A program made the translations under genes and the position numbers. Below, piece by piece: positions 1 to 52,117 of a DNA stretch of 52,117 bases (positions are counted from its first letter, which is position 1; each line of letters opens with the position of its first letter). The DNA comes from Rubrobacter indicoceani (GTDB taxonomy: Bacteria > Actinomycetota > Rubrobacteria > Rubrobacterales > Rubrobacteraceae): the NCBI RefSeq assembly GCF_003568865.1, contig NZ_CP031117.1, forward strand, positions 1-52,117, read 5' to 3'. Below the pieces are notes generated by a model, which worked only from the letters and a program-made list of their open reading frames with translations, had not been told where the DNA came from and did no database searches.

Positions 1-1359
1 GCGACCTTCGCCGAAGAGCGCGACCTCGAATACCACCAGGACGACCTCGACAGCATCATAGTGAAAAAGCCCGGCACCCCCGGCTACGAGAACGCTCCGA
101 CCGTGATCCTCCACGGCCATATAGACATGGTATGCAAAACCGATGACGGGGTGGAGCACGACTTCTCCGCCGGGGGCGTGGATCTGGAGGTGGACGGCGA
201 GTTCGTCCGGGCGAAGGGGACGACGCTCGGGGCGGACAACGGCCTGGGTATCGCGTACATGATGGCACTCCTCGATTCGGACGATATCCCGCACCCCCCG
301 CTCGAATGCGTCATGACGGTCATGGAGGAGATGGGGAAGGTAGGCGGCGACAACATAGACGTGAGCCTGCTTTCCGGAAAGAGGATGATCGACTTCAACT
401 GGATCGAGGAAAAGCAGCTTCTTGCGGGCTGCTCCGGTGACGTATCCTGCCGGATAAACCTTCCGGCTCACTGGGAAGAGCCGGAGAGCGGTCTCACCGC
501 GATGGTTTTGGATATAAGGGGCCTGAGAGGCGGACACTGCGAGTTCGACATCCACCTCGAACGGGCCAACTCCATCGTCCTGCTCGCGCGTATCCTGAAC
601 GATGTACTGTACGAGAAAGACATCCGCATAGCCGCCGTCTCGGGCGGGGTGCAGAACAACGTTATAGCCGCCGAGTCGCGGGCCACTTTGCTTGTGAAAC
701 CCGAAGACGCCGACGACATCGCTCGCATCGTAGAGAAGGCGAGCCGGGACATCAAAAACGAGTTCACCATAGCCGACCCGGATATCTCCATATCCATTAC
801 CGAGAGCGACGAGCCGGTGTCCCGCGTCTTCTCCAAAGAGGCGGCGAGGACGCTGACTCGGTTTATCGCGCTTCTGCCGGACGGGGTTCAGACCCGGAAC
901 CTCGAAGTCGAGGAGAACTGGGAGACCTCGAACAACATCGGCATTATGACGATGGACGACGAGGGGGCGGAGATCATCTGCACCATCACCAGCGCCGTTA
1001 CCTCCCGCAAGCACGATGTCCTGAAGAAGATCTTCCTTCTCGCCGAGATGTCGGGCGGCGGTATCAGGGCCGAGCAGATGGGCCTCGACGCGCCGGAGTT
1101 TCCGTGGAACCCGGACTCCGAGATGCTCCAGGTAGCAAAGAAGTCCTACACCGACGTAATGGGCCGCGAACCGGAGATACTCGTCTCCGTGTGCAGCCTC
1201 GAACTCGGGATGTTCACGCAAAGAATCCCCGGCCTTGACACCATCGGCATCGGGACCGAGTTGCTGGACGTACACTCACCGAGGGAGCGGATGAACCACG
1301 AGTCCGTGGCGCGGGTGTGGCCCGTGATCAAGGACGTAATGAAGAACCTCGACAGGTAG
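1..1359 (+). CDS. pepD: Aminoacyl-histidine dipeptidase PepD, C-terminal 452 residues (gene continues from the right end of the window)
   Basis: This is an M20-family di-metal aminopeptidase that cleaves Xaa-His dipeptides such as carnosine in the cytoplasm. The frame is open from base 1. The first 39 residues lie at 52000-52117, giving about 491 residues in all, close to the usual 485. Visible motifs are HGHIDMV (metal His and catalytic-side Asp), TTLGADNG (bridging Asp), VMEEMG (catalytic and ligand Glu) and the late DVHSPRERM (metal His). One expected ligand is changed: where E. coli PepD has NTDSEEEG, this protein has DFNWIEE, so Asn (codon 397-399) replaces the Asp near residue 173. The gene lies 64 bp behind the BKACE gene on the circle and converges on the alcohol dehydrogenase. 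The family call is secure; activity is uncertain because of the Asn. Confidence 0.93.
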   Translation, partial: ATFAEERDLEYHQDDLDSIIVKKPGTPGYENAPTVILHGHIDMVCKTDDGVEHDFSAGGVDLEVDGEFVRAKGTTLGADNGLGIAYMMALLDSDDIPHPPLECVMTVMEEMGKVGGDNIDVSLLSGKRMIDFNWIEEKQLLAGCSGDVSCRINLPAHWEEPESGLTAMVLDIRGLRGGHCEFDIHLERANSIVLLARILNDVLYEKDIRIAAVSGGVQNNVIAAESRATLLVKPEDADDIARIVEKASRDIKNEFTIADPDISISITESDEPVSRVFSKEAARTLTRFIALLPDGVQTRNLEVEENWETSNNIGIMTMDDEGAEIICTITSAVTSRKHDVLKKIFLLAEMSGGGIRAEQMGLDAPEFPWNPDSEMLQVAKKSYTDVMGREPEILVSVCSLELGMFTQRIPGLDTIGIGTELLDVHSPRERMNHESVARVWPVIKDVMKNLDR

Positions 1360-1375
1360 GCGCGATACCGGAAAC

Positions 1376-1402
1376 GCCGGGGTGAGAACAAACCGCCCCG
1401 GC
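1376..1402. terminator. Short GC hairpin between convergent genes
   Basis: GCCGGGG and CCCCGGC form a 7-bp stem with a 13-nt loop in the 67-bp gap between the stops of pepD and the alcohol dehydrogenase. There is no T-run, so termination is inferred only from position. Confidence 0.4.
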
Positions 1403-1426
1403 TCCGATCTCTCCTGGCGGTGAGGG

Positions 1427-2485
1427 TTAATGGGAGTTATCTTCGTAGCCCGGTATCACGGCTACCTTGATACCTTCGCGGCCTGAGGCAGCCTCGACCG
1501 CGCTGGAGATGTCCTGTAATGGGAACCGGGATGTGATCATCCGCTCCGTCTCTACCTGCCCGGACACTACAAGGTCCAGGGCGACCTTGAAGTCCGCCCG
1601 GCGCGCCCCGGTCTGCCCCGTAACCCGCAGCTCGTTGTAGTGGATCAGGTTCGCCTCGACCTCGGACCAGCCCGCCCCGGCAAGCCCGGCGAAGAGGTTG
1701 ACCCGCCCGCCCTTCCGGGTCAACCGGAGGGTTTCGTTTACCAGTTGCGGCACACCGATACACAGAAACGACGCATCCACCCCTCGGCCTTCCGTATGTT
1801 CCGCAACGACTTCGGAGAGGCTCTGGCTTGTGGGGTCCACAACGACGTGCGCGCCGAACTCGGAGGCGAGCCTGCGGCGGCCCTCCGAACGCTGGCTGAC
1901 GATCACGGTCTCCGCCCCGGCGAGAAGGGCGAGCTGGACGTGAAAAAGACCTATCGGCCCAGCTCCGACGACGAGAACGGTGTCTCCGGCCTCCACCGGG
2001 GACCGCACCTGCCCGTAGACGCAGCAGGAGAGCGGCTCCACAAGCGCCAGTCTCTCGGAGGGCAGGTCCTCTTCTGCTGCAAACAGGCACCCCGCCGCTA
2101 CGGCCTCTGACGGGACCTTCATGTACTCGCTGAGGCCGCCGGGGATCTCATACCCCACGGCCCGCACGTTCTCACAGACGTTCTCCATGTCGCGCCTGCA
2201 GTAGAAGCACTCTCCGCACGGAATCATCGGGGTGATCGTCACCGGAGTCCCTATTTTGAACCCCCGAACCCCCTCGCCCCTCTCCACGACGTGTCCGGCA
2301 ACCTCGTGGCCGATGATGGCGGGAAGGGTTATCCCGGTGGTCTTCTCCCCGCGCAGGATACGCAGGTCCGTACCGCACAGCGTGTTCGCCCCGACCTTGA
2401 CGAGTACCTCCCCCGGTCCCGTATCCGGAGAAGCCATCTCCCTGACCGCCAGAGTTCCGGAACCCTCAAAGACCGCTGCTTTCAT
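1427..2485 (-). CDS. Zinc-dependent medium-chain alcohol/polyol dehydrogenase
   Basis: A 352-residue MDR-superfamily dehydrogenase, probably oxidising a secondary hydroxyl of a sugar alcohol with NAD(P). The start at MKAAVFEG was chosen over the ORF start 63 bases upstream. It matches family N-termini and has GGAGG 10 nt before the ATG. The catalytic zinc site is visible as Cys37 (CGTD), His60-Glu61 (GHE) and Glu150. The structural zinc cysteines are Cys90, 93, 96 and 104 (CGECFYCRRDMENVC), and the Rossmann loop is VGAGPIG at about 173-179. It is closest in pattern to threonine, sorbitol and galactitol-phosphate dehydrogenases; the substrate cannot be read from the sequence. It is divergent from the E1 operon and shares its upstream region, so it is probably controlled by the same 36-bp element. 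Confidence 0.88.
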   Translation of the reverse strand: MKAAVFEGSGTLAVREMASPDTGPGEVLVKVGANTLCGTDLRILRGEKTTGITLPAIIGHEVAGHVVERGEGVRGFKIGTPVTITPMIPCGECFYCRRDMENVCENVRAVGYEIPGGLSEYMKVPSEAVAAGCLFAAEEDLPSERLALVEPLSCCVYGQVRSPVEAGDTVLVVGAGPIGLFHVQLALLAGAETVIVSQRSEGRRRLASEFGAHVVVDPTSQSLSEVVAEHTEGRGVDASFLCIGVPQLVNETLRLTRKGGRVNLFAGLAGAGWSEVEANLIHYNELRVTGQTGARRADFKVALDLVVSGQVETERMITSRFPLQDISSAVEAASGREGIKVAVIPGYEDNSH

Positions 2486-2593
2486 CCCTCGCCTACCTCC
2501 AGGTATAAGATCCGACCATCCATCCCCGTCGACGCCTTTCTTTTGCACCAGAGTTTCTCATGGTCGCTGCGTGTTGCGCACGATTCTACTCTT

Positions 2594-2629
2594 TGATACT
2601 GTTGAAATAGGTGTAAACAATTGCGCCAA
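2594..2629 (+). promoter_or_regulatory. Shared 36-bp element, copy A (candidate SorC operator)
   Basis: TGATAC, 23 nt, then GCGCCAA, in the AT-rich divergent region between the alcohol dehydrogenase and the E1 operon. The element matches copy B beside the SorC regulator gene in both hexamer ends, in the exact 23-nt spacing and in the AACAATT preceding GCGCCAA. Assignment to the SorC protein is inference. Confidence 0.6.
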
Positions 2630-2720
2630 ATGCTTGTGGGAACGGGAGGTTTTGATTTGAGTGAAAGACGGTTGGCCGTGCTGTTCGCCGGGGTCTTCTG
2701 CTTCCGGGAAAGGGGGGGAG

Positions 2721-3713
2721 ATGGCTTTGTCGGATGAATTTCTGCTGGAGATGCACCGGAGGATGGTGCGTATCCGGCTCTTTGACGAGCGGGCCTCGAA
2801 GATGGTCAAGCGCGGTCACATACCGGGGACGGTGCACACGAGCATCGGGCAGGAGGCTCAGGTTGTGGGGGCTTGCATGGCCCTCGAAGACGACGACTAC
2901 ATGACGGGCAACCACCGGAGCCACGGCCATCCCATCGGGAAGGGGTCGCCGCTCGGGCCGCTCATGGCGGAGCTTGTCGGGAAGGCCACCGGGATCTGCA
3001 AGGGCAAGGGCGGGTCGCTGCATCTGGCGGACTTCTCGGTCGGGAGCCTCGGGGAGTCCGGGATCGTCGGTTCTTCAATCCCGATTGCAACCGGGGCCGG
3101 GCTGTCGTCGCAGGTGCTTGGAAACAAACGGGTTTCGCTGGCGTTCTTCGGGGACGGGGCGGCAAACCAGGGTTGTCTTTACGAAGCCCTCAACCTCGCC
3201 GGGGCGTGGAAGCTCCCCGTCGTCTACCTCTGTGAGAACAACCAGTACGCGCTGTCCACCCCGGCGCACACCGTGACCTCGGGGCGGATCGCCGACCGGG
3301 CTGCGGGCTTCGGGATACCGGGCGTTCGGGTGGAGAACGGTCAGGACGTGCTCGCCGTCTACGAGGCCGTCAGCGAGGCCGTGCGCCGGGCGCGGGCCGG
3401 AGAGGGGCCGAGCCTGCTGGAGGTCGTCACGTACCGCTACCGGGAGCACTCCGAGGGGCTCAGGATCAACGTGGACTACCGCGATGAAGCCGAGCGCGAG
3501 ACGTGGCTTTCGCAGGACCCGATCACGCTCTTCGGCAGGGTGCTCGTCGAGCGCGGCGTCGCCACCGCAGACGAAGTGGACGCGCTGGAAAAGGAGATCG
3601 CCGAGGAGGTCGAGGAGTCCGTGCGGTTTACGAACGAGAGCCCGTACCCGGAGGCCGAAGTCGCCTTCGAGGACCTGTACACCGACCCTCACACAAGCGA
3701 GGTGGTCCGCTGA
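2721..3713 (+). CDS. Thiamine-diphosphate dehydrogenase E1 component, alpha subunit (pyruvate/acetoin dehydrogenase type)
   Basis: Alpha subunit (330 residues) of an alpha2beta2 E1 that decarboxylates a 2-oxo acid or cleaves an acyloin and passes the acyl group to lipoate. The TPP/Mg motif runs from GDGAANQG (about 144-151) to CENN (171-174). The GNHRSHGH loop near 63-70 is typical. The start at MALSDEF fits family N-termini. A GTG at 2661 with GGGAGG about 10 nt upstream would add 20 residues including two cysteines and remains possible. It is the first gene of a long operon with E1 beta, a lipoyl domain and a sugar ABC importer. No E2 or E3 gene is present on this molecule. It resembles AcoA as much as PdhA; the substrate is unknown. 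Confidence 0.88.
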   Translation: MALSDEFLLEMHRRMVRIRLFDERASKMVKRGHIPGTVHTSIGQEAQVVGACMALEDDDYMTGNHRSHGHPIGKGSPLGPLMAELVGKATGICKGKGGSLHLADFSVGSLGESGIVGSSIPIATGAGLSSQVLGNKRVSLAFFGDGAANQGCLYEALNLAGAWKLPVVYLCENNQYALSTPAHTVTSGRIADRAAGFGIPGVRVENGQDVLAVYEAVSEAVRRARAGEGPSLLEVVTYRYREHSEGLRINVDYRDEAERETWLSQDPITLFGRVLVERGVATADEVDALEKEIAEEVEESVRFTNESPYPEAEVAFEDLYTDPHTSEVVR

Positions 3714-4774
3714 TGACCCAGATGACCTACATCGGCGCGATCGGCGCGGCGCAGCGCGAGGCCCTCACGGCGGACGAGCGCGTCGTGGTAATCGGCGAGG
3801 ACGTGGAGGCCAACGTCTACGGAACGACCGGGGCCAGTCGCCAGCGGGCCGAAGAGGGCGACTTCGTCCAGATGTTCGGGAAGAACCGGGTACGCAACAC
3901 CCCGATCTCCGAGGAGGTCATAGCCGGGGCCGCCATCGGCGCGGCCATGACCGGGCTACGGCCGATCGTGGACCTCTCGTACTCGAGCTTCCTGTACCTT
4001 GCGATGGATCAGTTCGTCAACCAGGCGGCGAAGAGCCGGTACATGTTCGGGGGGCAGGCCTCCATCCCGGTCGTGTTCCGCTCGGCGATGTTCTACTCGC
4101 TGAACGCCGGGGCGCACCACGCAGACCGTCCGTACCCCATGTTCATGAACGTGCCGGGGCTGAAGGTGATCACCCCGGCCTCGCCCGCCGACGCCAAGGG
4201 ACTTCTGCTTTCGGCGGTGGAGAGCGACGATCCGGTTCTGTGCTTCGAGGCCGTCCCGCTCTGGGGGACAAAGGAAGAGGTCTCGGAAGAGGAGTACCGC
4301 ATACCCTTCGGGGTTGCAAGGACGGTTCGCGAGGGGGGAGACGTAACGATAGTCGCCATCTCCGGCTCGGTCATGGACGCGGTCGCGGCGGCGGACGAGC
4401 TCGCCGAAGAAGGAATAAGCGCGGAGGTTATAGACCCGAGGACGCTTGTCCCGCTCGACAGCGAGGCGATCGTAAAGTCGGTCGAGAAGACCGGACGGCT
4501 CGTTATAGCGGAGCCGGCGCACAGAACGTGCGGGGCGGCGGCGGAGATCTCGGCAATAGTCGCGGAGGAGGCCATTCACGCGCTGCGCGGCCCCATCCTC
4601 CGGGTAACGGCCCCGGATATGCAGATCCCGTTCAGCCCGGTTCTCGAGAGCCTGCTCTACCCGACAAAGGAGAAGATCCTGGACGCGGTGAGACGGGTCT
4701 GCGGCGAGGCTCCGCAGGAGAAACGCTCCGGCGAGCCGAAGGCCTACGCCGACGCCAAAGACGCACCACAGTAA
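3713..4774 (+). CDS. Thiamine-diphosphate dehydrogenase E1 component, beta subunit
   Basis: Beta subunit (353 residues), partner of the alpha subunit upstream. The ATG at 3713 overlaps the alpha stop (TGATGA) by one base, with GAGGTGG before it; a second ATG three codons on is possible. The N-terminal transketolase-pyrimidine domain carries the conserved VVIGEDV and NTPISEEVIAG segments, the latter containing the cofactor-activating Glu. The C-terminal transketolase domain includes the GDVTIVAISG and VIDPRTLVPLD segments. The last 25 or so residues are a charged tail not typical of the family. Pairing with alpha is certain from the arrangement; the substrate is not known. Confidence 0.92.
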   Translation: MTQMTYIGAIGAAQREALTADERVVVIGEDVEANVYGTTGASRQRAEEGDFVQMFGKNRVRNTPISEEVIAGAAIGAAMTGLRPIVDLSYSSFLYLAMDQFVNQAAKSRYMFGGQASIPVVFRSAMFYSLNAGAHHADRPYPMFMNVPGLKVITPASPADAKGLLLSAVESDDPVLCFEAVPLWGTKEEVSEEEYRIPFGVARTVREGGDVTIVAISGSVMDAVAAADELAEEGISAEVIDPRTLVPLDSEAIVKSVEKTGRLVIAEPAHRTCGAAAEISAIVAEEAIHALRGPILRVTAPDMQIPFSPVLESLLYPTKEKILDAVRRVCGEAPQEKRSGEPKAYADAKDAPQ

Positions 4775-4802
4775 TAAAACAAAGACACGAAAAAGGAGGA
4801 AA

Positions 4803-5042
4803 GTGAGGACCGAGGTATTGCTCCCGCAGTGGGGCATGGGGATGAGCGAGGGGACCGTCGTCGGCTGGCTCAAGAAGGTCGGCGACGAGGTTACCGAGGA
4901 CGAGCCGCTCGCCGAAATCGAGGCCGAGAAAGTAACCGAAACGCTCGAAGCCCCGGAGACCGGAAAGCTTGTCGAGATACTGGTAGAGGCGGGTGAGACG
5001 GCGAAAGTACGAACGGTGCTGGCGATTATCGAGTCGGAGTAA
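4803..5042 (+). CDS. Free-standing lipoyl-domain protein
   Basis: A 79-residue protein consisting only of a lipoyl domain. Lys43 in EIEAEKVTETL is the expected lipoylation site, and LPQWGMGMSEG is the usual N-terminal strand. It starts at GTG 4803 behind AAAAGGAGGA with a short spacing. In normal 2-oxo acid dehydrogenase E2 proteins this domain is fused to a subunit-binding and an acyltransferase domain. Both are missing and the stop codon is clean, so this is not a truncation by frameshift within the visible sequence. It follows E1 beta by 28 bp, and presumably it shuttles the acyl or reducing equivalents from this E1 to a partner encoded elsewhere. Confidence 0.9.
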   Translation: MRTEVLLPQWGMGMSEGTVVGWLKKVGDEVTEDEPLAEIEAEKVTETLEAPETGKLVEILVEAGETAKVRTVLAIIESE

Positions 5043-5112
5043 CAGAGGAAGAACGGAACCGGGGCTCTGGTCGGGGAACCACGGCTCTGAAGATCTGGAG
5101 AGGAGGAGTTAA

Positions 5113-6351
5113 ATGACATTCGAGGTGAAGAGAAGCACGCTGACCCGCAGGCGGTTGCTAAAGGGCATGGGGGTTCTGGGGCTCGGGGCGCTGGGCCTGC
5201 CCGTCCTCGGCGGATGCGGGGGCGGAGCGGGCGGCAGCAGCGGTGGCGGCGGCGGGGGTGACACGATAAGGATCGCCTCAATCCGCTGGGATGCGGGGGA
5301 CATCTTCTTTAACGCCGTGCAGTACGGGCAGGAGCTCGAGGTGGAGCGTCTCCGGGAAGAAGAGGGAATAAACGTAGACTTCACCGTCTCGGCGGCGAGC
5401 GACGAGAGCGAACAGGTGAACGCCATGCAGACGCAGATAGACAGCGGCGTTCAGGGCCTTCTTCATACCCCGTGGCGGGGCGAGGCCATGAGGCCCCTGC
5501 TCTCCCAGGCAAACGAACGCGGCATACCCGTCGTGACGCACAACCTTATCGTCCCCGACGCCCCGCAGACCCACGTTGCGGTGGACAACATAGAGGCTGG
5601 ACGCCTCGCCGCCGAGACGCTGGTGCGGCGGCTCGAAGAGCTGCGCGGGCCGGACTGGGCCGAAGAGGAAGGGCTTATAATCGCCACGCGGTGCTTCACG
5701 ACGCAGGCCTTCGACATCGCCCGCTTCACCGGGTTCGAAGAGGTCATGAACCCCATACTGGAGGCGAACCCGAACCTGCAGCTGGAAGTCTTCGAGACCA
5801 ACTGCAACGCCGACGAGGCGCGCACCGGCGTGGAGGATCTCCTTTCCCGCTACGGCAACGAGATGCTGCGGGCGGTCTGGAGCATAGAGGGGACCGGGGC
5901 GGTCGGCGGGATCATCCCGGCGCTTCAGAACCGGGACCTGATGTTCGACGCGGACGACCCCAAGCACATCCCGCTATCGAGCATAGACGGCACCGGGCCG
6001 GAGATGGAGGCGATCTCCCGCGGACAGCTCGACCATTCGTCGCAGCAGCCGACCATCGGCGAGGGCATCATGAGCATGCGGCTGCTGGTCGCCATGATCC
6101 AGAACGACGGTCAGGTCCCCGACGATCTCGCCGGGCCGACGGTCTACGAGGACGCCGAGGAGGTCTGGCAGCCGCTCGATGTCGTGGAAGACGACCGCTT
6201 CGAGGGGATGTGGTACCAGCTCCCGATCGTCCAGATACCGGGGGACATCCCGCCGGACAGCCCGGACTCCTGGCCGAACCAGGTCGCGGGCGAGGTCGAG
6301 GGGGCGTTTAAAGGCAGCGAACACCCCGGCACAGACCACAACCACGCCTAG
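5113..6351 (+). CDS. Sugar/polyol ABC transporter, substrate-binding lipoprotein (RbsB-like)
   Basis: A 412-residue solute-binding protein of the periplasmic-binding-protein type 1 class used by ribose, xylose and polyol importers. The N-terminus has a twin-arginine-like TRRRLLKG (11-18), a hydrophobic stretch and a lipobox VLGGC with Cys35. It is therefore probably exported folded and lipid-anchored outside the membrane, followed by a Gly/Ser linker. The mature part contains typical segments such as GVQGLLHTPW and VTHNLIVPDA and a DNIEAGRLAAE helix. GGAGGAG sits 6 nt before the ATG. It is followed by its ATPase and permease genes. The kinase, dehydrogenase and aldolase downstream suggest the ligand is a sugar alcohol or related sugar. 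Confidence 0.9.
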   Translation: MTFEVKRSTLTRRRLLKGMGVLGLGALGLPVLGGCGGGAGGSSGGGGGGDTIRIASIRWDAGDIFFNAVQYGQELEVERLREEEGINVDFTVSAASDESEQVNAMQTQIDSGVQGLLHTPWRGEAMRPLLSQANERGIPVVTHNLIVPDAPQTHVAVDNIEAGRLAAETLVRRLEELRGPDWAEEEGLIIATRCFTTQAFDIARFTGFEEVMNPILEANPNLQLEVFETNCNADEARTGVEDLLSRYGNEMLRAVWSIEGTGAVGGIIPALQNRDLMFDADDPKHIPLSSIDGTGPEMEAISRGQLDHSSQQPTIGEGIMSMRLLVAMIQNDGQVPDDLAGPTVYEDAEEVWQPLDVVEDDRFEGMWYQLPIVQIPGDIPPDSPDSWPNQVAGEVEGAFKGSEHPGTDHNHA

Positions 6352-6372
6352 AAGAGGGGAGGAAGCGTCCAG

Positions 6373-7983
6373 ATGATGCGCCAGAACTCCGGAGAAGGGG
6401 CTTCGGCTTTGACCGAGCGTGTCTCCTACCGGGTCGATGGTCTGACCAAGACCTTCCCCGGGGTCGAGGCGCTCAAGGACGTCTCGATGGAGGTGGGGGA
6501 GGGGGAGATCCACGGCATCGTCGGTAAAAACGGGGCCGGCAAGTCCGTCCTGATGAGCGTCCTAGCCGGTCTTCTCCCGGCGACCGCCGGGGAGATCCAC
6601 ATCGGTGAGGAACCCGTGGATCTCCGTCGTTACAACACGCCGAGGGCTCATTCTCTCGGCGTGGAGCTTATACCGCAGGAACCGACCTCCGCGCCGGACA
6701 TGAGTGTGCAGGACAACCTGTTTCTCGGGTCCGGGTTTGCCGGGCGGCTCGGGTTTATAGAGCTGAAGCGGCTCTCCGAGCAGGTTCGGGAGGTTATAGA
6801 CCGGCTCGAGATATCCGCGCGCCCCGAGTGGCCGATAAAGTACGTCTCGGTCGAGGATCAGCAGCTTCTGGCCTTCGGGAAGGCCCTGTACGTCAACAAG
6901 GCCCGCGTCATCCTGCTCGACGAGATAACCGCTACCCTGCCGCGCCAGAGAAAAACCCGGTTTCTTGAGTTTCTCAGAGCCGAGGTCGAGCGGCAGCCGG
7001 AGCTGTCCTTTACCCTGATCTCCCACCACATAGACGAGATCATGGAGTTCTGCGACTGGGTTACGGTGATGAGGGATGGCAGGGCGATAGGGCCTCTGAA
7101 GGTGGGCGAGATCACCAAGTCCGAGCTCGCCGACCACATAACCGGTGGGTCGCACGTCGCGTCCGGGGGACGCTCGCCGGAGAGCGTTCGGGAAGGGCGG
7201 GAGAGGCACCCGGTCGTGCTGAGCGCGAGCGGCCTCACGAGCCCGGGTAACTTCAGGGACGTGAGCTTCGAGCTCAGGGGCGGGCAGGTTATCGGGGTCG
7301 CGGGGCTTGCGGAATCGTCCGGCAAGGACGCCCTGCTTCCGGCGCTCGTGGGGCTCGCAAAGGTCACGGACGGTGAGATAAAGGTCAAGGGAGAGCCGCT
7401 GCGAGGGGCGAACCCGCGCAAGGCCCTGCAGCGGGGGGTCGTGTATTTGCCGAAGAAGCGTGAGGAAGAGGCGGTCATCACGGAAGGGTCCGTGCAGGAC
7501 AACCTCCTTGCAAGCATCTACGACCGAATCCGCAACTTTCTGGGGGTAATAGACAGCAGCAAAGCGCGAAGCATCGCGCAGGAGAACATCAGGGAGTACG
7601 GGATCAAGGCCCGCTCGGCCAAAGTCAGGATAGATACGCTCTCCGGCGGCAACCGCCAGAAGGTGATGCTCGCCCGGTTGATGAACACCTCGCCCGTCGT
7701 GCTGCTGCTGGACGAGCCGACGCGCGGCGTTGACCTCGGGGCCAAGGCCGAGATCATGAACCTTATACGCAACTCCCTGACCGCAGACCGGGCAGTAATC
7801 ATCACATCAGAGAGCGAAGAGGAATTGGTGGAGCTATGCGACCAGATACTGGTGATAAACCGAGGACGGCTGGTGAGAACGCTGTCGAGAAGCGAGGAGA
7901 CGTTCACTCAGCAGGAGGTGTACCGCCTGCTGCAGGGAGTGGGGGTGAGTCCTTCGGAGGAAAGCTCAGACGCTTCGGCGTAA
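6373..7983 (+). CDS. Sugar/polyol ABC transporter ATPase with two nucleotide-binding domains (RbsA/XylG-like)
   Basis: A 536-residue tandem ATPase driving the importer. Domain 1 has Walker A GKNGAGKS, Walker B VILLDEITA and an H-loop in TLISHHIDE, but its signature (YVSVEDQQ) is degenerate. Domain 2 has a degenerate Walker A (GLAESSGKD), a canonical LSGGNRQK signature and Walker B LLLDEPTRG. This asymmetry is normal for the RbsA/MglA family. The start is the first of two adjacent ATG codons, with GGGGAGG 10 nt upstream. The 3' end overlaps the permease reading frame by 148 bases, which is unusual. Confidence 0.93.
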   Translation: MMRQNSGEGASALTERVSYRVDGLTKTFPGVEALKDVSMEVGEGEIHGIVGKNGAGKSVLMSVLAGLLPATAGEIHIGEEPVDLRRYNTPRAHSLGVELIPQEPTSAPDMSVQDNLFLGSGFAGRLGFIELKRLSEQVREVIDRLEISARPEWPIKYVSVEDQQLLAFGKALYVNKARVILLDEITATLPRQRKTRFLEFLRAEVERQPELSFTLISHHIDEIMEFCDWVTVMRDGRAIGPLKVGEITKSELADHITGGSHVASGGRSPESVREGRERHPVVLSASGLTSPGNFRDVSFELRGGQVIGVAGLAESSGKDALLPALVGLAKVTDGEIKVKGEPLRGANPRKALQRGVVYLPKKREEEAVITEGSVQDNLLASIYDRIRNFLGVIDSSKARSIAQENIREYGIKARSAKVRIDTLSGGNRQKVMLARLMNTSPVVLLLDEPTRGVDLGAKAEIMNLIRNSLTADRAVIITSESEEELVELCDQILVINRGRLVRTLSRSEETFTQQEVYRLLQGVGVSPSEESSDASA

Positions 7984-8921
7984 ACTTCTTCTCCGAGCAT
8001 CTGATCTGGCTGGTCCTTATCCTGGTCGTTCTCTACGGGCTTACCGTTCCCGGGTTTGCGTCGAGCACGAACATCCTCAACGTTATCTGGGCTTCGGCTC
8101 CGCTCGGGCTTACCGCGCTCGGGCTGTTCTTCGTGCTTCTCGCCGGTCAGCTCGACCTCTCGCTCGAATCCACCTACGGTTTCGCCCCGGCGATAGCCGT
8201 GCTCTTCATGACGCAGTGGCTGCCCGGCCTGGTGCCGCCCGTCGTCGGGGTCGTGCTGACGGTCCTTGTAGGCGCCGGGGTGGGGCTTTTGATCGGCTCA
8301 CTCTCGGTTCTCGCGCGGGTAAACGCCTTCCTTATAACGCTTGCGATGCTGCTGCTCTTGCGGGGGGTTCTTATCGCGCTTATTCCAGAGGGGATCTACT
8401 ACCTCCCCGAGGGCTATACGTTCCTCGGCAGCGCGCGTCTTGGCGAGGTCCCCATCGCTATCTTTGTTCTGGCGGCGGCTTATCTTCTGGCCTACGCCGT
8501 GATGCGTTTCCACAGCTTCGGCAAGGCGCTTCAGGCGGTCGGGAGCAACGAGCGGGCCGCGCAGATCTCGGGTACGAGCATACAGCGGACGCTTATGATC
8601 GCCTTTATGGTAGCCGGTACCTGCGCCGCGGTCGGCGGTCTTCTGGAGGTCGGCCGGACTCAGTCTGTCTCGGCCAATACGGGCGACGGGAGCATCCTTC
8701 TCGTGTTCGCCGCGGTGATCCTCGGGGGCACGAGCATCCGGGGCGGGCACGGTCGCGTGACGGGCGTCGCCGGAGCGGTGCTCGTGCTCGCGGTTATCGA
8801 GAACATGCTCAACCTCTCGGGTATAGACCCCTCGATCCGGCAGATAGTCTACGGTGGCATCCTTCTGACCGGTATCTATATCGCGAGCCTGCAGGACAGG
8901 GTCAGGGCGCGGGCATCGTGA
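7836..8921 (+). CDS. Sugar/polyol ABC transporter permease (RbsC-like)
   Basis: A 361-residue integral membrane permease of the RbsC/XylH class, with about 8-10 hydrophobic segments beginning near residue 55. The family EAA-like region and the GGTSIRGGHGRVTG loop are present near the C-terminus. The first in-frame ATG is 7836, inside the ATPase gene. No ATG, GTG or TTG occurs in this frame between there and the first membrane span, so the 148-base overlap appears real unless there is a sequencing error. The roughly 50-residue polar N-terminal tail is longer than in typical RbsC. A GTGGAG precedes the ATG closely. The stop overlaps the next GTG (GTGA). Confidence 0.9.
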   Translation: MRPDTGDKPRTAGENAVEKRGDVHSAGGVPPAAGSGGESFGGKLRRFGVNFFSEHLIWLVLILVVLYGLTVPGFASSTNILNVIWASAPLGLTALGLFFVLLAGQLDLSLESTYGFAPAIAVLFMTQWLPGLVPPVVGVVLTVLVGAGVGLLIGSLSVLARVNAFLITLAMLLLLRGVLIALIPEGIYYLPEGYTFLGSARLGEVPIAIFVLAAAYLLAYAVMRFHSFGKALQAVGSNERAAQISGTSIQRTLMIAFMVAGTCAAVGGLLEVGRTQSVSANTGDGSILLVFAAVILGGTSIRGGHGRVTGVAGAVLVLAVIENMLNLSGIDPSIRQIVYGGILLTGIYIASLQDRVRARAS

Positions 8922-10618
8922 GCGCAAAGCACAACGGGCGGGCGCGGGCGAGGGACATACCGTTCGACCTGATCGTCATAGGGGCCGGGATCAACGGGGC
9001 GGGTATCGCCCGCGACGCCGCCGCCCGCGGCCTGCGGGTCGCTCTGGTCGAGAAGGAGGACATAGCGAGCGGTACGTCGAGCTGGTCCGGGCGTCTGATA
9101 CACGGCGGGCTTCGCTACCTGGAGCAGGGCGACGTGCGCCTCGTTCGGGAGTCGCTGCGCGAGCGCGAGCTTCTTTTCCGGCTTGCGCCGCATCTGGTCA
9201 AGCCCGTGCCGCTGATGATGCCCTTCTACTCAAAAAACAAGCGACCACCGTGGATGATCCGGGCGGGCATGATCGCCTACGACATCCTTTCTTTCGACAA
9301 GACCCCGCCGCGCCACCGGGTGCTCTCCCGGGATGAGACGATCCGCCGCTTTCCGGGCATGTCCCCGGAGGGGCTGGACGGTTCGGCGATCTTCTACGAC
9401 GGTCAGGTTGTGTGGTCCGAGCGGCTGTGCGTCGAGACGGTCCTCGCCGCCCACGCCGACGGCGCGGCCGTCTTTACCTACTCGCGGGTCGAGGAGCTGA
9501 TCCACGAGTCCGGTCGGGCGAAGGGCGTGCGCTACACCGACGCGCTGACGGGCGAACGCCACGAGCTGCGCGGCGAGGTCGTGGTAAACGTCGCCGGGCC
9601 CTGGGTTGATGCGGTTCTGGCCGGAACGGGACGCCCGGCCAGGCAGTTGATCGGTGGCACGAAGGGCAGCCACCTTGTAGTTGACCGCTTCCCCGGCGCG
9701 CCGACGGACGTCGTCTACTACGAATCCCAGAGGGACGGTCGGCTCGTCCTGGTCATACCGTGGGGCCGCTACAACCTTATCGGGACCACGGACATCCGGT
9801 TCGACGGCGAGCCCGACGAGGCCCGGGCCGAAAAGGAGGAGATGGACTACCTGCTCTCCGAGGTGAACCGCCTTATCCCCGAGGCCGGCCTCACCCCGGA
9901 CGACGTTCTCTTCACCTACAGCGGCGTGCGACCCCTGCCGTACGCCCCGGACAAATTCGAGGGGAGCGTGCCGAGAAGCCACGTGATCATAGACCACGCC
10001 CCGGACGTGCGGAACCTTCTCTCCATCGTCGGGGGCAAGCTCACTACCTACCGGAGCCTCGCCGAGGAGACGGTGGACAAGGTGTTCCGCCTCCTCGGAC
10101 GAAAACCCGTCCGGTCCGCTACCCGCAACCTTCCGCTGCCCGGTGCCCGGGTCGCCGACCTGGACCGGCTTCGCGCCGAGCTTGTCGAGACCGACGGGAT
10201 GTCCGGGGCGACGGTCGAGAGGCTTGTAGAAGTCTACGGCTCCCGGGCGATAGAGGTGTGGGAGATCGGAGACAGAGCCCCCGAGCTTCTGGAGCCTTTC
10301 GACCAGGCAACGGGCGCGATAGGGGCCGAGCTCGTCCTTGCGTTCCGCGACGAGTTCGCCCGGACGCTCACCGACGCGCTGGTGCGCCGAACGATGGTCG
10401 GGATGAGCGCGGGAAACGGTCTGGAGTCGGTGGAGCGGGCGGCGGAGATACTGGCAGGATACTTCGGCTGGAGCGACGACCGGGTCAGAGGCGAGGTAGC
10501 CGGATACCGGAAGTACATCCGGCGCTTCGAGGTCGTCGGTCGGGAACCTGAGAGGAGAGCGAGCCGGGCCGGAGAATCGCCCGGCCTGAAGGTCAACGAG
10601 GAGGGACTTGAGCCATGA
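8918..10618 (+). CDS. FAD-dependent polyol-phosphate dehydrogenase, GlpD family (copy 2)
   Basis: A 566-residue flavoprotein of the glycerol-3-phosphate dehydrogenase family. Members oxidise glycerol-3-phosphate, erythritol-phosphate (EryB) and related polyol phosphates to the ketose phosphate and pass electrons to the quinone pool. The N-terminal dinucleotide fold is IVIGAGINGAG, followed by GTSSWSGRLIHGGLRYLE, the family signature. VRPLPYAPD and IVGGKLTTYR are also conserved, and a GlpD C-terminal helical domain follows. GTG 8918 overlaps the permease stop, so the long upstream ORF extension is rejected. It is coupled to the GlpK-like kinase by a 4-base overlap, so the pair probably converts an imported polyol to a ketose phosphate. 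Whether the substrate is glycerol-3-phosphate or a longer polyol phosphate is open. Confidence 0.9.
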   Translation: MSAKHNGRARARDIPFDLIVIGAGINGAGIARDAAARGLRVALVEKEDIASGTSSWSGRLIHGGLRYLEQGDVRLVRESLRERELLFRLAPHLVKPVPLMMPFYSKNKRPPWMIRAGMIAYDILSFDKTPPRHRVLSRDETIRRFPGMSPEGLDGSAIFYDGQVVWSERLCVETVLAAHADGAAVFTYSRVEELIHESGRAKGVRYTDALTGERHELRGEVVVNVAGPWVDAVLAGTGRPARQLIGGTKGSHLVVDRFPGAPTDVVYYESQRDGRLVLVIPWGRYNLIGTTDIRFDGEPDEARAEKEEMDYLLSEVNRLIPEAGLTPDDVLFTYSGVRPLPYAPDKFEGSVPRSHVIIDHAPDVRNLLSIVGGKLTTYRSLAEETVDKVFRLLGRKPVRSATRNLPLPGARVADLDRLRAELVETDGMSGATVERLVEVYGSRAIEVWEIGDRAPELLEPFDQATGAIGAELVLAFRDEFARTLTDALVRRTMVGMSAGNGLESVERAAEILAGYFGWSDDRVRGEVAGYRKYIRRFEVVGREPERRASRAGESPGLKVNEEGLEP

Positions 10619-12126
10619 GCGCGAACTACATAATGGCGCTCGATGAAGGATCTTCGAGCGCCAGGACCCTGATAATAGACCCCGACGGGGAGGTCGTGGG
10701 GCAGGCCAGACAGGACCTCGAATACCTTTTCCCCCGCCCCGGCTGGGTTGAGCTGGACCCGGTAAAGCTCTTCGAGACGCAGGCGGCGACGATGCGGCGG
10801 GCGATCGCGGATGCCGGATGCTCGGTCCGGGACATAGCCTGCGCTGGCATCACCACACACCGCGAGACGGCGATGATCTGGGACAGAAAGACCGGGGAGC
10901 CGGTCCACAACGCCGTGATGTGGATGTCGAAGCAGACCGACGGGATCATCGGGCGCTGGTCGGAGGAGGGGCTCGACGGGGAGATAAGACGGCGGACCGG
11001 CCTTATAAACGACTCGTATTTCTCGGCCGGAAAGCTTGCGTGGCTTTTGGAGAACGTGGAGGGCTGTCGGGAGCGAGCCGAGCGCGGGGAGCTCGCCGCC
11101 GGGACGGTTGATACGTGGCTGCTCTGGAACCTCACCGGGGGACGGGCGCACACGACGGATCACAGCGAAGCGTCCCGAACGATGGTCTTCAACATCGAAG
11201 ACCTCGGCTGGGACGAGCAGCTCCTCTCGGCGTTCGGGATACCGCTGGAGCTTATGCCGGAGGCCGTGCCCTCCGACTCGCACTTCGGAGAGGTGTCGCC
11301 GGAGATCCTCGGGGCGGAGGTGCCGATAACGGCGGTTCTGGCCGACCAGCAGGCCGGGCTTTTCGGACAGGCCTGCTTTAGAGAGGGTATGGCGAAGAAC
11401 ACGTTCGGGACGGCGGGCGTTCTTACCGTGAACTCCGGGGCCGAGCCGCTCTACGTGGACGGGATGACGACGAGCGTCGCCTGGACCGCCGGAACTACAA
11501 GCTACGAGCTTGAAGGGGTTGTTTTTCACTCCGGGCAGACGATCCAGTACCTGAGGGACCGCCTGCACATGATAGCGGAGGCCTCCGACACCGAAGGTAT
11601 AGCCCGGGAGCTGCCCGATACCGGCGGCGTCTACTTCGTGCCGGCCTTTCAGGGGCTGTGCGCCCCGCACTGGGATCGTGAGGCAAAGGCCGCCATCGTC
11701 GGCATCACGCTCGAGACCGAGACCAGGCATATAGTGCGGGCCGGTCTGGAATCCATCGCCTATCAGACAAAGGACAACATAGAGGCCCTGATCTCGGGCG
11801 GCGGGGACATCCCGTCTTTGAGGGTGGACGGCGGGGCGGTCCGCAACGACGAGCTCTGCCAGTTTCAGGCCGACATCCTGGGCGTACCCGTGGAGCGCCC
11901 GCACGGCCTGGAGAGAACCGGCCTCGGCGTCGCTTATCTGGCGGGTATCGCGCCGGGCCTTTGGAGGGACAAGGAGGACATAGCCAAGAGCTGGACCCCG
12001 GAACGCATCTTTGAACCCCGGATGTCGGAGGACCGGAGGGAGACGCTCTACCGGGGCTGGCAGACGGCTGTTCAGGCGGCCTGTCTGCCGCCGGTGGGGA
12101 ACACCCGCAAGGTCGGCACGAACTGA
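10615..12126 (+). CDS. FGGY-family kinase, glycerol-kinase-like
   Basis: A 503-residue kinase that is GlpK-like along its whole length: ALDEGSSSARTLI at the N-terminus, PRPGWVELDP, ITTHRETAMIWD with the Arg-Glu pair that holds glycerol in GlpK, YFSAGKLAWLL, the catalytic Asp in LADQQAGLFGQ, and LRVDGGAVRNDELCQFQADILG. The pocket is not fully GlpK-like. The E. coli GTGCFMLMN segment, whose Phe contacts glycerol, reads GTAGVLTVN here, and WQCRRT reads WMSKQT. A different or longer polyol is therefore plausible. It overlaps the GlpD-like gene by 4 bases (ATGA) and is followed 46 bp later by an aldolase. Confidence 0.9.
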   Translation: MSANYIMALDEGSSSARTLIIDPDGEVVGQARQDLEYLFPRPGWVELDPVKLFETQAATMRRAIADAGCSVRDIACAGITTHRETAMIWDRKTGEPVHNAVMWMSKQTDGIIGRWSEEGLDGEIRRRTGLINDSYFSAGKLAWLLENVEGCRERAERGELAAGTVDTWLLWNLTGGRAHTTDHSEASRTMVFNIEDLGWDEQLLSAFGIPLELMPEAVPSDSHFGEVSPEILGAEVPITAVLADQQAGLFGQACFREGMAKNTFGTAGVLTVNSGAEPLYVDGMTTSVAWTAGTTSYELEGVVFHSGQTIQYLRDRLHMIAEASDTEGIARELPDTGGVYFVPAFQGLCAPHWDREAKAAIVGITLETETRHIVRAGLESIAYQTKDNIEALISGGGDIPSLRVDGGAVRNDELCQFQADILGVPVERPHGLERTGLGVAYLAGIAPGLWRDKEDIAKSWTPERIFEPRMSEDRRETLYRGWQTAVQAACLPPVGNTRKVGTN

Positions 12127-12172
12127 CGTCTCGGGCTCGGAAACTTATCTGTCAAGGGACAAAGGAGCAAGG

Positions 12173-13018
12173 TTGAGAGAGAAAGTGGACGCCCGAAAAC
12201 TCGTATACGACGCCAGGGCGGGCGGGTATGCAGTCGGGGCGATAAACCATCACAACGACGAGACGGCTCAGGCTATACTTCTCGGCGCAAAGGACGCGGG
12301 CGCACCGGTCTTTATGCAGATAGGCCGCGCCATCATCCCGCATCTGGGGATCCGAAAAGCCTACGAGATGATCCGCCGGAGCGAGGAGGAGACGGGGGCG
12401 ACCTGCGTTATACACCTCGACCACGGAAGCTACGATGAGGTCGTCGAGGCCCTGAAGCTGGGCGTTGACTCCATCATGTACGACGGGGCGCACCTTCCGT
12501 TTGAGGAGAACATCGCGACGACCCGCAAGGTTGTGGAGGCTGCTCATTTTCTCGGCGTTCCGGTAGAGGCGGAGCTCGGGAAGATCCCGGAGGTCAGGGA
12601 CCTCGAAAGCGTTGAGTGGGAAGATTATTACACCGATACGGACGAGGCAGCCCGTTTCGTGGAGGAGACCGGTATAGACTACCTCGCCATCTCGGTCGGT
12701 ATCTTTCACGGCATCTCGTCCACCACGGAGCCGAAGCTCGACATGGAGCGCATAGAGGCTCTTGTGGAGAAGACCGGGGTTCCGCTGGTCCTGCACGGCG
12801 TCTCCGGTCTGCCGGACGAGATGGTCCGGGGCGCGGTCTCAAGGGGCGTTGCGAAGCTGAACATAGACACGGAGTTGCGGCTCAAGTTCCGCGAGGGTAT
12901 CGAGGCCGTGTGGAGCGAGGGGGACCGACACCTGGAGGCGGCCCTGTCGGAAGGGCGCAGCAGGATGCGCGCGGAGGTCTCCCGCAAGCTCAGGCTCTTC
13001 GGGGGCTTCGGGGGGTGA
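12173..13018 (+). CDS. Class II (zinc) ketose-phosphate aldolase, KbaY/GatY/FbaA family
   Basis: A 281-residue metal aldolase expected to split a ketose (bis)phosphate into dihydroxyacetone phosphate and an aldehyde. Visible residues are His81-Leu-Asp83-His84 (catalytic Asp and zinc His), Glu134 in VEAELG, the zinc histidines His179 (GIFHG) and His208 (VLHG), and the phosphate loop SGLPDE with LNIDTEL. The length matches the tagatose-bisphosphate aldolases. TTG 12173 with AAAGGAG 5 nt upstream is preferred; GTG 12185 is too far from the ribosome site. As the last gene after kinase and dehydrogenase, it would complete a polyol to ketose-phosphate to DHAP route. Confidence 0.88.
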   Translation: MREKVDARKLVYDARAGGYAVGAINHHNDETAQAILLGAKDAGAPVFMQIGRAIIPHLGIRKAYEMIRRSEEETGATCVIHLDHGSYDEVVEALKLGVDSIMYDGAHLPFEENIATTRKVVEAAHFLGVPVEAELGKIPEVRDLESVEWEDYYTDTDEAARFVEETGIDYLAISVGIFHGISSTTEPKLDMERIEALVEKTGVPLVLHGVSGLPDEMVRGAVSRGVAKLNIDTELRLKFREGIEAVWSEGDRHLEAALSEGRSRMRAEVSRKLRLFGGFGG

Positions 13019-13084
13019 TCCCCGGATCGGTCTCGAACAGGAACAGGGAGCCTCCGGTCGAGCGGGTGGTGGAGAAAAATAACC

Positions 13085-13660
13085 CGGGTTGACCTTCTTG
13101 GCCAACGAGCACAGTACACCAGACATGCCCGCAGCGTTCTGGCGTACCACCGAATCGGTAAGGAGCCAGTTGAACTTCAGGCGCTTCTCGTGGTCTTCCG
13201 GGTCGAGACCCCGGACCATGGCACCGCCACCGAGAAGGAGCCACTTGGAGAAGCCGTTGTAGGACTCGGCCTTGCTAGTGCCCCTCGTTGTCTGGCGGTG
13301 GAGCTTCAAAAACCGCGAAGAAGCTGAACAGGAACTCGGTGCGCACCGTATGCCCGATCTTCTAGAACGTTCGGTGGAGGCGGTTCTTCCTCGAGTAGTT
13401 GCTGCGCTTGCACAGCAGCGTGGAGGGAAGTATCTTGCCGATGTGGATCGAGGCGCCCACCCCTATGACATTACGCCAAGGGATCTCTATCAGCCCCCAG
13501 TCGATGCCTCGTCGTCGAACTGGTGTCTATCTCTGCTCGTAGGATGCGTCCTCACCCGGACGGAACAGGGTGAGCGGATTTCAGTTTCTGATGCGGGGCA
13601 TTAGCTCGGTACCCAGAGCGTAGAAGAGCCTGAAGACCGACCGGGACGCTCCGGGCGGAG
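13085..13660 (-). pseudogene. Decayed Tn3-family transposase (C-terminal third)
   Basis: The minus strand encodes recognisable pieces of the Tn3-family DDE transposase C-terminus. The first frame gives LFYALGTELMPRIRN, then FRPGEDASYE, then IDWGLIE, then LPSTLL and NYSRKNRL, interrupted by four in-frame stops. A frameshift near 13310 moves to TSKAESYNGFSKWLLLGG, which holds the catalytic Glu, and continues to about LAKKVNPGYFS. No N-terminal part, resolvase or terminal inverted repeat is visible. The remnant lies exactly between the end of the polyol operon and the molybdo-hydroxylase operon, so it probably marks an old insertion or rearrangement. The remaining bases from 13661 to 13857 hold nothing I recognise. 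Confidence 0.85.
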
Positions 13661-13857
13661 AGCTGCAGGTTCTCATCGTCGCGCGTCGCTTCTCTCGCAA
13701 AGTCCAGTTCACGCAAGGTCGGCGTGTACAGTCCAACAGGTTCTCCGACCGACGGGTGGGGAGCGAAGCATGAGTGGGCGGTTCATTCTAGCGCTACCAT
13801 AAAGCCTCAGGTCTCCGGGGTTTCCCGTGCGTTCCGTGTTCCCTTTTTCCCCATCAC

Positions 13858-14733
13858 TCACGACGAGGGGGCGGAGGCCAGGAGCGCACGCTCGGCATAC
13901 ACAGTGACGAGGTGCTTGCGGTAGGACGCCGAGGCGTGGTGATCGCCCACGAGATCGAGCCCCTCGGCGGCTTGGCCAGCGGCCCGGGATATGGCCTCTG
14001 ATACAAGCAACCCGCCCACGAGGAGATCCTCAGTGGCGGTGGCACGCGTCGCTCTTGAGCAGGCCCCCGTAACGGCGACGCGGCACGATCGGCAGATGCC
14101 TCGCTCGTCGGCCGTAACGACCGCAGCTACACCGACGACGGCGTAGCCGGAGGCCGGGTGGGTGAGCTTCTCGTAGCGCATGCCGACCCAACCTCCGGGG
14201 GGGGCCTCGGGGACCGCAACCTCTATGCTGGTCAGGATCTCCTCCGGTTTCAGGGCCGTCTCCATCAAGCCCAGGAAGAAGCCCCGGGCCGGAATGGAGC
14301 GGGCGCCGTTCGGCCCAACAGCGTGCAGGGTGGCGTCCAGCGCCAGCACCACCGCCGGCCAGTCGGCGGCGGACTCCGCGTCCGCGAGCGAGCCTCCGAA
14401 GGTGCCGCGGTTGCGCACCAGCGGGTCGGCCACGACCCCGGCCGTCTGCGGCAGGATGTGAACAGCGCCCAAAAGGTCCGTCGCCGCTTCCAGTTCCGCA
14501 TGCGTGGTCGTCGCCCCGATGACCACGCAGCCGTTCTCCCGGCGGATGCCGCGCAACTCGGGGATGCGGCCCACGTCCATAAGCACTCGAGGCTCTTCCA
14601 GGCGGCGTTTCATCCTCGGGATCAGGCCGTGCCCACCGGCCAGCACCTTCGCTCGGCCACCGTGCTCTTGCAGCAGACCTACAGCCTCCTCGATGCTCGT
14701 GGGCGCCAGGTACTCGAACTCCTTCGGGATCAT
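13858..14733 (-). CDS. Molybdo-hydroxylase FAD-binding (medium) subunit, CoxM/xanthine dehydrogenase family
   Basis: A 291-residue FAD subunit of a three-subunit molybdenum hydroxylase. It carries electrons from the iron-sulfur clusters to an acceptor. The FAD-binding segments are LAGGHGLIPRMKRRL (about 32-46) and RNRGTFGGSLADAE (about 108-121), followed by the C-terminal CO_deh_flav_C-like domain. The start ATG overlaps the large-subunit stop (ATGA). It is the last gene of a five-gene operon running leftward from the PadR operators. The family is secure; the substrate is unknown. Confidence 0.93.
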   Translation of the reverse strand: MIPKEFEYLAPTSIEEAVGLLQEHGGRAKVLAGGHGLIPRMKRRLEEPRVLMDVGRIPELRGIRRENGCVVIGATTTHAELEAATDLLGAVHILPQTAGVVADPLVRNRGTFGGSLADAESAADWPAVVLALDATLHAVGPNGARSIPARGFFLGLMETALKPEEILTSIEVAVPEAPPGGWVGMRYEKLTHPASGYAVVGVAAVVTADERGICRSCRVAVTGACSRATRATATEDLLVGGLLVSEAISRAAGQAAEGLDLVGDHHASASYRKHLVTVYAERALLASAPSS

Positions 14734-17231
14734 GCGCCGCCTCCGTTCTTCGGTGCTTCTTCCCTTCGCGCATCCTTAATAGCCCGCCAGACCTTCTCGG
14801 GCGTAACCGGCATGTCGAGGTGGGTTACGCCGAAAGGCGAGAGTGCGTCCACCACGGCGTTCACCACCGCAGGCGGCGCCGCGATCGTGCCGGCCTCGCC
14901 GATGCCCTTGACGCCGAGCGGGTTGACCGGAGACGGTGTGACGGTGTGGGCGGTCTCGAAGCGGGGCAGGTGCCCGGCGCGGGGCATGGCGTAGTTCCAG
15001 AACGAGTCGGTCACGGGTCTCCCCGCCTCGTCGTACTCGGCACCTTCGAGAAGGGCCTGACCTATGCCCTGCGCTATGCCGCCGTGGACCTGCCCCCGGG
15101 CCAGGAGCGGGTTGATGACGGGGCCGCAGTCGTCCACAGCGACGAACCTCTCGAAGGAGATCCCGCCCGTCCCCGCGTCCACCTCGACGACCGCGACGTA
15201 GGTGCCGAAGGGGAAGGTCATGCCCCTCGGCTGGTAGAAGGTCTTCTCGTCGAGCCCGGGTTCGAGGCCGGACGGATAATCGGAAACAAAGTGTGCCAGA
15301 CGCGCGACCTCCGCCCAGCTTACGGCGCCGCCAGAGGTCTCAGCCCTCGGCAGGTCCAGCCCGCTCACGGCCCGAACGGCCGTCCCGACGATCGTTCGTC
15401 GGGTCTTCAGAGCCGTTCGGGCTGCCTTACCCAGAGCACCGGATGCGTCGCCCATGCGGAACTCGCCTTCGTCGTAGACGACATCGGCCTTGCGCGCGTT
15501 CAGGGCGTGAGCCGCGATGCGACGCGCCTTCGCGACGATCTTGTCGCAGCATATCTTGATGGCTACCCCGCCGACGGGCATTGAGCGGGAGTTGAAGGTG
15601 CCGTTGCCGAACTGCACCCGGGCGGTGTCCCCCTCGACCACCTCGACGTCCTCCATAGATAGACCGAGGGCGTCCGCCGCGATCTGTGCGTAGCTCGTGG
15701 CGTGCCCCTGGCCGTGATCCGCGGACCCCGTGTAGATCGTAACCGCGCCGGTCGGATGTACGACGACGCGCGCGTACTCCCACCCGCCGTACTCGAAGCC
15801 GGCCATGTTGAGGACCCAGCCCGGCCCGATACCGGTGAACTCGGTGTAACTCGCGATGCCGATGCCGAGGTAGCGGCCCTCTTGTCTGAGTTCCTGCTGC
15901 CGCTGGCGCAGGTCCGCGTAGCCGACCATCTCAAGGGCCTTCTCGAGGTTGGGTCCGTAGTCGCCTGAGTCGTAGGCAAAGGCGCTGTTGGGTGCCTTGT
16001 AAGGGAAAGCGTCCTTCGGGATAAAGTTCTTGCGACGCACCTCGGCGGGGTCCATGACTAACTTTCGGGCCACCAGGTCCACCGCGCGTTCGATCAGGTA
16101 GGTCGCCTCGGGCCGCCCGGCGCCCCGGTAGGTGTCCACCCGCGGGGTGTTGGTGAGCACGCCGTAAACCTTCACGTCGATGTTGGAGATCCTGTAGGTG
16201 CCGCTGACCATCATCGCGAAGTTGACGCTCGGCACCCCCGGTCCCATCCCCGAGAGGTACGCGCCGAGGTTGGCGTAGACCGTCGCCTTGACGCCCGTGA
16301 TGGTCCCGTCCCTGTTGGCTGCTACCTCGACGTTCTGGACGTGGTCGCGCCCGTGGTTGGTTGCAAGAAAACTCTCCGAGCGCGACTCGGTCCACTTGAC
16401 GGGCCTCTCCAGCTCACGCGCCAGGAACGCGCACAGAACCTCCTCCGGGTAGAGGTGCAGCTTGGAGCCGAAGCCGCCGCCTACGTCCGGGGCTACGACG
16501 CGGAGCCTGTGCTCCGGGAAGCGCAGGATCCCGGCGGTCAGGCGCTTGATGTTGTGCGGCCCCTGCGTCGAGGTATGGACGGTGAGATGCTCGGTGCCGG
16601 GGTCGTATTCCGCCAGCACCGTCCGCGTCTCCAGCGCGTTCGGCACCACCCGCTGGTTGACGAGCCTCTGACGGACGAGCACGTCGGCCTTCTTTGCTGC
16701 CCTTTTGTAGTTGCCGCCCCGGGCCGGAAAGACGAAGGCCACATTGCCCGGGACGTTCTTGTGCAGTTCTGAGGCGCCGGGCTTCGCCGCCTCCTCGGCA
16801 CCCAGCACCGCAGGGAGCGGCTCGTACCCGACCTGGATAAGGTCGAGTGCGTCGCGCGCTGCGTAGCGGTTCTCAGCGACCACGACCGCCACACCGTCGC
16901 CGACGAACCGTACCGTCTCGTAAGCGAGCGCAGGGTGCTCCGGCACGCTCATGCCGGGCAGCAGCCAGCTTGGGGGAAGCGGAGCAACGCGGTCCTTCAG
17001 GTCGGCGCCGGTAAAGACGGCGACCACCCCCGGCATCTTCCGCGCCGCTTCGGCTTCGACGCTCCCGATGCGCGCGTGGGCGTGCGGCGAGCGCAAAACG
17101 GCGGCGTGAAGCGTACCGGCCGGGGAGAGGTCGTCGGTGAACCGGCCCCGCCCGGTGAGATGCCTCAGATCCTCGCGCCGCTTGACCTCCTGCCCGAAAT
17201 AGCGTCCGGTTCCGCCGTGTGTCTGCGTCAT
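14730..17231 (-). CDS. Molybdo-hydroxylase large (Mo-cofactor) subunit, CoxL form II/xanthine dehydrogenase family
   Basis: An 833-residue catalytic subunit that binds molybdopterin cofactor and hydroxylates a carbon, often in an N-heterocycle or aldehyde, with oxygen from water. The order is an aldehyde-oxidase a/b hammerhead domain (about 20-130), then molybdopterin-binding domains with DVGGGFGSK and HGQGHATSY. The active-site loop near residue 368 reads TYRGAGR. True CO dehydrogenase has AYxCSFR there, so the copper-binding Cys is absent and CO oxidation is unlikely. GVKGIGEAG near 775 supplies the catalytic Glu. The start at MTQTHGG has GGAGG 7 nt upstream and overlaps the small-subunit stop. 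A longer upstream ORF is rejected. Confidence 0.93.
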   Translation of the reverse strand: MTQTHGGTGRYFGQEVKRREDLRHLTGRGRFTDDLSPAGTLHAAVLRSPHAHARIGSVEAEAARKMPGVVAVFTGADLKDRVAPLPPSWLLPGMSVPEHPALAYETVRFVGDGVAVVVAENRYAARDALDLIQVGYEPLPAVLGAEEAAKPGASELHKNVPGNVAFVFPARGGNYKRAAKKADVLVRQRLVNQRVVPNALETRTVLAEYDPGTEHLTVHTSTQGPHNIKRLTAGILRFPEHRLRVVAPDVGGGFGSKLHLYPEEVLCAFLARELERPVKWTESRSESFLATNHGRDHVQNVEVAANRDGTITGVKATVYANLGAYLSGMGPGVPSVNFAMMVSGTYRISNIDVKVYGVLTNTPRVDTYRGAGRPEATYLIERAVDLVARKLVMDPAEVRRKNFIPKDAFPYKAPNSAFAYDSGDYGPNLEKALEMVGYADLRQRQQELRQEGRYLGIGIASYTEFTGIGPGWVLNMAGFEYGGWEYARVVVHPTGAVTIYTGSADHGQGHATSYAQIAADALGLSMEDVEVVEGDTARVQFGNGTFNSRSMPVGGVAIKICCDKIVAKARRIAAHALNARKADVVYDEGEFRMGDASGALGKAARTALKTRRTIVGTAVRAVSGLDLPRAETSGGAVSWAEVARLAHFVSDYPSGLEPGLDEKTFYQPRGMTFPFGTYVAVVEVDAGTGGISFERFVAVDDCGPVINPLLARGQVHGGIAQGIGQALLEGAEYDEAGRPVTDSFWNYAMPRAGHLPRFETAHTVTPSPVNPLGVKGIGEAGTIAAPPAVVNAVVDALSPFGVTHLDMPVTPEKVWRAIKDARREEAPKNGGGA

Positions 17232-17731
17232 CGCGCAACCTCCATGGCCGCGTCTCGTTCGGAGAGCTCTTCGGCGGCGTGCCGGACCGCCTCGACGATG
17301 TTCTGGTAGCCGGTGCATCGGCAGAAGTTGCCCTTGAGGTGGCTTCGAATCTCCTCTTCGGAAGGATCTGGAGTCTTCTCCAGAAGGTCGTGGGCGCTCA
17401 GGATCATGCCGGGCGTGCAGTAGCCACACTGCAGCCCATGCTTCTCTTTAAAACTCTTCTGCAGGGGATGCAGACCGCCATTTTCGCCGGTGAGACCGTC
17501 CACCGTGACGATCTCCGAGCCGTCCGCCTGCACGGCGAAGACGGTACAGGACTTGACGGCCCGGCCGTCTATCAGGACGGTGCAGGCGCCGCACTGGCCC
17601 GTGTCGCAGCCGACGTGGGGGCTCGTCACTCCGAGGCCGTCGCGCAGGTGGTGGACGAGGAGAACGCGCGGCTCGACTTCGCTCCGGCGGGTCTTTCCGT
17701 TGACCGTCAGGGAGATTTCGTGGCTGTTCAC
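17228..17731 (-). CDS. Molybdo-hydroxylase iron-sulfur (small) subunit, CoxS family
   Basis: A 167-residue electron-transfer subunit with two [2Fe-2S] clusters. The N-terminal plant-ferredoxin-type cluster uses Cys42, 47, 50 and 62 ([16 protein letters not shown]). The C-terminal helical domain uses Cys102, 105, 137 and 139 (CGYCTPGM and FCRCTGYQ). All eight cysteines are present. It overlaps both neighbours by 4 bases and is co-translated with the large subunit. Confidence 0.95.
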
Positions 17732-19218
17732 GGTGCCTGCGTCCTTTCGATGTCTTTGGGTTTTCTTGCCGGAACCGGAGGGGCTGCTTCGGCGTTCACG
17801 GGCGTGGTCTTCCGGCGCTCCGAGATCAGGCTCACCAGGATGCCGAGGATGCAGATTATGGCGCCCACGTAAAAGGCGTCGTGGATAGCGAGCACGAAGG
17901 CGTCTCGCTGCACGAGCCCGTCGGGCAGGGTTCCTGCCAGTTCACGGGTGTGAAAGGACAGCCTCGCCGCGACGACGGCGCCTGCCAGAGCCACCCCGAA
18001 CGCCTGCCCCATGTTACGGACCTGAGCCAGCATCCCCGAGGTCATGCCCAGCCTGTCAGACGGCACCGCGCCCAGCACGAGGCTCTGGTTCGCCCCGATA
18101 AAGAGCCCGAGCCCGACGCCCGCAACGGCCAGCCGCCAGACGAGCCCGAAGGCACCCGACGAAGCGTCTATTCCGGTGAGGAGCAGCAGGCCGCCACCGA
18201 TAAACGCCGTCCCTGAGGCCGTGAGAATGCGGGAGCCGACGCGGTCGGAGAGCGTCCCCCCGAAAGGCGCGACGAGGAGCGTGGCGAGCGGCAGCGGGGT
18301 GAGGAATAGCCCGGTCTCGATCACCGAGAAGCCGCGCACGTCCTGCAGGTAGAAGGGGATAAGAAAGGTAGCCGTAAACAGGGTCGCGAAGGCGACGAGC
18401 ACGCTCACGTTCCCGGCCCAGACGGCCCGGATGCGGAGCAGCCCCAGATCCAGCATCGGCTGGCTTACCCTTCTCTCTGTGGCCACGAAGGCCGCCCCGA
18501 GCAGCAGGAATGCGACGACGAGCACGAGCTCCATCGGGCTTGTCCAGCCCCAGCGCCCACCGCCGAGTACCGCCAGAAGGAGCGTGGAGGTTGCCCCGAA
18601 GAGCAGGAAGGCCCCGAGCGGGTCGAACGTGCGGCCCTCGGCCCGCCGCTCCACCGGCAGCACCCGCAGGGACCACACGATGCCCAGCAGGCACAGGGGC
18701 GCGTTGACAAGGAAGACCCACGACCACGACAGCCACTCGGTCAGAAATGCACCCAGCGTCGGCCCCACGGTGATGCCCAGGGCGATGCTGATCGCAAACA
18801 GCCCCTGAGCCTTGCCTCGCTCCTCCGCCGGGAACACCCGCACGAGCAGGGCCGGTCCGATGGCCTGCACCATCCCGGATCCAACCCCCTGCAAGACCCG
18901 GAAGCCCGAGAGGGCCCAGACGTTCTCTGAAAGCCCGCACAAAAGGCTCGCGACGCCGAAGACGGCAAGGCCCCACACGTACACCCTTCTGTAACCGACG
19001 ATGTCGCCCAGCCGTCCGAAGGCCAGAAGCAGCGTCCCGAGGGCCAGGAGGTAGCCCAGCACCACGAGCTGCACGTCGTCTATTCCGACCCGGAGGTCCT
19101 CTGCGATGCTCGGCAGGGCGACGTTGACGATGGTTATGTTCAGGGTGGACAGAAAGGCGCCGAGCCCGACCACCCCGAGCACCCTCCACTTGAGGCGAGC
19201 GTTTTGATCCGGGCTCAT
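17728..19218 (-). CDS. MFS drug/metabolite exporter, DHA2 (EmrB/QacA) family
   Basis: A 496-residue membrane transporter with about 14 hydrophobic segments, which is the DHA2 pattern. Motif A is GRLGDIVGYRRV after the second span, and the motif-C region is LGITVGPTLGAFLTEWLSW. Residues near the N-terminus (STLNITIVNVALPSIA) are the usual DHA2 first helix. It overlaps the hydrolase and small-subunit genes by 4 bases each. Export of the inducer or of a toxic product of the operon is a reasonable role for a PadR-controlled DHA2 pump. Confidence 0.92.
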   Translation of the reverse strand: MSPDQNARLKWRVLGVVGLGAFLSTLNITIVNVALPSIAEDLRVGIDDVQLVVLGYLLALGTLLLAFGRLGDIVGYRRVYVWGLAVFGVASLLCGLSENVWALSGFRVLQGVGSGMVQAIGPALLVRVFPAEERGKAQGLFAISIALGITVGPTLGAFLTEWLSWSWVFLVNAPLCLLGIVWSLRVLPVERRAEGRTFDPLGAFLLFGATSTLLLAVLGGGRWGWTSPMELVLVVAFLLLGAAFVATERRVSQPMLDLGLLRIRAVWAGNVSVLVAFATLFTATFLIPFYLQDVRGFSVIETGLFLTPLPLATLLVAPFGGTLSDRVGSRILTASGTAFIGGGLLLLTGIDASSGAFGLVWRLAVAGVGLGLFIGANQSLVLGAVPSDRLGMTSGMLAQVRNMGQAFGVALAGAVVAARLSFHTRELAGTLPDGLVQRDAFVLAIHDAFYVGAIICILGILVSLISERRKTTPVNAEAAPPVPARKPKDIERTQAP

Positions 19219-20141
19219 ATTTGCCTCAGGCTTTGCCCTTGCTCCACGACCGTCTCGACCGCGCGACCGCCGGGTACTGCCGCCCGGCCCAGGGGGGTCG
19301 AGAGGATCAGACGCGCTACTTCTCCGGGATCATCGAGCTGCGGGAAGTGCCCGGCTTCGGGTAGCAGGAACAGCTCGGAGGCCGGAAACAGAGCGTGAAA
19401 GCTCTTCGCAACCCCGGTGTTCAGGTACGGATCTTCCGCGCCGAAGATTATCCTTACGGGCCACTCGAACTTGCTCAGGCTGTCCGTTGCGCCGGCCCGC
19501 GACTTGATGGTCGTCCTCAGGTCCGCGGTGAGGCTGAACAGCGGGGGAAAGGAACTCTGCTCGGCTTCCATCTGCTCCCAGAAAACCCGCACGAACTCCT
19601 CTGTCGCCTCTTCGTCCTTGAAGAACTTCCTGACCTGCCAGCGGTACACCCACTGGAAACGCTCCTGCATCCTCGAAACGACAAACCGGGCCGCATCCCT
19701 CGCTACAGGGGTAGAGAAGAGCCGTATTACCTCTGGCACCCGCAGGGTCGGCATCGGAGAGTAATAGGTGTTCAGCAGGATCAGCGCCGCCACCCGGTCC
19801 CGGTTCCACATCGCCCAGTCTATGGCCGGCGGCCCCGAGGCGTCGTGGGCGACCGGAACGACGCTCTCCAGTTTCAGGTGCTCGATCACGGCGTCGAAAT
19901 CCCGGGCCTGGTTGTTGGCCGTGTACGGATACCCTCCGGGCTTGTCCGAACGGCCCCAACCGAGAAAGTCGAAGACCACGACCCTCCGCCCCGCCTCAAA
20001 GAGCAGCGGCGCCACCCGGTCGTAGAGATGGAGGTTGTCCGGGAAGCCGTGCATGGGGATGATCGCCGGCCCTTCCCCCTCGTACTCCCTCGCGTAGATG
20101 AAATGCTCGCCCCTCGGCACCCGGTGTTCTCTATATTCCAT
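19215..20141 (-). CDS. Alpha/beta hydrolase, haloalkane dehalogenase/epoxide hydrolase-like
   Basis: A 308-residue alpha/beta hydrolase. The oxyanion segment is MHGFPDNLHLYDRV, followed by FDFLGWGRSDKP. The nucleophile elbow reads VAHDASGPPA with Asp rather than Ser, as in dehalogenases and epoxide hydrolases. The acid is in FGAEDPYLN and the base in AGHFPQLD. Possible starts are 20177, 20147 and 20141; AGAGAGG lies 6 nt before 20141, so that was chosen. It is the first gene of the PadR-controlled operon, and its promoter region contains two PadR-type operators. Confidence 0.85.
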   Translation of the reverse strand: MEYREHRVPRGEHFIYAREYEGEGPAIIPMHGFPDNLHLYDRVAPLLFEAGRRVVVFDFLGWGRSDKPGGYPYTANNQARDFDAVIEHLKLESVVPVAHDASGPPAIDWAMWNRDRVAALILLNTYYSPMPTLRVPEVIRLFSTPVARDAARFVVSRMQERFQWVYRWQVRKFFKDEEATEEFVRVFWEQMEAEQSSFPPLFSLTADLRTTIKSRAGATDSLSKFEWPVRIIFGAEDPYLNTGVAKSFHALFPASELFLLPEAGHFPQLDDPGEVARLILSTPLGRAAVPGGRAVETVVEQGQSLRQI

Positions 20142-20190
20142 CTCCATCCTCTCTCTGATCGCCTCGGCGGACTGCATCCGGATACACACT

Positions 20191-20206
20191 ATGTAGCTTT
20201 CAACAT
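20191..20206. promoter_or_regulatory. PadR-type operator 1
   Basis: ATGT, 8 nt, ACAT, extended to CTATGT/ACATAG, is the established PadR-family half-site arrangement. It lies between the divergent hydrolase operon and padR-like gene, with its centre 36 bp from operator 2. Confidence 0.75.
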
Positions 20207-20226
20207 AGTAGTGCCCGTAGTACACT

Positions 20227-20242
20227 ATGTCAAGTTCAACAT
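20227..20242. promoter_or_regulatory. PadR-type operator 2
   Basis: A second ATGT, 8 nt, ACAT, with the same spacing and a related centre (AAGTTCA versus GCTTTCA), 22 bp before the regulator ATG. It probably mediates autorepression. Confidence 0.75.
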
Positions 20243-20263
20243 ACTAATAACCTCTGGAGGCTG

Positions 20264-20869
20264 ATGAAGACGCTTGAATACACGATCCTGGCGGGTCTCT
20301 CGCACCGCCGGAGGAGTGGCTACGATCTGACCAGGTGGCTGGAGCTGGTGGCGAGCCACTTCTGGCCGGCCAAGCACAGCAGTATCTACCCGGCCCTGGC
20401 CAGCCTGGAGCGGGCAGGGTTGGTGGCACACGAGGTGGTACCCAGCGAGCAGGGGCCGGTTCGTAAGGTGTACTCGCTTACCGGGGCGGGCCAGGAGGCA
20501 CTGCTCTCATGGGTCGAAGGGTCCGCAGAGGACCCCCAGATCCGGGATGAGCAGCTCGTCAAGACGCTCTGCTACGGCTTCCTGTCCAGAGACCAGGCGT
20601 TGCGGCTGCTGCGAGAGGCGCGGGGACGGCGCGCTTCAAAGCTCGCGCACTTCGAGGAACTCCAGCGCAGGCTCGACAGCGGGCTCGATCCGGAGGGCAG
20701 GGCGGACCCGATAACTGGTCACGCTTACCTGGGAACGCTGCTGGTGCTCAGGAAAGGCATTCGTACCCAGAAAAGCTACATCGAGTGGTGCGACGAGGCC
20801 GCAGACATCATCTCCGCCTGGGACGACGAGGGGTGCCCTACAGGTCGAATGCCTGCCGAACGGCACTAG
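20264..20869 (+). CDS. PadR-family transcriptional regulator
   Basis: A 201-residue regulator. The N-terminal winged helix (about 1-80) has the family pattern TLEYTILAGLSHRRRSGYDL, SSIYPALASLERAGLV and RKVYSLTGAGQEAL. The C-terminal helical dimerisation domain (Vir_C type) fills the rest. GGAGG is 3 nt before the ATG. It is divergent from the hydrolase-exporter-hydroxylase operon and flanked by two ATGT-N8-ACAT sites, so it very probably represses that operon and itself until a substrate, perhaps aromatic, binds. Confidence 0.92.
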   Translation: MKTLEYTILAGLSHRRRSGYDLTRWLELVASHFWPAKHSSIYPALASLERAGLVAHEVVPSEQGPVRKVYSLTGAGQEALLSWVEGSAEDPQIRDEQLVKTLCYGFLSRDQALRLLREARGRRASKLAHFEELQRRLDSGLDPEGRADPITGHAYLGTLLVLRKGIRTQKSYIEWCDEAADIISAWDDEGCPTGRMPAERH

Positions 20870-21798
20870 AGCGCGTCGCGTGGGTGGCGGGCGTGGACGC
20901 GGAGCGCGGCTGCGCTGGTGTTCGCGGTCGTTACGGGGATAGCGATGTTGCTCCTCACGCGCCCCGGCCTCCTGTTCTAGACTCTCTCCGCAACCGTATC
21001 GGGCGATTCCCGAAATAACAGGGCATGGTGAAAGATAGGAAAACAAGGCCAGTAGCCAACTGCATGTGGTCTTCGGGACCGGTCCGGCGGGGCTGGCTGT
21101 GAACGATCGGCAACCCGCCGTCGAAGCGCGAAAAAGGGAGTTCCAAAGAAAAGCGTACCGGATACTCGCCCGGCGAGCACACCGCCGGATTCTCTGGACG
21201 TTCGTTCCAACTCGCCGGCGAGGACAGGGGGCGCGAGCGGGCGTCGCAGACTCCGGAGCGAGCGGCTGTGTGCAAAGCGCGTCGTGGCCGAAGAACGGTG
21301 TTTGGACTAACCCCACCCCGACCGTTGAGAAGCGGACGGGTCGCGGTAGTCACCGCCTGACGGCCCGTCCGCCACGGCACCGGTTGCCGGGTGAGGATGG
21401 ATGCAGAGCGGGGTGGGTCCACCCCATTTTAGGCGATATATCGTATATAACGTACGTACGTCCCTCGGGAACGTGCCGGCAAGCCCGTCGGGTTGCGGTG
21501 GAGCGTCGGATGGGAGTGCTCCGTAAGCCGTCCGCAACGATAGCGGTATGAGCGGCCCGCCGGCACGAAGAGCAACGGGTCCGGCGACCGTCAGATAGCC
21601 CGGAGATTGGGCCGGGTACTTACCGGAAACCCGGCCGACAACCGTGTGGAACGGACGCCGCGGTCGCGGGCCTGGTGATGATCCACTTCGGCTTCACCAC
21701 CGAGCCCGATGCGTAAAGCGAATCCTCCAACGGCAGCCGATTTTCTGACCCTCGATAATATAAACTTATCCGGGGTCAGAGCCGTTATACTGAGGGTT
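20870..21798. other. 929-bp non-coding stretch upstream of the recombinase
   Basis: I find no gene I can support. One frame at about 20880-20980 gives a short hydrophobic segment ending in LLLTRPGLLF, possibly the tail of a lost membrane protein. At 21410-21429 a GGGGT/ACCCC hairpin is followed by ATTTT and may be a terminator. At 21433-21464 there is a run of palindromes (CGATATATCG, then ACGTACGTACGT). A TGACCC/GGGTCA inverted repeat lies at about 21746-21779, just before the recombinase. Confidence 0.5.
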
Positions 21799-22881
21799 AT
21801 GAGCGAGGAAGAGAGTCGGGGAACCGAGGAGTTTTCCGGGGGTGAGTTGATCACGGATTACGCACGGAGGGCGGAGATCGAGCCCGTGGATCCGGCTGGG
21901 CGCACGCTGCCGGCCAACCTCCAGGAGACCATCCGGGTGGCGCGGGGGTACGCGGAGGCCGCTCGGGCGCCGAACACCCTGAGGGCGTACGCCTCAGATG
22001 TCGGGGACTTCTCGACCTACTGCCGGGTCGAGCTCGGCGGCGCCACGCCGCTGCCGGCGGTCCCCGAGACGGTTGTTCTGTACATCGCGGATATGGCGAG
22101 CGAGCGGGATCTGAAAGCCTCGACCATCCAGAGGAGGCTGGCCTCGATCTCGGCCTGGCACAAGAGTGCGGGCTTTGCATCGCCGACGGAGGAACGGATG
22201 GTCAGGGAGACTATGAAGGGCATCCGGCGCAAGAAAGGCTCACGCCGGAAGCAGGCGGCTCCCCTGACCGTTGGGGTCCTCAAAAGGGTTGTCGGGGTGG
22301 TCCGCGATCACGAGCCCGGGACGGGAAGGATCACACCGGCCGCCCTCCGGGACCGTGCCCTGCTGCTGCTCGGGTTCGCCGGGTCTTTCAGGCGCGAGGA
22401 GCTCTCGGCTCTGCTGGTCTCGGACCTGGAGTTCTTTGAGGGCCGGGGTCTGGTCGTGCTTGTCAGGCGTTCAAAGACCGACCCCGCCGGAGAGGGCGAG
22501 GCGGTCGGCATCCCCTACGGCAACCACGAGGAGACGTGCCCGGTCACGGCCGTTGAGAGATGGGTCTCCTTCTCGGGGAAAGGCGGTGAGGAGCCGCTGT
22601 TCTGCCGGATAGACCGCCACAGCAACCTGAAGGCGGGCGGCCTGTCCGGCGACGGGATAAACGACCTGGTCAAGCGCAGAGTAGCGGAAGCGGGCCTTGA
22701 CCCTTCTCGTTACTCCGGGCACTCCCTGAGGGCCGGGCTACCTACCAGCGCCTCGGAGGCGAAGGTCGGGATAGAGGCCTGGATGCCTCACACCCGTCAC
22801 AGGTCGGTGGCGGTAGCGATGCGCTACGCCAGACGAGGGACGCTCTTCATCAACAACCCGGCCGCCCAGGTGGGGCTATAG
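21799..22881 (+). CDS. Tyrosine-type site-specific recombinase/integrase
   Basis: A 360-residue phage-integrase-family recombinase. An N-terminal SAM-like core-binding domain (about 40-150, TLRAYASDVGDF) precedes the catalytic domain. Catalytic residues visible are Arg near 198 (SFRREEL), the HSLRAG box near 308, the RHRS box near 332 and Tyr near 342 (AMRYARRG). The second histidine box is HTRHRS where QTGHRS is usual, a mild change. ATG 21799 was chosen. It has a weak ribosome site but a TATACT at 21786-21791, so the transcript could be nearly leaderless; an upstream ATG at 21709 is possible. Likely roles are plasmid dimer resolution or integration; no excisionase or attachment site is identifiable. 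Confidence 0.88.
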   Translation: MSEEESRGTEEFSGGELITDYARRAEIEPVDPAGRTLPANLQETIRVARGYAEAARAPNTLRAYASDVGDFSTYCRVELGGATPLPAVPETVVLYIADMASERDLKASTIQRRLASISAWHKSAGFASPTEERMVRETMKGIRRKKGSRRKQAAPLTVGVLKRVVGVVRDHEPGTGRITPAALRDRALLLLGFAGSFRREELSALLVSDLEFFEGRGLVVLVRRSKTDPAGEGEAVGIPYGNHEETCPVTAVERWVSFSGKGGEEPLFCRIDRHSNLKAGGLSGDGINDLVKRRVAEAGLDPSRYSGHSLRAGLPTSASEAKVGIEAWMPHTRHRSVAVAMRYARRGTLFINNPAAQVGL

Positions 22882-23012
22882 TCCGAGAGTTCGGACGCGC
22901 TGGATCTTTCTGAGAGCGAACGGGTCTCCGGCTTCTCTTCCGGGGCCACCGAGGCGGGGCTTTGTCTTCGCCCGGGGGGAGAAAGACCTCGGGAACCCCG
23001 CCGCGAGAAAAG

Positions 23013-23035
23013 GGCGGCATCCGCGAAAGGCCGCC
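23013..23035. terminator. GC hairpin between recombinase and MFS pseudogene
   Basis: GGCGGC and GCCGCC form a 6-bp stem with an 11-nt loop in the gap between two convergent reading frames. There is no clear T-run; the call rests on structure and position. Confidence 0.35.
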
Positions 23036-23039
23036 GGGC

Positions 23040-24360
23040 CTACTTATCCCCCATCTCGACGTTTTTGGTTTCCGGCCCCAGAGCCGCTCCGGCGGAGATC
23101 AGGAGCGCGCCCGCCACCAGCAGCACGAGCGTCGTGTACTCGAAGGGAATAAACGCGGACAGTCCCGCCTGGTAGTAAGCGTAGAACGACGGAAGGATAA
23201 CCGCGATGCTGTAGCTGATCCCGTAGCCCGAAGCCCGCACGTCCGTGCGGAAGCGTTCGTTGACGTAGGCGGGCGTCAGGGCCCAGGGTAGGATGCCGAT
23301 GACCACGATCAGGGTCGTGAGGAGCAGAACTACAAGGAAGTTCTCCGGTGCGAGCCTTATGAGCAGGTAGTAGAAAAAGGTTGCAAGGGATGCCATAGCA
23401 AGGCCGCTTGCTATCAGGAACGGACGGCGCCCTACTCTCTGGCTGAGCATGCCCGCCGGAAGGTACACCCCCGCGACGACGACGTAGGAGATCACCAGCG
23501 CGAGCGTTACCTCCGTATAGGAAAGCCCGCTCTCTTCCCTGCCGAGCACGCCCGGCAGCACCGCCGCGATCGCCTGCAGCGACAGCCAGAAACCGCTCAT
23601 TATCACAAAGACCTGAAAGATGTTCTTCAGGTTCTCACCGGAGAAAAGCCTTCTCAGCGGAGCATCGCTGACCTCCGATTTCTCGAATATCTCCGACTCG
23701 CTGACGGTACGGCTGTAGTAGGCGGCAAGGGCGAAGGCGAGCAACGCCCCGAAGACAAACGGTATCCTCCAGCCCCACTATACGTAGGGCGAGTCAAGGC
23801 CGTCGGAGGGTAGCAACAGCAGCAGGACAAGGGTCATCAGGGAGATCGAAGCGTAGGCCAGCGGGAACCCGGCGTCTATGACCGCGCTGTAGAGCCCTCG
23901 TTTTTCGCGGGGGGGAGTACTCCATCGCAAGCGGGTTCGCGGCGGTGTATTCGCCGCCGAGAAAGACCCCGGCTACAAGGCGCAGGGCGATGAAAATGGC
24001 CACCGATGCTATACCCCACTGCTGGTAGCCGGGCAGTAAGGCGATCAGGAGCGTCGCCACCCCGGCGCCGTTCATGGCGACGACGGCGGTTTTCTTCCGG
24101 CCTGCAGTGTCGGCGAAGTGGCCGAAGATCAAAGCCCCGAGCGGCCGGCCGACAAGCGTTGCAGCGAAGATGGAACCCCCCACGAGCGCGGTCCCGGTCT
24201 CACCGAGCTCCGGCGAGACGAAATAGATTATGGCGGGGGCAAGGACCACGATGGGCAGGTAGATGTCGAACAGGTCGACGAAGAAGCCCAGAAACGCCCC
24301 CCGTATCGCGGGCCTTACCCGGGGGTCCTCCCCCATCCGTCCGTCGGCTGCAGCTGTCAC
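23040..24360 (-). pseudogene. Broken MFS transporter (metabolite:H+ symporter type)
   Basis: The minus strand encodes an MFS symporter of about 440 residues in two pieces. The N-terminal piece (from GTG 24360, with AAGGAG upstream) covers about 150 residues, including the motif-A-like GHFADTAGRKK and GGEYTAANPLAMEYSP. A 7-C run at 23909-23915 then shifts the frame. The correct frame resumes as RGLYSAVIDAGFPLAYA, runs to SPYV, meets an amber TAG at about 23778-23780, and continues WGWRIPFVFG to the end. Two separate lesions make a sequencing error an unlikely full explanation. No other gene in this gap region depends on it. Confidence 0.82.
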
Positions 24361-25210
24361 CCGGCACTCCTTACGTATTTGTTGAAGTCGATCTTACATA
24401 GGCGATTACCGAAAGACTGCATCCCGTATGTGAAGCGGCTCCGAGCCGCTACGTCTCTGAGCCCAGCCCTCCGATGCTGTTCGGGCCGGAATCGCATTCA
24501 CGCAATGACAACATGGTCTTCGGCCGGGGTCTGTGACCTTGACCGGCGTCGGCGCGGGCTCTGCTGAGCTTTCAGGGAGCAGGCGTTCGGCTTCCCCCGG
24601 CGTCGCCCGCTCCCGGTCCTTTGCCTGAGACATCGGCACATTGCTGAGATAATCTGTACAAAGCCGCTTTTCAAGATCATCTTCTTGATCGTTCAAGCCC
24701 GGTAATACCGCCGGATATAGCCGCAGGCGAGATCGAAAAGATCCTATCCCGGTCTCCGATCCCGTACTGGGTTCAGCTCTCCCTCCGGAGAGCCGTCCGC
24801 ACGTTACGCTCTCCGGCTTTCGTGCTGCTCTGCCGGTCGGGGAGGCGCACGATGAGAACGACTTCGTCCATGTTCGCGACTGCTTTTGCCGCTATCACCG
24901 GCGTCTCCCCGCCCGAAACCCCGCGCAAAGAGAGGGGAAAAGGTCGAGGCTGCCGTGTGCCATCGTGGTCGGTGGCTGAAGGCTCGGGACGAACGGATCC
25001 CGCAAAAAACCGGGATACGCACGCTCGCCGCCCGTCACGTCTCGCCTGTCCCCGACAGGCTTCACTCCCCCGGCTCCGAGTCCGGCGCCCTTGTCCGTTC
25101 GCAGCTTATCGGACCGCTGCTCGGGAGTTTTCGACCGGGGAGCTGAAAGGTATGCCGGAGTCGCTGACGGATGTTTCACGTTCTCATCCGGACCGGAGAA
25201 AACGGCCGCA
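24361..25210. other. 850-bp stretch without a supportable gene
   Basis: It separates the MFS pseudogene from the second molybdo-hydroxylase large subunit. The immediate upstream region of the pseudogene is AT-richer and probably held its promoter. A 96-codon minus-strand frame at 24406-24696 (TTG start) has no recognisable domain. No remnants of CoxM or CoxS subunits were seen. Confidence 0.45.
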
Positions 25211-27577
25211 TCACCGCCCGGTTTCTGCGTCCCTTATCGCCTCCCACACCTTCATCGGCGACGCGGGCATGTCGAGGTGCGTTACACCGAGGTGCGAGAG
25301 CGCGTCTATAACGGCGTTTATCACCGCCGGGGAGGAGCCTATCGCCCCGGACTCGCCGATGCCCTTCACCCCCATCGGGTTCGTCGGGGAGGGGGTTACG
25401 GTCTGCTCCAGGGTGAAGTTCGGAAGCTCGGGCGCGCCGGGGAACATGTAGTCCATCCACGTCGCGGTGAGCGGGTTGCCCTCCCCGTCGTAGACGGCCT
25501 CTTCGTAGAGGGCCTGACCGATGCCCTGCGCGATGCCGCCGTGTAGCTGTCCGTCCACTATCTGCGGGTTCACTATCGGGCCGCAGTCATCCACCGCAAA
25601 GAAGTCCCTCACCGCGACCTTCCCCGTCTCCGTATCCACCTCGACGACGCAGACGTGCGTCCCGAACGGCCAGGTGAAGTTCGGCGGGTCGAAGTGGCTG
25701 TCGGCGGTCAGGTTCGGCTCCATCCCCTCGGGGAGGTTCACCCCGAGGAACGCTTCACCCGCTATCTCCTGAATGGTTACGCCCTGCTCCGGGGAGCCCG
25801 CGACGCTGAACCGGCCGCCCGCGAACTCGATGTCGCCCTCGGCGGCCTCCAGCATGTGGGCCGCTATCTTCTTTGCCTTGTCTATGACCTTGCCCGCCGC
25901 GAGGTGGACCGCAACCCCGCCGACTGGGAGGCTCCGGGAGCCGTACGTATCGCGCCCGAACGGGGCGACCAAGGTATCCGAGTGAAGCACCTCTACATCA
26001 TCCGGCGAGACACCGAGCGCGTCGGCGGCTATCTGCGCCCACGCTGTCTCGTGCCCCTGACCGTGCGGCGAGGTGCCCGTAACGACCTCGACCTTCCCGC
26101 TCGGGAGCATCCTGACCGTTGACGCCTCCCACCCGCCGCTCTGTAACCTCACCCCGGCGGCGACCTTCGACGGGGAGAGCCCGCCGCTCTCGGTGAAGTT
26201 CCCTATTCCTATACCGAGCGCGATCTTGTCCCCGGCCTCCCGGCGGCGTCTCTGCTCCTCCCGGACGCCGTGGTAGTCGGAGAGTTCCAGAGCTTTCCTC
26301 ATGGTCTTCTCGTAGTCGCCGGAGTCGTACATCACCCCGGACGGCACGACGCGAGGCTCGGTGAACGGCTCGATAAGGTTCTTCAGCCGCACCTCTGCGG
26401 GGTCCATCTCGAGGGCGCGGGCGAGGTCGTCCATGATGCGCTCGTGGGCGTAGGCCGCCTCGGAACGTCCGGCCCCCCGGTAGGCGTCGGTCGGGGTGAG
26501 GTTCGTGAAGACGCCCCTGCACTCAAACGAATACGCCCCGAAGTCGTAGAGGCCGCAGTAGGTGAACGCCCCGAACACGGCGATGCCCGGTGTGAGGAGC
26601 TGCAGGTAGGCCCCCATATCCGCGAGCAGTTCGACCTTCATCCCGAGGATGCGTCCCTCGCCCGTCGCGGCGACCGAGATACGCTGCACCTGACCGCGCC
26701 CGTGCGTCGTGGCGACGTGGTTCTCGGAGCGTTCTTCGATCCACTTCACGGGCGCGTCGAGCTTGCGGGCGAGGGCGAGGGCGAGGGCTTCCTCGGCGTA
26801 GACGTTCAGCTTGGAGCCGAATCCGCCGCCTACGTCGGGGGCGACGATGCGGAGCTTGCTGTCCGGCACGCCGCACATAACGGCGAGGATGTCCCGGACG
26901 AAGTGCGGAACCTGGGTGGAGGTGTAGACTGTAAACCCGCCGTTCACCGGGTCGGGGTTAACGACGACCCCGCGCGGTTCTATGGCCGATGGGATCAACC
27001 GCTGCTGCACGTAGCGGCCCTCGACGACTACGTCCGCCTCCCGGAAGACCTCGTCCACGTCCCCGACCGCGAGCGGCCACGTATAGCAGTGGTTTGTGCC
27101 GAGCGACTCGTGGACGAGCGGCGAGCCTTCCTCCATAGCCGACTCGAGGTCCACGACCGCCGGAAGAGGCTCGTACTCGACCTCGATGAACTCAAGAGCG
27201 TCCTTGGCCATGTAACGGTCGCTCGCGACCACGACCGCGACCCCGTCCCCGACGTGGTTCACCTCGCTAATGGCGAGGGGTGGGTGATCCGGAATCCTTA
27301 TATCCTCCGTCACCGGCCAGCCGCACGGTATCCCGATGGCGAAGTCGTCTGTGAAGTCGGTCCCGCTGAAGGCCGCGACGACCCCCGGCTGCAGGAGCGC
27401 CGCCGAAACGTCCACGCTCCTGACTTTCGCGTGGGCGTGGGGGCTTCGGAGCACGGCGAAGTGGAGCATCCCCGCAAGCCGGATATCGTCGGTCCACGTC
27501 CCGCGTCCGGTCAGGAGGGCCGCGTCCTCCCGGCGCGGCACGCTCGTCCCGATGTACCCTCTGGCCGTCTCCGTCAT
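25211..27577 (-). CDS. Molybdo-hydroxylase large subunit, CoxL form II/xanthine dehydrogenase family (orphan copy)
   Basis: A 788-residue Mo-cofactor subunit. It has the hammerhead domain (LTGRGTWTDD, AVLRSPHAHAKV), DVGGGFGSK, the active-site loop AYRGAGR near 366 (no CO-dehydrogenase Cys), HGQGHETAW and the catalytic Glu in GVKGIGESG near 736. AAGGAG lies 8 nt before the ATG. No small iron-sulfur or FAD subunit adjoins it. It is the last gene of the PxpB-PxpC-PxpA-BCCP operon, 60 bp after BCCP. It could borrow CoxS and CoxM from the 13.9-17.7 kb operon. A substrate related to lactams or their precursors is inferred only from context. Confidence 0.92.
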   Translation of the reverse strand: MTETARGYIGTSVPRREDAALLTGRGTWTDDIRLAGMLHFAVLRSPHAHAKVRSVDVSAALLQPGVVAAFSGTDFTDDFAIGIPCGWPVTEDIRIPDHPPLAISEVNHVGDGVAVVVASDRYMAKDALEFIEVEYEPLPAVVDLESAMEEGSPLVHESLGTNHCYTWPLAVGDVDEVFREADVVVEGRYVQQRLIPSAIEPRGVVVNPDPVNGGFTVYTSTQVPHFVRDILAVMCGVPDSKLRIVAPDVGGGFGSKLNVYAEEALALALARKLDAPVKWIEERSENHVATTHGRGQVQRISVAATGEGRILGMKVELLADMGAYLQLLTPGIAVFGAFTYCGLYDFGAYSFECRGVFTNLTPTDAYRGAGRSEAAYAHERIMDDLARALEMDPAEVRLKNLIEPFTEPRVVPSGVMYDSGDYEKTMRKALELSDYHGVREEQRRRREAGDKIALGIGIGNFTESGGLSPSKVAAGVRLQSGGWEASTVRMLPSGKVEVVTGTSPHGQGHETAWAQIAADALGVSPDDVEVLHSDTLVAPFGRDTYGSRSLPVGGVAVHLAAGKVIDKAKKIAAHMLEAAEGDIEFAGGRFSVAGSPEQGVTIQEIAGEAFLGVNLPEGMEPNLTADSHFDPPNFTWPFGTHVCVVEVDTETGKVAVRDFFAVDDCGPIVNPQIVDGQLHGGIAQGIGQALYEEAVYDGEGNPLTATWMDYMFPGAPELPNFTLEQTVTPSPTNPMGVKGIGESGAIGSSPAVINAVIDALSHLGVTHLDMPASPMKVWEAIRDAETGR

Positions 27578-27637
27578 GAGATGCTCCTTCCCGAAGCGGT
27601 CGTCTGCGCTGGCTGCTAGGTTGTGGAAAGGCGAGGG

Positions 27638-27871
27638 TCAGACCAGTTCGATCACGTCCTGCCCGGCAGAAACGGCCTCCTCGTTCTCGACGAGCACCTT
27701 CGCAACCGTCCCCCCCTCCTCGGCCTTGACCTCGTGAAAGGACTTCATCACCTCGATCACGCCGACCACGTCCCCCACCTCGACCGTGTCGCCCTCGTTC
27801 ACATAGACCTCGCTCTCCGGGTCGGGCTTTCTGTAGAACGTCCCCGGCAGGTGCGCTTTGACCGTCGCCAT
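27638..27871 (-). CDS. Biotin carboxyl carrier protein (stand-alone biotinyl domain)
   Basis: A 77-residue protein that is just a biotinyl domain. Lys43 in VIEVMKSFHEV is the expected biotinylation site (VMKS instead of the common AMKM). The usual Pro/Ala-rich N-terminal linker of AccB is missing. GGGAGA lies 8 nt before the ATG. It sits between pxpA and the orphan hydroxylase gene, with its biotin carboxylase encoded divergently 2.9 kb away, and probably carries carboxyl groups for the PxpB/PxpC carboxyltransferase-like proteins rather than for fatty-acid synthesis. Confidence 0.92.
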   Translation of the reverse strand: MATVKAHLPGTFYRKPDPESEVYVNEGDTVEVGDVVGVIEVMKSFHEVKAEEGGTVAKVLVENEEAVSAGQDVIELV

Positions 27872-27917
27872 AGCCTTATCTCCCTCACTGGATTTCGGTT
27901 GAATTCGCTGGACTTCG

Positions 27918-28697
27918 CTAGACCCTCTGACCGGCCCGACCGAGCGGCCGGACCTCGATGTCGTTCTCGTGGAGCTTCCTCGCTATCGCCCCGGCCAGCT
28001 CCACAGCCCCCGGCGTGTCGCCGTGTACGCACACCGAGTCCGATGCGACCTCCACGTCGTTGCCGCTCTCGGCGGTGACCCGGCCCTCGGTGACGGCCCG
28101 CACCACGCGGTCGCCGACCTCCTCCGGGTTCAGCTCCTCGGTGACGGCTCGGGTGAAGACTATCTGACCCTCGTCGTTGTAGGCCCGGTCGGCGAAGAAC
28201 TCGGCTATAACGGGCTGGCCGAGCTCTCTGCCGAGCCTGTAGGTTACGGACTCCCTCATGCAGAAGAGGTGGAGCTCCGGGTCCACGCGCTGTATCGCCT
28301 CGACTATCGCCCTCGAAAGCTCCTCGTCGCGGGCGGCGACCATGTAGAGCGCGCCGTGCGGCTTGACGTGCTGGACCTCGGTGTCATGGAGGCGGCAGAA
28401 CTCGCGGAGCGCGCCGAGTTGGTAGATAAGTTCGTCGTGGATCTCATCGGGCGAGACGTCAAGCTCCCGCCGCCCGAACCCGACGAGGTCCCGATACCCC
28501 GAATGAACCCCGACCGCGACGCCGTTCTCCTTTGCGAGCCGAACGGTCTTTCGCATCGTGTGCGGGTCCCCGGCGTGGAAGCCCCCGGCCACGTTCGCAG
28601 ACGAGATATGCTTCATCATCCCCTCGTCGTGTCCCATCCGCCAGTGGCCGAAGCTCTCGCCCATGTCGCAGTTAAGGTCTATATGCATGCCGATCAC
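27918..28697 (-). CDS. pxpA: PxpA/LamB-YcsF family 5-oxoprolinase (lactamase) subunit A
   Basis: A 259-residue LamB/YcsF-family protein. In PxpABC it forms the ATP-dependent 5-oxoprolinase with PxpB and PxpC. Signature segments are DLNCDMGESFG, SSANVAGGFHAGDP, VHSGYRDL with FGRRE, and VKPHGALYM. GTG 28697 overlaps the pxpC stop (GTGA) with GGAG upstream; an ATG at 28688 is the alternative. Linked BCCP and biotin carboxylase genes suggest a biotin-dependent variant acting on a lactam or cyclic amide. The exact substrate is not shown. Confidence 0.92.
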   Translation of the reverse strand: MIGMHIDLNCDMGESFGHWRMGHDEGMMKHISSANVAGGFHAGDPHTMRKTVRLAKENGVAVGVHSGYRDLVGFGRRELDVSPDEIHDELIYQLGALREFCRLHDTEVQHVKPHGALYMVAARDEELSRAIVEAIQRVDPELHLFCMRESVTYRLGRELGQPVIAEFFADRAYNDEGQIVFTRAVTEELNPEEVGDRVVRAVTEGRVTAESGNDVEVASDSVCVHGDTPGAVELAGAIARKLHENDIEVRPLGRAGQRV

Positions 28698-29674
28698 CCA
28701 TCTCCGTTCAGGCTGGCCTTGATCTCACCCAGCCGCTCCCGGCGTTCCCTGCGCGCGGCGAGCGCCTCGTCTAGCGAGACGGAGCGGAACCGGACTTTGT
28801 CGTTTGTCTTTGTCTGGGCGAGCCGGTCGAGGTCGGGGCTTATGATCGTCCCGATCGTCGCGTACCCGCCGCCCGTGACGGCGTCGTTGAGCAGCGCTAT
28901 AGGTTCGACGCCGCCCGGTACCTGTATAGAACCGACCGGATAGCCGAAGTCCACGACGTTCGCCGGGTCGCTCCCGGCCCCCGCCGGCTGCTCTCGCTCC
29001 ACAAAGGACAACTCCCCGCCCCTGAACCTGTACCCGACCCGGTTCGCGTCGGGCGTTACCGTCCACTCGACGGAGAGGAATTGCTCCAGGGCCTCCTCCG
29101 TCAGCCGGTAGCTCGCGAGCCCTACGATGACCCTTATCTCCGCCTCGCTCCCGTAGCTCGGGACAAGCTCTTCGTCGAGCTTCAGCCCGGCCTTCGACGG
29201 GCCGTCTGCCTTGCCGACCGGAAGCTCGTCGCCCTCGGTAACGGCGCGGCCCTCGAAGCCGCCGAGGCCGATCAGGGTGTAGGTGGAGCGACTCCCGAGA
29301 AACTCCGGTACGTCTATGCCCCCGGCGACCGAGAGATACGACCGCGCCCCGTCCCGGAGGTAATCGAAGGTGAGCACGTCGCCGGACTTTACCGCAAACG
29401 ACTCCCACACCGGGCATTCTTCCCCGTTCAGCTTCGGCGGGATAACCGCTCCGGTCAGCGCGACGACGGTGTCCCCGGTGAACTCCAGCTCCGGTCCGAA
29501 GTACGTCAGCTCCAGCCCGGCCGCGCCGTCTTCGTTGCCGACGAGATAGTTCCCTACCCGGTACGAAAAGCGGTCCATCGCGCCGGACGGCGGCATCCCG
29601 ATCGCGTAGTCACCGATGCGTCCCTCATCCTGAACGGTCGTCAGGAGGCCGGGTTTTCTAACCCTGATCGCCAT
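28694..29674 (-). CDS. pxpC: PxpC/KipA, biotin-dependent carboxyltransferase-like subunit
   Basis: A 326-residue protein of the KipA/YbgK family, homologous to part of the carboxyltransferase region of urea carboxylase and to the allophanate hydrolase subunit 2 group. The usual N-terminus IRVRKPGLLTTVQDEGR, followed by GMPPSGAMDRFSYRVGN, is intact, as is the C-terminal ALLNDAVTGGGYATIG. AAAGGAGG lies 6 nt before the ATG. It overlaps pxpB by 17 bases and pxpA by 4. It pairs with PxpB and probably activates the amide through N-carboxylation or phosphorylation. Confidence 0.93.
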   Translation of the reverse strand: MAIRVRKPGLLTTVQDEGRIGDYAIGMPPSGAMDRFSYRVGNYLVGNEDGAAGLELTYFGPELEFTGDTVVALTGAVIPPKLNGEECPVWESFAVKSGDVLTFDYLRDGARSYLSVAGGIDVPEFLGSRSTYTLIGLGGFEGRAVTEGDELPVGKADGPSKAGLKLDEELVPSYGSEAEIRVIVGLASYRLTEEALEQFLSVEWTVTPDANRVGYRFRGGELSFVEREQPAGAGSDPANVVDFGYPVGSIQVPGGVEPIALLNDAVTGGGYATIGTIISPDLDRLAQTKTNDKVRFRSVSLDEALAARRERRERLGEIKASLNGDG

Positions 29675-30578
29675 ACAGAACCTCCTTTATCTCCCGGTTG
29701 TAAGCGTGCGGGTCGGCGAGGGACTTCTCGGCCTCGAAGGTGAATGGTCGGGTCCGGTACTCAAAGGAACCATCGTCTACCTTCGCCGTTATCTCGTCGA
29801 ACTCCTCGCGTCCGACGTTCCGGTAGTTGAAGATGTCGCCGGGCTTCGGGAAGACGATGGAGTCCCGGAAGTCCTTGAGCCTCTGGCTGACATCGAGGAC
29901 CGGGGCGGCGGCTATTCCGTACAGCTGGTAGCCTCCGGCCCCCTCCACCGAGTAGACGACGGCGAAACCGCCTCCGAAGCCGAAGGCGTGTTTCGGGGTG
30001 AAGGTCCGAGGCCTCACGTACTTGGGGACCTCGACCTGTTCGTCGGGCGGGACAAGCTGGTAGCACCAGGGGAGGCCGGGGACGAAGCCGATCATGGTAA
30101 CCATCCACGGCGATCCCATGAGCGCGTCTACGAAGCCGTCCTTGCTCCCGTAACCGTTTATCCTCGCCGAGTATTCAAGGTCGGTCGCCTCCGGGTCCTG
30201 ATGGCGGTCCCGGAAGCGCATGAGGGCTTCGTGGGTCCACGGGTCCTCCATCATCACCGGGACGTCCACGACGCGCGTTTGAAGCTCGAACCCCTCGATG
30301 CCCCCCACCTCGGCGTCCAGCTCCTTCAGGTGCTCGATAAGCCTGTCGGGATGCAGAACGTCCGGGTCTATCCTGACCATGTACGAGGCGTTCGACGGGC
30401 AGATGTCGGTGATGCCCGAGAGGTCCTCTTCTTTCAGGCGGTTGGTTATCGCCATCGCCCGGAAGTTCACGGAGAGGCTCATGTTCTCCGCAAGCTCCAC
30501 AAAGACGAACTCATCGCCGCCGTAGCTGTAGCGCGGCTCCGTGAGATCCCGACGCGCCGCCCCTGCCCCGTCCGCCAT
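29658..30578 (-). CDS. pxpB: PxpB/KipI, allophanate-hydrolase-subunit-1-like protein
   Basis: A 306-residue KipI/YbgJ-family protein, partner of PxpC. Conserved segments are GDEFVFVELAENMSLSVNFRA near the N-terminus, IGFVPGLPWCYQL (the family GFxPGxxY region), a PRTFTPKHAFGFGGGFAVVY stretch and PGDIFNYRNV. It is somewhat longer than B. subtilis KipI because of extra sequence around 110-160. It is the first gene of the leftward operon and divergent from the biotin carboxylase gene with a 186-bp gap, so both are probably expressed together. Confidence 0.92.
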   Translation of the reverse strand: MADGAGAARRDLTEPRYSYGGDEFVFVELAENMSLSVNFRAMAITNRLKEEDLSGITDICPSNASYMVRIDPDVLHPDRLIEHLKELDAEVGGIEGFELQTRVVDVPVMMEDPWTHEALMRFRDRHQDPEATDLEYSARINGYGSKDGFVDALMGSPWMVTMIGFVPGLPWCYQLVPPDEQVEVPKYVRPRTFTPKHAFGFGGGFAVVYSVEGAGGYQLYGIAAAPVLDVSQRLKDFRDSIVFPKPGDIFNYRNVGREEFDEITAKVDDGSFEYRTRPFTFEAEKSLADPHAYNREIKEVLYGDQG

Positions 30579-30764
30579 CCCGTCCTCCGCTCGCTCGAAC
30601 TCCTGATCTTCCCCGGCAGATAGTACCGACTGCTACCTGCTCTCAGGTTAGCAAAGCGGAACGTTTCCGGTCAACTTGAACCTTTACGGAAGGGCTTGCG
30701 TATCTTCGGCGGGGTTGCGTGGCTAGAATGGCTCGGAAACGGTGGCGGACGTGGGGAGGCGTAC

Positions 30765-32096
30765 ATGAAAAAGGTTCTTGTAGCGAACCGGGGTGAGATC
30801 TCCCTCCGGATAGTCCGGGCCTGCCGCGATCTCGGCCTCGCCTCGGTGGCCGTCTACTCCGACGCCGACGAAGCCGCGATGCACGTTCGCCACGCCGACG
30901 AAGCCGTCAACATCGGTCCGCCGCCCGCTGCGAAAAGCTACCTGAACGCCGAGGCGATCCTGGATGCGGCCCGGGAGACGGGGGCGGATGCGGTACACCC
31001 CGGCTACGGGTTCCTTTCGGAGAACGCCGCGTTTGCGCGGGCGTGCGAGGAGGCGGGGCTTATCTTTGTCGGGCCGCCGGCGGAGGCTATAGAGAAGCTC
31101 GGGGACAAGGCGGCGGCCCGACGTATCGCAGAAGAGGCGAACGTCCCGGTCGTGCCGGGGTCCGACGGGGTTCCATCGCCGGAAGAGGCGGCAGGCCTTG
31201 CCCGGGAGATCGGCTACCCGGTCATGATCAAAGCCTCCGCCGGCGGCGGCGGTCGAGGCATCCGGGTCGCAGAAGGCGAGAAAGAACTCCTGAAGCTCGT
31301 CAAGGAGGCGAAACGTGAGGCCGAGGCGGCGTTCGGGGACGGGACGCTCTACCTCGAGAAGTTCCTTGCGGCCCCGAAGCACGTCGAGGTTCAGATAATG
31401 GCCGACCACCACGGAAACGTCGTCCACCTCCACGAGCGGGAGTGCTCGATGCAGCGCAAGCGGCAGAAGGTGCTGGAGGAGGCCCCGTCAGCCAACCTCT
31501 CCGGAGCGACGCGACAGGCGATGTGCGAGGCCGCCGTCCGACTCGCCCGAAGAGCAGACTATACAAACGCCGGGACGGTCGAGTTTCTGGTGGAGGGCGA
31601 GGAGTTCTACTTTATCGAGATGAACACCCGCATACAGGTCGAGCATCCGGCAACGGAGCTGGTCAGCGGGCGGGATCTCATCTGCGAGCAACTCCGGGTC
31701 GCATCCGGCGCGCCGCTCTCCTTTTCTCCCGATGTTCCCGTCTCCGGACACGCCATCGAGTTTCGAATAAACGCCGAAGACCCGGAGATGGACTTTCTTC
31801 CATCGCCCGGAAAGATAACGGCCCTCGAAGTACCGGGCGGGCCGGGGGTACGGGTGGATTCCGCCGTCTACGGCGGCTACGAGATCCCACCATTCTACGA
31901 TTCAATGATCGGCAAGCTCGTAGTCTGGGGTCGGGACCGCGAGGAGGCGATCTCCCGTTCCCGCCGCGCCCTCCGCGAGTACCGGATAGAGGGCATAAAG
32001 ACTACGATACCCCTCCACCTCGGGCTGCTCGATGACGCCGCGTTTCTCTCCGGCGACTACGACACCGCCTACCTGGAGCGTCGCAGCGAAGGTTGA
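30765..32096 (+). CDS. accC: Biotin carboxylase
   Basis: A 443-residue ATP-grasp enzyme that carboxylates biotin on BCCP using bicarbonate and ATP. The start at MKKVLVANRGEISLRI, with GGGGAGG 5 nt upstream, is preferred over an ORF start 69 bases earlier. The biotin-carboxylase N domain, the glycine-rich ATP loop SAGGGGRGI, HERECSMQRKRQK, and the catalytic EMNTRIQVEHPATE are all intact, with a normal C-terminal domain. It is probably dedicated to the neighbouring PxpABC/BCCP set, since no acyl-CoA carboxyltransferase is encoded here. Confidence 0.93.
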   Translation: MKKVLVANRGEISLRIVRACRDLGLASVAVYSDADEAAMHVRHADEAVNIGPPPAAKSYLNAEAILDAARETGADAVHPGYGFLSENAAFARACEEAGLIFVGPPAEAIEKLGDKAAARRIAEEANVPVVPGSDGVPSPEEAAGLAREIGYPVMIKASAGGGGRGIRVAEGEKELLKLVKEAKREAEAAFGDGTLYLEKFLAAPKHVEVQIMADHHGNVVHLHERECSMQRKRQKVLEEAPSANLSGATRQAMCEAAVRLARRADYTNAGTVEFLVEGEEFYFIEMNTRIQVEHPATELVSGRDLICEQLRVASGAPLSFSPDVPVSGHAIEFRINAEDPEMDFLPSPGKITALEVPGGPGVRVDSAVYGGYEIPPFYDSMIGKLVVWGRDREEAISRSRRALREYRIEGIKTTIPLHLGLLDDAAFLSGDYDTAYLERRSEG

Positions 32097-32318
32097 CACC
32101 ACCCGGTTCCCGAAGAGCCGGACGTCTGAGATCTGCAACCCGACGGGTATATCCGCTGCAAACCGGAGATCACAAGCTATCTGTAGCCGGGAGGAAGCAA
32201 CGGCGGGCTCTCCGAAGCCGACGAAGCCCTTGCGGACAAGCGGCGAGGGGTTCGTCCTGAAGCCGTCTTCGCCCTTCACCGTCAACAGCGAGCGTGGTCT
32301 CCCGCGAGTCGCCGTCGA

Positions 32319-32372
32319 AAAGAGAACCGCCGGTGCTCAAGATCTCCAGCAGCTCAGGCGGCGGTTCTCTTT
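32319..32372. terminator. Strong hairpin between convergent accC and MFS remnant
   Basis: A perfect 13-bp inverted repeat (AAAGAGAACCGCC with GGCGGTTCTCTTT) encloses a 28-nt loop. It ends in TTTCT on the plus strand and has AAA on the other side, fitting a bidirectional terminator. A 64-codon minus-strand frame at 32097-32285 beside it has no family I recognise. Confidence 0.65.
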
Positions 32373-32387
32373 CTGTAGAGCGTCGTT

Positions 32388-33025
32388 CTATTTAATACTC
32401 CCGGAGGGGCTGCTTGCCTGCTGTCCGCTCTCCGACGTTACAGCGTTTGCGACCACCGCATCCTCCGTGATGTTGTTCAGGTCTATGCGGTACGTCTCCT
32501 TGACGAGGTAAGCCCCCACGAAGCTCACCAGACAGGTCATGGCCATGAAGGTGGACACGAACAGCGTATTGGGCGGCCCGCCCCCGAAAACAAGGAGCGA
32601 GGTCGCGATCAGAGCCCCGAAACCGCCGCCTATGGCCGCCGCTCCCTGGTAGCCGATGGAGGCTCCGGTGTAACGGTTCCCCGTGGCGAAAAGCTCCGCG
32701 AGAAACGCCGCCATCGGTCCGTACATAAAAGAGTGCGTCGCGTAGGCAACGGTGAAGCCGAGTACGAGCAGCGGCACCGAGAGCGTGTTAAAGAGGCCGA
32801 AGATGATAAAGGAGCTGACCGCGAGCATCACCGCCCCGGCCATGTACCGGTCTTCTTCCGATGGAGTCGGAGATCCCCGCGGCCAGCGGGACGCACACAA
32901 GGGCGGCTACCTGCGCCACGAGAAGCCCGGTCGTTGCGTTCGAAGCCTCGAAGCCCAGCTGCACGGCGTAGGCCGTACCGAAGGTGATGAACACCGCGCT
33001 CGTGGTGAAAGGCCCGATGACGAGT
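32388..33025 (-). pseudogene. Truncated and frameshifted MFS transporter (metabolite:H+ symporter type)
   Basis: This is the C-terminal half of an MHS-family symporter. It begins abruptly at about VIGPFTTSAVFITFGTAYAVQ and continues to SDSIGRR. Near 32845 it shifts frame and resumes as YMAGAVMLAVSSFIIFG through GYQGAAAIGGGFGALIA to a normal-looking end (ETYRIDLNN). The first half is absent: the coding ends where the downstream MetX-like gene region begins. With the other broken MFS gene, this shows loss of uptake genes on both sides of the lactam cluster. Confidence 0.8.
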
Positions 33026-33048
33026 CTAGGTCTGCTCGGGTGGGTGGT

Positions 33049-34062
33049 TTACCCGGCCAGCAGTTCCCTGAGCGCATCATCTATGAACTTCGTATCCGCT
33101 TCGTTCATGCCGCTCCCGGCAAAGTGGCCCCACACGCCGGGGATAACCCGAAGCTCTGCGTTTGGCATCCGCTCGACGGCATACGCCTCATCCTCCGGCG
33201 GGAAGTACAGGTCTTTCTCAGCGGGCATGACAAGGGCGCGGGCCCGTATCGTTGCGAGCGCGTCCTCGTAGCTCCCCTCGAAACCGGGTGTTCTGCTTAT
33301 ATCGCCGTTCTGCCAGGTCCAGAGCATCGCAAGCAGGTTGTTGGCGTCCCGGTCGTCGAGAAAGAACCCCTCCCAGAAGCCCACAAGAAAGTCTTCGAGC
33401 GAGGTGAAGCCGAGCCCCTCGTAGACCCTCTCCCAGTAGAACGCCTGTGAGAAGCCCCAACCGGCGTAGACCCGGGCCATAGCCCGAAGCCCCTTTGTCG
33501 GCTGCCCGGTGTACCAGCCGTTTCTCCAGGCTTCGTCCGCCGTCAGGGCGGCCTTTACCCCTTCAAGAAAGACGATGTTGTGTTCGCTGGTCTTTGCCGA
33601 GCCGCAGAAGGGTGCTATCTTCGGGGTCATCCCGGGGTAGCTCATCGCCCACTGATAGGTCTGCCCGGCCCCCATGGACCAGCCCGTTACAAGCGCGAGT
33701 TCCTCGATGCCGAAATGCTCCGTAACGAGCCTGTGCTGCACGGCGACGTTGTCCGCGACGGTAACGTTCGGGAAACGGGCCCCGTCGTAGGGCTGCGGCA
33801 TGTTCGACGGGGAAGAAGAAAGCCCGTTGCCGAGCATGTTCGGGACGATGATGAAGTACCGTGACGGGTCAAGGGCCATGCCGTCCCCGATCAGCCACTC
33901 GTTTTCCCAGTATCTGCCGGAGTACCACGTCGGGTAGACGATGGCGTTGGATCTCCTGTTGTTCAGGGTTCCGTAGGTTTTGTAGGCGAGCTTGGCGTCG
34001 CGGAGGGTTGCGCCGTGCTGGAGGGTGACGTCGCCGAGATCAAAGACTTCATGCTCGTTCAT
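33049..34062 (-). CDS. Alpha/beta hydrolase, homoserine O-acetyltransferase (MetX)-like
   Basis: A 337-residue alpha/beta hydrolase of the MetX-like group. The N-terminal FDLGDVTLQHGATLRDAKLAY and the segment NAIVYPTWYSG are typical. The nucleophile is Ser in VTGWSMGAGQTYQWA, the acid is Asp in PAEKDLYFPPED and the base is His in GVWGHFAGSG. The start at MNEHEVFD was chosen (AAAGGA upstream); the longer ORF start is not conserved in style. MetX acylates homoserine, but many relatives are hydrolases. Placement between a lactam cluster and an amidase suggests an ester or amide hydrolase rather than methionine synthesis. Confidence 0.85.
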   Translation of the reverse strand: MNEHEVFDLGDVTLQHGATLRDAKLAYKTYGTLNNRRSNAIVYPTWYSGRYWENEWLIGDGMALDPSRYFIIVPNMLGNGLSSSPSNMPQPYDGARFPNVTVADNVAVQHRLVTEHFGIEELALVTGWSMGAGQTYQWAMSYPGMTPKIAPFCGSAKTSEHNIVFLEGVKAALTADEAWRNGWYTGQPTKGLRAMARVYAGWGFSQAFYWERVYEGLGFTSLEDFLVGFWEGFFLDDRDANNLLAMLWTWQNGDISRTPGFEGSYEDALATIRARALVMPAEKDLYFPPEDEAYAVERMPNAELRVIPGVWGHFAGSGMNEADTKFIDDALRELLAG

Positions 34063-34292
34063 GCCTGATTTTTCCTTTCCGTCCGTATCCCCTGGGGCCG
34101 GAATTCTAGCACCGGCTGCAAAAGGGAGGGTCGAGGCGCTGACCGCCGCCCCGAGCCGCACCGCCGGATAGCCCCATCCGGATAGCTTTTTCAGAATCGA
34201 AGTCCCGCTTCGGGGGAGGAGATAGCGTCAGAGGCCGGGGACGACTACCATCATCGGAACCCGGCAGGAGACATCAGGGAGGTAGAAGGATC

Positions 34293-35813
34293 GTGAGACC
34301 ACCGAACGCCAGACAGCTGGAGGAGATAGCCCGTGAGTTCCGGCTCAACCTGAGCGAGCAGGAGGCCGCCTCATATCTGGGGCTGATGGAGGGAACGCTC
34401 GCCTCGTACGAGCGGCTCGGTCAGCTCTCGGAACCCGCGCTCCCGATCAGGTACCCGCGCACCGGGAGCTACAGGCCCGACCGAGATGAGAACCCCCTGA
34501 ACGCCTGGTACCGGAAGTGTTCCATCAAAGGAGCCGAAAGTGGCCCGCTCTCCGGCAGGCGAGTAGCCATAAAAGACAACGTGGCCGTAGCGGGCGTGCC
34601 GATGATGAACGGTACTTCGACGCTCGAAGGGTACGTCCCGGAGTTCGACGCGACCGTTGTTACGCGCATCCTTGAAGCGGGTGGCGAGGTGGTCGGAAAG
34701 GCCGTCTGCGAGCACCTGTGTTTCTCCGGCGGCAGCCACACAAGCGACTCCGGACCCGTCCTGAACCCGCACGACCACGCGCGCTCGGCGGGCGGGTCCT
34801 CGAGCGGGAGCGCCGCGCTCGTTGCAAGCGGGGAGGTGGATCTGGCGATCGGCGGCGATCAGGGCGGCTCGGTGCGGATTCCGGCTTCCTGGTGCGGGGT
34901 CTATGGTCTCAAGGGAACGCACGGGCTGGTCCCCTACACCGGGGCTTTCCCGATCGAAATCACCCTCGACCACCTTGGCCCGATGGCCCGGAGCACCGCC
35001 GATGTCGCCCGCTTCCTGACGGCCATCGCCGGTTATGACGCGGACCTCGACCCGCGTCAGAAAAACCTCCGGATCGGTGATTACGAAGGCGCCCTGAGCG
35101 GCGACGCGCAGGGCTTGAAGATCGGCCTCGTAACCGAAGGCTTCGGGTGGCCCGGGCTCTCGGAGAACGACGTGGACGAGTCGGTGCGCGAGGCCGCCGC
35201 TGCCTTCAGGGGGCTTGGCGCGGAGGTCTCGGAGATCTCCATCCCGCTGCACCGCGACGGCATCCACATCTGGAACGGCATCGCCATCGAGGGGGCTACG
35301 GAGCTTATGGTGCGCGGCAACTCGATGGGGACAAACTGGCAGGGACACTATTCCACGTCGCTCCTCGATGCCTACGGTCGGGGGCGGCTGACGCGGGCCG
35401 ACGACCTCTCCAAGACGGTCAAGCTCACCATGCTGATGGGCGAATACCTGCGCCGGAGCTATCACGGTCGCTACTACGCAAAGGCTCAGAACCTCGCCCG
35501 CAGGCTGAGAGCCGCCTACGACGACGCCCTCTCTGAAGTGGACCTCCTTCTTATGCCGACCCTGCCGCTCAAGGCCACAGAGATCCCCGCCCCGGGCTCC
35601 CCGGTAGAGGAGGTCGTGGCCCGCGCTCTTGAGATGGTCCCGAACACCGCCCCCTTCGACGTCTCCGGCCACCCGGCGATGAGCGTCCCGTGCGGCCTCT
35701 CGGACGGCCTGCCGGTCGGTATGATGCTCGTCGGGAGAAAGTGGGACGAGGAGACCGTCCTGCGCGCCGCCCACGCCTTCGAAGAAACCGGAGCTTATAA
35801 CACAGCGCCCTAG
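34293..35813 (+). CDS. Amidase-signature amidohydrolase
   Basis: A 506-residue amidase-signature enzyme hydrolysing an amide to acid and ammonia. The Ser-cisSer-Lys triad is visible: Lys94 in VAIKDNVAV, the cis-Ser in SAGGSSSGSAAL (about 170), and nucleophile Ser193 in GGDQGGSVRIPAS. The N-terminal extension of about 80 residues is that of the AtzE/amidase group rather than GatA. GTG 34293 has GGGAGG 10 nt upstream. It is expressed away from the MetX-like gene and could finish a ring-opened amide. There is no GatB or GatC, so tRNA amidation is unlikely. Confidence 0.9.
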   Translation: MRPPNARQLEEIAREFRLNLSEQEAASYLGLMEGTLASYERLGQLSEPALPIRYPRTGSYRPDRDENPLNAWYRKCSIKGAESGPLSGRRVAIKDNVAVAGVPMMNGTSTLEGYVPEFDATVVTRILEAGGEVVGKAVCEHLCFSGGSHTSDSGPVLNPHDHARSAGGSSSGSAALVASGEVDLAIGGDQGGSVRIPASWCGVYGLKGTHGLVPYTGAFPIEITLDHLGPMARSTADVARFLTAIAGYDADLDPRQKNLRIGDYEGALSGDAQGLKIGLVTEGFGWPGLSENDVDESVREAAAAFRGLGAEVSEISIPLHRDGIHIWNGIAIEGATELMVRGNSMGTNWQGHYSTSLLDAYGRGRLTRADDLSKTVKLTMLMGEYLRRSYHGRYYAKAQNLARRLRAAYDDALSEVDLLLMPTLPLKATEIPAPGSPVEEVVARALEMVPNTAPFDVSGHPAMSVPCGLSDGLPVGMMLVGRKWDEETVLRAAHAFEETGAYNTAP

Positions 35814-35997
35814 ACCCCGCCGCAAAGGCCCGCAGTTGAGCAGAGATGAGTTGCCCCCGGACCGTTTGCGAGACACCGAAAGCAGAGGTGTTGAACCCCC
35901 TGAAAGCCTCATAACCGACGGCTCCACAGAACAGATCGGCGCTATTTAAACACATAATACAAGAAAGGCGGAGGTACTTCGGGCGAGCCGGAGACGG

Positions 35998-37449
35998 TTA
36001 AAGGAGTTCCGAGAAGGAGTCAGAGTAGGTAAGAAATGTGACCACAGAGCCCTGGCCGGATTCCGAGGTTAGCAGAAGTGAAAGGGTCTCTCCGAACCTT
36101 TCGGCTACGTAGTCCCTGGCGAGCTCGTTGGGGACCGACACGTAAAGACTGCCGGAAGAGTCAAGGAGCACGGGCACCGCATCGTCAAACCACGACGTGG
36201 AGAGCGTGGAGGAGGAGCCGGAAGAGAAGGACTCCAGCACCCTCCCCCACACCTCGGAAGCCTGCGGGTCCTCGGGCGGAGGGCCCGCAGGCTCAGTGGT
36301 ATTATGTAGTTTTTTTGAGGCTTCGTCGGGGACGAAGAGGCCGGTCGGGAGGTCCAGATCGGGGTTTTCGACGATAGCCCACCGGAGCCAGGCGGGACGG
36401 TTCTTGAGGTTCTTCTGGTGCTGGAGGAGCAGGCAGAAGTGCATGCAGCGTTCGGAGCCGTAGGAGGCGACCAGTTCTTCGCTGGTCTCGGACCATACGC
36501 CCTCGGCCTTCAGGCGTTCTATGGCTATAAGGTTCTCGGGGGTGCGCTCGAGGCGGATCTCGGGTCGGCGTCTGGAGAACGCATCGCGTATAACGTAGGT
36601 GACGAGGTATTCGCGGTCCGGGGTTCTTGAGTAGGAGAAGCTTTCGAGGAAGCCCTTGTCCACGAGTTCCTGGTGTGCCGGGCCGAGTTTTTCCTTGACC
36701 TTCGAGGCGTACTTGTAGTTGCTCAGGGGGATGCGGTCCCTCAGGGAGAAGAGTCCGGTCTGCCACTGTCTGCGGTGGTTGCGCTTTTTGTCTATAAAAC
36801 GGTAGAGCCTTTTGGCGACCGGCGAGGAGAGTGAGTAGTAGAAGTTCGTGTCGAGGCCCTTGAGGTAGTCGGAGCGGTAGGAAGTCACGAAATACTCCGA
36901 GAGTTGCACGTGGGTTTTGTCGGTTCTGCGACCGTAGCCGTCGACGGTCTCGGCGTGTTGAACCCGGTCGAGAAGGCCAAACGTACCGTCCATGAACGTC
37001 TTTGAATCCCGGTGATAGAAGGCGTTTTTGCTCTGGATGCGGGTCCCGGCGAGGCGGTCAAGGGACTGCTTGACCTGCTGGTAGTCCCGCCCGCCGTGCG
37101 AGCGGTTCAGAAGCTCCACCATCTCGTAGAGCGAAAAGCCAATCCAGCGGTCCTCCGGTAGCTCACCGTCGCGGTCTATGATCTGAAGCAGGGCAACGTA
37201 TACATCCTGATCCAGTCCACCCGGAAGACCGTACCCGCTCATCGCCCTGACCGTCCAGCTCTGCTGAAGAACCTGCCCATCCCCCGAGCGGATCTCGTTT
37301 TTGTACTCCAGAACCCCCCCGCTCTTCCGGCTGTTCCCAACGGTGAAGTACGGGAGATCTTCGAAGTTTCCCTCCGCTTTGACGATGTGCCGTGTTTCCC
37401 GAGCCGACAAAGCCCCCGCCGCCTTTCCTTCCCCGCTCTCTCCCTGCAT
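35998..37449 (-). CDS. Plasmid replication initiator (RepA-type) with a DnaA domain-I-like C-terminus
   Basis: A 483-residue initiator that binds the adjacent iterons and opens the origin. The central region (about 60-290) resembles replication initiator protein A: PYFTVGN, LDQDVYVALLQI, GFSLYEMVELL, SLDRLAGTRI and SSPVAKRLYRFIDKKR suggest winged-helix Rep domains. From about residue 395 the protein reads like DnaA domain I: VWGRVLESFSS, TSWFDDAVPVLLD, LYVSVPNELARDYVAERFGETL. In DnaA this domain binds the replicative helicase. The start codon has only a weak AGGAA immediately upstream, consistent with low expression. The five-copy iteron array begins 113 bp upstream of the start. Confidence 0.85.
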   Translation of the reverse strand: MQGESGEGKAAGALSARETRHIVKAEGNFEDLPYFTVGNSRKSGGVLEYKNEIRSGDGQVLQQSWTVRAMSGYGLPGGLDQDVYVALLQIIDRDGELPEDRWIGFSLYEMVELLNRSHGGRDYQQVKQSLDRLAGTRIQSKNAFYHRDSKTFMDGTFGLLDRVQHAETVDGYGRRTDKTHVQLSEYFVTSYRSDYLKGLDTNFYYSLSSPVAKRLYRFIDKKRNHRRQWQTGLFSLRDRIPLSNYKYASKVKEKLGPAHQELVDKGFLESFSYSRTPDREYLVTYVIRDAFSRRRPEIRLERTPENLIAIERLKAEGVWSETSEELVASYGSERCMHFCLLLQHQKNLKNRPAWLRWAIVENPDLDLPTGLFVPDEASKKLHNTTEPAGPPPEDPQASEVWGRVLESFSSGSSSTLSTSWFDDAVPVLLDSSGSLYVSVPNELARDYVAERFGETLSLLLTSESGQGSVVTFLTYSDSFSELL

Positions 37450-37561
37450 TTCCTGTTGTTAAACAAAAACATAACAGCTTTAAAGACACAAACATACGGG
37501 GGGGGCAAAAAAACAGAAAAACCCGATTTTGCAGGACAAAATAAACGAAAACTTCCCCCAA

Positions 37562-37676
37562 TGCCCGGTAAAACTATCCCCCGTTGCCCGGTATGACTAC
37601 CCCCCAATGCCCGGTATGACTATCCCCCGTTGCCCGGTATGACTATCCCCCGTTGCCCGGTAAAACTATCCTCCGG
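37562..37676. repeat. Iteron array 1: five tandem 23-bp repeats
   Basis: Units start at 37562, 37585, 37608, 37631 and 37654, exactly 23 bp apart. The consensus is TGCCCGGTA, then AA or TG, then ACTATCCCCC and two variable bases. The last unit is slightly degenerate. These are the likely Rep binding sites. Confidence 0.92.
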
Positions 37677-37737
37677 ATACCGGGCTTCCAGGGAAATCCG
37701 GTCTCGCAGGGGGAAACGGGGTGCAGAGGAGATCCAG

Positions 37738-37769
37738 GCCCCGGTAAAACTATCCCCCAATGCCCGGTA
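37738..37769. repeat. Iteron group 2: one full and one partial unit
   Basis: One 23-bp unit (37738-37760), with its first two bases changed, is followed in register by TGCCCGGTA. It lies 61 bp beyond array 1. Confidence 0.85.
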
Positions 37770-38095
37770 TCCGGAACACTTGAACACGATGCATACCAGA
37801 CTCAATATAAAGTACAGGTTCAGGGAGAGTTGTAACTTCGGGAGATCCCCTCCGAAAGCAGAAACTTGCGGTCCCGCGGAGCCTGACCCCGTGTTCCGTC
37901 CCCAGACGCCGGGCCTGGATATCGCTTGTACAAGGGGTTTCGTGACGAAGCTTTGCGAGACTGAACCGGAAATGCAGGGTCAGGCTTCTCGGAGCCGGGG
38001 AGGCTTTCGGGTCATCGTCGCTGCGGTTGTAACCCCTGTTGCCCTTCCATAGAAGGGGTCCGAAGGGTTGAGGAGGCCGAAGGAAAAGGGAAAGG

Positions 38096-38141
38096 AAACT
38101 ATCCCCCGTTGCCCGGTAAAACTATCCCCCGTTGCCCGGTA
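38096..38141. repeat. Iteron group 3: partial, full and partial units
   Basis: A truncated unit, a complete unit at 38110-38132 and the first nine bases of another keep the 23-bp register. The group is separated from group 2 by about 330 bp, so handcuffing or a second binding cluster is possible. Confidence 0.85.
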
Positions 38142-38229
38142 TCCGGTGGGCCAGATACCGGGTGGCCGGGAGGTCCACTTCCCCGGAGGCCCGGTAAAGG
38201 ATTCTGGAGGGGATCCGGGCGTTTCGGGG

Positions 38230-38589
38230 TCAGGCCGGGTCGTTTTCCTCCCCCACCTCCTCAAGCCAGCGCACGAGCAGGGACTGGACGAGATCGCTGT
38301 ACTCGAGTTTCTTCTCGCCGGGCTGTCTCAGGTTTGCGAGGGCGGTATCCACCCGCTCCCTGATGCCCCGCTCTATGTACGCACCGGACATAACGTAGTT
38401 CGGATCGCTCCGCTTCCCGGTTTTTGTCCGGGCCCGGCGACCGGTGGACCTTCGGACCGCCCCGGGTACCGAGGGGGGGCCGCCGGGGTTTCCCGCAGCG
38501 TTCTGCTCCCGACCTTCCGAACTCCGCGCCGGCTGCCCGGACATCGGGGCATCAAGCCAGGAGAAGGCCTCGCTCTTGTCTCTGGCCAC
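38230..38589 (-). CDS. Small ParB-like partition/centromere-binding protein (probable ribbon-helix-helix)
   Basis: A 119-residue protein encoded just after ParA, with the GTG start 3 bp past the parA stop. The first 65 residues are Gly/Pro/Arg-rich and look disordered. The C-terminal 55 residues (from YVMSGAYIERGIRERVDTAL to LEYSDLVQSLLVRWLEEV) fit a ribbon-helix-helix fold, as in ParG/CopG-type centromere-binding proteins. The disordered arm could stimulate ParA. No specific family is recognised; the function is inferred from position and fold pattern. It may also repress the par operon through the TTTAGCG repeats upstream of parA. Confidence 0.65.
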   Translation of the reverse strand: MARDKSEAFSWLDAPMSGQPARSSEGREQNAAGNPGGPPSVPGAVRRSTGRRARTKTGKRSDPNYVMSGAYIERGIRERVDTALANLRQPGEKKLEYSDLVQSLLVRWLEEVGEENDPA

Positions 38590-38592
38590 GAC

Positions 38593-39270
38593 CTACCCCC
38601 TTGAGTTTCCGGTTGTATCCGATACACCCGCCGAGCGGAGATCCCGGGTCCTCAAACCCGAGACCCACGAGACGAGTTCCTCTCCGACGGTTTCGTAGTA
38701 GCCCCAGCCCCGCCCGGCCCGCCGGTCGTCTACGTCCCGGACCAGCACCCCCTCCTCGGTCGCCGTCTCGAAGGCCTCCAGCCGCCCGACCTCCGCATCG
38801 AACATCGAGACCCCGATCCTGAGCAACGCCTCCCGGGCCTTTTTCCCCCGCCGGTACGGCCACGGCGGGACGGCCGTCAGCAACACCCGGTAGAAATCCT
38901 CCCGGCCCACCTCGGAGATGTCACCGACCGTCTGCATCAGGGTGTCCAGAGAGAGCGCGTTCGGCATTGCCGGTATCACAAGGACGTCGCTCCTTGCGGC
39001 GGCCCCCTCTATCTGATCGGCATCAGGGCTGCCCTTGACGTCCACCACAACATGCTCGGCCGTCCCGATCTCCTCCGCCGCCCGCTCCTCCCCCACCACC
39101 CGGAAAGGAAAGTTCCCCCGCGAAGACCACCGCAGCGCATTCCGGCTCGGATCGGTATCCACGAGCAGCGTTCTGTCCCCCCCGCTCAGGTCCGAGAGAA
39201 ACGCCGCCAGGTGAACCGCCGTAACGGTCTTCCCGACCCCGCCCTTCCTGCTTATCACCGTGACCCGCAT
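38593..39270 (-). CDS. parA: ParA-family partition ATPase
   Basis: A 225-residue deviant Walker ATPase for plasmid segregation. Walker A is KGGVGKT at 9-15 with the signature Lys9. The segment LLVDTDPSRNALRW corresponds to Walker A', and VVVDVKGSPD to Walker B. It is of the short type without an N-terminal DNA-binding domain, which usually pairs with a small ribbon-helix-helix partner, as here. The start at MRVTVISRKGG with GGAGG 9 nt upstream was chosen; the 24-residue upstream extension is rejected. Confidence 0.92.
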   Translation of the reverse strand: MRVTVISRKGGVGKTVTAVHLAAFLSDLSGGDRTLLVDTDPSRNALRWSSRGNFPFRVVGEERAAEEIGTAEHVVVDVKGSPDADQIEGAAARSDVLVIPAMPNALSLDTLMQTVGDISEVGREDFYRVLLTAVPPWPYRRGKKAREALLRIGVSMFDAEVGRLEAFETATEEGVLVRDVDDRRAGRGWGYYETVGEELVSWVSGLRTRDLRSAGVSDTTGNSRG

Positions 39271-39324
39271 CCGGATGAAACCTCCAGCTTTGCCCGCTTT
39301 CCCGACGCCCGGCAATATAACAAC

Positions 39325-39381
39325 GTTAAACCGAAAGATCAATAAACCGGTTTAGCGGTATTTTGGTAATCTGGTTTAGCG
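39325..39381. repeat. TTTAGCG repeats upstream of parA (candidate operator/centromere)
   Basis: Three related copies lie in the parA promoter region: GTTAAACCG, then the palindrome TAAACCGGTTTAGCG, then CTGGTTTAGCG. The same word recurs at 39709-39716 and in the core of the long palindrome at 39723-39774. They are likely binding sites of the small partition protein. Confidence 0.6.
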
Positions 39382-39722
39382 AAATGGGTGCTCATTGGCG
39401 GAGAACCGAAGGGCGGGACCTTCTGAAGACCGACCCGCAATCGGGGGACCGGAGTTCTCGAGGGGACGCCCGATACCGGTTATCGGTGGATGACCGTAGA
39501 GGCCCGGGAGAGATGTCCGGGGCCTGAGGGTGGTCAAGCCGCTCCGAAACTCCCCAGAGACGGTTCTGGAGGCCCTGAGAAGACAATAGATGTGGGTCCG
39601 AAGCCCGGTAGCGGGGGTTGCTTGGGGATCACCGGAAATCGCACGAGACGGTAGGACGGCCCGAGCCCTCTGTGGCTTCGGCTATATGTTCCGGACATCA
39701 ACCTTTGCGCTAAACTGGTATA

Positions 39723-39774
39723 CCGCTTCATCGATCTATCGCTAAACCACTTTAGCGATAGATCGATGAAGCGG
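39723..39774. repeat. Perfect palindrome, 24-bp arms and 4-nt centre, carrying TTTAGCG
   Basis: The arms at 39723-39746 and 39751-39774 are exact reverse complements around CCAC. The inner ends are CGCTAAA/TTTAGCG, the same word as the repeats upstream of parA, about 350 bp away. It may be a centromere, an extended operator, or a cruciform-forming site. There is no T-run to suggest a terminator. Confidence 0.9.
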
Positions 39775-40695
39775 AGTGGATGTGGCGGGGAGTTCAGAGA
39801 GACAGGTACCGGAGCTGGCCAGGGACCGAAGCCGTAGTGGTCGAGGGTTCGGGCCAGGAGGGGGCGTTACTGCGGGCAGCGAGGTGTTCGAGCGGATCGC
39901 TGAGAGGTTCTTTCCGTGAGAACGTTTGTGAGGAGTGAGTTGTTCGGGCTTGTGGCGGCAGCGGTAGGGGAGGCCGGCGGGGCTTGAGGAGTAGGCGAAG
40001 TAACGCGCGTCCGGTCGGGTCTCTTAGAGAGGTCATGGTCTTTGGTTATGAGGCGCGCATCGGCCCCGGGCTTTGCGAGATCCGGCCCGGTCAGGTCTAC
40101 AGGTTTCACTCCGGCCGAAGAAGAGCGGGTCGAGGCCGCGCCGGTGTATCCGGAGAAGCGGCTCCGGGAAGCGGAGGGCCGGCGGCTCCCGAGCGACGGG
40201 GTCTGCGGGCTGCAGGGATGGGGGATAGGCCCTGTGTCGGTCCCCGGTCTGTTTGGCAAGCCGCGCACCGTGGGAGGCGGCAGCCCCTTGCAACCCTCTC
40301 GACGTTGCCCCGGCGAAGCTGGTCTACGAGGCCTTCAGAGAGACGTAGCTGGGCAAAGGTCGAGGCGGGGCGGGCGACCGGATTTCGGGGGCGGCCTTGA
40401 TCCCCACGTTCCGGGGGTGAAACACCGCCCGTGAGACCGGAACAGCGAACCCGGGTACGGGCCGGACCCGGGCCTGTGCGGAGTTCTGACTTTCAGGGAC
40501 AGCGGGCAAAGAAGAAGCAAAAGAGGCGAAAAAGCCCGGCCGGTTCTGTGGACCCCTCCCGCTTTCGAGCGTCGGGTTTGCGGAGAGCGGTGCGAGTTGC
40601 CGAGCCGGGCGTCGCGCCTTCAAGGGGGAAACACGCCCCCCGGCAGGAGACCCCCAGCGGTGTGCGTGTTCACCAACGGGCAAGCCGAACCTGTT

Positions 40696-42210
40696 TCAGA
40701 GCACCACCGATTGAGCCTCCCAGACCTCTGCAAGGGCTTTGACCGCCTTGTGGTATCTGGAGTACTTGGCTTCGACCCTTTCCCGGGTTCCAGGGTCCGG
40801 CTCCAGCCGTTCGACGACCCTCACGGAGGCTGAGGAGGCCTCTTCCAGGGAGTTGTGCAGGCCCGTACCGACGGCGGCGCACATGGCCGCCCCGAGAGCC
40901 CCGGATTCCTCAGCGTCCGTCAGAAGCACGTCCAGCCCTATGACATCGGCGAACATCTGCGCCCAGCGGCGACTGCGCACCGCGCCGCCGGTGAGGCGTC
41001 CCTCGCTGATGCTGAAGGCCTCTCTCAGCGCGTCCACGTGCGTCCGGTGGTTGAACACGACGCCTTCGAGGATCGCTTCAAGCATATGTCCTCTTGTATG
41101 CCAGCCCCGCATCCCGAGAAAAGTCCCGCTTGCGGCGGCCCCGTGGGGTGAGCCGTACAGAAACGGGAGAAACAGGATCTCGTCGCTTGCGTCGGCGATG
41201 GCCGATATCTCACGCTCTATAAAGGCAAAGGAGTCCTCGCCCCGGTCGGCGGCGCCCTCGTAGTCGGCGCGGCACAGCCGCTGCACAAACCATTCGAGGT
41301 TGCCTGCGGAGGCCAGCGAGAGGCTCATGTGCATCCACTGTCCGGGGCGCACGAAGTTGCGGGCAAACCAGCGAGGGTCGGAGACGGGATGGTCCGAGAT
41401 AACCTCGTTGATGCTCGCCGTTCCGGCTACCATCGCGAGCTGTCCCGGCTGCAGGGAGCCGATGCCGATGGCGCTCGCGTCCACGTCGTGCAGACCGGAG
41501 ACGACCGGAGTTCCGGTCGCGAGCCCGGTAAGCTCGGCGACCTCGGGGCCGATCACACCGGCTATCTCCTCGCACCCGATAACCGGGGCCAGAAGGCTTT
41601 CGTACCCTTCGAGGCCGTAGACCGCAAGGGCTTCGGACGAATACGACTGTGTGTTGACGTCACAGAACGCCGTGCTGGCCTCGGTGGGGTCCGCGCTCAC
41701 CTCCCCGGTCAGGCGCATCTTCATCACGTCTTTGCAGGAGAGCGCCCAGCGCGAGTTCTCCATCACCTCCGGCTCGTTCTCGATCACCCACGCGAGCAGC
41801 GCGGCCGGGCTCAGAGGTCCGGGGACCTGGCCGGTGATCTCAAGCATCCGCTCGAAGCGACCCTCCGACTCCCACCTCTCGGTGATGAGGTGCGCCCTGC
41901 TGTCCAGCGAGAGGATGCCTCGCCGGGTCGGGTTGCCGGCCGCGTCGAGGAGATACAGGCCGTCGCCGTGAGCCGTTACGCCCACCCCGACGATGTCCCG
42001 GGGATCAAGGTTTCCCTTCTCTATTGCAAGCCTTATCGCCTCCGCCGAGGCCTGCCAGAGCGCTTCGACGTCCCGCTCCACCCACCGCGACCGGGGCGTC
42101 TCCTGCGGGACCCGCGTACCGGCAGAAGATACCGCCCGTCCTCTCTCATCGAAGATAACCGCCTTTGTTACCGTAAGGCCACAGTCCAGCCCCAGAACCA
42201 GCCCACCCAT
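40696..42210 (-). CDS. FGGY-family kinase, LyxK/EryA-like
   Basis: A 504-residue sugar or polyol kinase. The N-terminus is LGLDCGLTVTKAVIFDERG, followed by VGVTAHGDGLYLLD and LSLDSRAH, which is the pattern of L-xylulose and erythritol kinases rather than glycerol kinase. The catalytic Asp is in VSGLHDVDASAIG, and AGTASINEV and LTGGAVRSRRWAQMFADVIG form the C-terminal ATP-binding part. The start at MGGLVLGLD has AAAGGCGGGG upstream; the longer ORF is rejected. It follows a GlpD-like gene by 43 bp. Kinase, GlpD-like dehydrogenase and a SorC regulator together mirror the Brucella eryA-eryB-eryD set. Confidence 0.88.
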   Translation of the reverse strand: MGGLVLGLDCGLTVTKAVIFDERGRAVSSAGTRVPQETPRSRWVERDVEALWQASAEAIRLAIEKGNLDPRDIVGVGVTAHGDGLYLLDAAGNPTRRGILSLDSRAHLITERWESEGRFERMLEITGQVPGPLSPAALLAWVIENEPEVMENSRWALSCKDVMKMRLTGEVSADPTEASTAFCDVNTQSYSSEALAVYGLEGYESLLAPVIGCEEIAGVIGPEVAELTGLATGTPVVSGLHDVDASAIGIGSLQPGQLAMVAGTASINEVISDHPVSDPRWFARNFVRPGQWMHMSLSLASAGNLEWFVQRLCRADYEGAADRGEDSFAFIEREISAIADASDEILFLPFLYGSPHGAAASGTFLGMRGWHTRGHMLEAILEGVVFNHRTHVDALREAFSISEGRLTGGAVRSRRWAQMFADVIGLDVLLTDAEESGALGAAMCAAVGTGLHNSLEEASSASVRVVERLEPDPGTRERVEAKYSRYHKAVKALAEVWEAQSVVL

Positions 42211-42253
42211 TACACCCCGCCTTTCCCTACTTAGCTGCCTTTGTCTATGCGGC

Positions 42254-43915
42254 TTACGCCACCGCTCCGGCGTTCTCTTCCGGTATGCGAAAGCGCCGGA
42301 GCCGGGTGAGGTAAGCCTCCACCTCGCGCTTCTTTCTTCCGTCGCTCCAGCCGCCATGATCCGCCGCAATCCCTGCGACCCGTTCGATGGTCCCGTCCGA
42401 CAGGGTCGGTCCGATGCCGATCATCGTGCGTCTCGCAAGGATGTCCGTCAGGGACTCGGCGAACTCCTCCTCCATCACAAAGGCGACCTCCGCCGCCGTG
42501 AGGCCGGATTCTCCGTCGAGTACCCTTCGCATCGCACCGTCCGAGAACCGCTCGGCCACGTTTCTTGCCCGGGACCCGTACAGGTCGAGCAGGCGATCCG
42601 AAACGCCCGCTCCCAGCCCCGCCCCGTCGGCAACGGAACGGGAAAAGAGCTCCGGGTCTATGGAGCCCGCACCCGGGAGAAGCAGCCTGCGGGTCGCGGA
42701 ACGCCGCTTTCCGAGGCCGAGTTTCCCGAGGGCAAGGTCGGTCGCCTCTTCGCCGACCTGCCTGAACGTCGTCAGCTTGCCGCCCAGAAGCGATACAAGC
42801 CCTCTGATGCGAGGGTCGTGGTCGTGAAAGGTATGGCGGCGGGTTATGTCCCCTTCGTTGCCGTCCGGGGTGTACGGAAGGGGACGAACCCCCGTGTAGC
42901 CCCAGAGCAGGTCCCGGGCCCTCAGGTCTGCCTGTGGCAGAACGAAGTTCGTCTCCCGGAGTATGTATTCGATCTCGCCGGGGGACGGTCCGATGTCGTC
43001 CAGACCCTCCTCGAAGCGTTCGTCGGTGCTGCCGATCATAAGCTGACCCCGCCACGGCAACACCATCATCGGGCGTCCGTCGGCCCTCGCCTCGTAGTAG
43101 AGCGCGTCCGAAGGCGCGCCGGCAAACCGGTCCACTATAAAGTGCGAGCCTTTGGTGCCGCCGATCAGACGCGGCTGACCTTCAAGCCCGCGAAGAACCC
43201 GGTCAACCCAGGGACCCGCCGTGTTGAAGACTACCTTCGCCGAAACCCGGTGTTTCCCGCCGGTAAGCCCGTCCCTGATCTCGACGCCGGAGACCGCCCC
43301 GTCCTTTACGTCCAGACGCTCGACGCTTGCGTGGTTGAGTACCGTTGCTCCTGCGTCCCTTGCAGCCAGAGCCACCTCGACGCAGAGCCTCTCGGCAAGC
43401 TCAACCTGAGCGTCGTAGTATGCCGCGGCCCCGTAAAGACCGTCTTGATTCAGGCCGGGGACCCTGCCGAGCGTCTTGCGCTTGCTCCAGACCGAGTGGC
43501 GGGAGAGGGACTTGTCCCAGGAGAGCACGTCGTAGGCGACCATGCCCGCCTCCAGCATAATCGGGTTGTGCTTTCCACCGGAGTAGAAAGGGAGGATCAT
43601 ACGAAGCGGACGCACCAGGTGCGGTGCCGCGCCGAGCAGCCACTCCCGCTCGCGCAGGGATTCACGAACAAGCTTTACATCAAGCTTCTCAAGGTACTTG
43701 AGACCCCCGTGTATAAGCCGACTCGACCACGAAGACGTACCGCTGCCGATATCGTCACGCTCGACGAGCAGCACCCTAAGACCGCGCAGGGCGGCGTCCC
43801 AGGCCACACCGCAGCCGTTTATACCGCCCCCGACAACCACCACGTCGAAAGGCTCCCCAAGAGCCCGGATCGCCCGCGACCGCCGTGGAGATACCTCCGC
43901 CTGAAACCCGTCCAT
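42254..43915 (-). CDS. FAD-dependent polyol-phosphate dehydrogenase, GlpD/EryB family (copy 1)
   Basis: A 553-residue membrane-associated flavoprotein oxidising a polyol phosphate to a ketose phosphate with quinone as acceptor. VVVGGGINGCG binds FAD, and GTSSWSSRLIHGGLKYLE, LIGGTKGSHFIVDRF, VRPLPYTPDG and LLGGKLTTFR are the conserved family stretches. AGGAGG lies close before the ATG. It is clearly paralogous to the copy at 8918-10618 and is likewise paired with an FGGY kinase, but with gene order reversed and a different kinase subfamily, so the two pairs probably treat different substrates. Confidence 0.9.
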   Translation of the reverse strand: MDGFQAEVSPRRSRAIRALGEPFDVVVVGGGINGCGVAWDAALRGLRVLLVERDDIGSGTSSWSSRLIHGGLKYLEKLDVKLVRESLREREWLLGAAPHLVRPLRMILPFYSGGKHNPIMLEAGMVAYDVLSWDKSLSRHSVWSKRKTLGRVPGLNQDGLYGAAAYYDAQVELAERLCVEVALAARDAGATVLNHASVERLDVKDGAVSGVEIRDGLTGGKHRVSAKVVFNTAGPWVDRVLRGLEGQPRLIGGTKGSHFIVDRFAGAPSDALYYEARADGRPMMVLPWRGQLMIGSTDERFEEGLDDIGPSPGEIEYILRETNFVLPQADLRARDLLWGYTGVRPLPYTPDGNEGDITRRHTFHDHDPRIRGLVSLLGGKLTTFRQVGEEATDLALGKLGLGKRRSATRRLLLPGAGSIDPELFSRSVADGAGLGAGVSDRLLDLYGSRARNVAERFSDGAMRRVLDGESGLTAAEVAFVMEEEFAESLTDILARRTMIGIGPTLSDGTIERVAGIAADHGGWSDGRKKREVEAYLTRLRRFRIPEENAGAVA

Positions 43916-44473
43916 CAGCCTCCTGTCTCAGCTCTTAATAGGTAAGCACCCTCCCGGATGTTTTTCTAGACTGAAAGCCCCCGGTCGAAGAGGCCGCCCC
44001 GAAACCCGAAAGCGTTGCCGAGGCCGGAGATAGTGAAGGTCCCGCCCGGCAGACCTTCCCCTGCAAGCCCCTGAGCTTCAGCCTTCCCCGCTTTCTTACG
44101 CCCCTTGCAAACCATAACTTGACGCAAATATACTTTTGACAATAGTTCCAGTCAAGAACAAATGTCTCAAAATCCTTCAGGACCAGACGGAAGGCGGAGT
44201 TTCGTGCAAAGAAGCGCTGCTCCGATGCCGCGGGTCTCAAGGAAGCATCTCTTTTGAGGACACCCGAGCGGGGTGCGGGCAGAAGGGGGTCGTGAGGGTA
44301 CGTGTACAGGGGCTCTTCCTGCACGAAGGCCGTCGGGATTCGGCATATCGGTGGCCCTGGTTTTTCGGGCGGTCGGCGTTTCCCGGACACAGACCCGAAA
44401 ACCGCAAAAGACAAGCTCTGGAAGGGCCATCATCCGGAGGTTTATATCCGGCCGGGGTGGGATCGGGCTCCCT
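43916..44473. other. 558-bp spacer between glpD-like gene and SorC regulator gene
   Basis: It lies between the glpD-like gene start (leftward) and the end of the regulator gene (also leftward). An AT-rich patch at about 44100-44170 contains the weak copy of the shared element. No convincing gene is present; the overlapping frames here have no recognisable domain. Confidence 0.55.
44119..44154 (-). promoter_or_regulatory. Shared element, weak copy D (upstream of glpD-like gene)
   Basis: On the minus strand, GCGTCAA follows an AT-rich stretch resembling the other copies and points toward the glpD-like gene about 200 bp away. The distal TGRTAC half is not conserved at the 23-nt spacing; a TGGAAC occurs four bases nearer. 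It is tentative. Confidence 0.35.
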
Positions 44474-45445
44474 CTACCGGGTTCCGTCCGGTATCTCTGA
44501 CACGTCGTTTACGCGTTCCAGGAGGTAGGCGGCCGTACTGTCGTCGGTGACGAGGGTGGTGGCGTAGCCGCCGCGCAGCGCGCCGAGCAGGGCGTCGCGT
44601 TTAATCTCTCCTCCGCCGACCATCAGTCGCTCCGGTACATTTCTGAGGTCCTGCAGTGATACTCCTACGGGGTTCATGGTGGGTGGGGGCTCGATGGTAT
44701 TGCCCTGAGCATCTATCCACCGACAGACGATATCTCCCACAGCTCCGCGGCTTTTAAGGAAAGCACATTGCTCGTCTGAGAGATATCCGAGCCGTACTAT
44801 GGTCGCTTCGGCGTTCAGCGTACCGACGCTGTAGATCACAAGCGAAGCTTTCCGCACGAGTTCGATGGTGTTTCTGATATCCGGATCTTTCGTCAGTGCC
44901 TCTGCCGTGGAGCGATCCTCGACGAATAGAGGAGCGTAGAGCGCCTCCGCCGGGGCGCGGAAATATCTTCCCAGCTGCTCGGCCACCCAGTAGGAGTTCG
45001 TGCCGCTCGAAGCCCGGTGGAGGCCGCCCACAAGCGGCACGACCCTTACGCCCTCGATGGCCTGCTCGCCGGACAGCGAGCCCGTGATAGCCCGCAGGGT
45101 CGTTCCCCATCCAACCGCGATCGTACTACCGGGTCTGACCAGCTCCACGATTACCTCCGAGGCAGCATGACCCAGCCATCGCCTGAGGGTCTCTTCGTCT
45201 CTTGCATCCGGAATGAGACGAACCCTTCTTAACCCGTAAAGCCTCTCCAGTTCCCGCTCTATCTCAAACACGTCCTGCGGGACGTCCAGCGACACCCGCA
45301 CAAGACCGGTCTCCTTCGCCCTTCTCAGAAGACGAACTACCGTACTGCGACTTACCCCCAGCTCCTGCGCCACTTCTCCCTGCGTTAGCTCTTCTATGTA
45401 GTACAGCCACGCCGCCCGCGCCGCCTCACTTCCTCGCTTGTCCAT
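44474..45445 (-). CDS. SorC-family sugar-responsive transcriptional regulator
   Basis: A 323-residue regulator. An N-terminal helix-turn-helix (about 10-50: YYIEELTQGEVAQELGVSRSTVVRLLRRA) is followed by a SorC/CggR sugar-binding domain (from about 60), including GSTIAVGWGTTLRAI, VVPLVGGLHR, APLFVEDRSTAEAL and GEIKRDALLGALRGGY. Such proteins bind phosphorylated sugars or polyols; EryD of the erythritol operon is a member. GAGGAG lies 8 nt before the ATG. It is divergent from the AraM-like gene, with copy B of the 36-bp element between them, so it probably regulates itself and the polyol genes. Confidence 0.92.
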   Translation of the reverse strand: MDKRGSEAARAAWLYYIEELTQGEVAQELGVSRSTVVRLLRRAKETGLVRVSLDVPQDVFEIERELERLYGLRRVRLIPDARDEETLRRWLGHAASEVIVELVRPGSTIAVGWGTTLRAITGSLSGEQAIEGVRVVPLVGGLHRASSGTNSYWVAEQLGRYFRAPAEALYAPLFVEDRSTAEALTKDPDIRNTIELVRKASLVIYSVGTLNAEATIVRLGYLSDEQCAFLKSRGAVGDIVCRWIDAQGNTIEPPPTMNPVGVSLQDLRNVPERLMVGGGEIKRDALLGALRGGYATTLVTDDSTAAYLLERVNDVSEIPDGTR

Positions 45446-45492
45446 CGCTCAACTCCTCGGTTTCACAGGATATTGCGGCAAATTTCAGTCTC

Positions 45493-45528
45493 TGATACCT
45501 TTAAGCAAAATATGAACAATTGCGCCAA
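45493..45528 (+). promoter_or_regulatory. Shared 36-bp element, copy B (candidate SorC operator)
   Basis: TGATAC, 23 nt, GCGCCAA in the 172-bp divergent region between the SorC regulator gene and the AraM-like gene. It shares AACAATTGCGCCAA exactly with copy A. Location beside the regulator is the main reason for assigning the element to it. Confidence 0.6.
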
Positions 45529-45617
45529 GAGCCGTTGAGTTACCAGCCTCCTGTTTCAGTTTACCGTCTGCGATGGGGAATGAAGGTGAGGGGGAAGTAT
45601 CCGGGGATGAGGGGTAT

Positions 45618-47090
45618 ATGCTGACGTTCAGCGACAGAAAGGCCGATCCCACCGACGTTGCGGGGTTGCGTTGGATGCTTGAGAACCTTGACCCGGAGGG
45701 ACGGTTGTCTTTTCTTGGGATGAGGCGGGTCGAGATCCACCTCGACGCCCTGAGCCTGCTGCCGGGCTGTGTTTCGGAGCTTATCGGGGCGGAGAATCCG
45801 GAGGCCCGGGTGCTTCTCGTGGGGGACTCGACGCGGATAATGAGGGCCGGGGAGGATCTCAAAGCCCGCGTCTGGGAGATGCTCTCGGAGGTTTACGGCG
45901 GGGCCGAGAGGGTGATTCTCGGTTCGGCAGACCGGAAACTCGCTGCGGACGAAGAGGCTCTCAGAGAGGCCGAGGCCGCCGTAACGGGTGCGGACTGCGT
46001 GGTCGTGGTCGGTTCGGGGACCGTAACGGACATATGCAAGGTCGCTATAAACAGAGCCGGGGATGCTTCACCGCTTGTAGTCGTGCAGACCGCCGCTTCC
46101 GTTGACGGCTTCTCCGACGATGTGTCGGTGATCTTGAAGAGCGGCGTCAAAAGGACGATTCCATCGCGCTGGCCGGAAGTGCTTCTGGCGGATCTCAGGA
46201 CCATCGTCGAGGCTCCGGCTACGATGACCGCAGCCGGATACGGTGACGCCATCTCGATGTACACGGCCCCGGCGGACTGGCGTCTTGCTTCGATGCTGGG
46301 CCTCGACAGTTCGTATCATCGGGCTCCGGTCGAGATGCTCCTGGAGGGCGGGCCGGACGTAGTGGGGGCGGCTGAAGGGCTCGGGAGGCTGGACCCGTCC
46401 TCCATGGAGAAGCTCGTTCGGCTGCTCGCACTGCGGGGTATCGCAAGCGGGGTCTCGGGGAGCACCGCGATCCTCTCGGGGGCCGAGCACGTGGTGAGCC
46501 ACATGCTCGACATGCACGCCGGACAGACGGGGGCCGCAACCGGGATTCATGGCGCTCAGGTCGGCGTCGCGACGGTGGTGATCGCGGCGGCCTGGCAGAC
46601 GCTGTTCAGGCGTCTGGACCCGGCAGGCGTAGATGTGGAGGCCTGCTTTCCGCAACCGGACAAGATGGAGCCGGTGGTGAAGGAGGCGTTTATCGGCCTT
46701 GACCCTTCGGGGGCGATAGGGGATGAGTGCTGGGACGATTACAAGCAGAAGCTCTTGCGCTGGAACGCAAACCGGGAGAGGTTCGAGGCCTTTTTGCGGG
46801 GCTGGCCCGAGTGCCGGACCGAACTCGCGGGGCTTGTGGCTCCGTTCGGGGAGCTTGCGCGGTCTCTGGACCTTGTAGGTGCGCCCGGGAGGTTTGGGGA
46901 TCTCGACCCGCCCATGGCCGCGGATACGGTGCGCTGGGCCCTGCTCAACTGCCATTTCATGCGCAACCGGTTCAACGTCGTGGACCTGCTTTACTTTCTC
47001 GGGTGGTGGACACCCGGGTTTGTCGGGGAGCTGATCTCACACGCGGACGCCGTCGGCAAGTCTCTCGGCGACCGGCAGGAGAGGCGCTAG
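45618..47090 (+). CDS. Glycerol-1-phosphate dehydrogenase, AraM/EgsA family
   Basis: A 490-residue metal-dependent dehydrogenase that in characterised members interconverts DHAP and sn-glycerol-1-phosphate with NAD(P)H. The nucleotide loop is VVGSGTVTDI (131-139), followed by QTAASVDGFSDDVSV. Metal ligands expected in the family are visible as Asp210 (AGYGDAIS), His291 (GAEHVVSH) and His311 (GIHGAQVG). It is about 95 residues longer than B. subtilis AraM. ATG 45618 with GAGGGG upstream was preferred; ATG 45573 has no ribosome site. It leads an operon with an FGGY kinase 49 bp downstream. In this setting, oxidation of a polyol phosphate is as plausible as G1P synthesis. Confidence 0.85.
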   Translation: MLTFSDRKADPTDVAGLRWMLENLDPEGRLSFLGMRRVEIHLDALSLLPGCVSELIGAENPEARVLLVGDSTRIMRAGEDLKARVWEMLSEVYGGAERVILGSADRKLAADEEALREAEAAVTGADCVVVVGSGTVTDICKVAINRAGDASPLVVVQTAASVDGFSDDVSVILKSGVKRTIPSRWPEVLLADLRTIVEAPATMTAAGYGDAISMYTAPADWRLASMLGLDSSYHRAPVEMLLEGGPDVVGAAEGLGRLDPSSMEKLVRLLALRGIASGVSGSTAILSGAEHVVSHMLDMHAGQTGAATGIHGAQVGVATVVIAAAWQTLFRRLDPAGVDVEACFPQPDKMEPVVKEAFIGLDPSGAIGDECWDDYKQKLLRWNANRERFEAFLRGWPECRTELAGLVAPFGELARSLDLVGAPGRFGDLDPPMAADTVRWALLNCHFMRNRFNVVDLLYFLGWWTPGFVGELISHADAVGKSLGDRQERR

Positions 47091-47139
47091 GCAGGCTTAC
47101 AACCGAAAAGTTCAGGGAGCGTCCGGGAAAGGGGAAAGG

Positions 47140-48678
47140 ATGTCGCACCGGGATTACGTGATCGGGATAGATTGTTCGACCACGGCTACAAAGGCCGTGG
47201 TGTGGGATGCGCGGGGGAACGCCGTTGCAGAAGGGCGGGCGACCTTCGACCTGTCGAGCCCGCGCCCGGACTGGGGGGAGCAGAACGCCGAGGACTGGTG
47301 GGAGTCCACGAAGACGGCCCTGAGGCGGGCGGCGCAGGTGGTGGATACGCGCCGCATAGGGGCGATCGGCATCACGCATCAGCGCGAGACCTTTGTGTGT
47401 CTCAACGAGGACGATCACCCCGTTCGTCCGGCTATTCTGTGGCTTGACTCGCGGGCGAAAGAGGAGGTCGCCCGGTACGGTTCGGAGAGGGTTCACCGCA
47501 TCACCGGCAAGCCCCCGAACCCGACGCCGGGCTTCTACAAGATGCTCTGGCTGCGCGAGCACGAGCCCGCCGCGATGGAGCGGGTCGCGAAGATAGCCGA
47601 CGTACACGCGTTTCTGGTGCACCGGCTGACCGGACACTGGCGTACTTCGTGGGCGACCGCAGACCCGCTCGGCCTCGTGGACATGGAGACCTTCGACTGG
47701 TCGGACGAACTGCTCGACGTCGTGGGTCTGAGCCGCGAGAACATGTGTGAGCTCCACGCGCCGGGGGAGGTGATCGGGGAACTGAGAGAGGATGTCGCCC
47801 TTGAAGTCGGCCTCCCCGCGGGGGTCCCGGTCGTCAGCGGCGCGGGCGACGGTCAGGCCGCCGGTCTGGGGGCGAACATCACGGAACCGGGCCGGGCGTA
47901 CCTCAACCTCGGCACCGGGATAGTCTCCGGCACGTACAGCGAAAGGTACTCCTACGGAAACGAGTACAGGGTTCTCTCCGGCCCCGTCCCGAAGACTTAC
48001 ACCCTCGAAACCTTGCTTCCGGCCGGTACCTACACCGTCAGCTGGTTCTGCGACAGGTTCGCGCACGTCGACGCGAGCAGCTTCGGGCTCGCGCTCTCGA
48101 CCGAGCAGATCCTTGAAACCGCGGCCGCGCAGCTCGGGCCCGGCTCGGACGGCCTGTTCGCCGTGCCGTACCTCAACAACGCCCTGATGCCTTACTGGGA
48201 CTTCGACGCCCGGGGCATCATGGTCGGCTGGACAGGCGTCCACGGAAAGGCGCACGTATACCGGGCCATCCTCGAAGGGATCGCCTTCGAGCAGCGTCTT
48301 ATGACCGACGGTGCCGAGACCGGGCTCGAAAAACCAGTAGAGCACCTTATCGCGCTCGGGGGCGGCTCTCGGAGCGCGCTTTGGTGTCAGATCATCGCCG
48401 ATGTGATGAAGCGTCCGATCTCCGTCGCCCGCGAAGCCGAGAGCACCTGCCTCGGTTCCGGGATGCTCGCCGCCGCTGCCTGCGGTATGCACCCGGGCAT
48501 CAAGGAGGCGGCCGAGGCGATGAGCGGTACGAAAGCCCACTTCGAGCCGGACGACCGACGCTCCGTCCACTACGACGAACTCTACGAAGTCTACCGGGAC
48601 CTGTACCCGAGCCTGCGCCCGGTCTTCCCGAAGATCACCAAAGCAATGCAGAAGATCAAAGCCAACCCGGAACTCTAG
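47140..48678 (+). CDS. FGGY-family kinase, xylulokinase/glycerol-kinase-like (third copy)
   Basis: A 512-residue carbohydrate kinase. The N-terminal phosphate loop is IGIDCSTTATKAVVWDARG. IGITHQRETFVCL and AILWLDSRA contact the substrate in the family, the catalytic Asp is in SGAGDGQAAGLGA, and LIALGGGSRSALWCQIIADVM is the C-terminal ATP domain. The ATG follows AAAGGGGAAAGG directly. It is distinct in sequence from the other two kinases of this plasmid. Paired with the AraM-like dehydrogenase, it may supply or use the same polyol phosphate. Confidence 0.9.
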   Translation: MSHRDYVIGIDCSTTATKAVVWDARGNAVAEGRATFDLSSPRPDWGEQNAEDWWESTKTALRRAAQVVDTRRIGAIGITHQRETFVCLNEDDHPVRPAILWLDSRAKEEVARYGSERVHRITGKPPNPTPGFYKMLWLREHEPAAMERVAKIADVHAFLVHRLTGHWRTSWATADPLGLVDMETFDWSDELLDVVGLSRENMCELHAPGEVIGELREDVALEVGLPAGVPVVSGAGDGQAAGLGANITEPGRAYLNLGTGIVSGTYSERYSYGNEYRVLSGPVPKTYTLETLLPAGTYTVSWFCDRFAHVDASSFGLALSTEQILETAAAQLGPGSDGLFAVPYLNNALMPYWDFDARGIMVGWTGVHGKAHVYRAILEGIAFEQRLMTDGAETGLEKPVEHLIALGGGSRSALWCQIIADVMKRPISVAREAESTCLGSGMLAAAACGMHPGIKEAAEAMSGTKAHFEPDDRRSVHYDELYEVYRDLYPSLRPVFPKITKAMQKIKANPEL

Positions 48679-48761
48679 CGCCGCCGATGTACGCCCTCGC
48701 AACGCGATGCACACCGCAAAGTACGGCGCACAGAAGATCCGTTGCGTGAGATTTGAGTTTG

Positions 48762-48797
48762 TGGTACTAATGTTTCTGCAGTAAATATATGCGCCAA
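48762..48797 (+). promoter_or_regulatory. Shared 36-bp element, copy C (candidate SorC operator)
   Basis: TGGTAC, 23 nt, GCGCCAA in the 277-bp gap between the kinase and the hydrolase gene, in the same orientation and spacing as copies A and B. It suggests a separate promoter for the hydrolase-aquaporin-BKACE-pepD group. Confidence 0.55.
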
Positions 48798-48955
48798 AAC
48801 TTTGGGGAAAGGAAATCGCGCACGGTTTAGAGAACAGGCGAAGCATCGGCGTGCGGTGCTGCGACCACTTTGGAAGTCTGAAAGCCGGTCGGGGTGCTGG
48901 CGGTCCGTTTTCTGGAGTACGGCGGTCAAGGAGAGCAAGGGGAAAGGGTTAGAGA

Positions 48956-49867
48956 ATGGCGGAGATCTACGACCACACCGGCGGCCCGGTGAAGCACGGG
49001 CGCGCCCGCGTCAACGGCATCAGGATGCACTACGTCACGGCGGGGCAGGGCGAGCCGCTCCTGCTGCTGCACGGTACGCCAAAGACCCACTACTACTGGT
49101 ACAAGCTCATCCCGCTCCTGACGGAGAGGTTCACGGTAGTCGCGCCGGATCTTCGCGGCTTCGGAGACACGGACAAGCCGCCCGCGGAGGAGGGCTACGA
49201 CTCTCTCACGAACGCAAAAGACGTAACCGAGCTCATGTCGCAGCTCGGTCACGAGCAGTTCCACGTACACGGTGAAGATCGGGGCGCGGAGTTCGCCTAC
49301 GCGGTCGCGGCGACGGAGCCGGGGCGGGTAAAGACGCTCTCGTTCTGCGAGATGCTTCTTTCGGGAGAGGGGCTCGAAGAGTGGTCGTACTTTACGCCGG
49401 AGAACGTCTCGGCGCAGTTCAACCTCAAGGGCGTGTGGGTCTGGCACATCCCGTTCTTCTGGATACCGCATCTGCCGGAGATGTTGATCACCGGCAAGGA
49501 GCGCGAGTTCTGGGAGTTCTGGATCAAGGCCGAGACCTACAACCCCACGGCCATCGCCGACGAGGCGATAGACGAGTGGATCTCCAAGCTCAAGTCCCCC
49601 GGCGGGCTTCGCGGCTGCCTGGAGACCTACCGCGCCGGGCTCAAGAACGCCCGGATAAACAAGGAGCTCAAGGGCACGAAGATATCCGTGCCGATCATGA
49701 CCATAGGCGCGCCCGAGTTCTTCGGGGAGCTTGTTGAAGACCAGATGAACAAGGTTTCCGAAGGCGTGGAACGCGGCGAGGTATTTCAGGAGTGCGGCCA
49801 CAGCCTTGCGCTCGAAGCGGAGGACAGGCTGGCGAAGGCGCTGCACGAGTTCATGCTCGGGCGTTAG
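48956..49867 (+). CDS. Alpha/beta hydrolase, epoxide hydrolase/haloacetate dehalogenase-like
   Basis: A 303-residue alpha/beta hydrolase. The oxyanion-loop segment is LLLHGTPKTHYYWYKLIP, then PDLRGFGDTDKP. The nucleophile elbow is HGEDRGAEFAY with Asp, typical of epoxide hydrolases and dehalogenases. The base is His in QECGHSLALEA. A cap domain rich in Trp (VWVWHIPFFWIPHLPE) lies in the middle. AAAGGG lies about 7 nt before the ATG. It shares only fold-level likeness with the hydrolase at 19215-20141. The role in a polyol gene cluster is unclear. Confidence 0.87.
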   Translation: MAEIYDHTGGPVKHGRARVNGIRMHYVTAGQGEPLLLLHGTPKTHYYWYKLIPLLTERFTVVAPDLRGFGDTDKPPAEEGYDSLTNAKDVTELMSQLGHEQFHVHGEDRGAEFAYAVAATEPGRVKTLSFCEMLLSGEGLEEWSYFTPENVSAQFNLKGVWVWHIPFFWIPHLPEMLITGKEREFWEFWIKAETYNPTAIADEAIDEWISKLKSPGGLRGCLETYRAGLKNARINKELKGTKISVPIMTIGAPEFFGELVEDQMNKVSEGVERGEVFQECGHSLALEAEDRLAKALHEFMLGR

Positions 49868-49893
49868 GAGCCTCAGGAAAGGAGGAAGGTCTC

Positions 49894-50817
49894 ATGGAGA
49901 ACGTGGCCCTCTGGAAAAGGCTTGTCGCCGAGTTCGTCGGTGTTTTCCTTTTGTGTTCGATCGGCTTGATGCTCGTTGCGACCTCGATAACGACCGGGGC
50001 GTTCGGGTTGTTCGAGCTGGGCATAGCGTTTGCGCTGGCGATCATGGTCTGCCTCGTGGTCGTCGCCGCCATCAGCGGGGGCCACATAAACCCGGCTATA
50101 ACGGTCGCGCTTGCGGTCTACAAGCGGTTTCCGTGGCGCGAGGTTCCGCTGTACATAGCGGCCCAGGTCTCGGGCGGGGTCGTGGGGGCGTTCGTGCTTT
50201 ATGCCATCTACCGGGGTCCGATACTCGCCTTCGAGGAGGCGAACAACATCGTCCGGGGTGAGCCGGAGAGCGCGATAACGGCGATGATCTTCGCCTGCTT
50301 CGCCCCGAACCCGGCGATCGCCGCCGCTCAGGACCCGCCCTGGACGGCGGACATAATCTCCCTGCCCGGCGCTCTCGGGGCCGAGTTCTTTGCGACGTTC
50401 GTGCTCGCTCTGGTGGTCTTTGCGGCGATAGAGAACCGAAACGCCTTTGCCCCGAGTGTGCCGATATTCTCGCTTGTCATCGGCCTCGTCGTCGGTTTCA
50501 TCGTTATAGCCGAGGCGCCGCTCACGATGGCGGCCATCAACCCCGCAAGGGACCTCGGGCCCCGGATCGCGATCTACTTCCTCGGATGGGGGGATCTTGC
50601 CTTCCCCGGCATCGGGAATGCTCCGTGGTGGATCTGGACCGTAGGCCCCACGCTCGGCGCGGTGGCCGGAGGCGGGGTCTGGGTCTTTGCTCTCGGCAAG
50701 TGGCTCGACGCCGGACCGGAAGCCCCCGATGCGGCCGGGACCGAGGCCGAGGAGCTTGGAACCCCGACCCCCGGCGGCGACCCCGGCACGACAAGCGTCG
50801 CAGAGCGCGAGCGCTAG
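49894..50817 (+). CDS. Aquaporin/aquaglyceroporin (MIP family)
   Basis: A 307-residue channel with about six membrane spans. The two half-helix motifs are HINPAIT (Asn66) and AINPARD (near residue 214), both intact. The Asp after the second NPAR is the residue that favours glycerol-conducting members. The C-terminal 40 residues are a polar Pro/Gly/Glu tail. The ATG at 49894 has AAAGGAGG upstream; the longer ORF is rejected. Diffusion of glycerol or another small polyol into the cell fits the surrounding kinases and dehydrogenases. Confidence 0.93.
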   Translation: MENVALWKRLVAEFVGVFLLCSIGLMLVATSITTGAFGLFELGIAFALAIMVCLVVVAAISGGHINPAITVALAVYKRFPWREVPLYIAAQVSGGVVGAFVLYAIYRGPILAFEEANNIVRGEPESAITAMIFACFAPNPAIAAAQDPPWTADIISLPGALGAEFFATFVLALVVFAAIENRNAFAPSVPIFSLVIGLVVGFIVIAEAPLTMAAINPARDLGPRIAIYFLGWGDLAFPGIGNAPWWIWTVGPTLGAVAGGGVWVFALGKWLDAGPEAPDAAGTEAEELGTPTPGGDPGTTSVAERER

Positions 50818-50818
50818 A

Positions 50819-50876
50819 GAAACCTCCGGTGCCGGAAAGGTCCGGACCGGAAACCTCCGGTGCCGGAAAGGTCCGG
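50819..50876. repeat. 27-bp direct repeat, two copies at 31-bp period
   Basis: Identical copies at 50819-50845 and 50850-50876, each partly self-complementary (ACCTCCGG versus CCGGAAAGGT). They start right after the aquaporin stop and could fold as attenuating hairpins before the BKACE gene, or be a slipped duplication. Confidence 0.85.
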
Positions 50877-50987
50877 TGTTGCTTACAGAAGAAAGGAGAC
50901 GGAATCTCACAGAGATACGGAGAGAAAACGGACAGCAAAGGCAAAGACCGGTTCGGAAAAGAAAGCTAGTTCAGGGAGGCGAGTAGA

Positions 50988-51935
50988 GTGGCCACTGCTC
51001 TTGACAAGTACGCGGAGATGGAGCCCAACTGGGACTATCCGGTAGTTATCGAGTCGCACATAAACGGGGTTCGTTCCAAAGAGATGAACCCGAACACGCC
51101 CATAACCTACGATGAGATAGCCGAGGACGCGATTCGCTGCTGGGAGGCCGGTGCCTGCGCCATACACGCGCACAACACCAGCTTCGACCTGCTCGGCAGA
51201 GACGCCTACAAGGACTATATGCGGACGTGGGACAAGGTCCTCGAGAAGCACCCGGACATCACGTGGTACCCGACCACGTGCAACAACCTCCGGCTCCTGG
51301 ACGATGAGCACGGGCTGGAGCACGTCCCGTACCTCCAGTCGGGGGCGAACGTCAAGGTGGCGTGCGTGGACACGGGCATAAGCCTCTTCGCCACCCACAC
51401 CGACGACGAAGGATATCTCAAGGGGCGCGAGTACGGCTGGAATTACGGGCGGGTGGAGGGTCAGATCCGGATGTGCCGCGAGAGCGATACGCCCATGATC
51501 TTCGGTATCTACGAACCCGGTTACGCTCGCCTTGCGATGCACTACATAAACAACAACATGTCCACCAGCGGCTCTATGTGGGACTTCTACCTTATAGGCG
51601 ACTACGGCCTCACGGCTCTTGAACCTATAGGCACCTGCGGGATGAAGCCCAGCCTGGAGACACTGTACTACTACCTGTGGATGATCGAAGAAGCCAAAGT
51701 CAAGCACCCCTGGTACATATCCATCTGGGGTCAGGGAGCCATGGACGACACAACGATACTCCGGCGGGCGATCGAACTCGGCGGGCACATAAAGACCGGC
51801 CTGGAGCTTTTCTACGACCCCGCCCGAAACCCCTCCAACATCGAGCTGCTGCAGCAGGCGCAGGAGATAGCGCGCGACGTGGGCCGGCCCATCGCAACCC
51901 AGGACGAGGCAAGGGCGCTGTACAGCATCAGGTAG
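50988..51935 (+). CDS. Beta-keto acid cleavage enzyme (BKACE/DUF849, Kce-like)
   Basis: A 315-residue TIM-barrel zinc enzyme of the DUF849 family. Members exchange a beta-keto acid with acetyl-CoA to give acetoacetate and a new acyl-CoA; the founding member acts on 3-keto-5-aminohexanoate. The zinc histidines are His60 and His62 (CAIHAHNTS), and the late Glu is in IKTGLELFYD. Differences from lysine-fermenting Kce, such as long aromatic-rich segments around 190-230, suggest another substrate. GTG 50988 has GGGAGG 8 nt upstream. There are no lysine-fermentation genes nearby; it precedes pepD by 64 bp. Confidence 0.85.
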   Translation: MATALDKYAEMEPNWDYPVVIESHINGVRSKEMNPNTPITYDEIAEDAIRCWEAGACAIHAHNTSFDLLGRDAYKDYMRTWDKVLEKHPDITWYPTTCNNLRLLDDEHGLEHVPYLQSGANVKVACVDTGISLFATHTDDEGYLKGREYGWNYGRVEGQIRMCRESDTPMIFGIYEPGYARLAMHYINNNMSTSGSMWDFYLIGDYGLTALEPIGTCGMKPSLETLYYYLWMIEEAKVKHPWYISIWGQGAMDDTTILRRAIELGGHIKTGLELFYDPARNPSNIELLQQAQEIARDVGRPIATQDEARALYSIR

Positions 51936-51999
51936 CCGCCGCCGGCCTTCTCCGGAGGGCCGTTTCTTTAGCCACGGAAGCGCAGGGAAAGGAGAAGAG

Positions 52000-52117
52000 A
52001 TGGAGACCACAGGGGTTTTACAGGGTCTGGAGCCGAAAGAGGTGTTGTATTTCTTCGAGGAGTTGAGCGGCAGGCACCGCTGCTCCCGCCACGAAAAGCA
52101 GGCTAGCGACTACGTCG
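52000..52117 (+). CDS. pepD: Aminoacyl-histidine dipeptidase PepD, N-terminal 39 residues (continues at base 1)
   Basis: ATG 52000 with AAAGGAG 5 nt upstream begins a frame that runs off the right edge. Its last readable residues, HEKQASDYV, align with HEEQLAEYI of E. coli PepD, and the residues at the left edge of the window (ATFAEERD) continue that alignment without a gap. The two halves differ by one base in phase: the final G at 52117 duplicates the first G at position 1. The likely cause is circular-contig trimming; a real frameshift is possible but less likely. Confidence 0.9.
   Translation, partial: METTGVLQGLEPKEVLYFFEELSGRHRCSRHEKQASDYV

Follow-up and report, generated by a model that had tools for sequence, protein, structure and literature searches.

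The locus raises the question of what a perfect 52-bp palindrome does upstream of the parA gene of Rubrobacter indicoceani. The window, i.e. the whole stretch of DNA analysed (52,117 bp), is one whole contig of a three-contig genome and is probably a plasmid. A sequence-only reading of it had noticed two 24-bp arms around CCAC, and this description is borne out: the arms, CCGCTTCATCGATCTATCGCTAAA and TTTAGCGATAGATCGATGAAGCGG, are 100% complementary (Table 1). When the plasmid was searched for arms of at least 11 bp separated by loops of up to 20, this was the sole perfect inverted repeat, whereas the number of perfect inverted repeats with 24-bp arms expected by chance in 52,117 bp is 2.3e-8. 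The full 24-bp arm has no other copy in the 3.08-Mb genome, even when three mismatches are allowed. The site matched nothing in a DNA search of known plasmids or in an Rfam search, and a search for the palindrome core in other genomes of the family yielded only scattered single-mismatch matches.

The core word CGCTAAA-N4-TTTAGCG, with up to two mismatches, occurs at six places in the 3.08-Mb genome, three of which fall within 420 bp at this locus. The sequence-only reading had reported a nearby copy at 39709; a partial copy with two mismatches does exist there, position 39709 itself being outside the palindrome proper. Its further claim that the word recurs upstream of parA holds, with a copy at 39340-39357 (two mismatches) and a half site at about 39374-39381. 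What it overlooked is that the palindrome and these repeats are parts of two strictly 8-bp-phased arrays, one proximal and one distal to parA, that are built on the same word. Within the plasmid the distal array ranks highest in 8-bp periodicity and the proximal array second, and the 7-mers common to the two exceed those of shuffled sequences (5 of 300 shuffles were as high in this plasmid, and none of 300 at four other loci). The array unit is about CGNTNNAN, and extending this consensus by the CG that follows gives a self-complementary sequence. Read on the minus strand, which is also the parA strand, the distal units run from 39774 as CCGCTTCA TCGATCTA TCGCTAAA GTGGTTTA GCGATAGA TCGATGAA GCGGTATA CCAGTTTA GCGC.

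Table 1. Coordinates of the par locus features, counted from the first base of the window.
Feature	Position	Strand	Details
Proposed centromere-binding protein, 119 aa, ribbon-helix-helix-like C-terminus	38230..38589	-	after parA
parA, Walker ATPase	38593..39270	-	Pfam CbiA E 2e-12, AAA_31 E 1.6e-9; 225 aa from preferred ATG
Proximal array, proposed operator and second centromere half	39313..39381 (about)	.	autocorrelation at lags 8/16/24, z = 4.2/3.1/3.9
Promoter-like site TTGATC-17-TATATT, TG before second hexamer, within proximal array	39314..39342	-	consensus match only
GC-rich spacer between arrays	39382..39702	.	
Place of conserved spacer element in alignment of relatives	39538..39580	-	weak in this plasmid
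Distal array, proposed centromere core	39703..39774	.	autocorrelation at lags 8/16/24, z = 4.5/4.8/4.9
Imperfect core-word copy adjoining palindrome, same 8-bp phase	39708..39725	+	CGCTAAACTGGTATACCG, 2 mismatches to CGCTAAA-N4-TTTAGCG
Perfect palindrome, 24-4-24, centre CCAC	39723..39774	.	

For parA we prefer the ATG at 39270, which has GGAGG upstream, over the TTG at 39342. A scan for promoter-like sites found one against 0.3 expected; it ends 44 bp before the preferred start codon, and the proximal array overlaps this predicted parA promoter. The small protein encoded after parA has no match in Pfam, and its single-sequence structure model, which shows two C-terminal helices, scores poorly (pLDDT 60, pTM 0.26). 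Its relatives, the small proteins encoded after parA in the Rubrobacter family, have a C-terminal block in common; profile searches of solved structures and of NCBIfam with them returned nothing useful. A comparison of profiles in two steps was more informative: the profile of the Rubrobacter family proteins aligns with that of their counterparts in other phyla (hhalign E 2.9e-19), and some members of the latter set match Pfam RHH_1, ParG and Omega_Repress. Among solved structures, the counterpart profile scores best with ParG, though weakly (E 0.21), and the partner of one homologue carries a ribbon-helix-helix annotation. On the strength of this distant homology, the 119-aa protein is predicted to be of the ribbon-helix-helix type. 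In the small par proteins of loci L050, L051 and L052, and of several loci from cyanobacteria and other phyla, an AT-hook-like RGRP/RPGRP stretch precedes the ribbon-helix-helix block.

Elsewhere on the plasmid, a replication initiator (35998-37449, minus strand) matches RPA/TrfA and, in its C-terminal part (residues 398-461), the N-terminal domain of DnaA (E 5.8e-8). The 23-bp direct repeats upstream of its gene (37548-37675 and 38096-38141) are probably replication iterons. A third 8-bp-periodic stretch, which is GC-rich, follows the small par gene at about 38113-38200 and contains a palindrome at 38135-38162, CCCGGTATC-N10-GATACCGGG; in a comparable position, plasmid 2 of R. radiotolerans (L043) carries CCGGTACCC-N10-GGGTACCGG.

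Of 39 genomes of the family, 15 contain homologous parA genes. Upstream of about 20 such Rubrobacteraceae genes, most loci display two AT-rich arrays whose word is private to each plasmid, separated by 276-484 bp (mostly 346-414). Averaged over 18 loci, z at lags 8, 16 and 24 is 2.15, 1.41 and 1.41, and the remaining lags stay within about 0.7. The 8-bp signal at both the proximal and the distal positions exceeds that of the intervening spacer (Wilcoxon p ~3e-5 each), in a comparison where the proximal range equalled that of the spacer and the distal scan covered about double that width, which entails some bias toward the distal side. There are exceptions: no distal array stands out clearly in G004, and an array is weakly phased in each of G033, G020 and G023. 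In other phyla, six periods were compared upstream of parA: 8 bp came first in Nostoc, Aulosira, Paludisphaera, Acidibrevibacterium, Abditibacteriota and Thermus, did so only narrowly in Synechocystis, and did not in Granulicella. These comparisons suggest a simple rule, namely that 8-bp-phased arrays lie upstream of parA genes of this kind, which held in most loci examined across several phyla.

The locus combines the marks of a type Ib partition system: 1) a small ParA-type Walker ATPase; 2) short repeated units in 8-bp phase upstream of its gene, in a candidate centromere role; 3) beside it, a gene that by its position and the two-step profile comparison would encode a ribbon-helix-helix centromere-binding protein. 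Known type Ib centromeres likewise precede the operon and are made up of short repeats, both direct and inverted, to which ribbon-helix-helix proteins bind (PMC5016525, PMC7308502, PMC9499535). We consider it likely, at a probability of roughly 0.8, that a type Ib-style plasmid centromere plus operator is present here in two parts, with the palindrome as the distal half. The centromere role proposed in the sequence-only reading is well supported, on comparative grounds, by the shared-word phased arrays, the similar layout in most relatives and the ribbon-helix-helix-type partner, but the palindrome would be one half of such a site rather than a site of its own. We infer that dimers of the 119-aa protein would bind the 8-bp units side by side on both arrays. 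On the proximal array the protein would shut down the parA promoter; on the distal palindromic array it would build the complex moved by ParA during partition, and a loop across ~390 bp might bring the two arrays together. Sites of this kind are known, but the wide split into two parts, the perfection of the palindrome and the conserved spacer element described below look new; no description of these three features was found in the open-licence literature searched, nor was one of a Rubrobacteraceae plasmid centromere in the literature searched. For the plasmids of this deep-branching family of actinobacteria, the locus would offer a partition site that can be put to the test.

The symmetry of the palindrome deserves separate consideration. 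When the 8-bp units were permuted as a control (p floor 0.005), palindromes at p <=0.01 were recovered in five distal regions, four proximal regions and one spacer, out of 18 of each, that of this plasmid being the longest. Several relatives have long palindromes built from unrelated words, and since the words differ between plasmids these probably arose more than once. At L074 (G061:C224) an extra palindrome of a different word (CTCCTTAGTTTA...TAAACTAAGGAG) lies beyond the distal array, ~620-560 bp upstream of parA. Ribbon-helix-helix dimers of this sort tolerate units in both orientations, and this, together with the self-complementarity of the CGNTNNAN consensus, accounts in part for the dyad symmetry. 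However, the palindrome of this plasmid is more perfect than permuted 8-bp units give, so that the array model alone is insufficient to explain it; symmetry at every base could reflect selection, the perfecting of quasi-palindromes by template switching, or a combination of the two.

Symmetry in excess of the permuted controls, here and in several relatives, is also what might be expected if the palindrome acted as an extruded cruciform or hairpin, for instance as a single-strand origin or as a substrate for a nuclease or recombination, with its likeness to the operator being secondary. Its single-stranded DNA would indeed fold into a strong hairpin (-28.4 kcal/mol, z -13 versus shuffles). Nevertheless, the palindrome keeps strict 8-bp phase with the imperfect copy that flanks it and has its word in common with the operator, many relatives possess a distal array with no long palindrome, and the array accounts for the site without extrusion; we therefore regard this explanation as unlikely. 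Even less probable is a bidirectional transcription terminator. The corresponding RNA hairpin is strong (z -7.5) and lies in a long stretch devoid of recognised genes, yet no T-run follows the stem, no terminator-like site was found across 39200-40000, and the palindrome is AT-richer than its surroundings (GC 0.46 vs 0.64). The chances of a site-specific recombination or dimer-resolution site appear slightly slimmer still: a tyrosine recombinase is encoded on the same plasmid (22333-22833), but 17 kb away, the genome yielded no serine resolvase, and such a site would not need a word in common with the parA operator. Finally, although a palindrome of about 50 bp matches known protelomerase sites in size, a telomere-resolution site of a linear plasmid can practically be dismissed, given the asymmetric CCAC centre and the failure to find a telomere resolvase (PF16684) in the genome.

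Returning to the proposed bipartite centromere, we unexpectedly observed that in most relatives the stretch separating the arrays has a conserved signal of its own. A motif search of 18 spacers attained a score of 406, compared with 277-295 for base-shuffled sets, and recovered an element of roughly AGGCCTCTGTRAGGCCCTCTGAGCGTC, of the CTSTRAG type, with repeats about one helical turn apart. Scored with a matrix built without the locus in question and its near-duplicates, against 60 shuffles per locus, the element beats all shuffles at 15 of 20 loci, at three of these (G033, G001C1 and G061C225) with the best match on the opposite strand; in G024C326 it is equalled by 2 of 60. By the same leave-one-out scoring it is not significant in G004, G021, G030 and this plasmid, whose best score (39555-39597) is matched by 6 of 60 shuffles. 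Spacers bearing the element include those of L043, L044, L048, L049, L074 and other par loci, and the G001:C1 plasmid has an additional, inverted copy at 10880-10913. A sequence-model search also gave matches away from par loci, the better of which (in G009, G014:C13, G002, G022, the G001 chromosome and G008) were taken as chance because they all lie within long open reading frames; in G014, G002 and G022 they occupy one and the same position of a shared gene layout.

The co-occurrence of the element with unrelated array words and distant ParAs suggests a reader that the host lineage has in common; alternatively, the stretch may be intrinsically bendable or may serve a factor shared by the plasmids. 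A tentative extension of the bipartite reading, which we regard as possible though rather doubtful, is a looped centromere in which two plasmid-specific and often palindromic arrays are joined across the spacer, while a host-lineage factor reads the helically phased CTSTRAG element. Were this true, partition would combine plasmid-specific and host-specific parts, and a functional spacer element would point to a further factor in type Ib partition.

Compared with the type Ib parFGH system of TP228, the locus differs in the ~390 bp between its arrays, in the perfect palindrome of the distal array, and in the conserved spacer element that most relatives have. The par promoter of R1 parC, a type II centromere, lies between its two blocks and its motor is actin-like, whereas here the motor is of the ParA type and one block overlaps the promoter. 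The division of the centromere into two blocks is shared by R1 parC (PMC5016525) and the site proposed here. The partition boxes of P1 parS similarly flank a stretch, which is bound there by a bending protein (PMC5016525), but these are ParB boxes around an IHF site, as opposed to putative units for a small ribbon-helix-helix-type partner around a ~320-bp spacer. The pSM19035 delta/omega/parS system also has contiguous short units of mixed orientation overlapping promoters, and needs a minimum of four contiguous units (PMC9499535); it differs in its 7-bp WATCACW units and separate promoters, in place of the 8-bp units and parA-parB operon found here.
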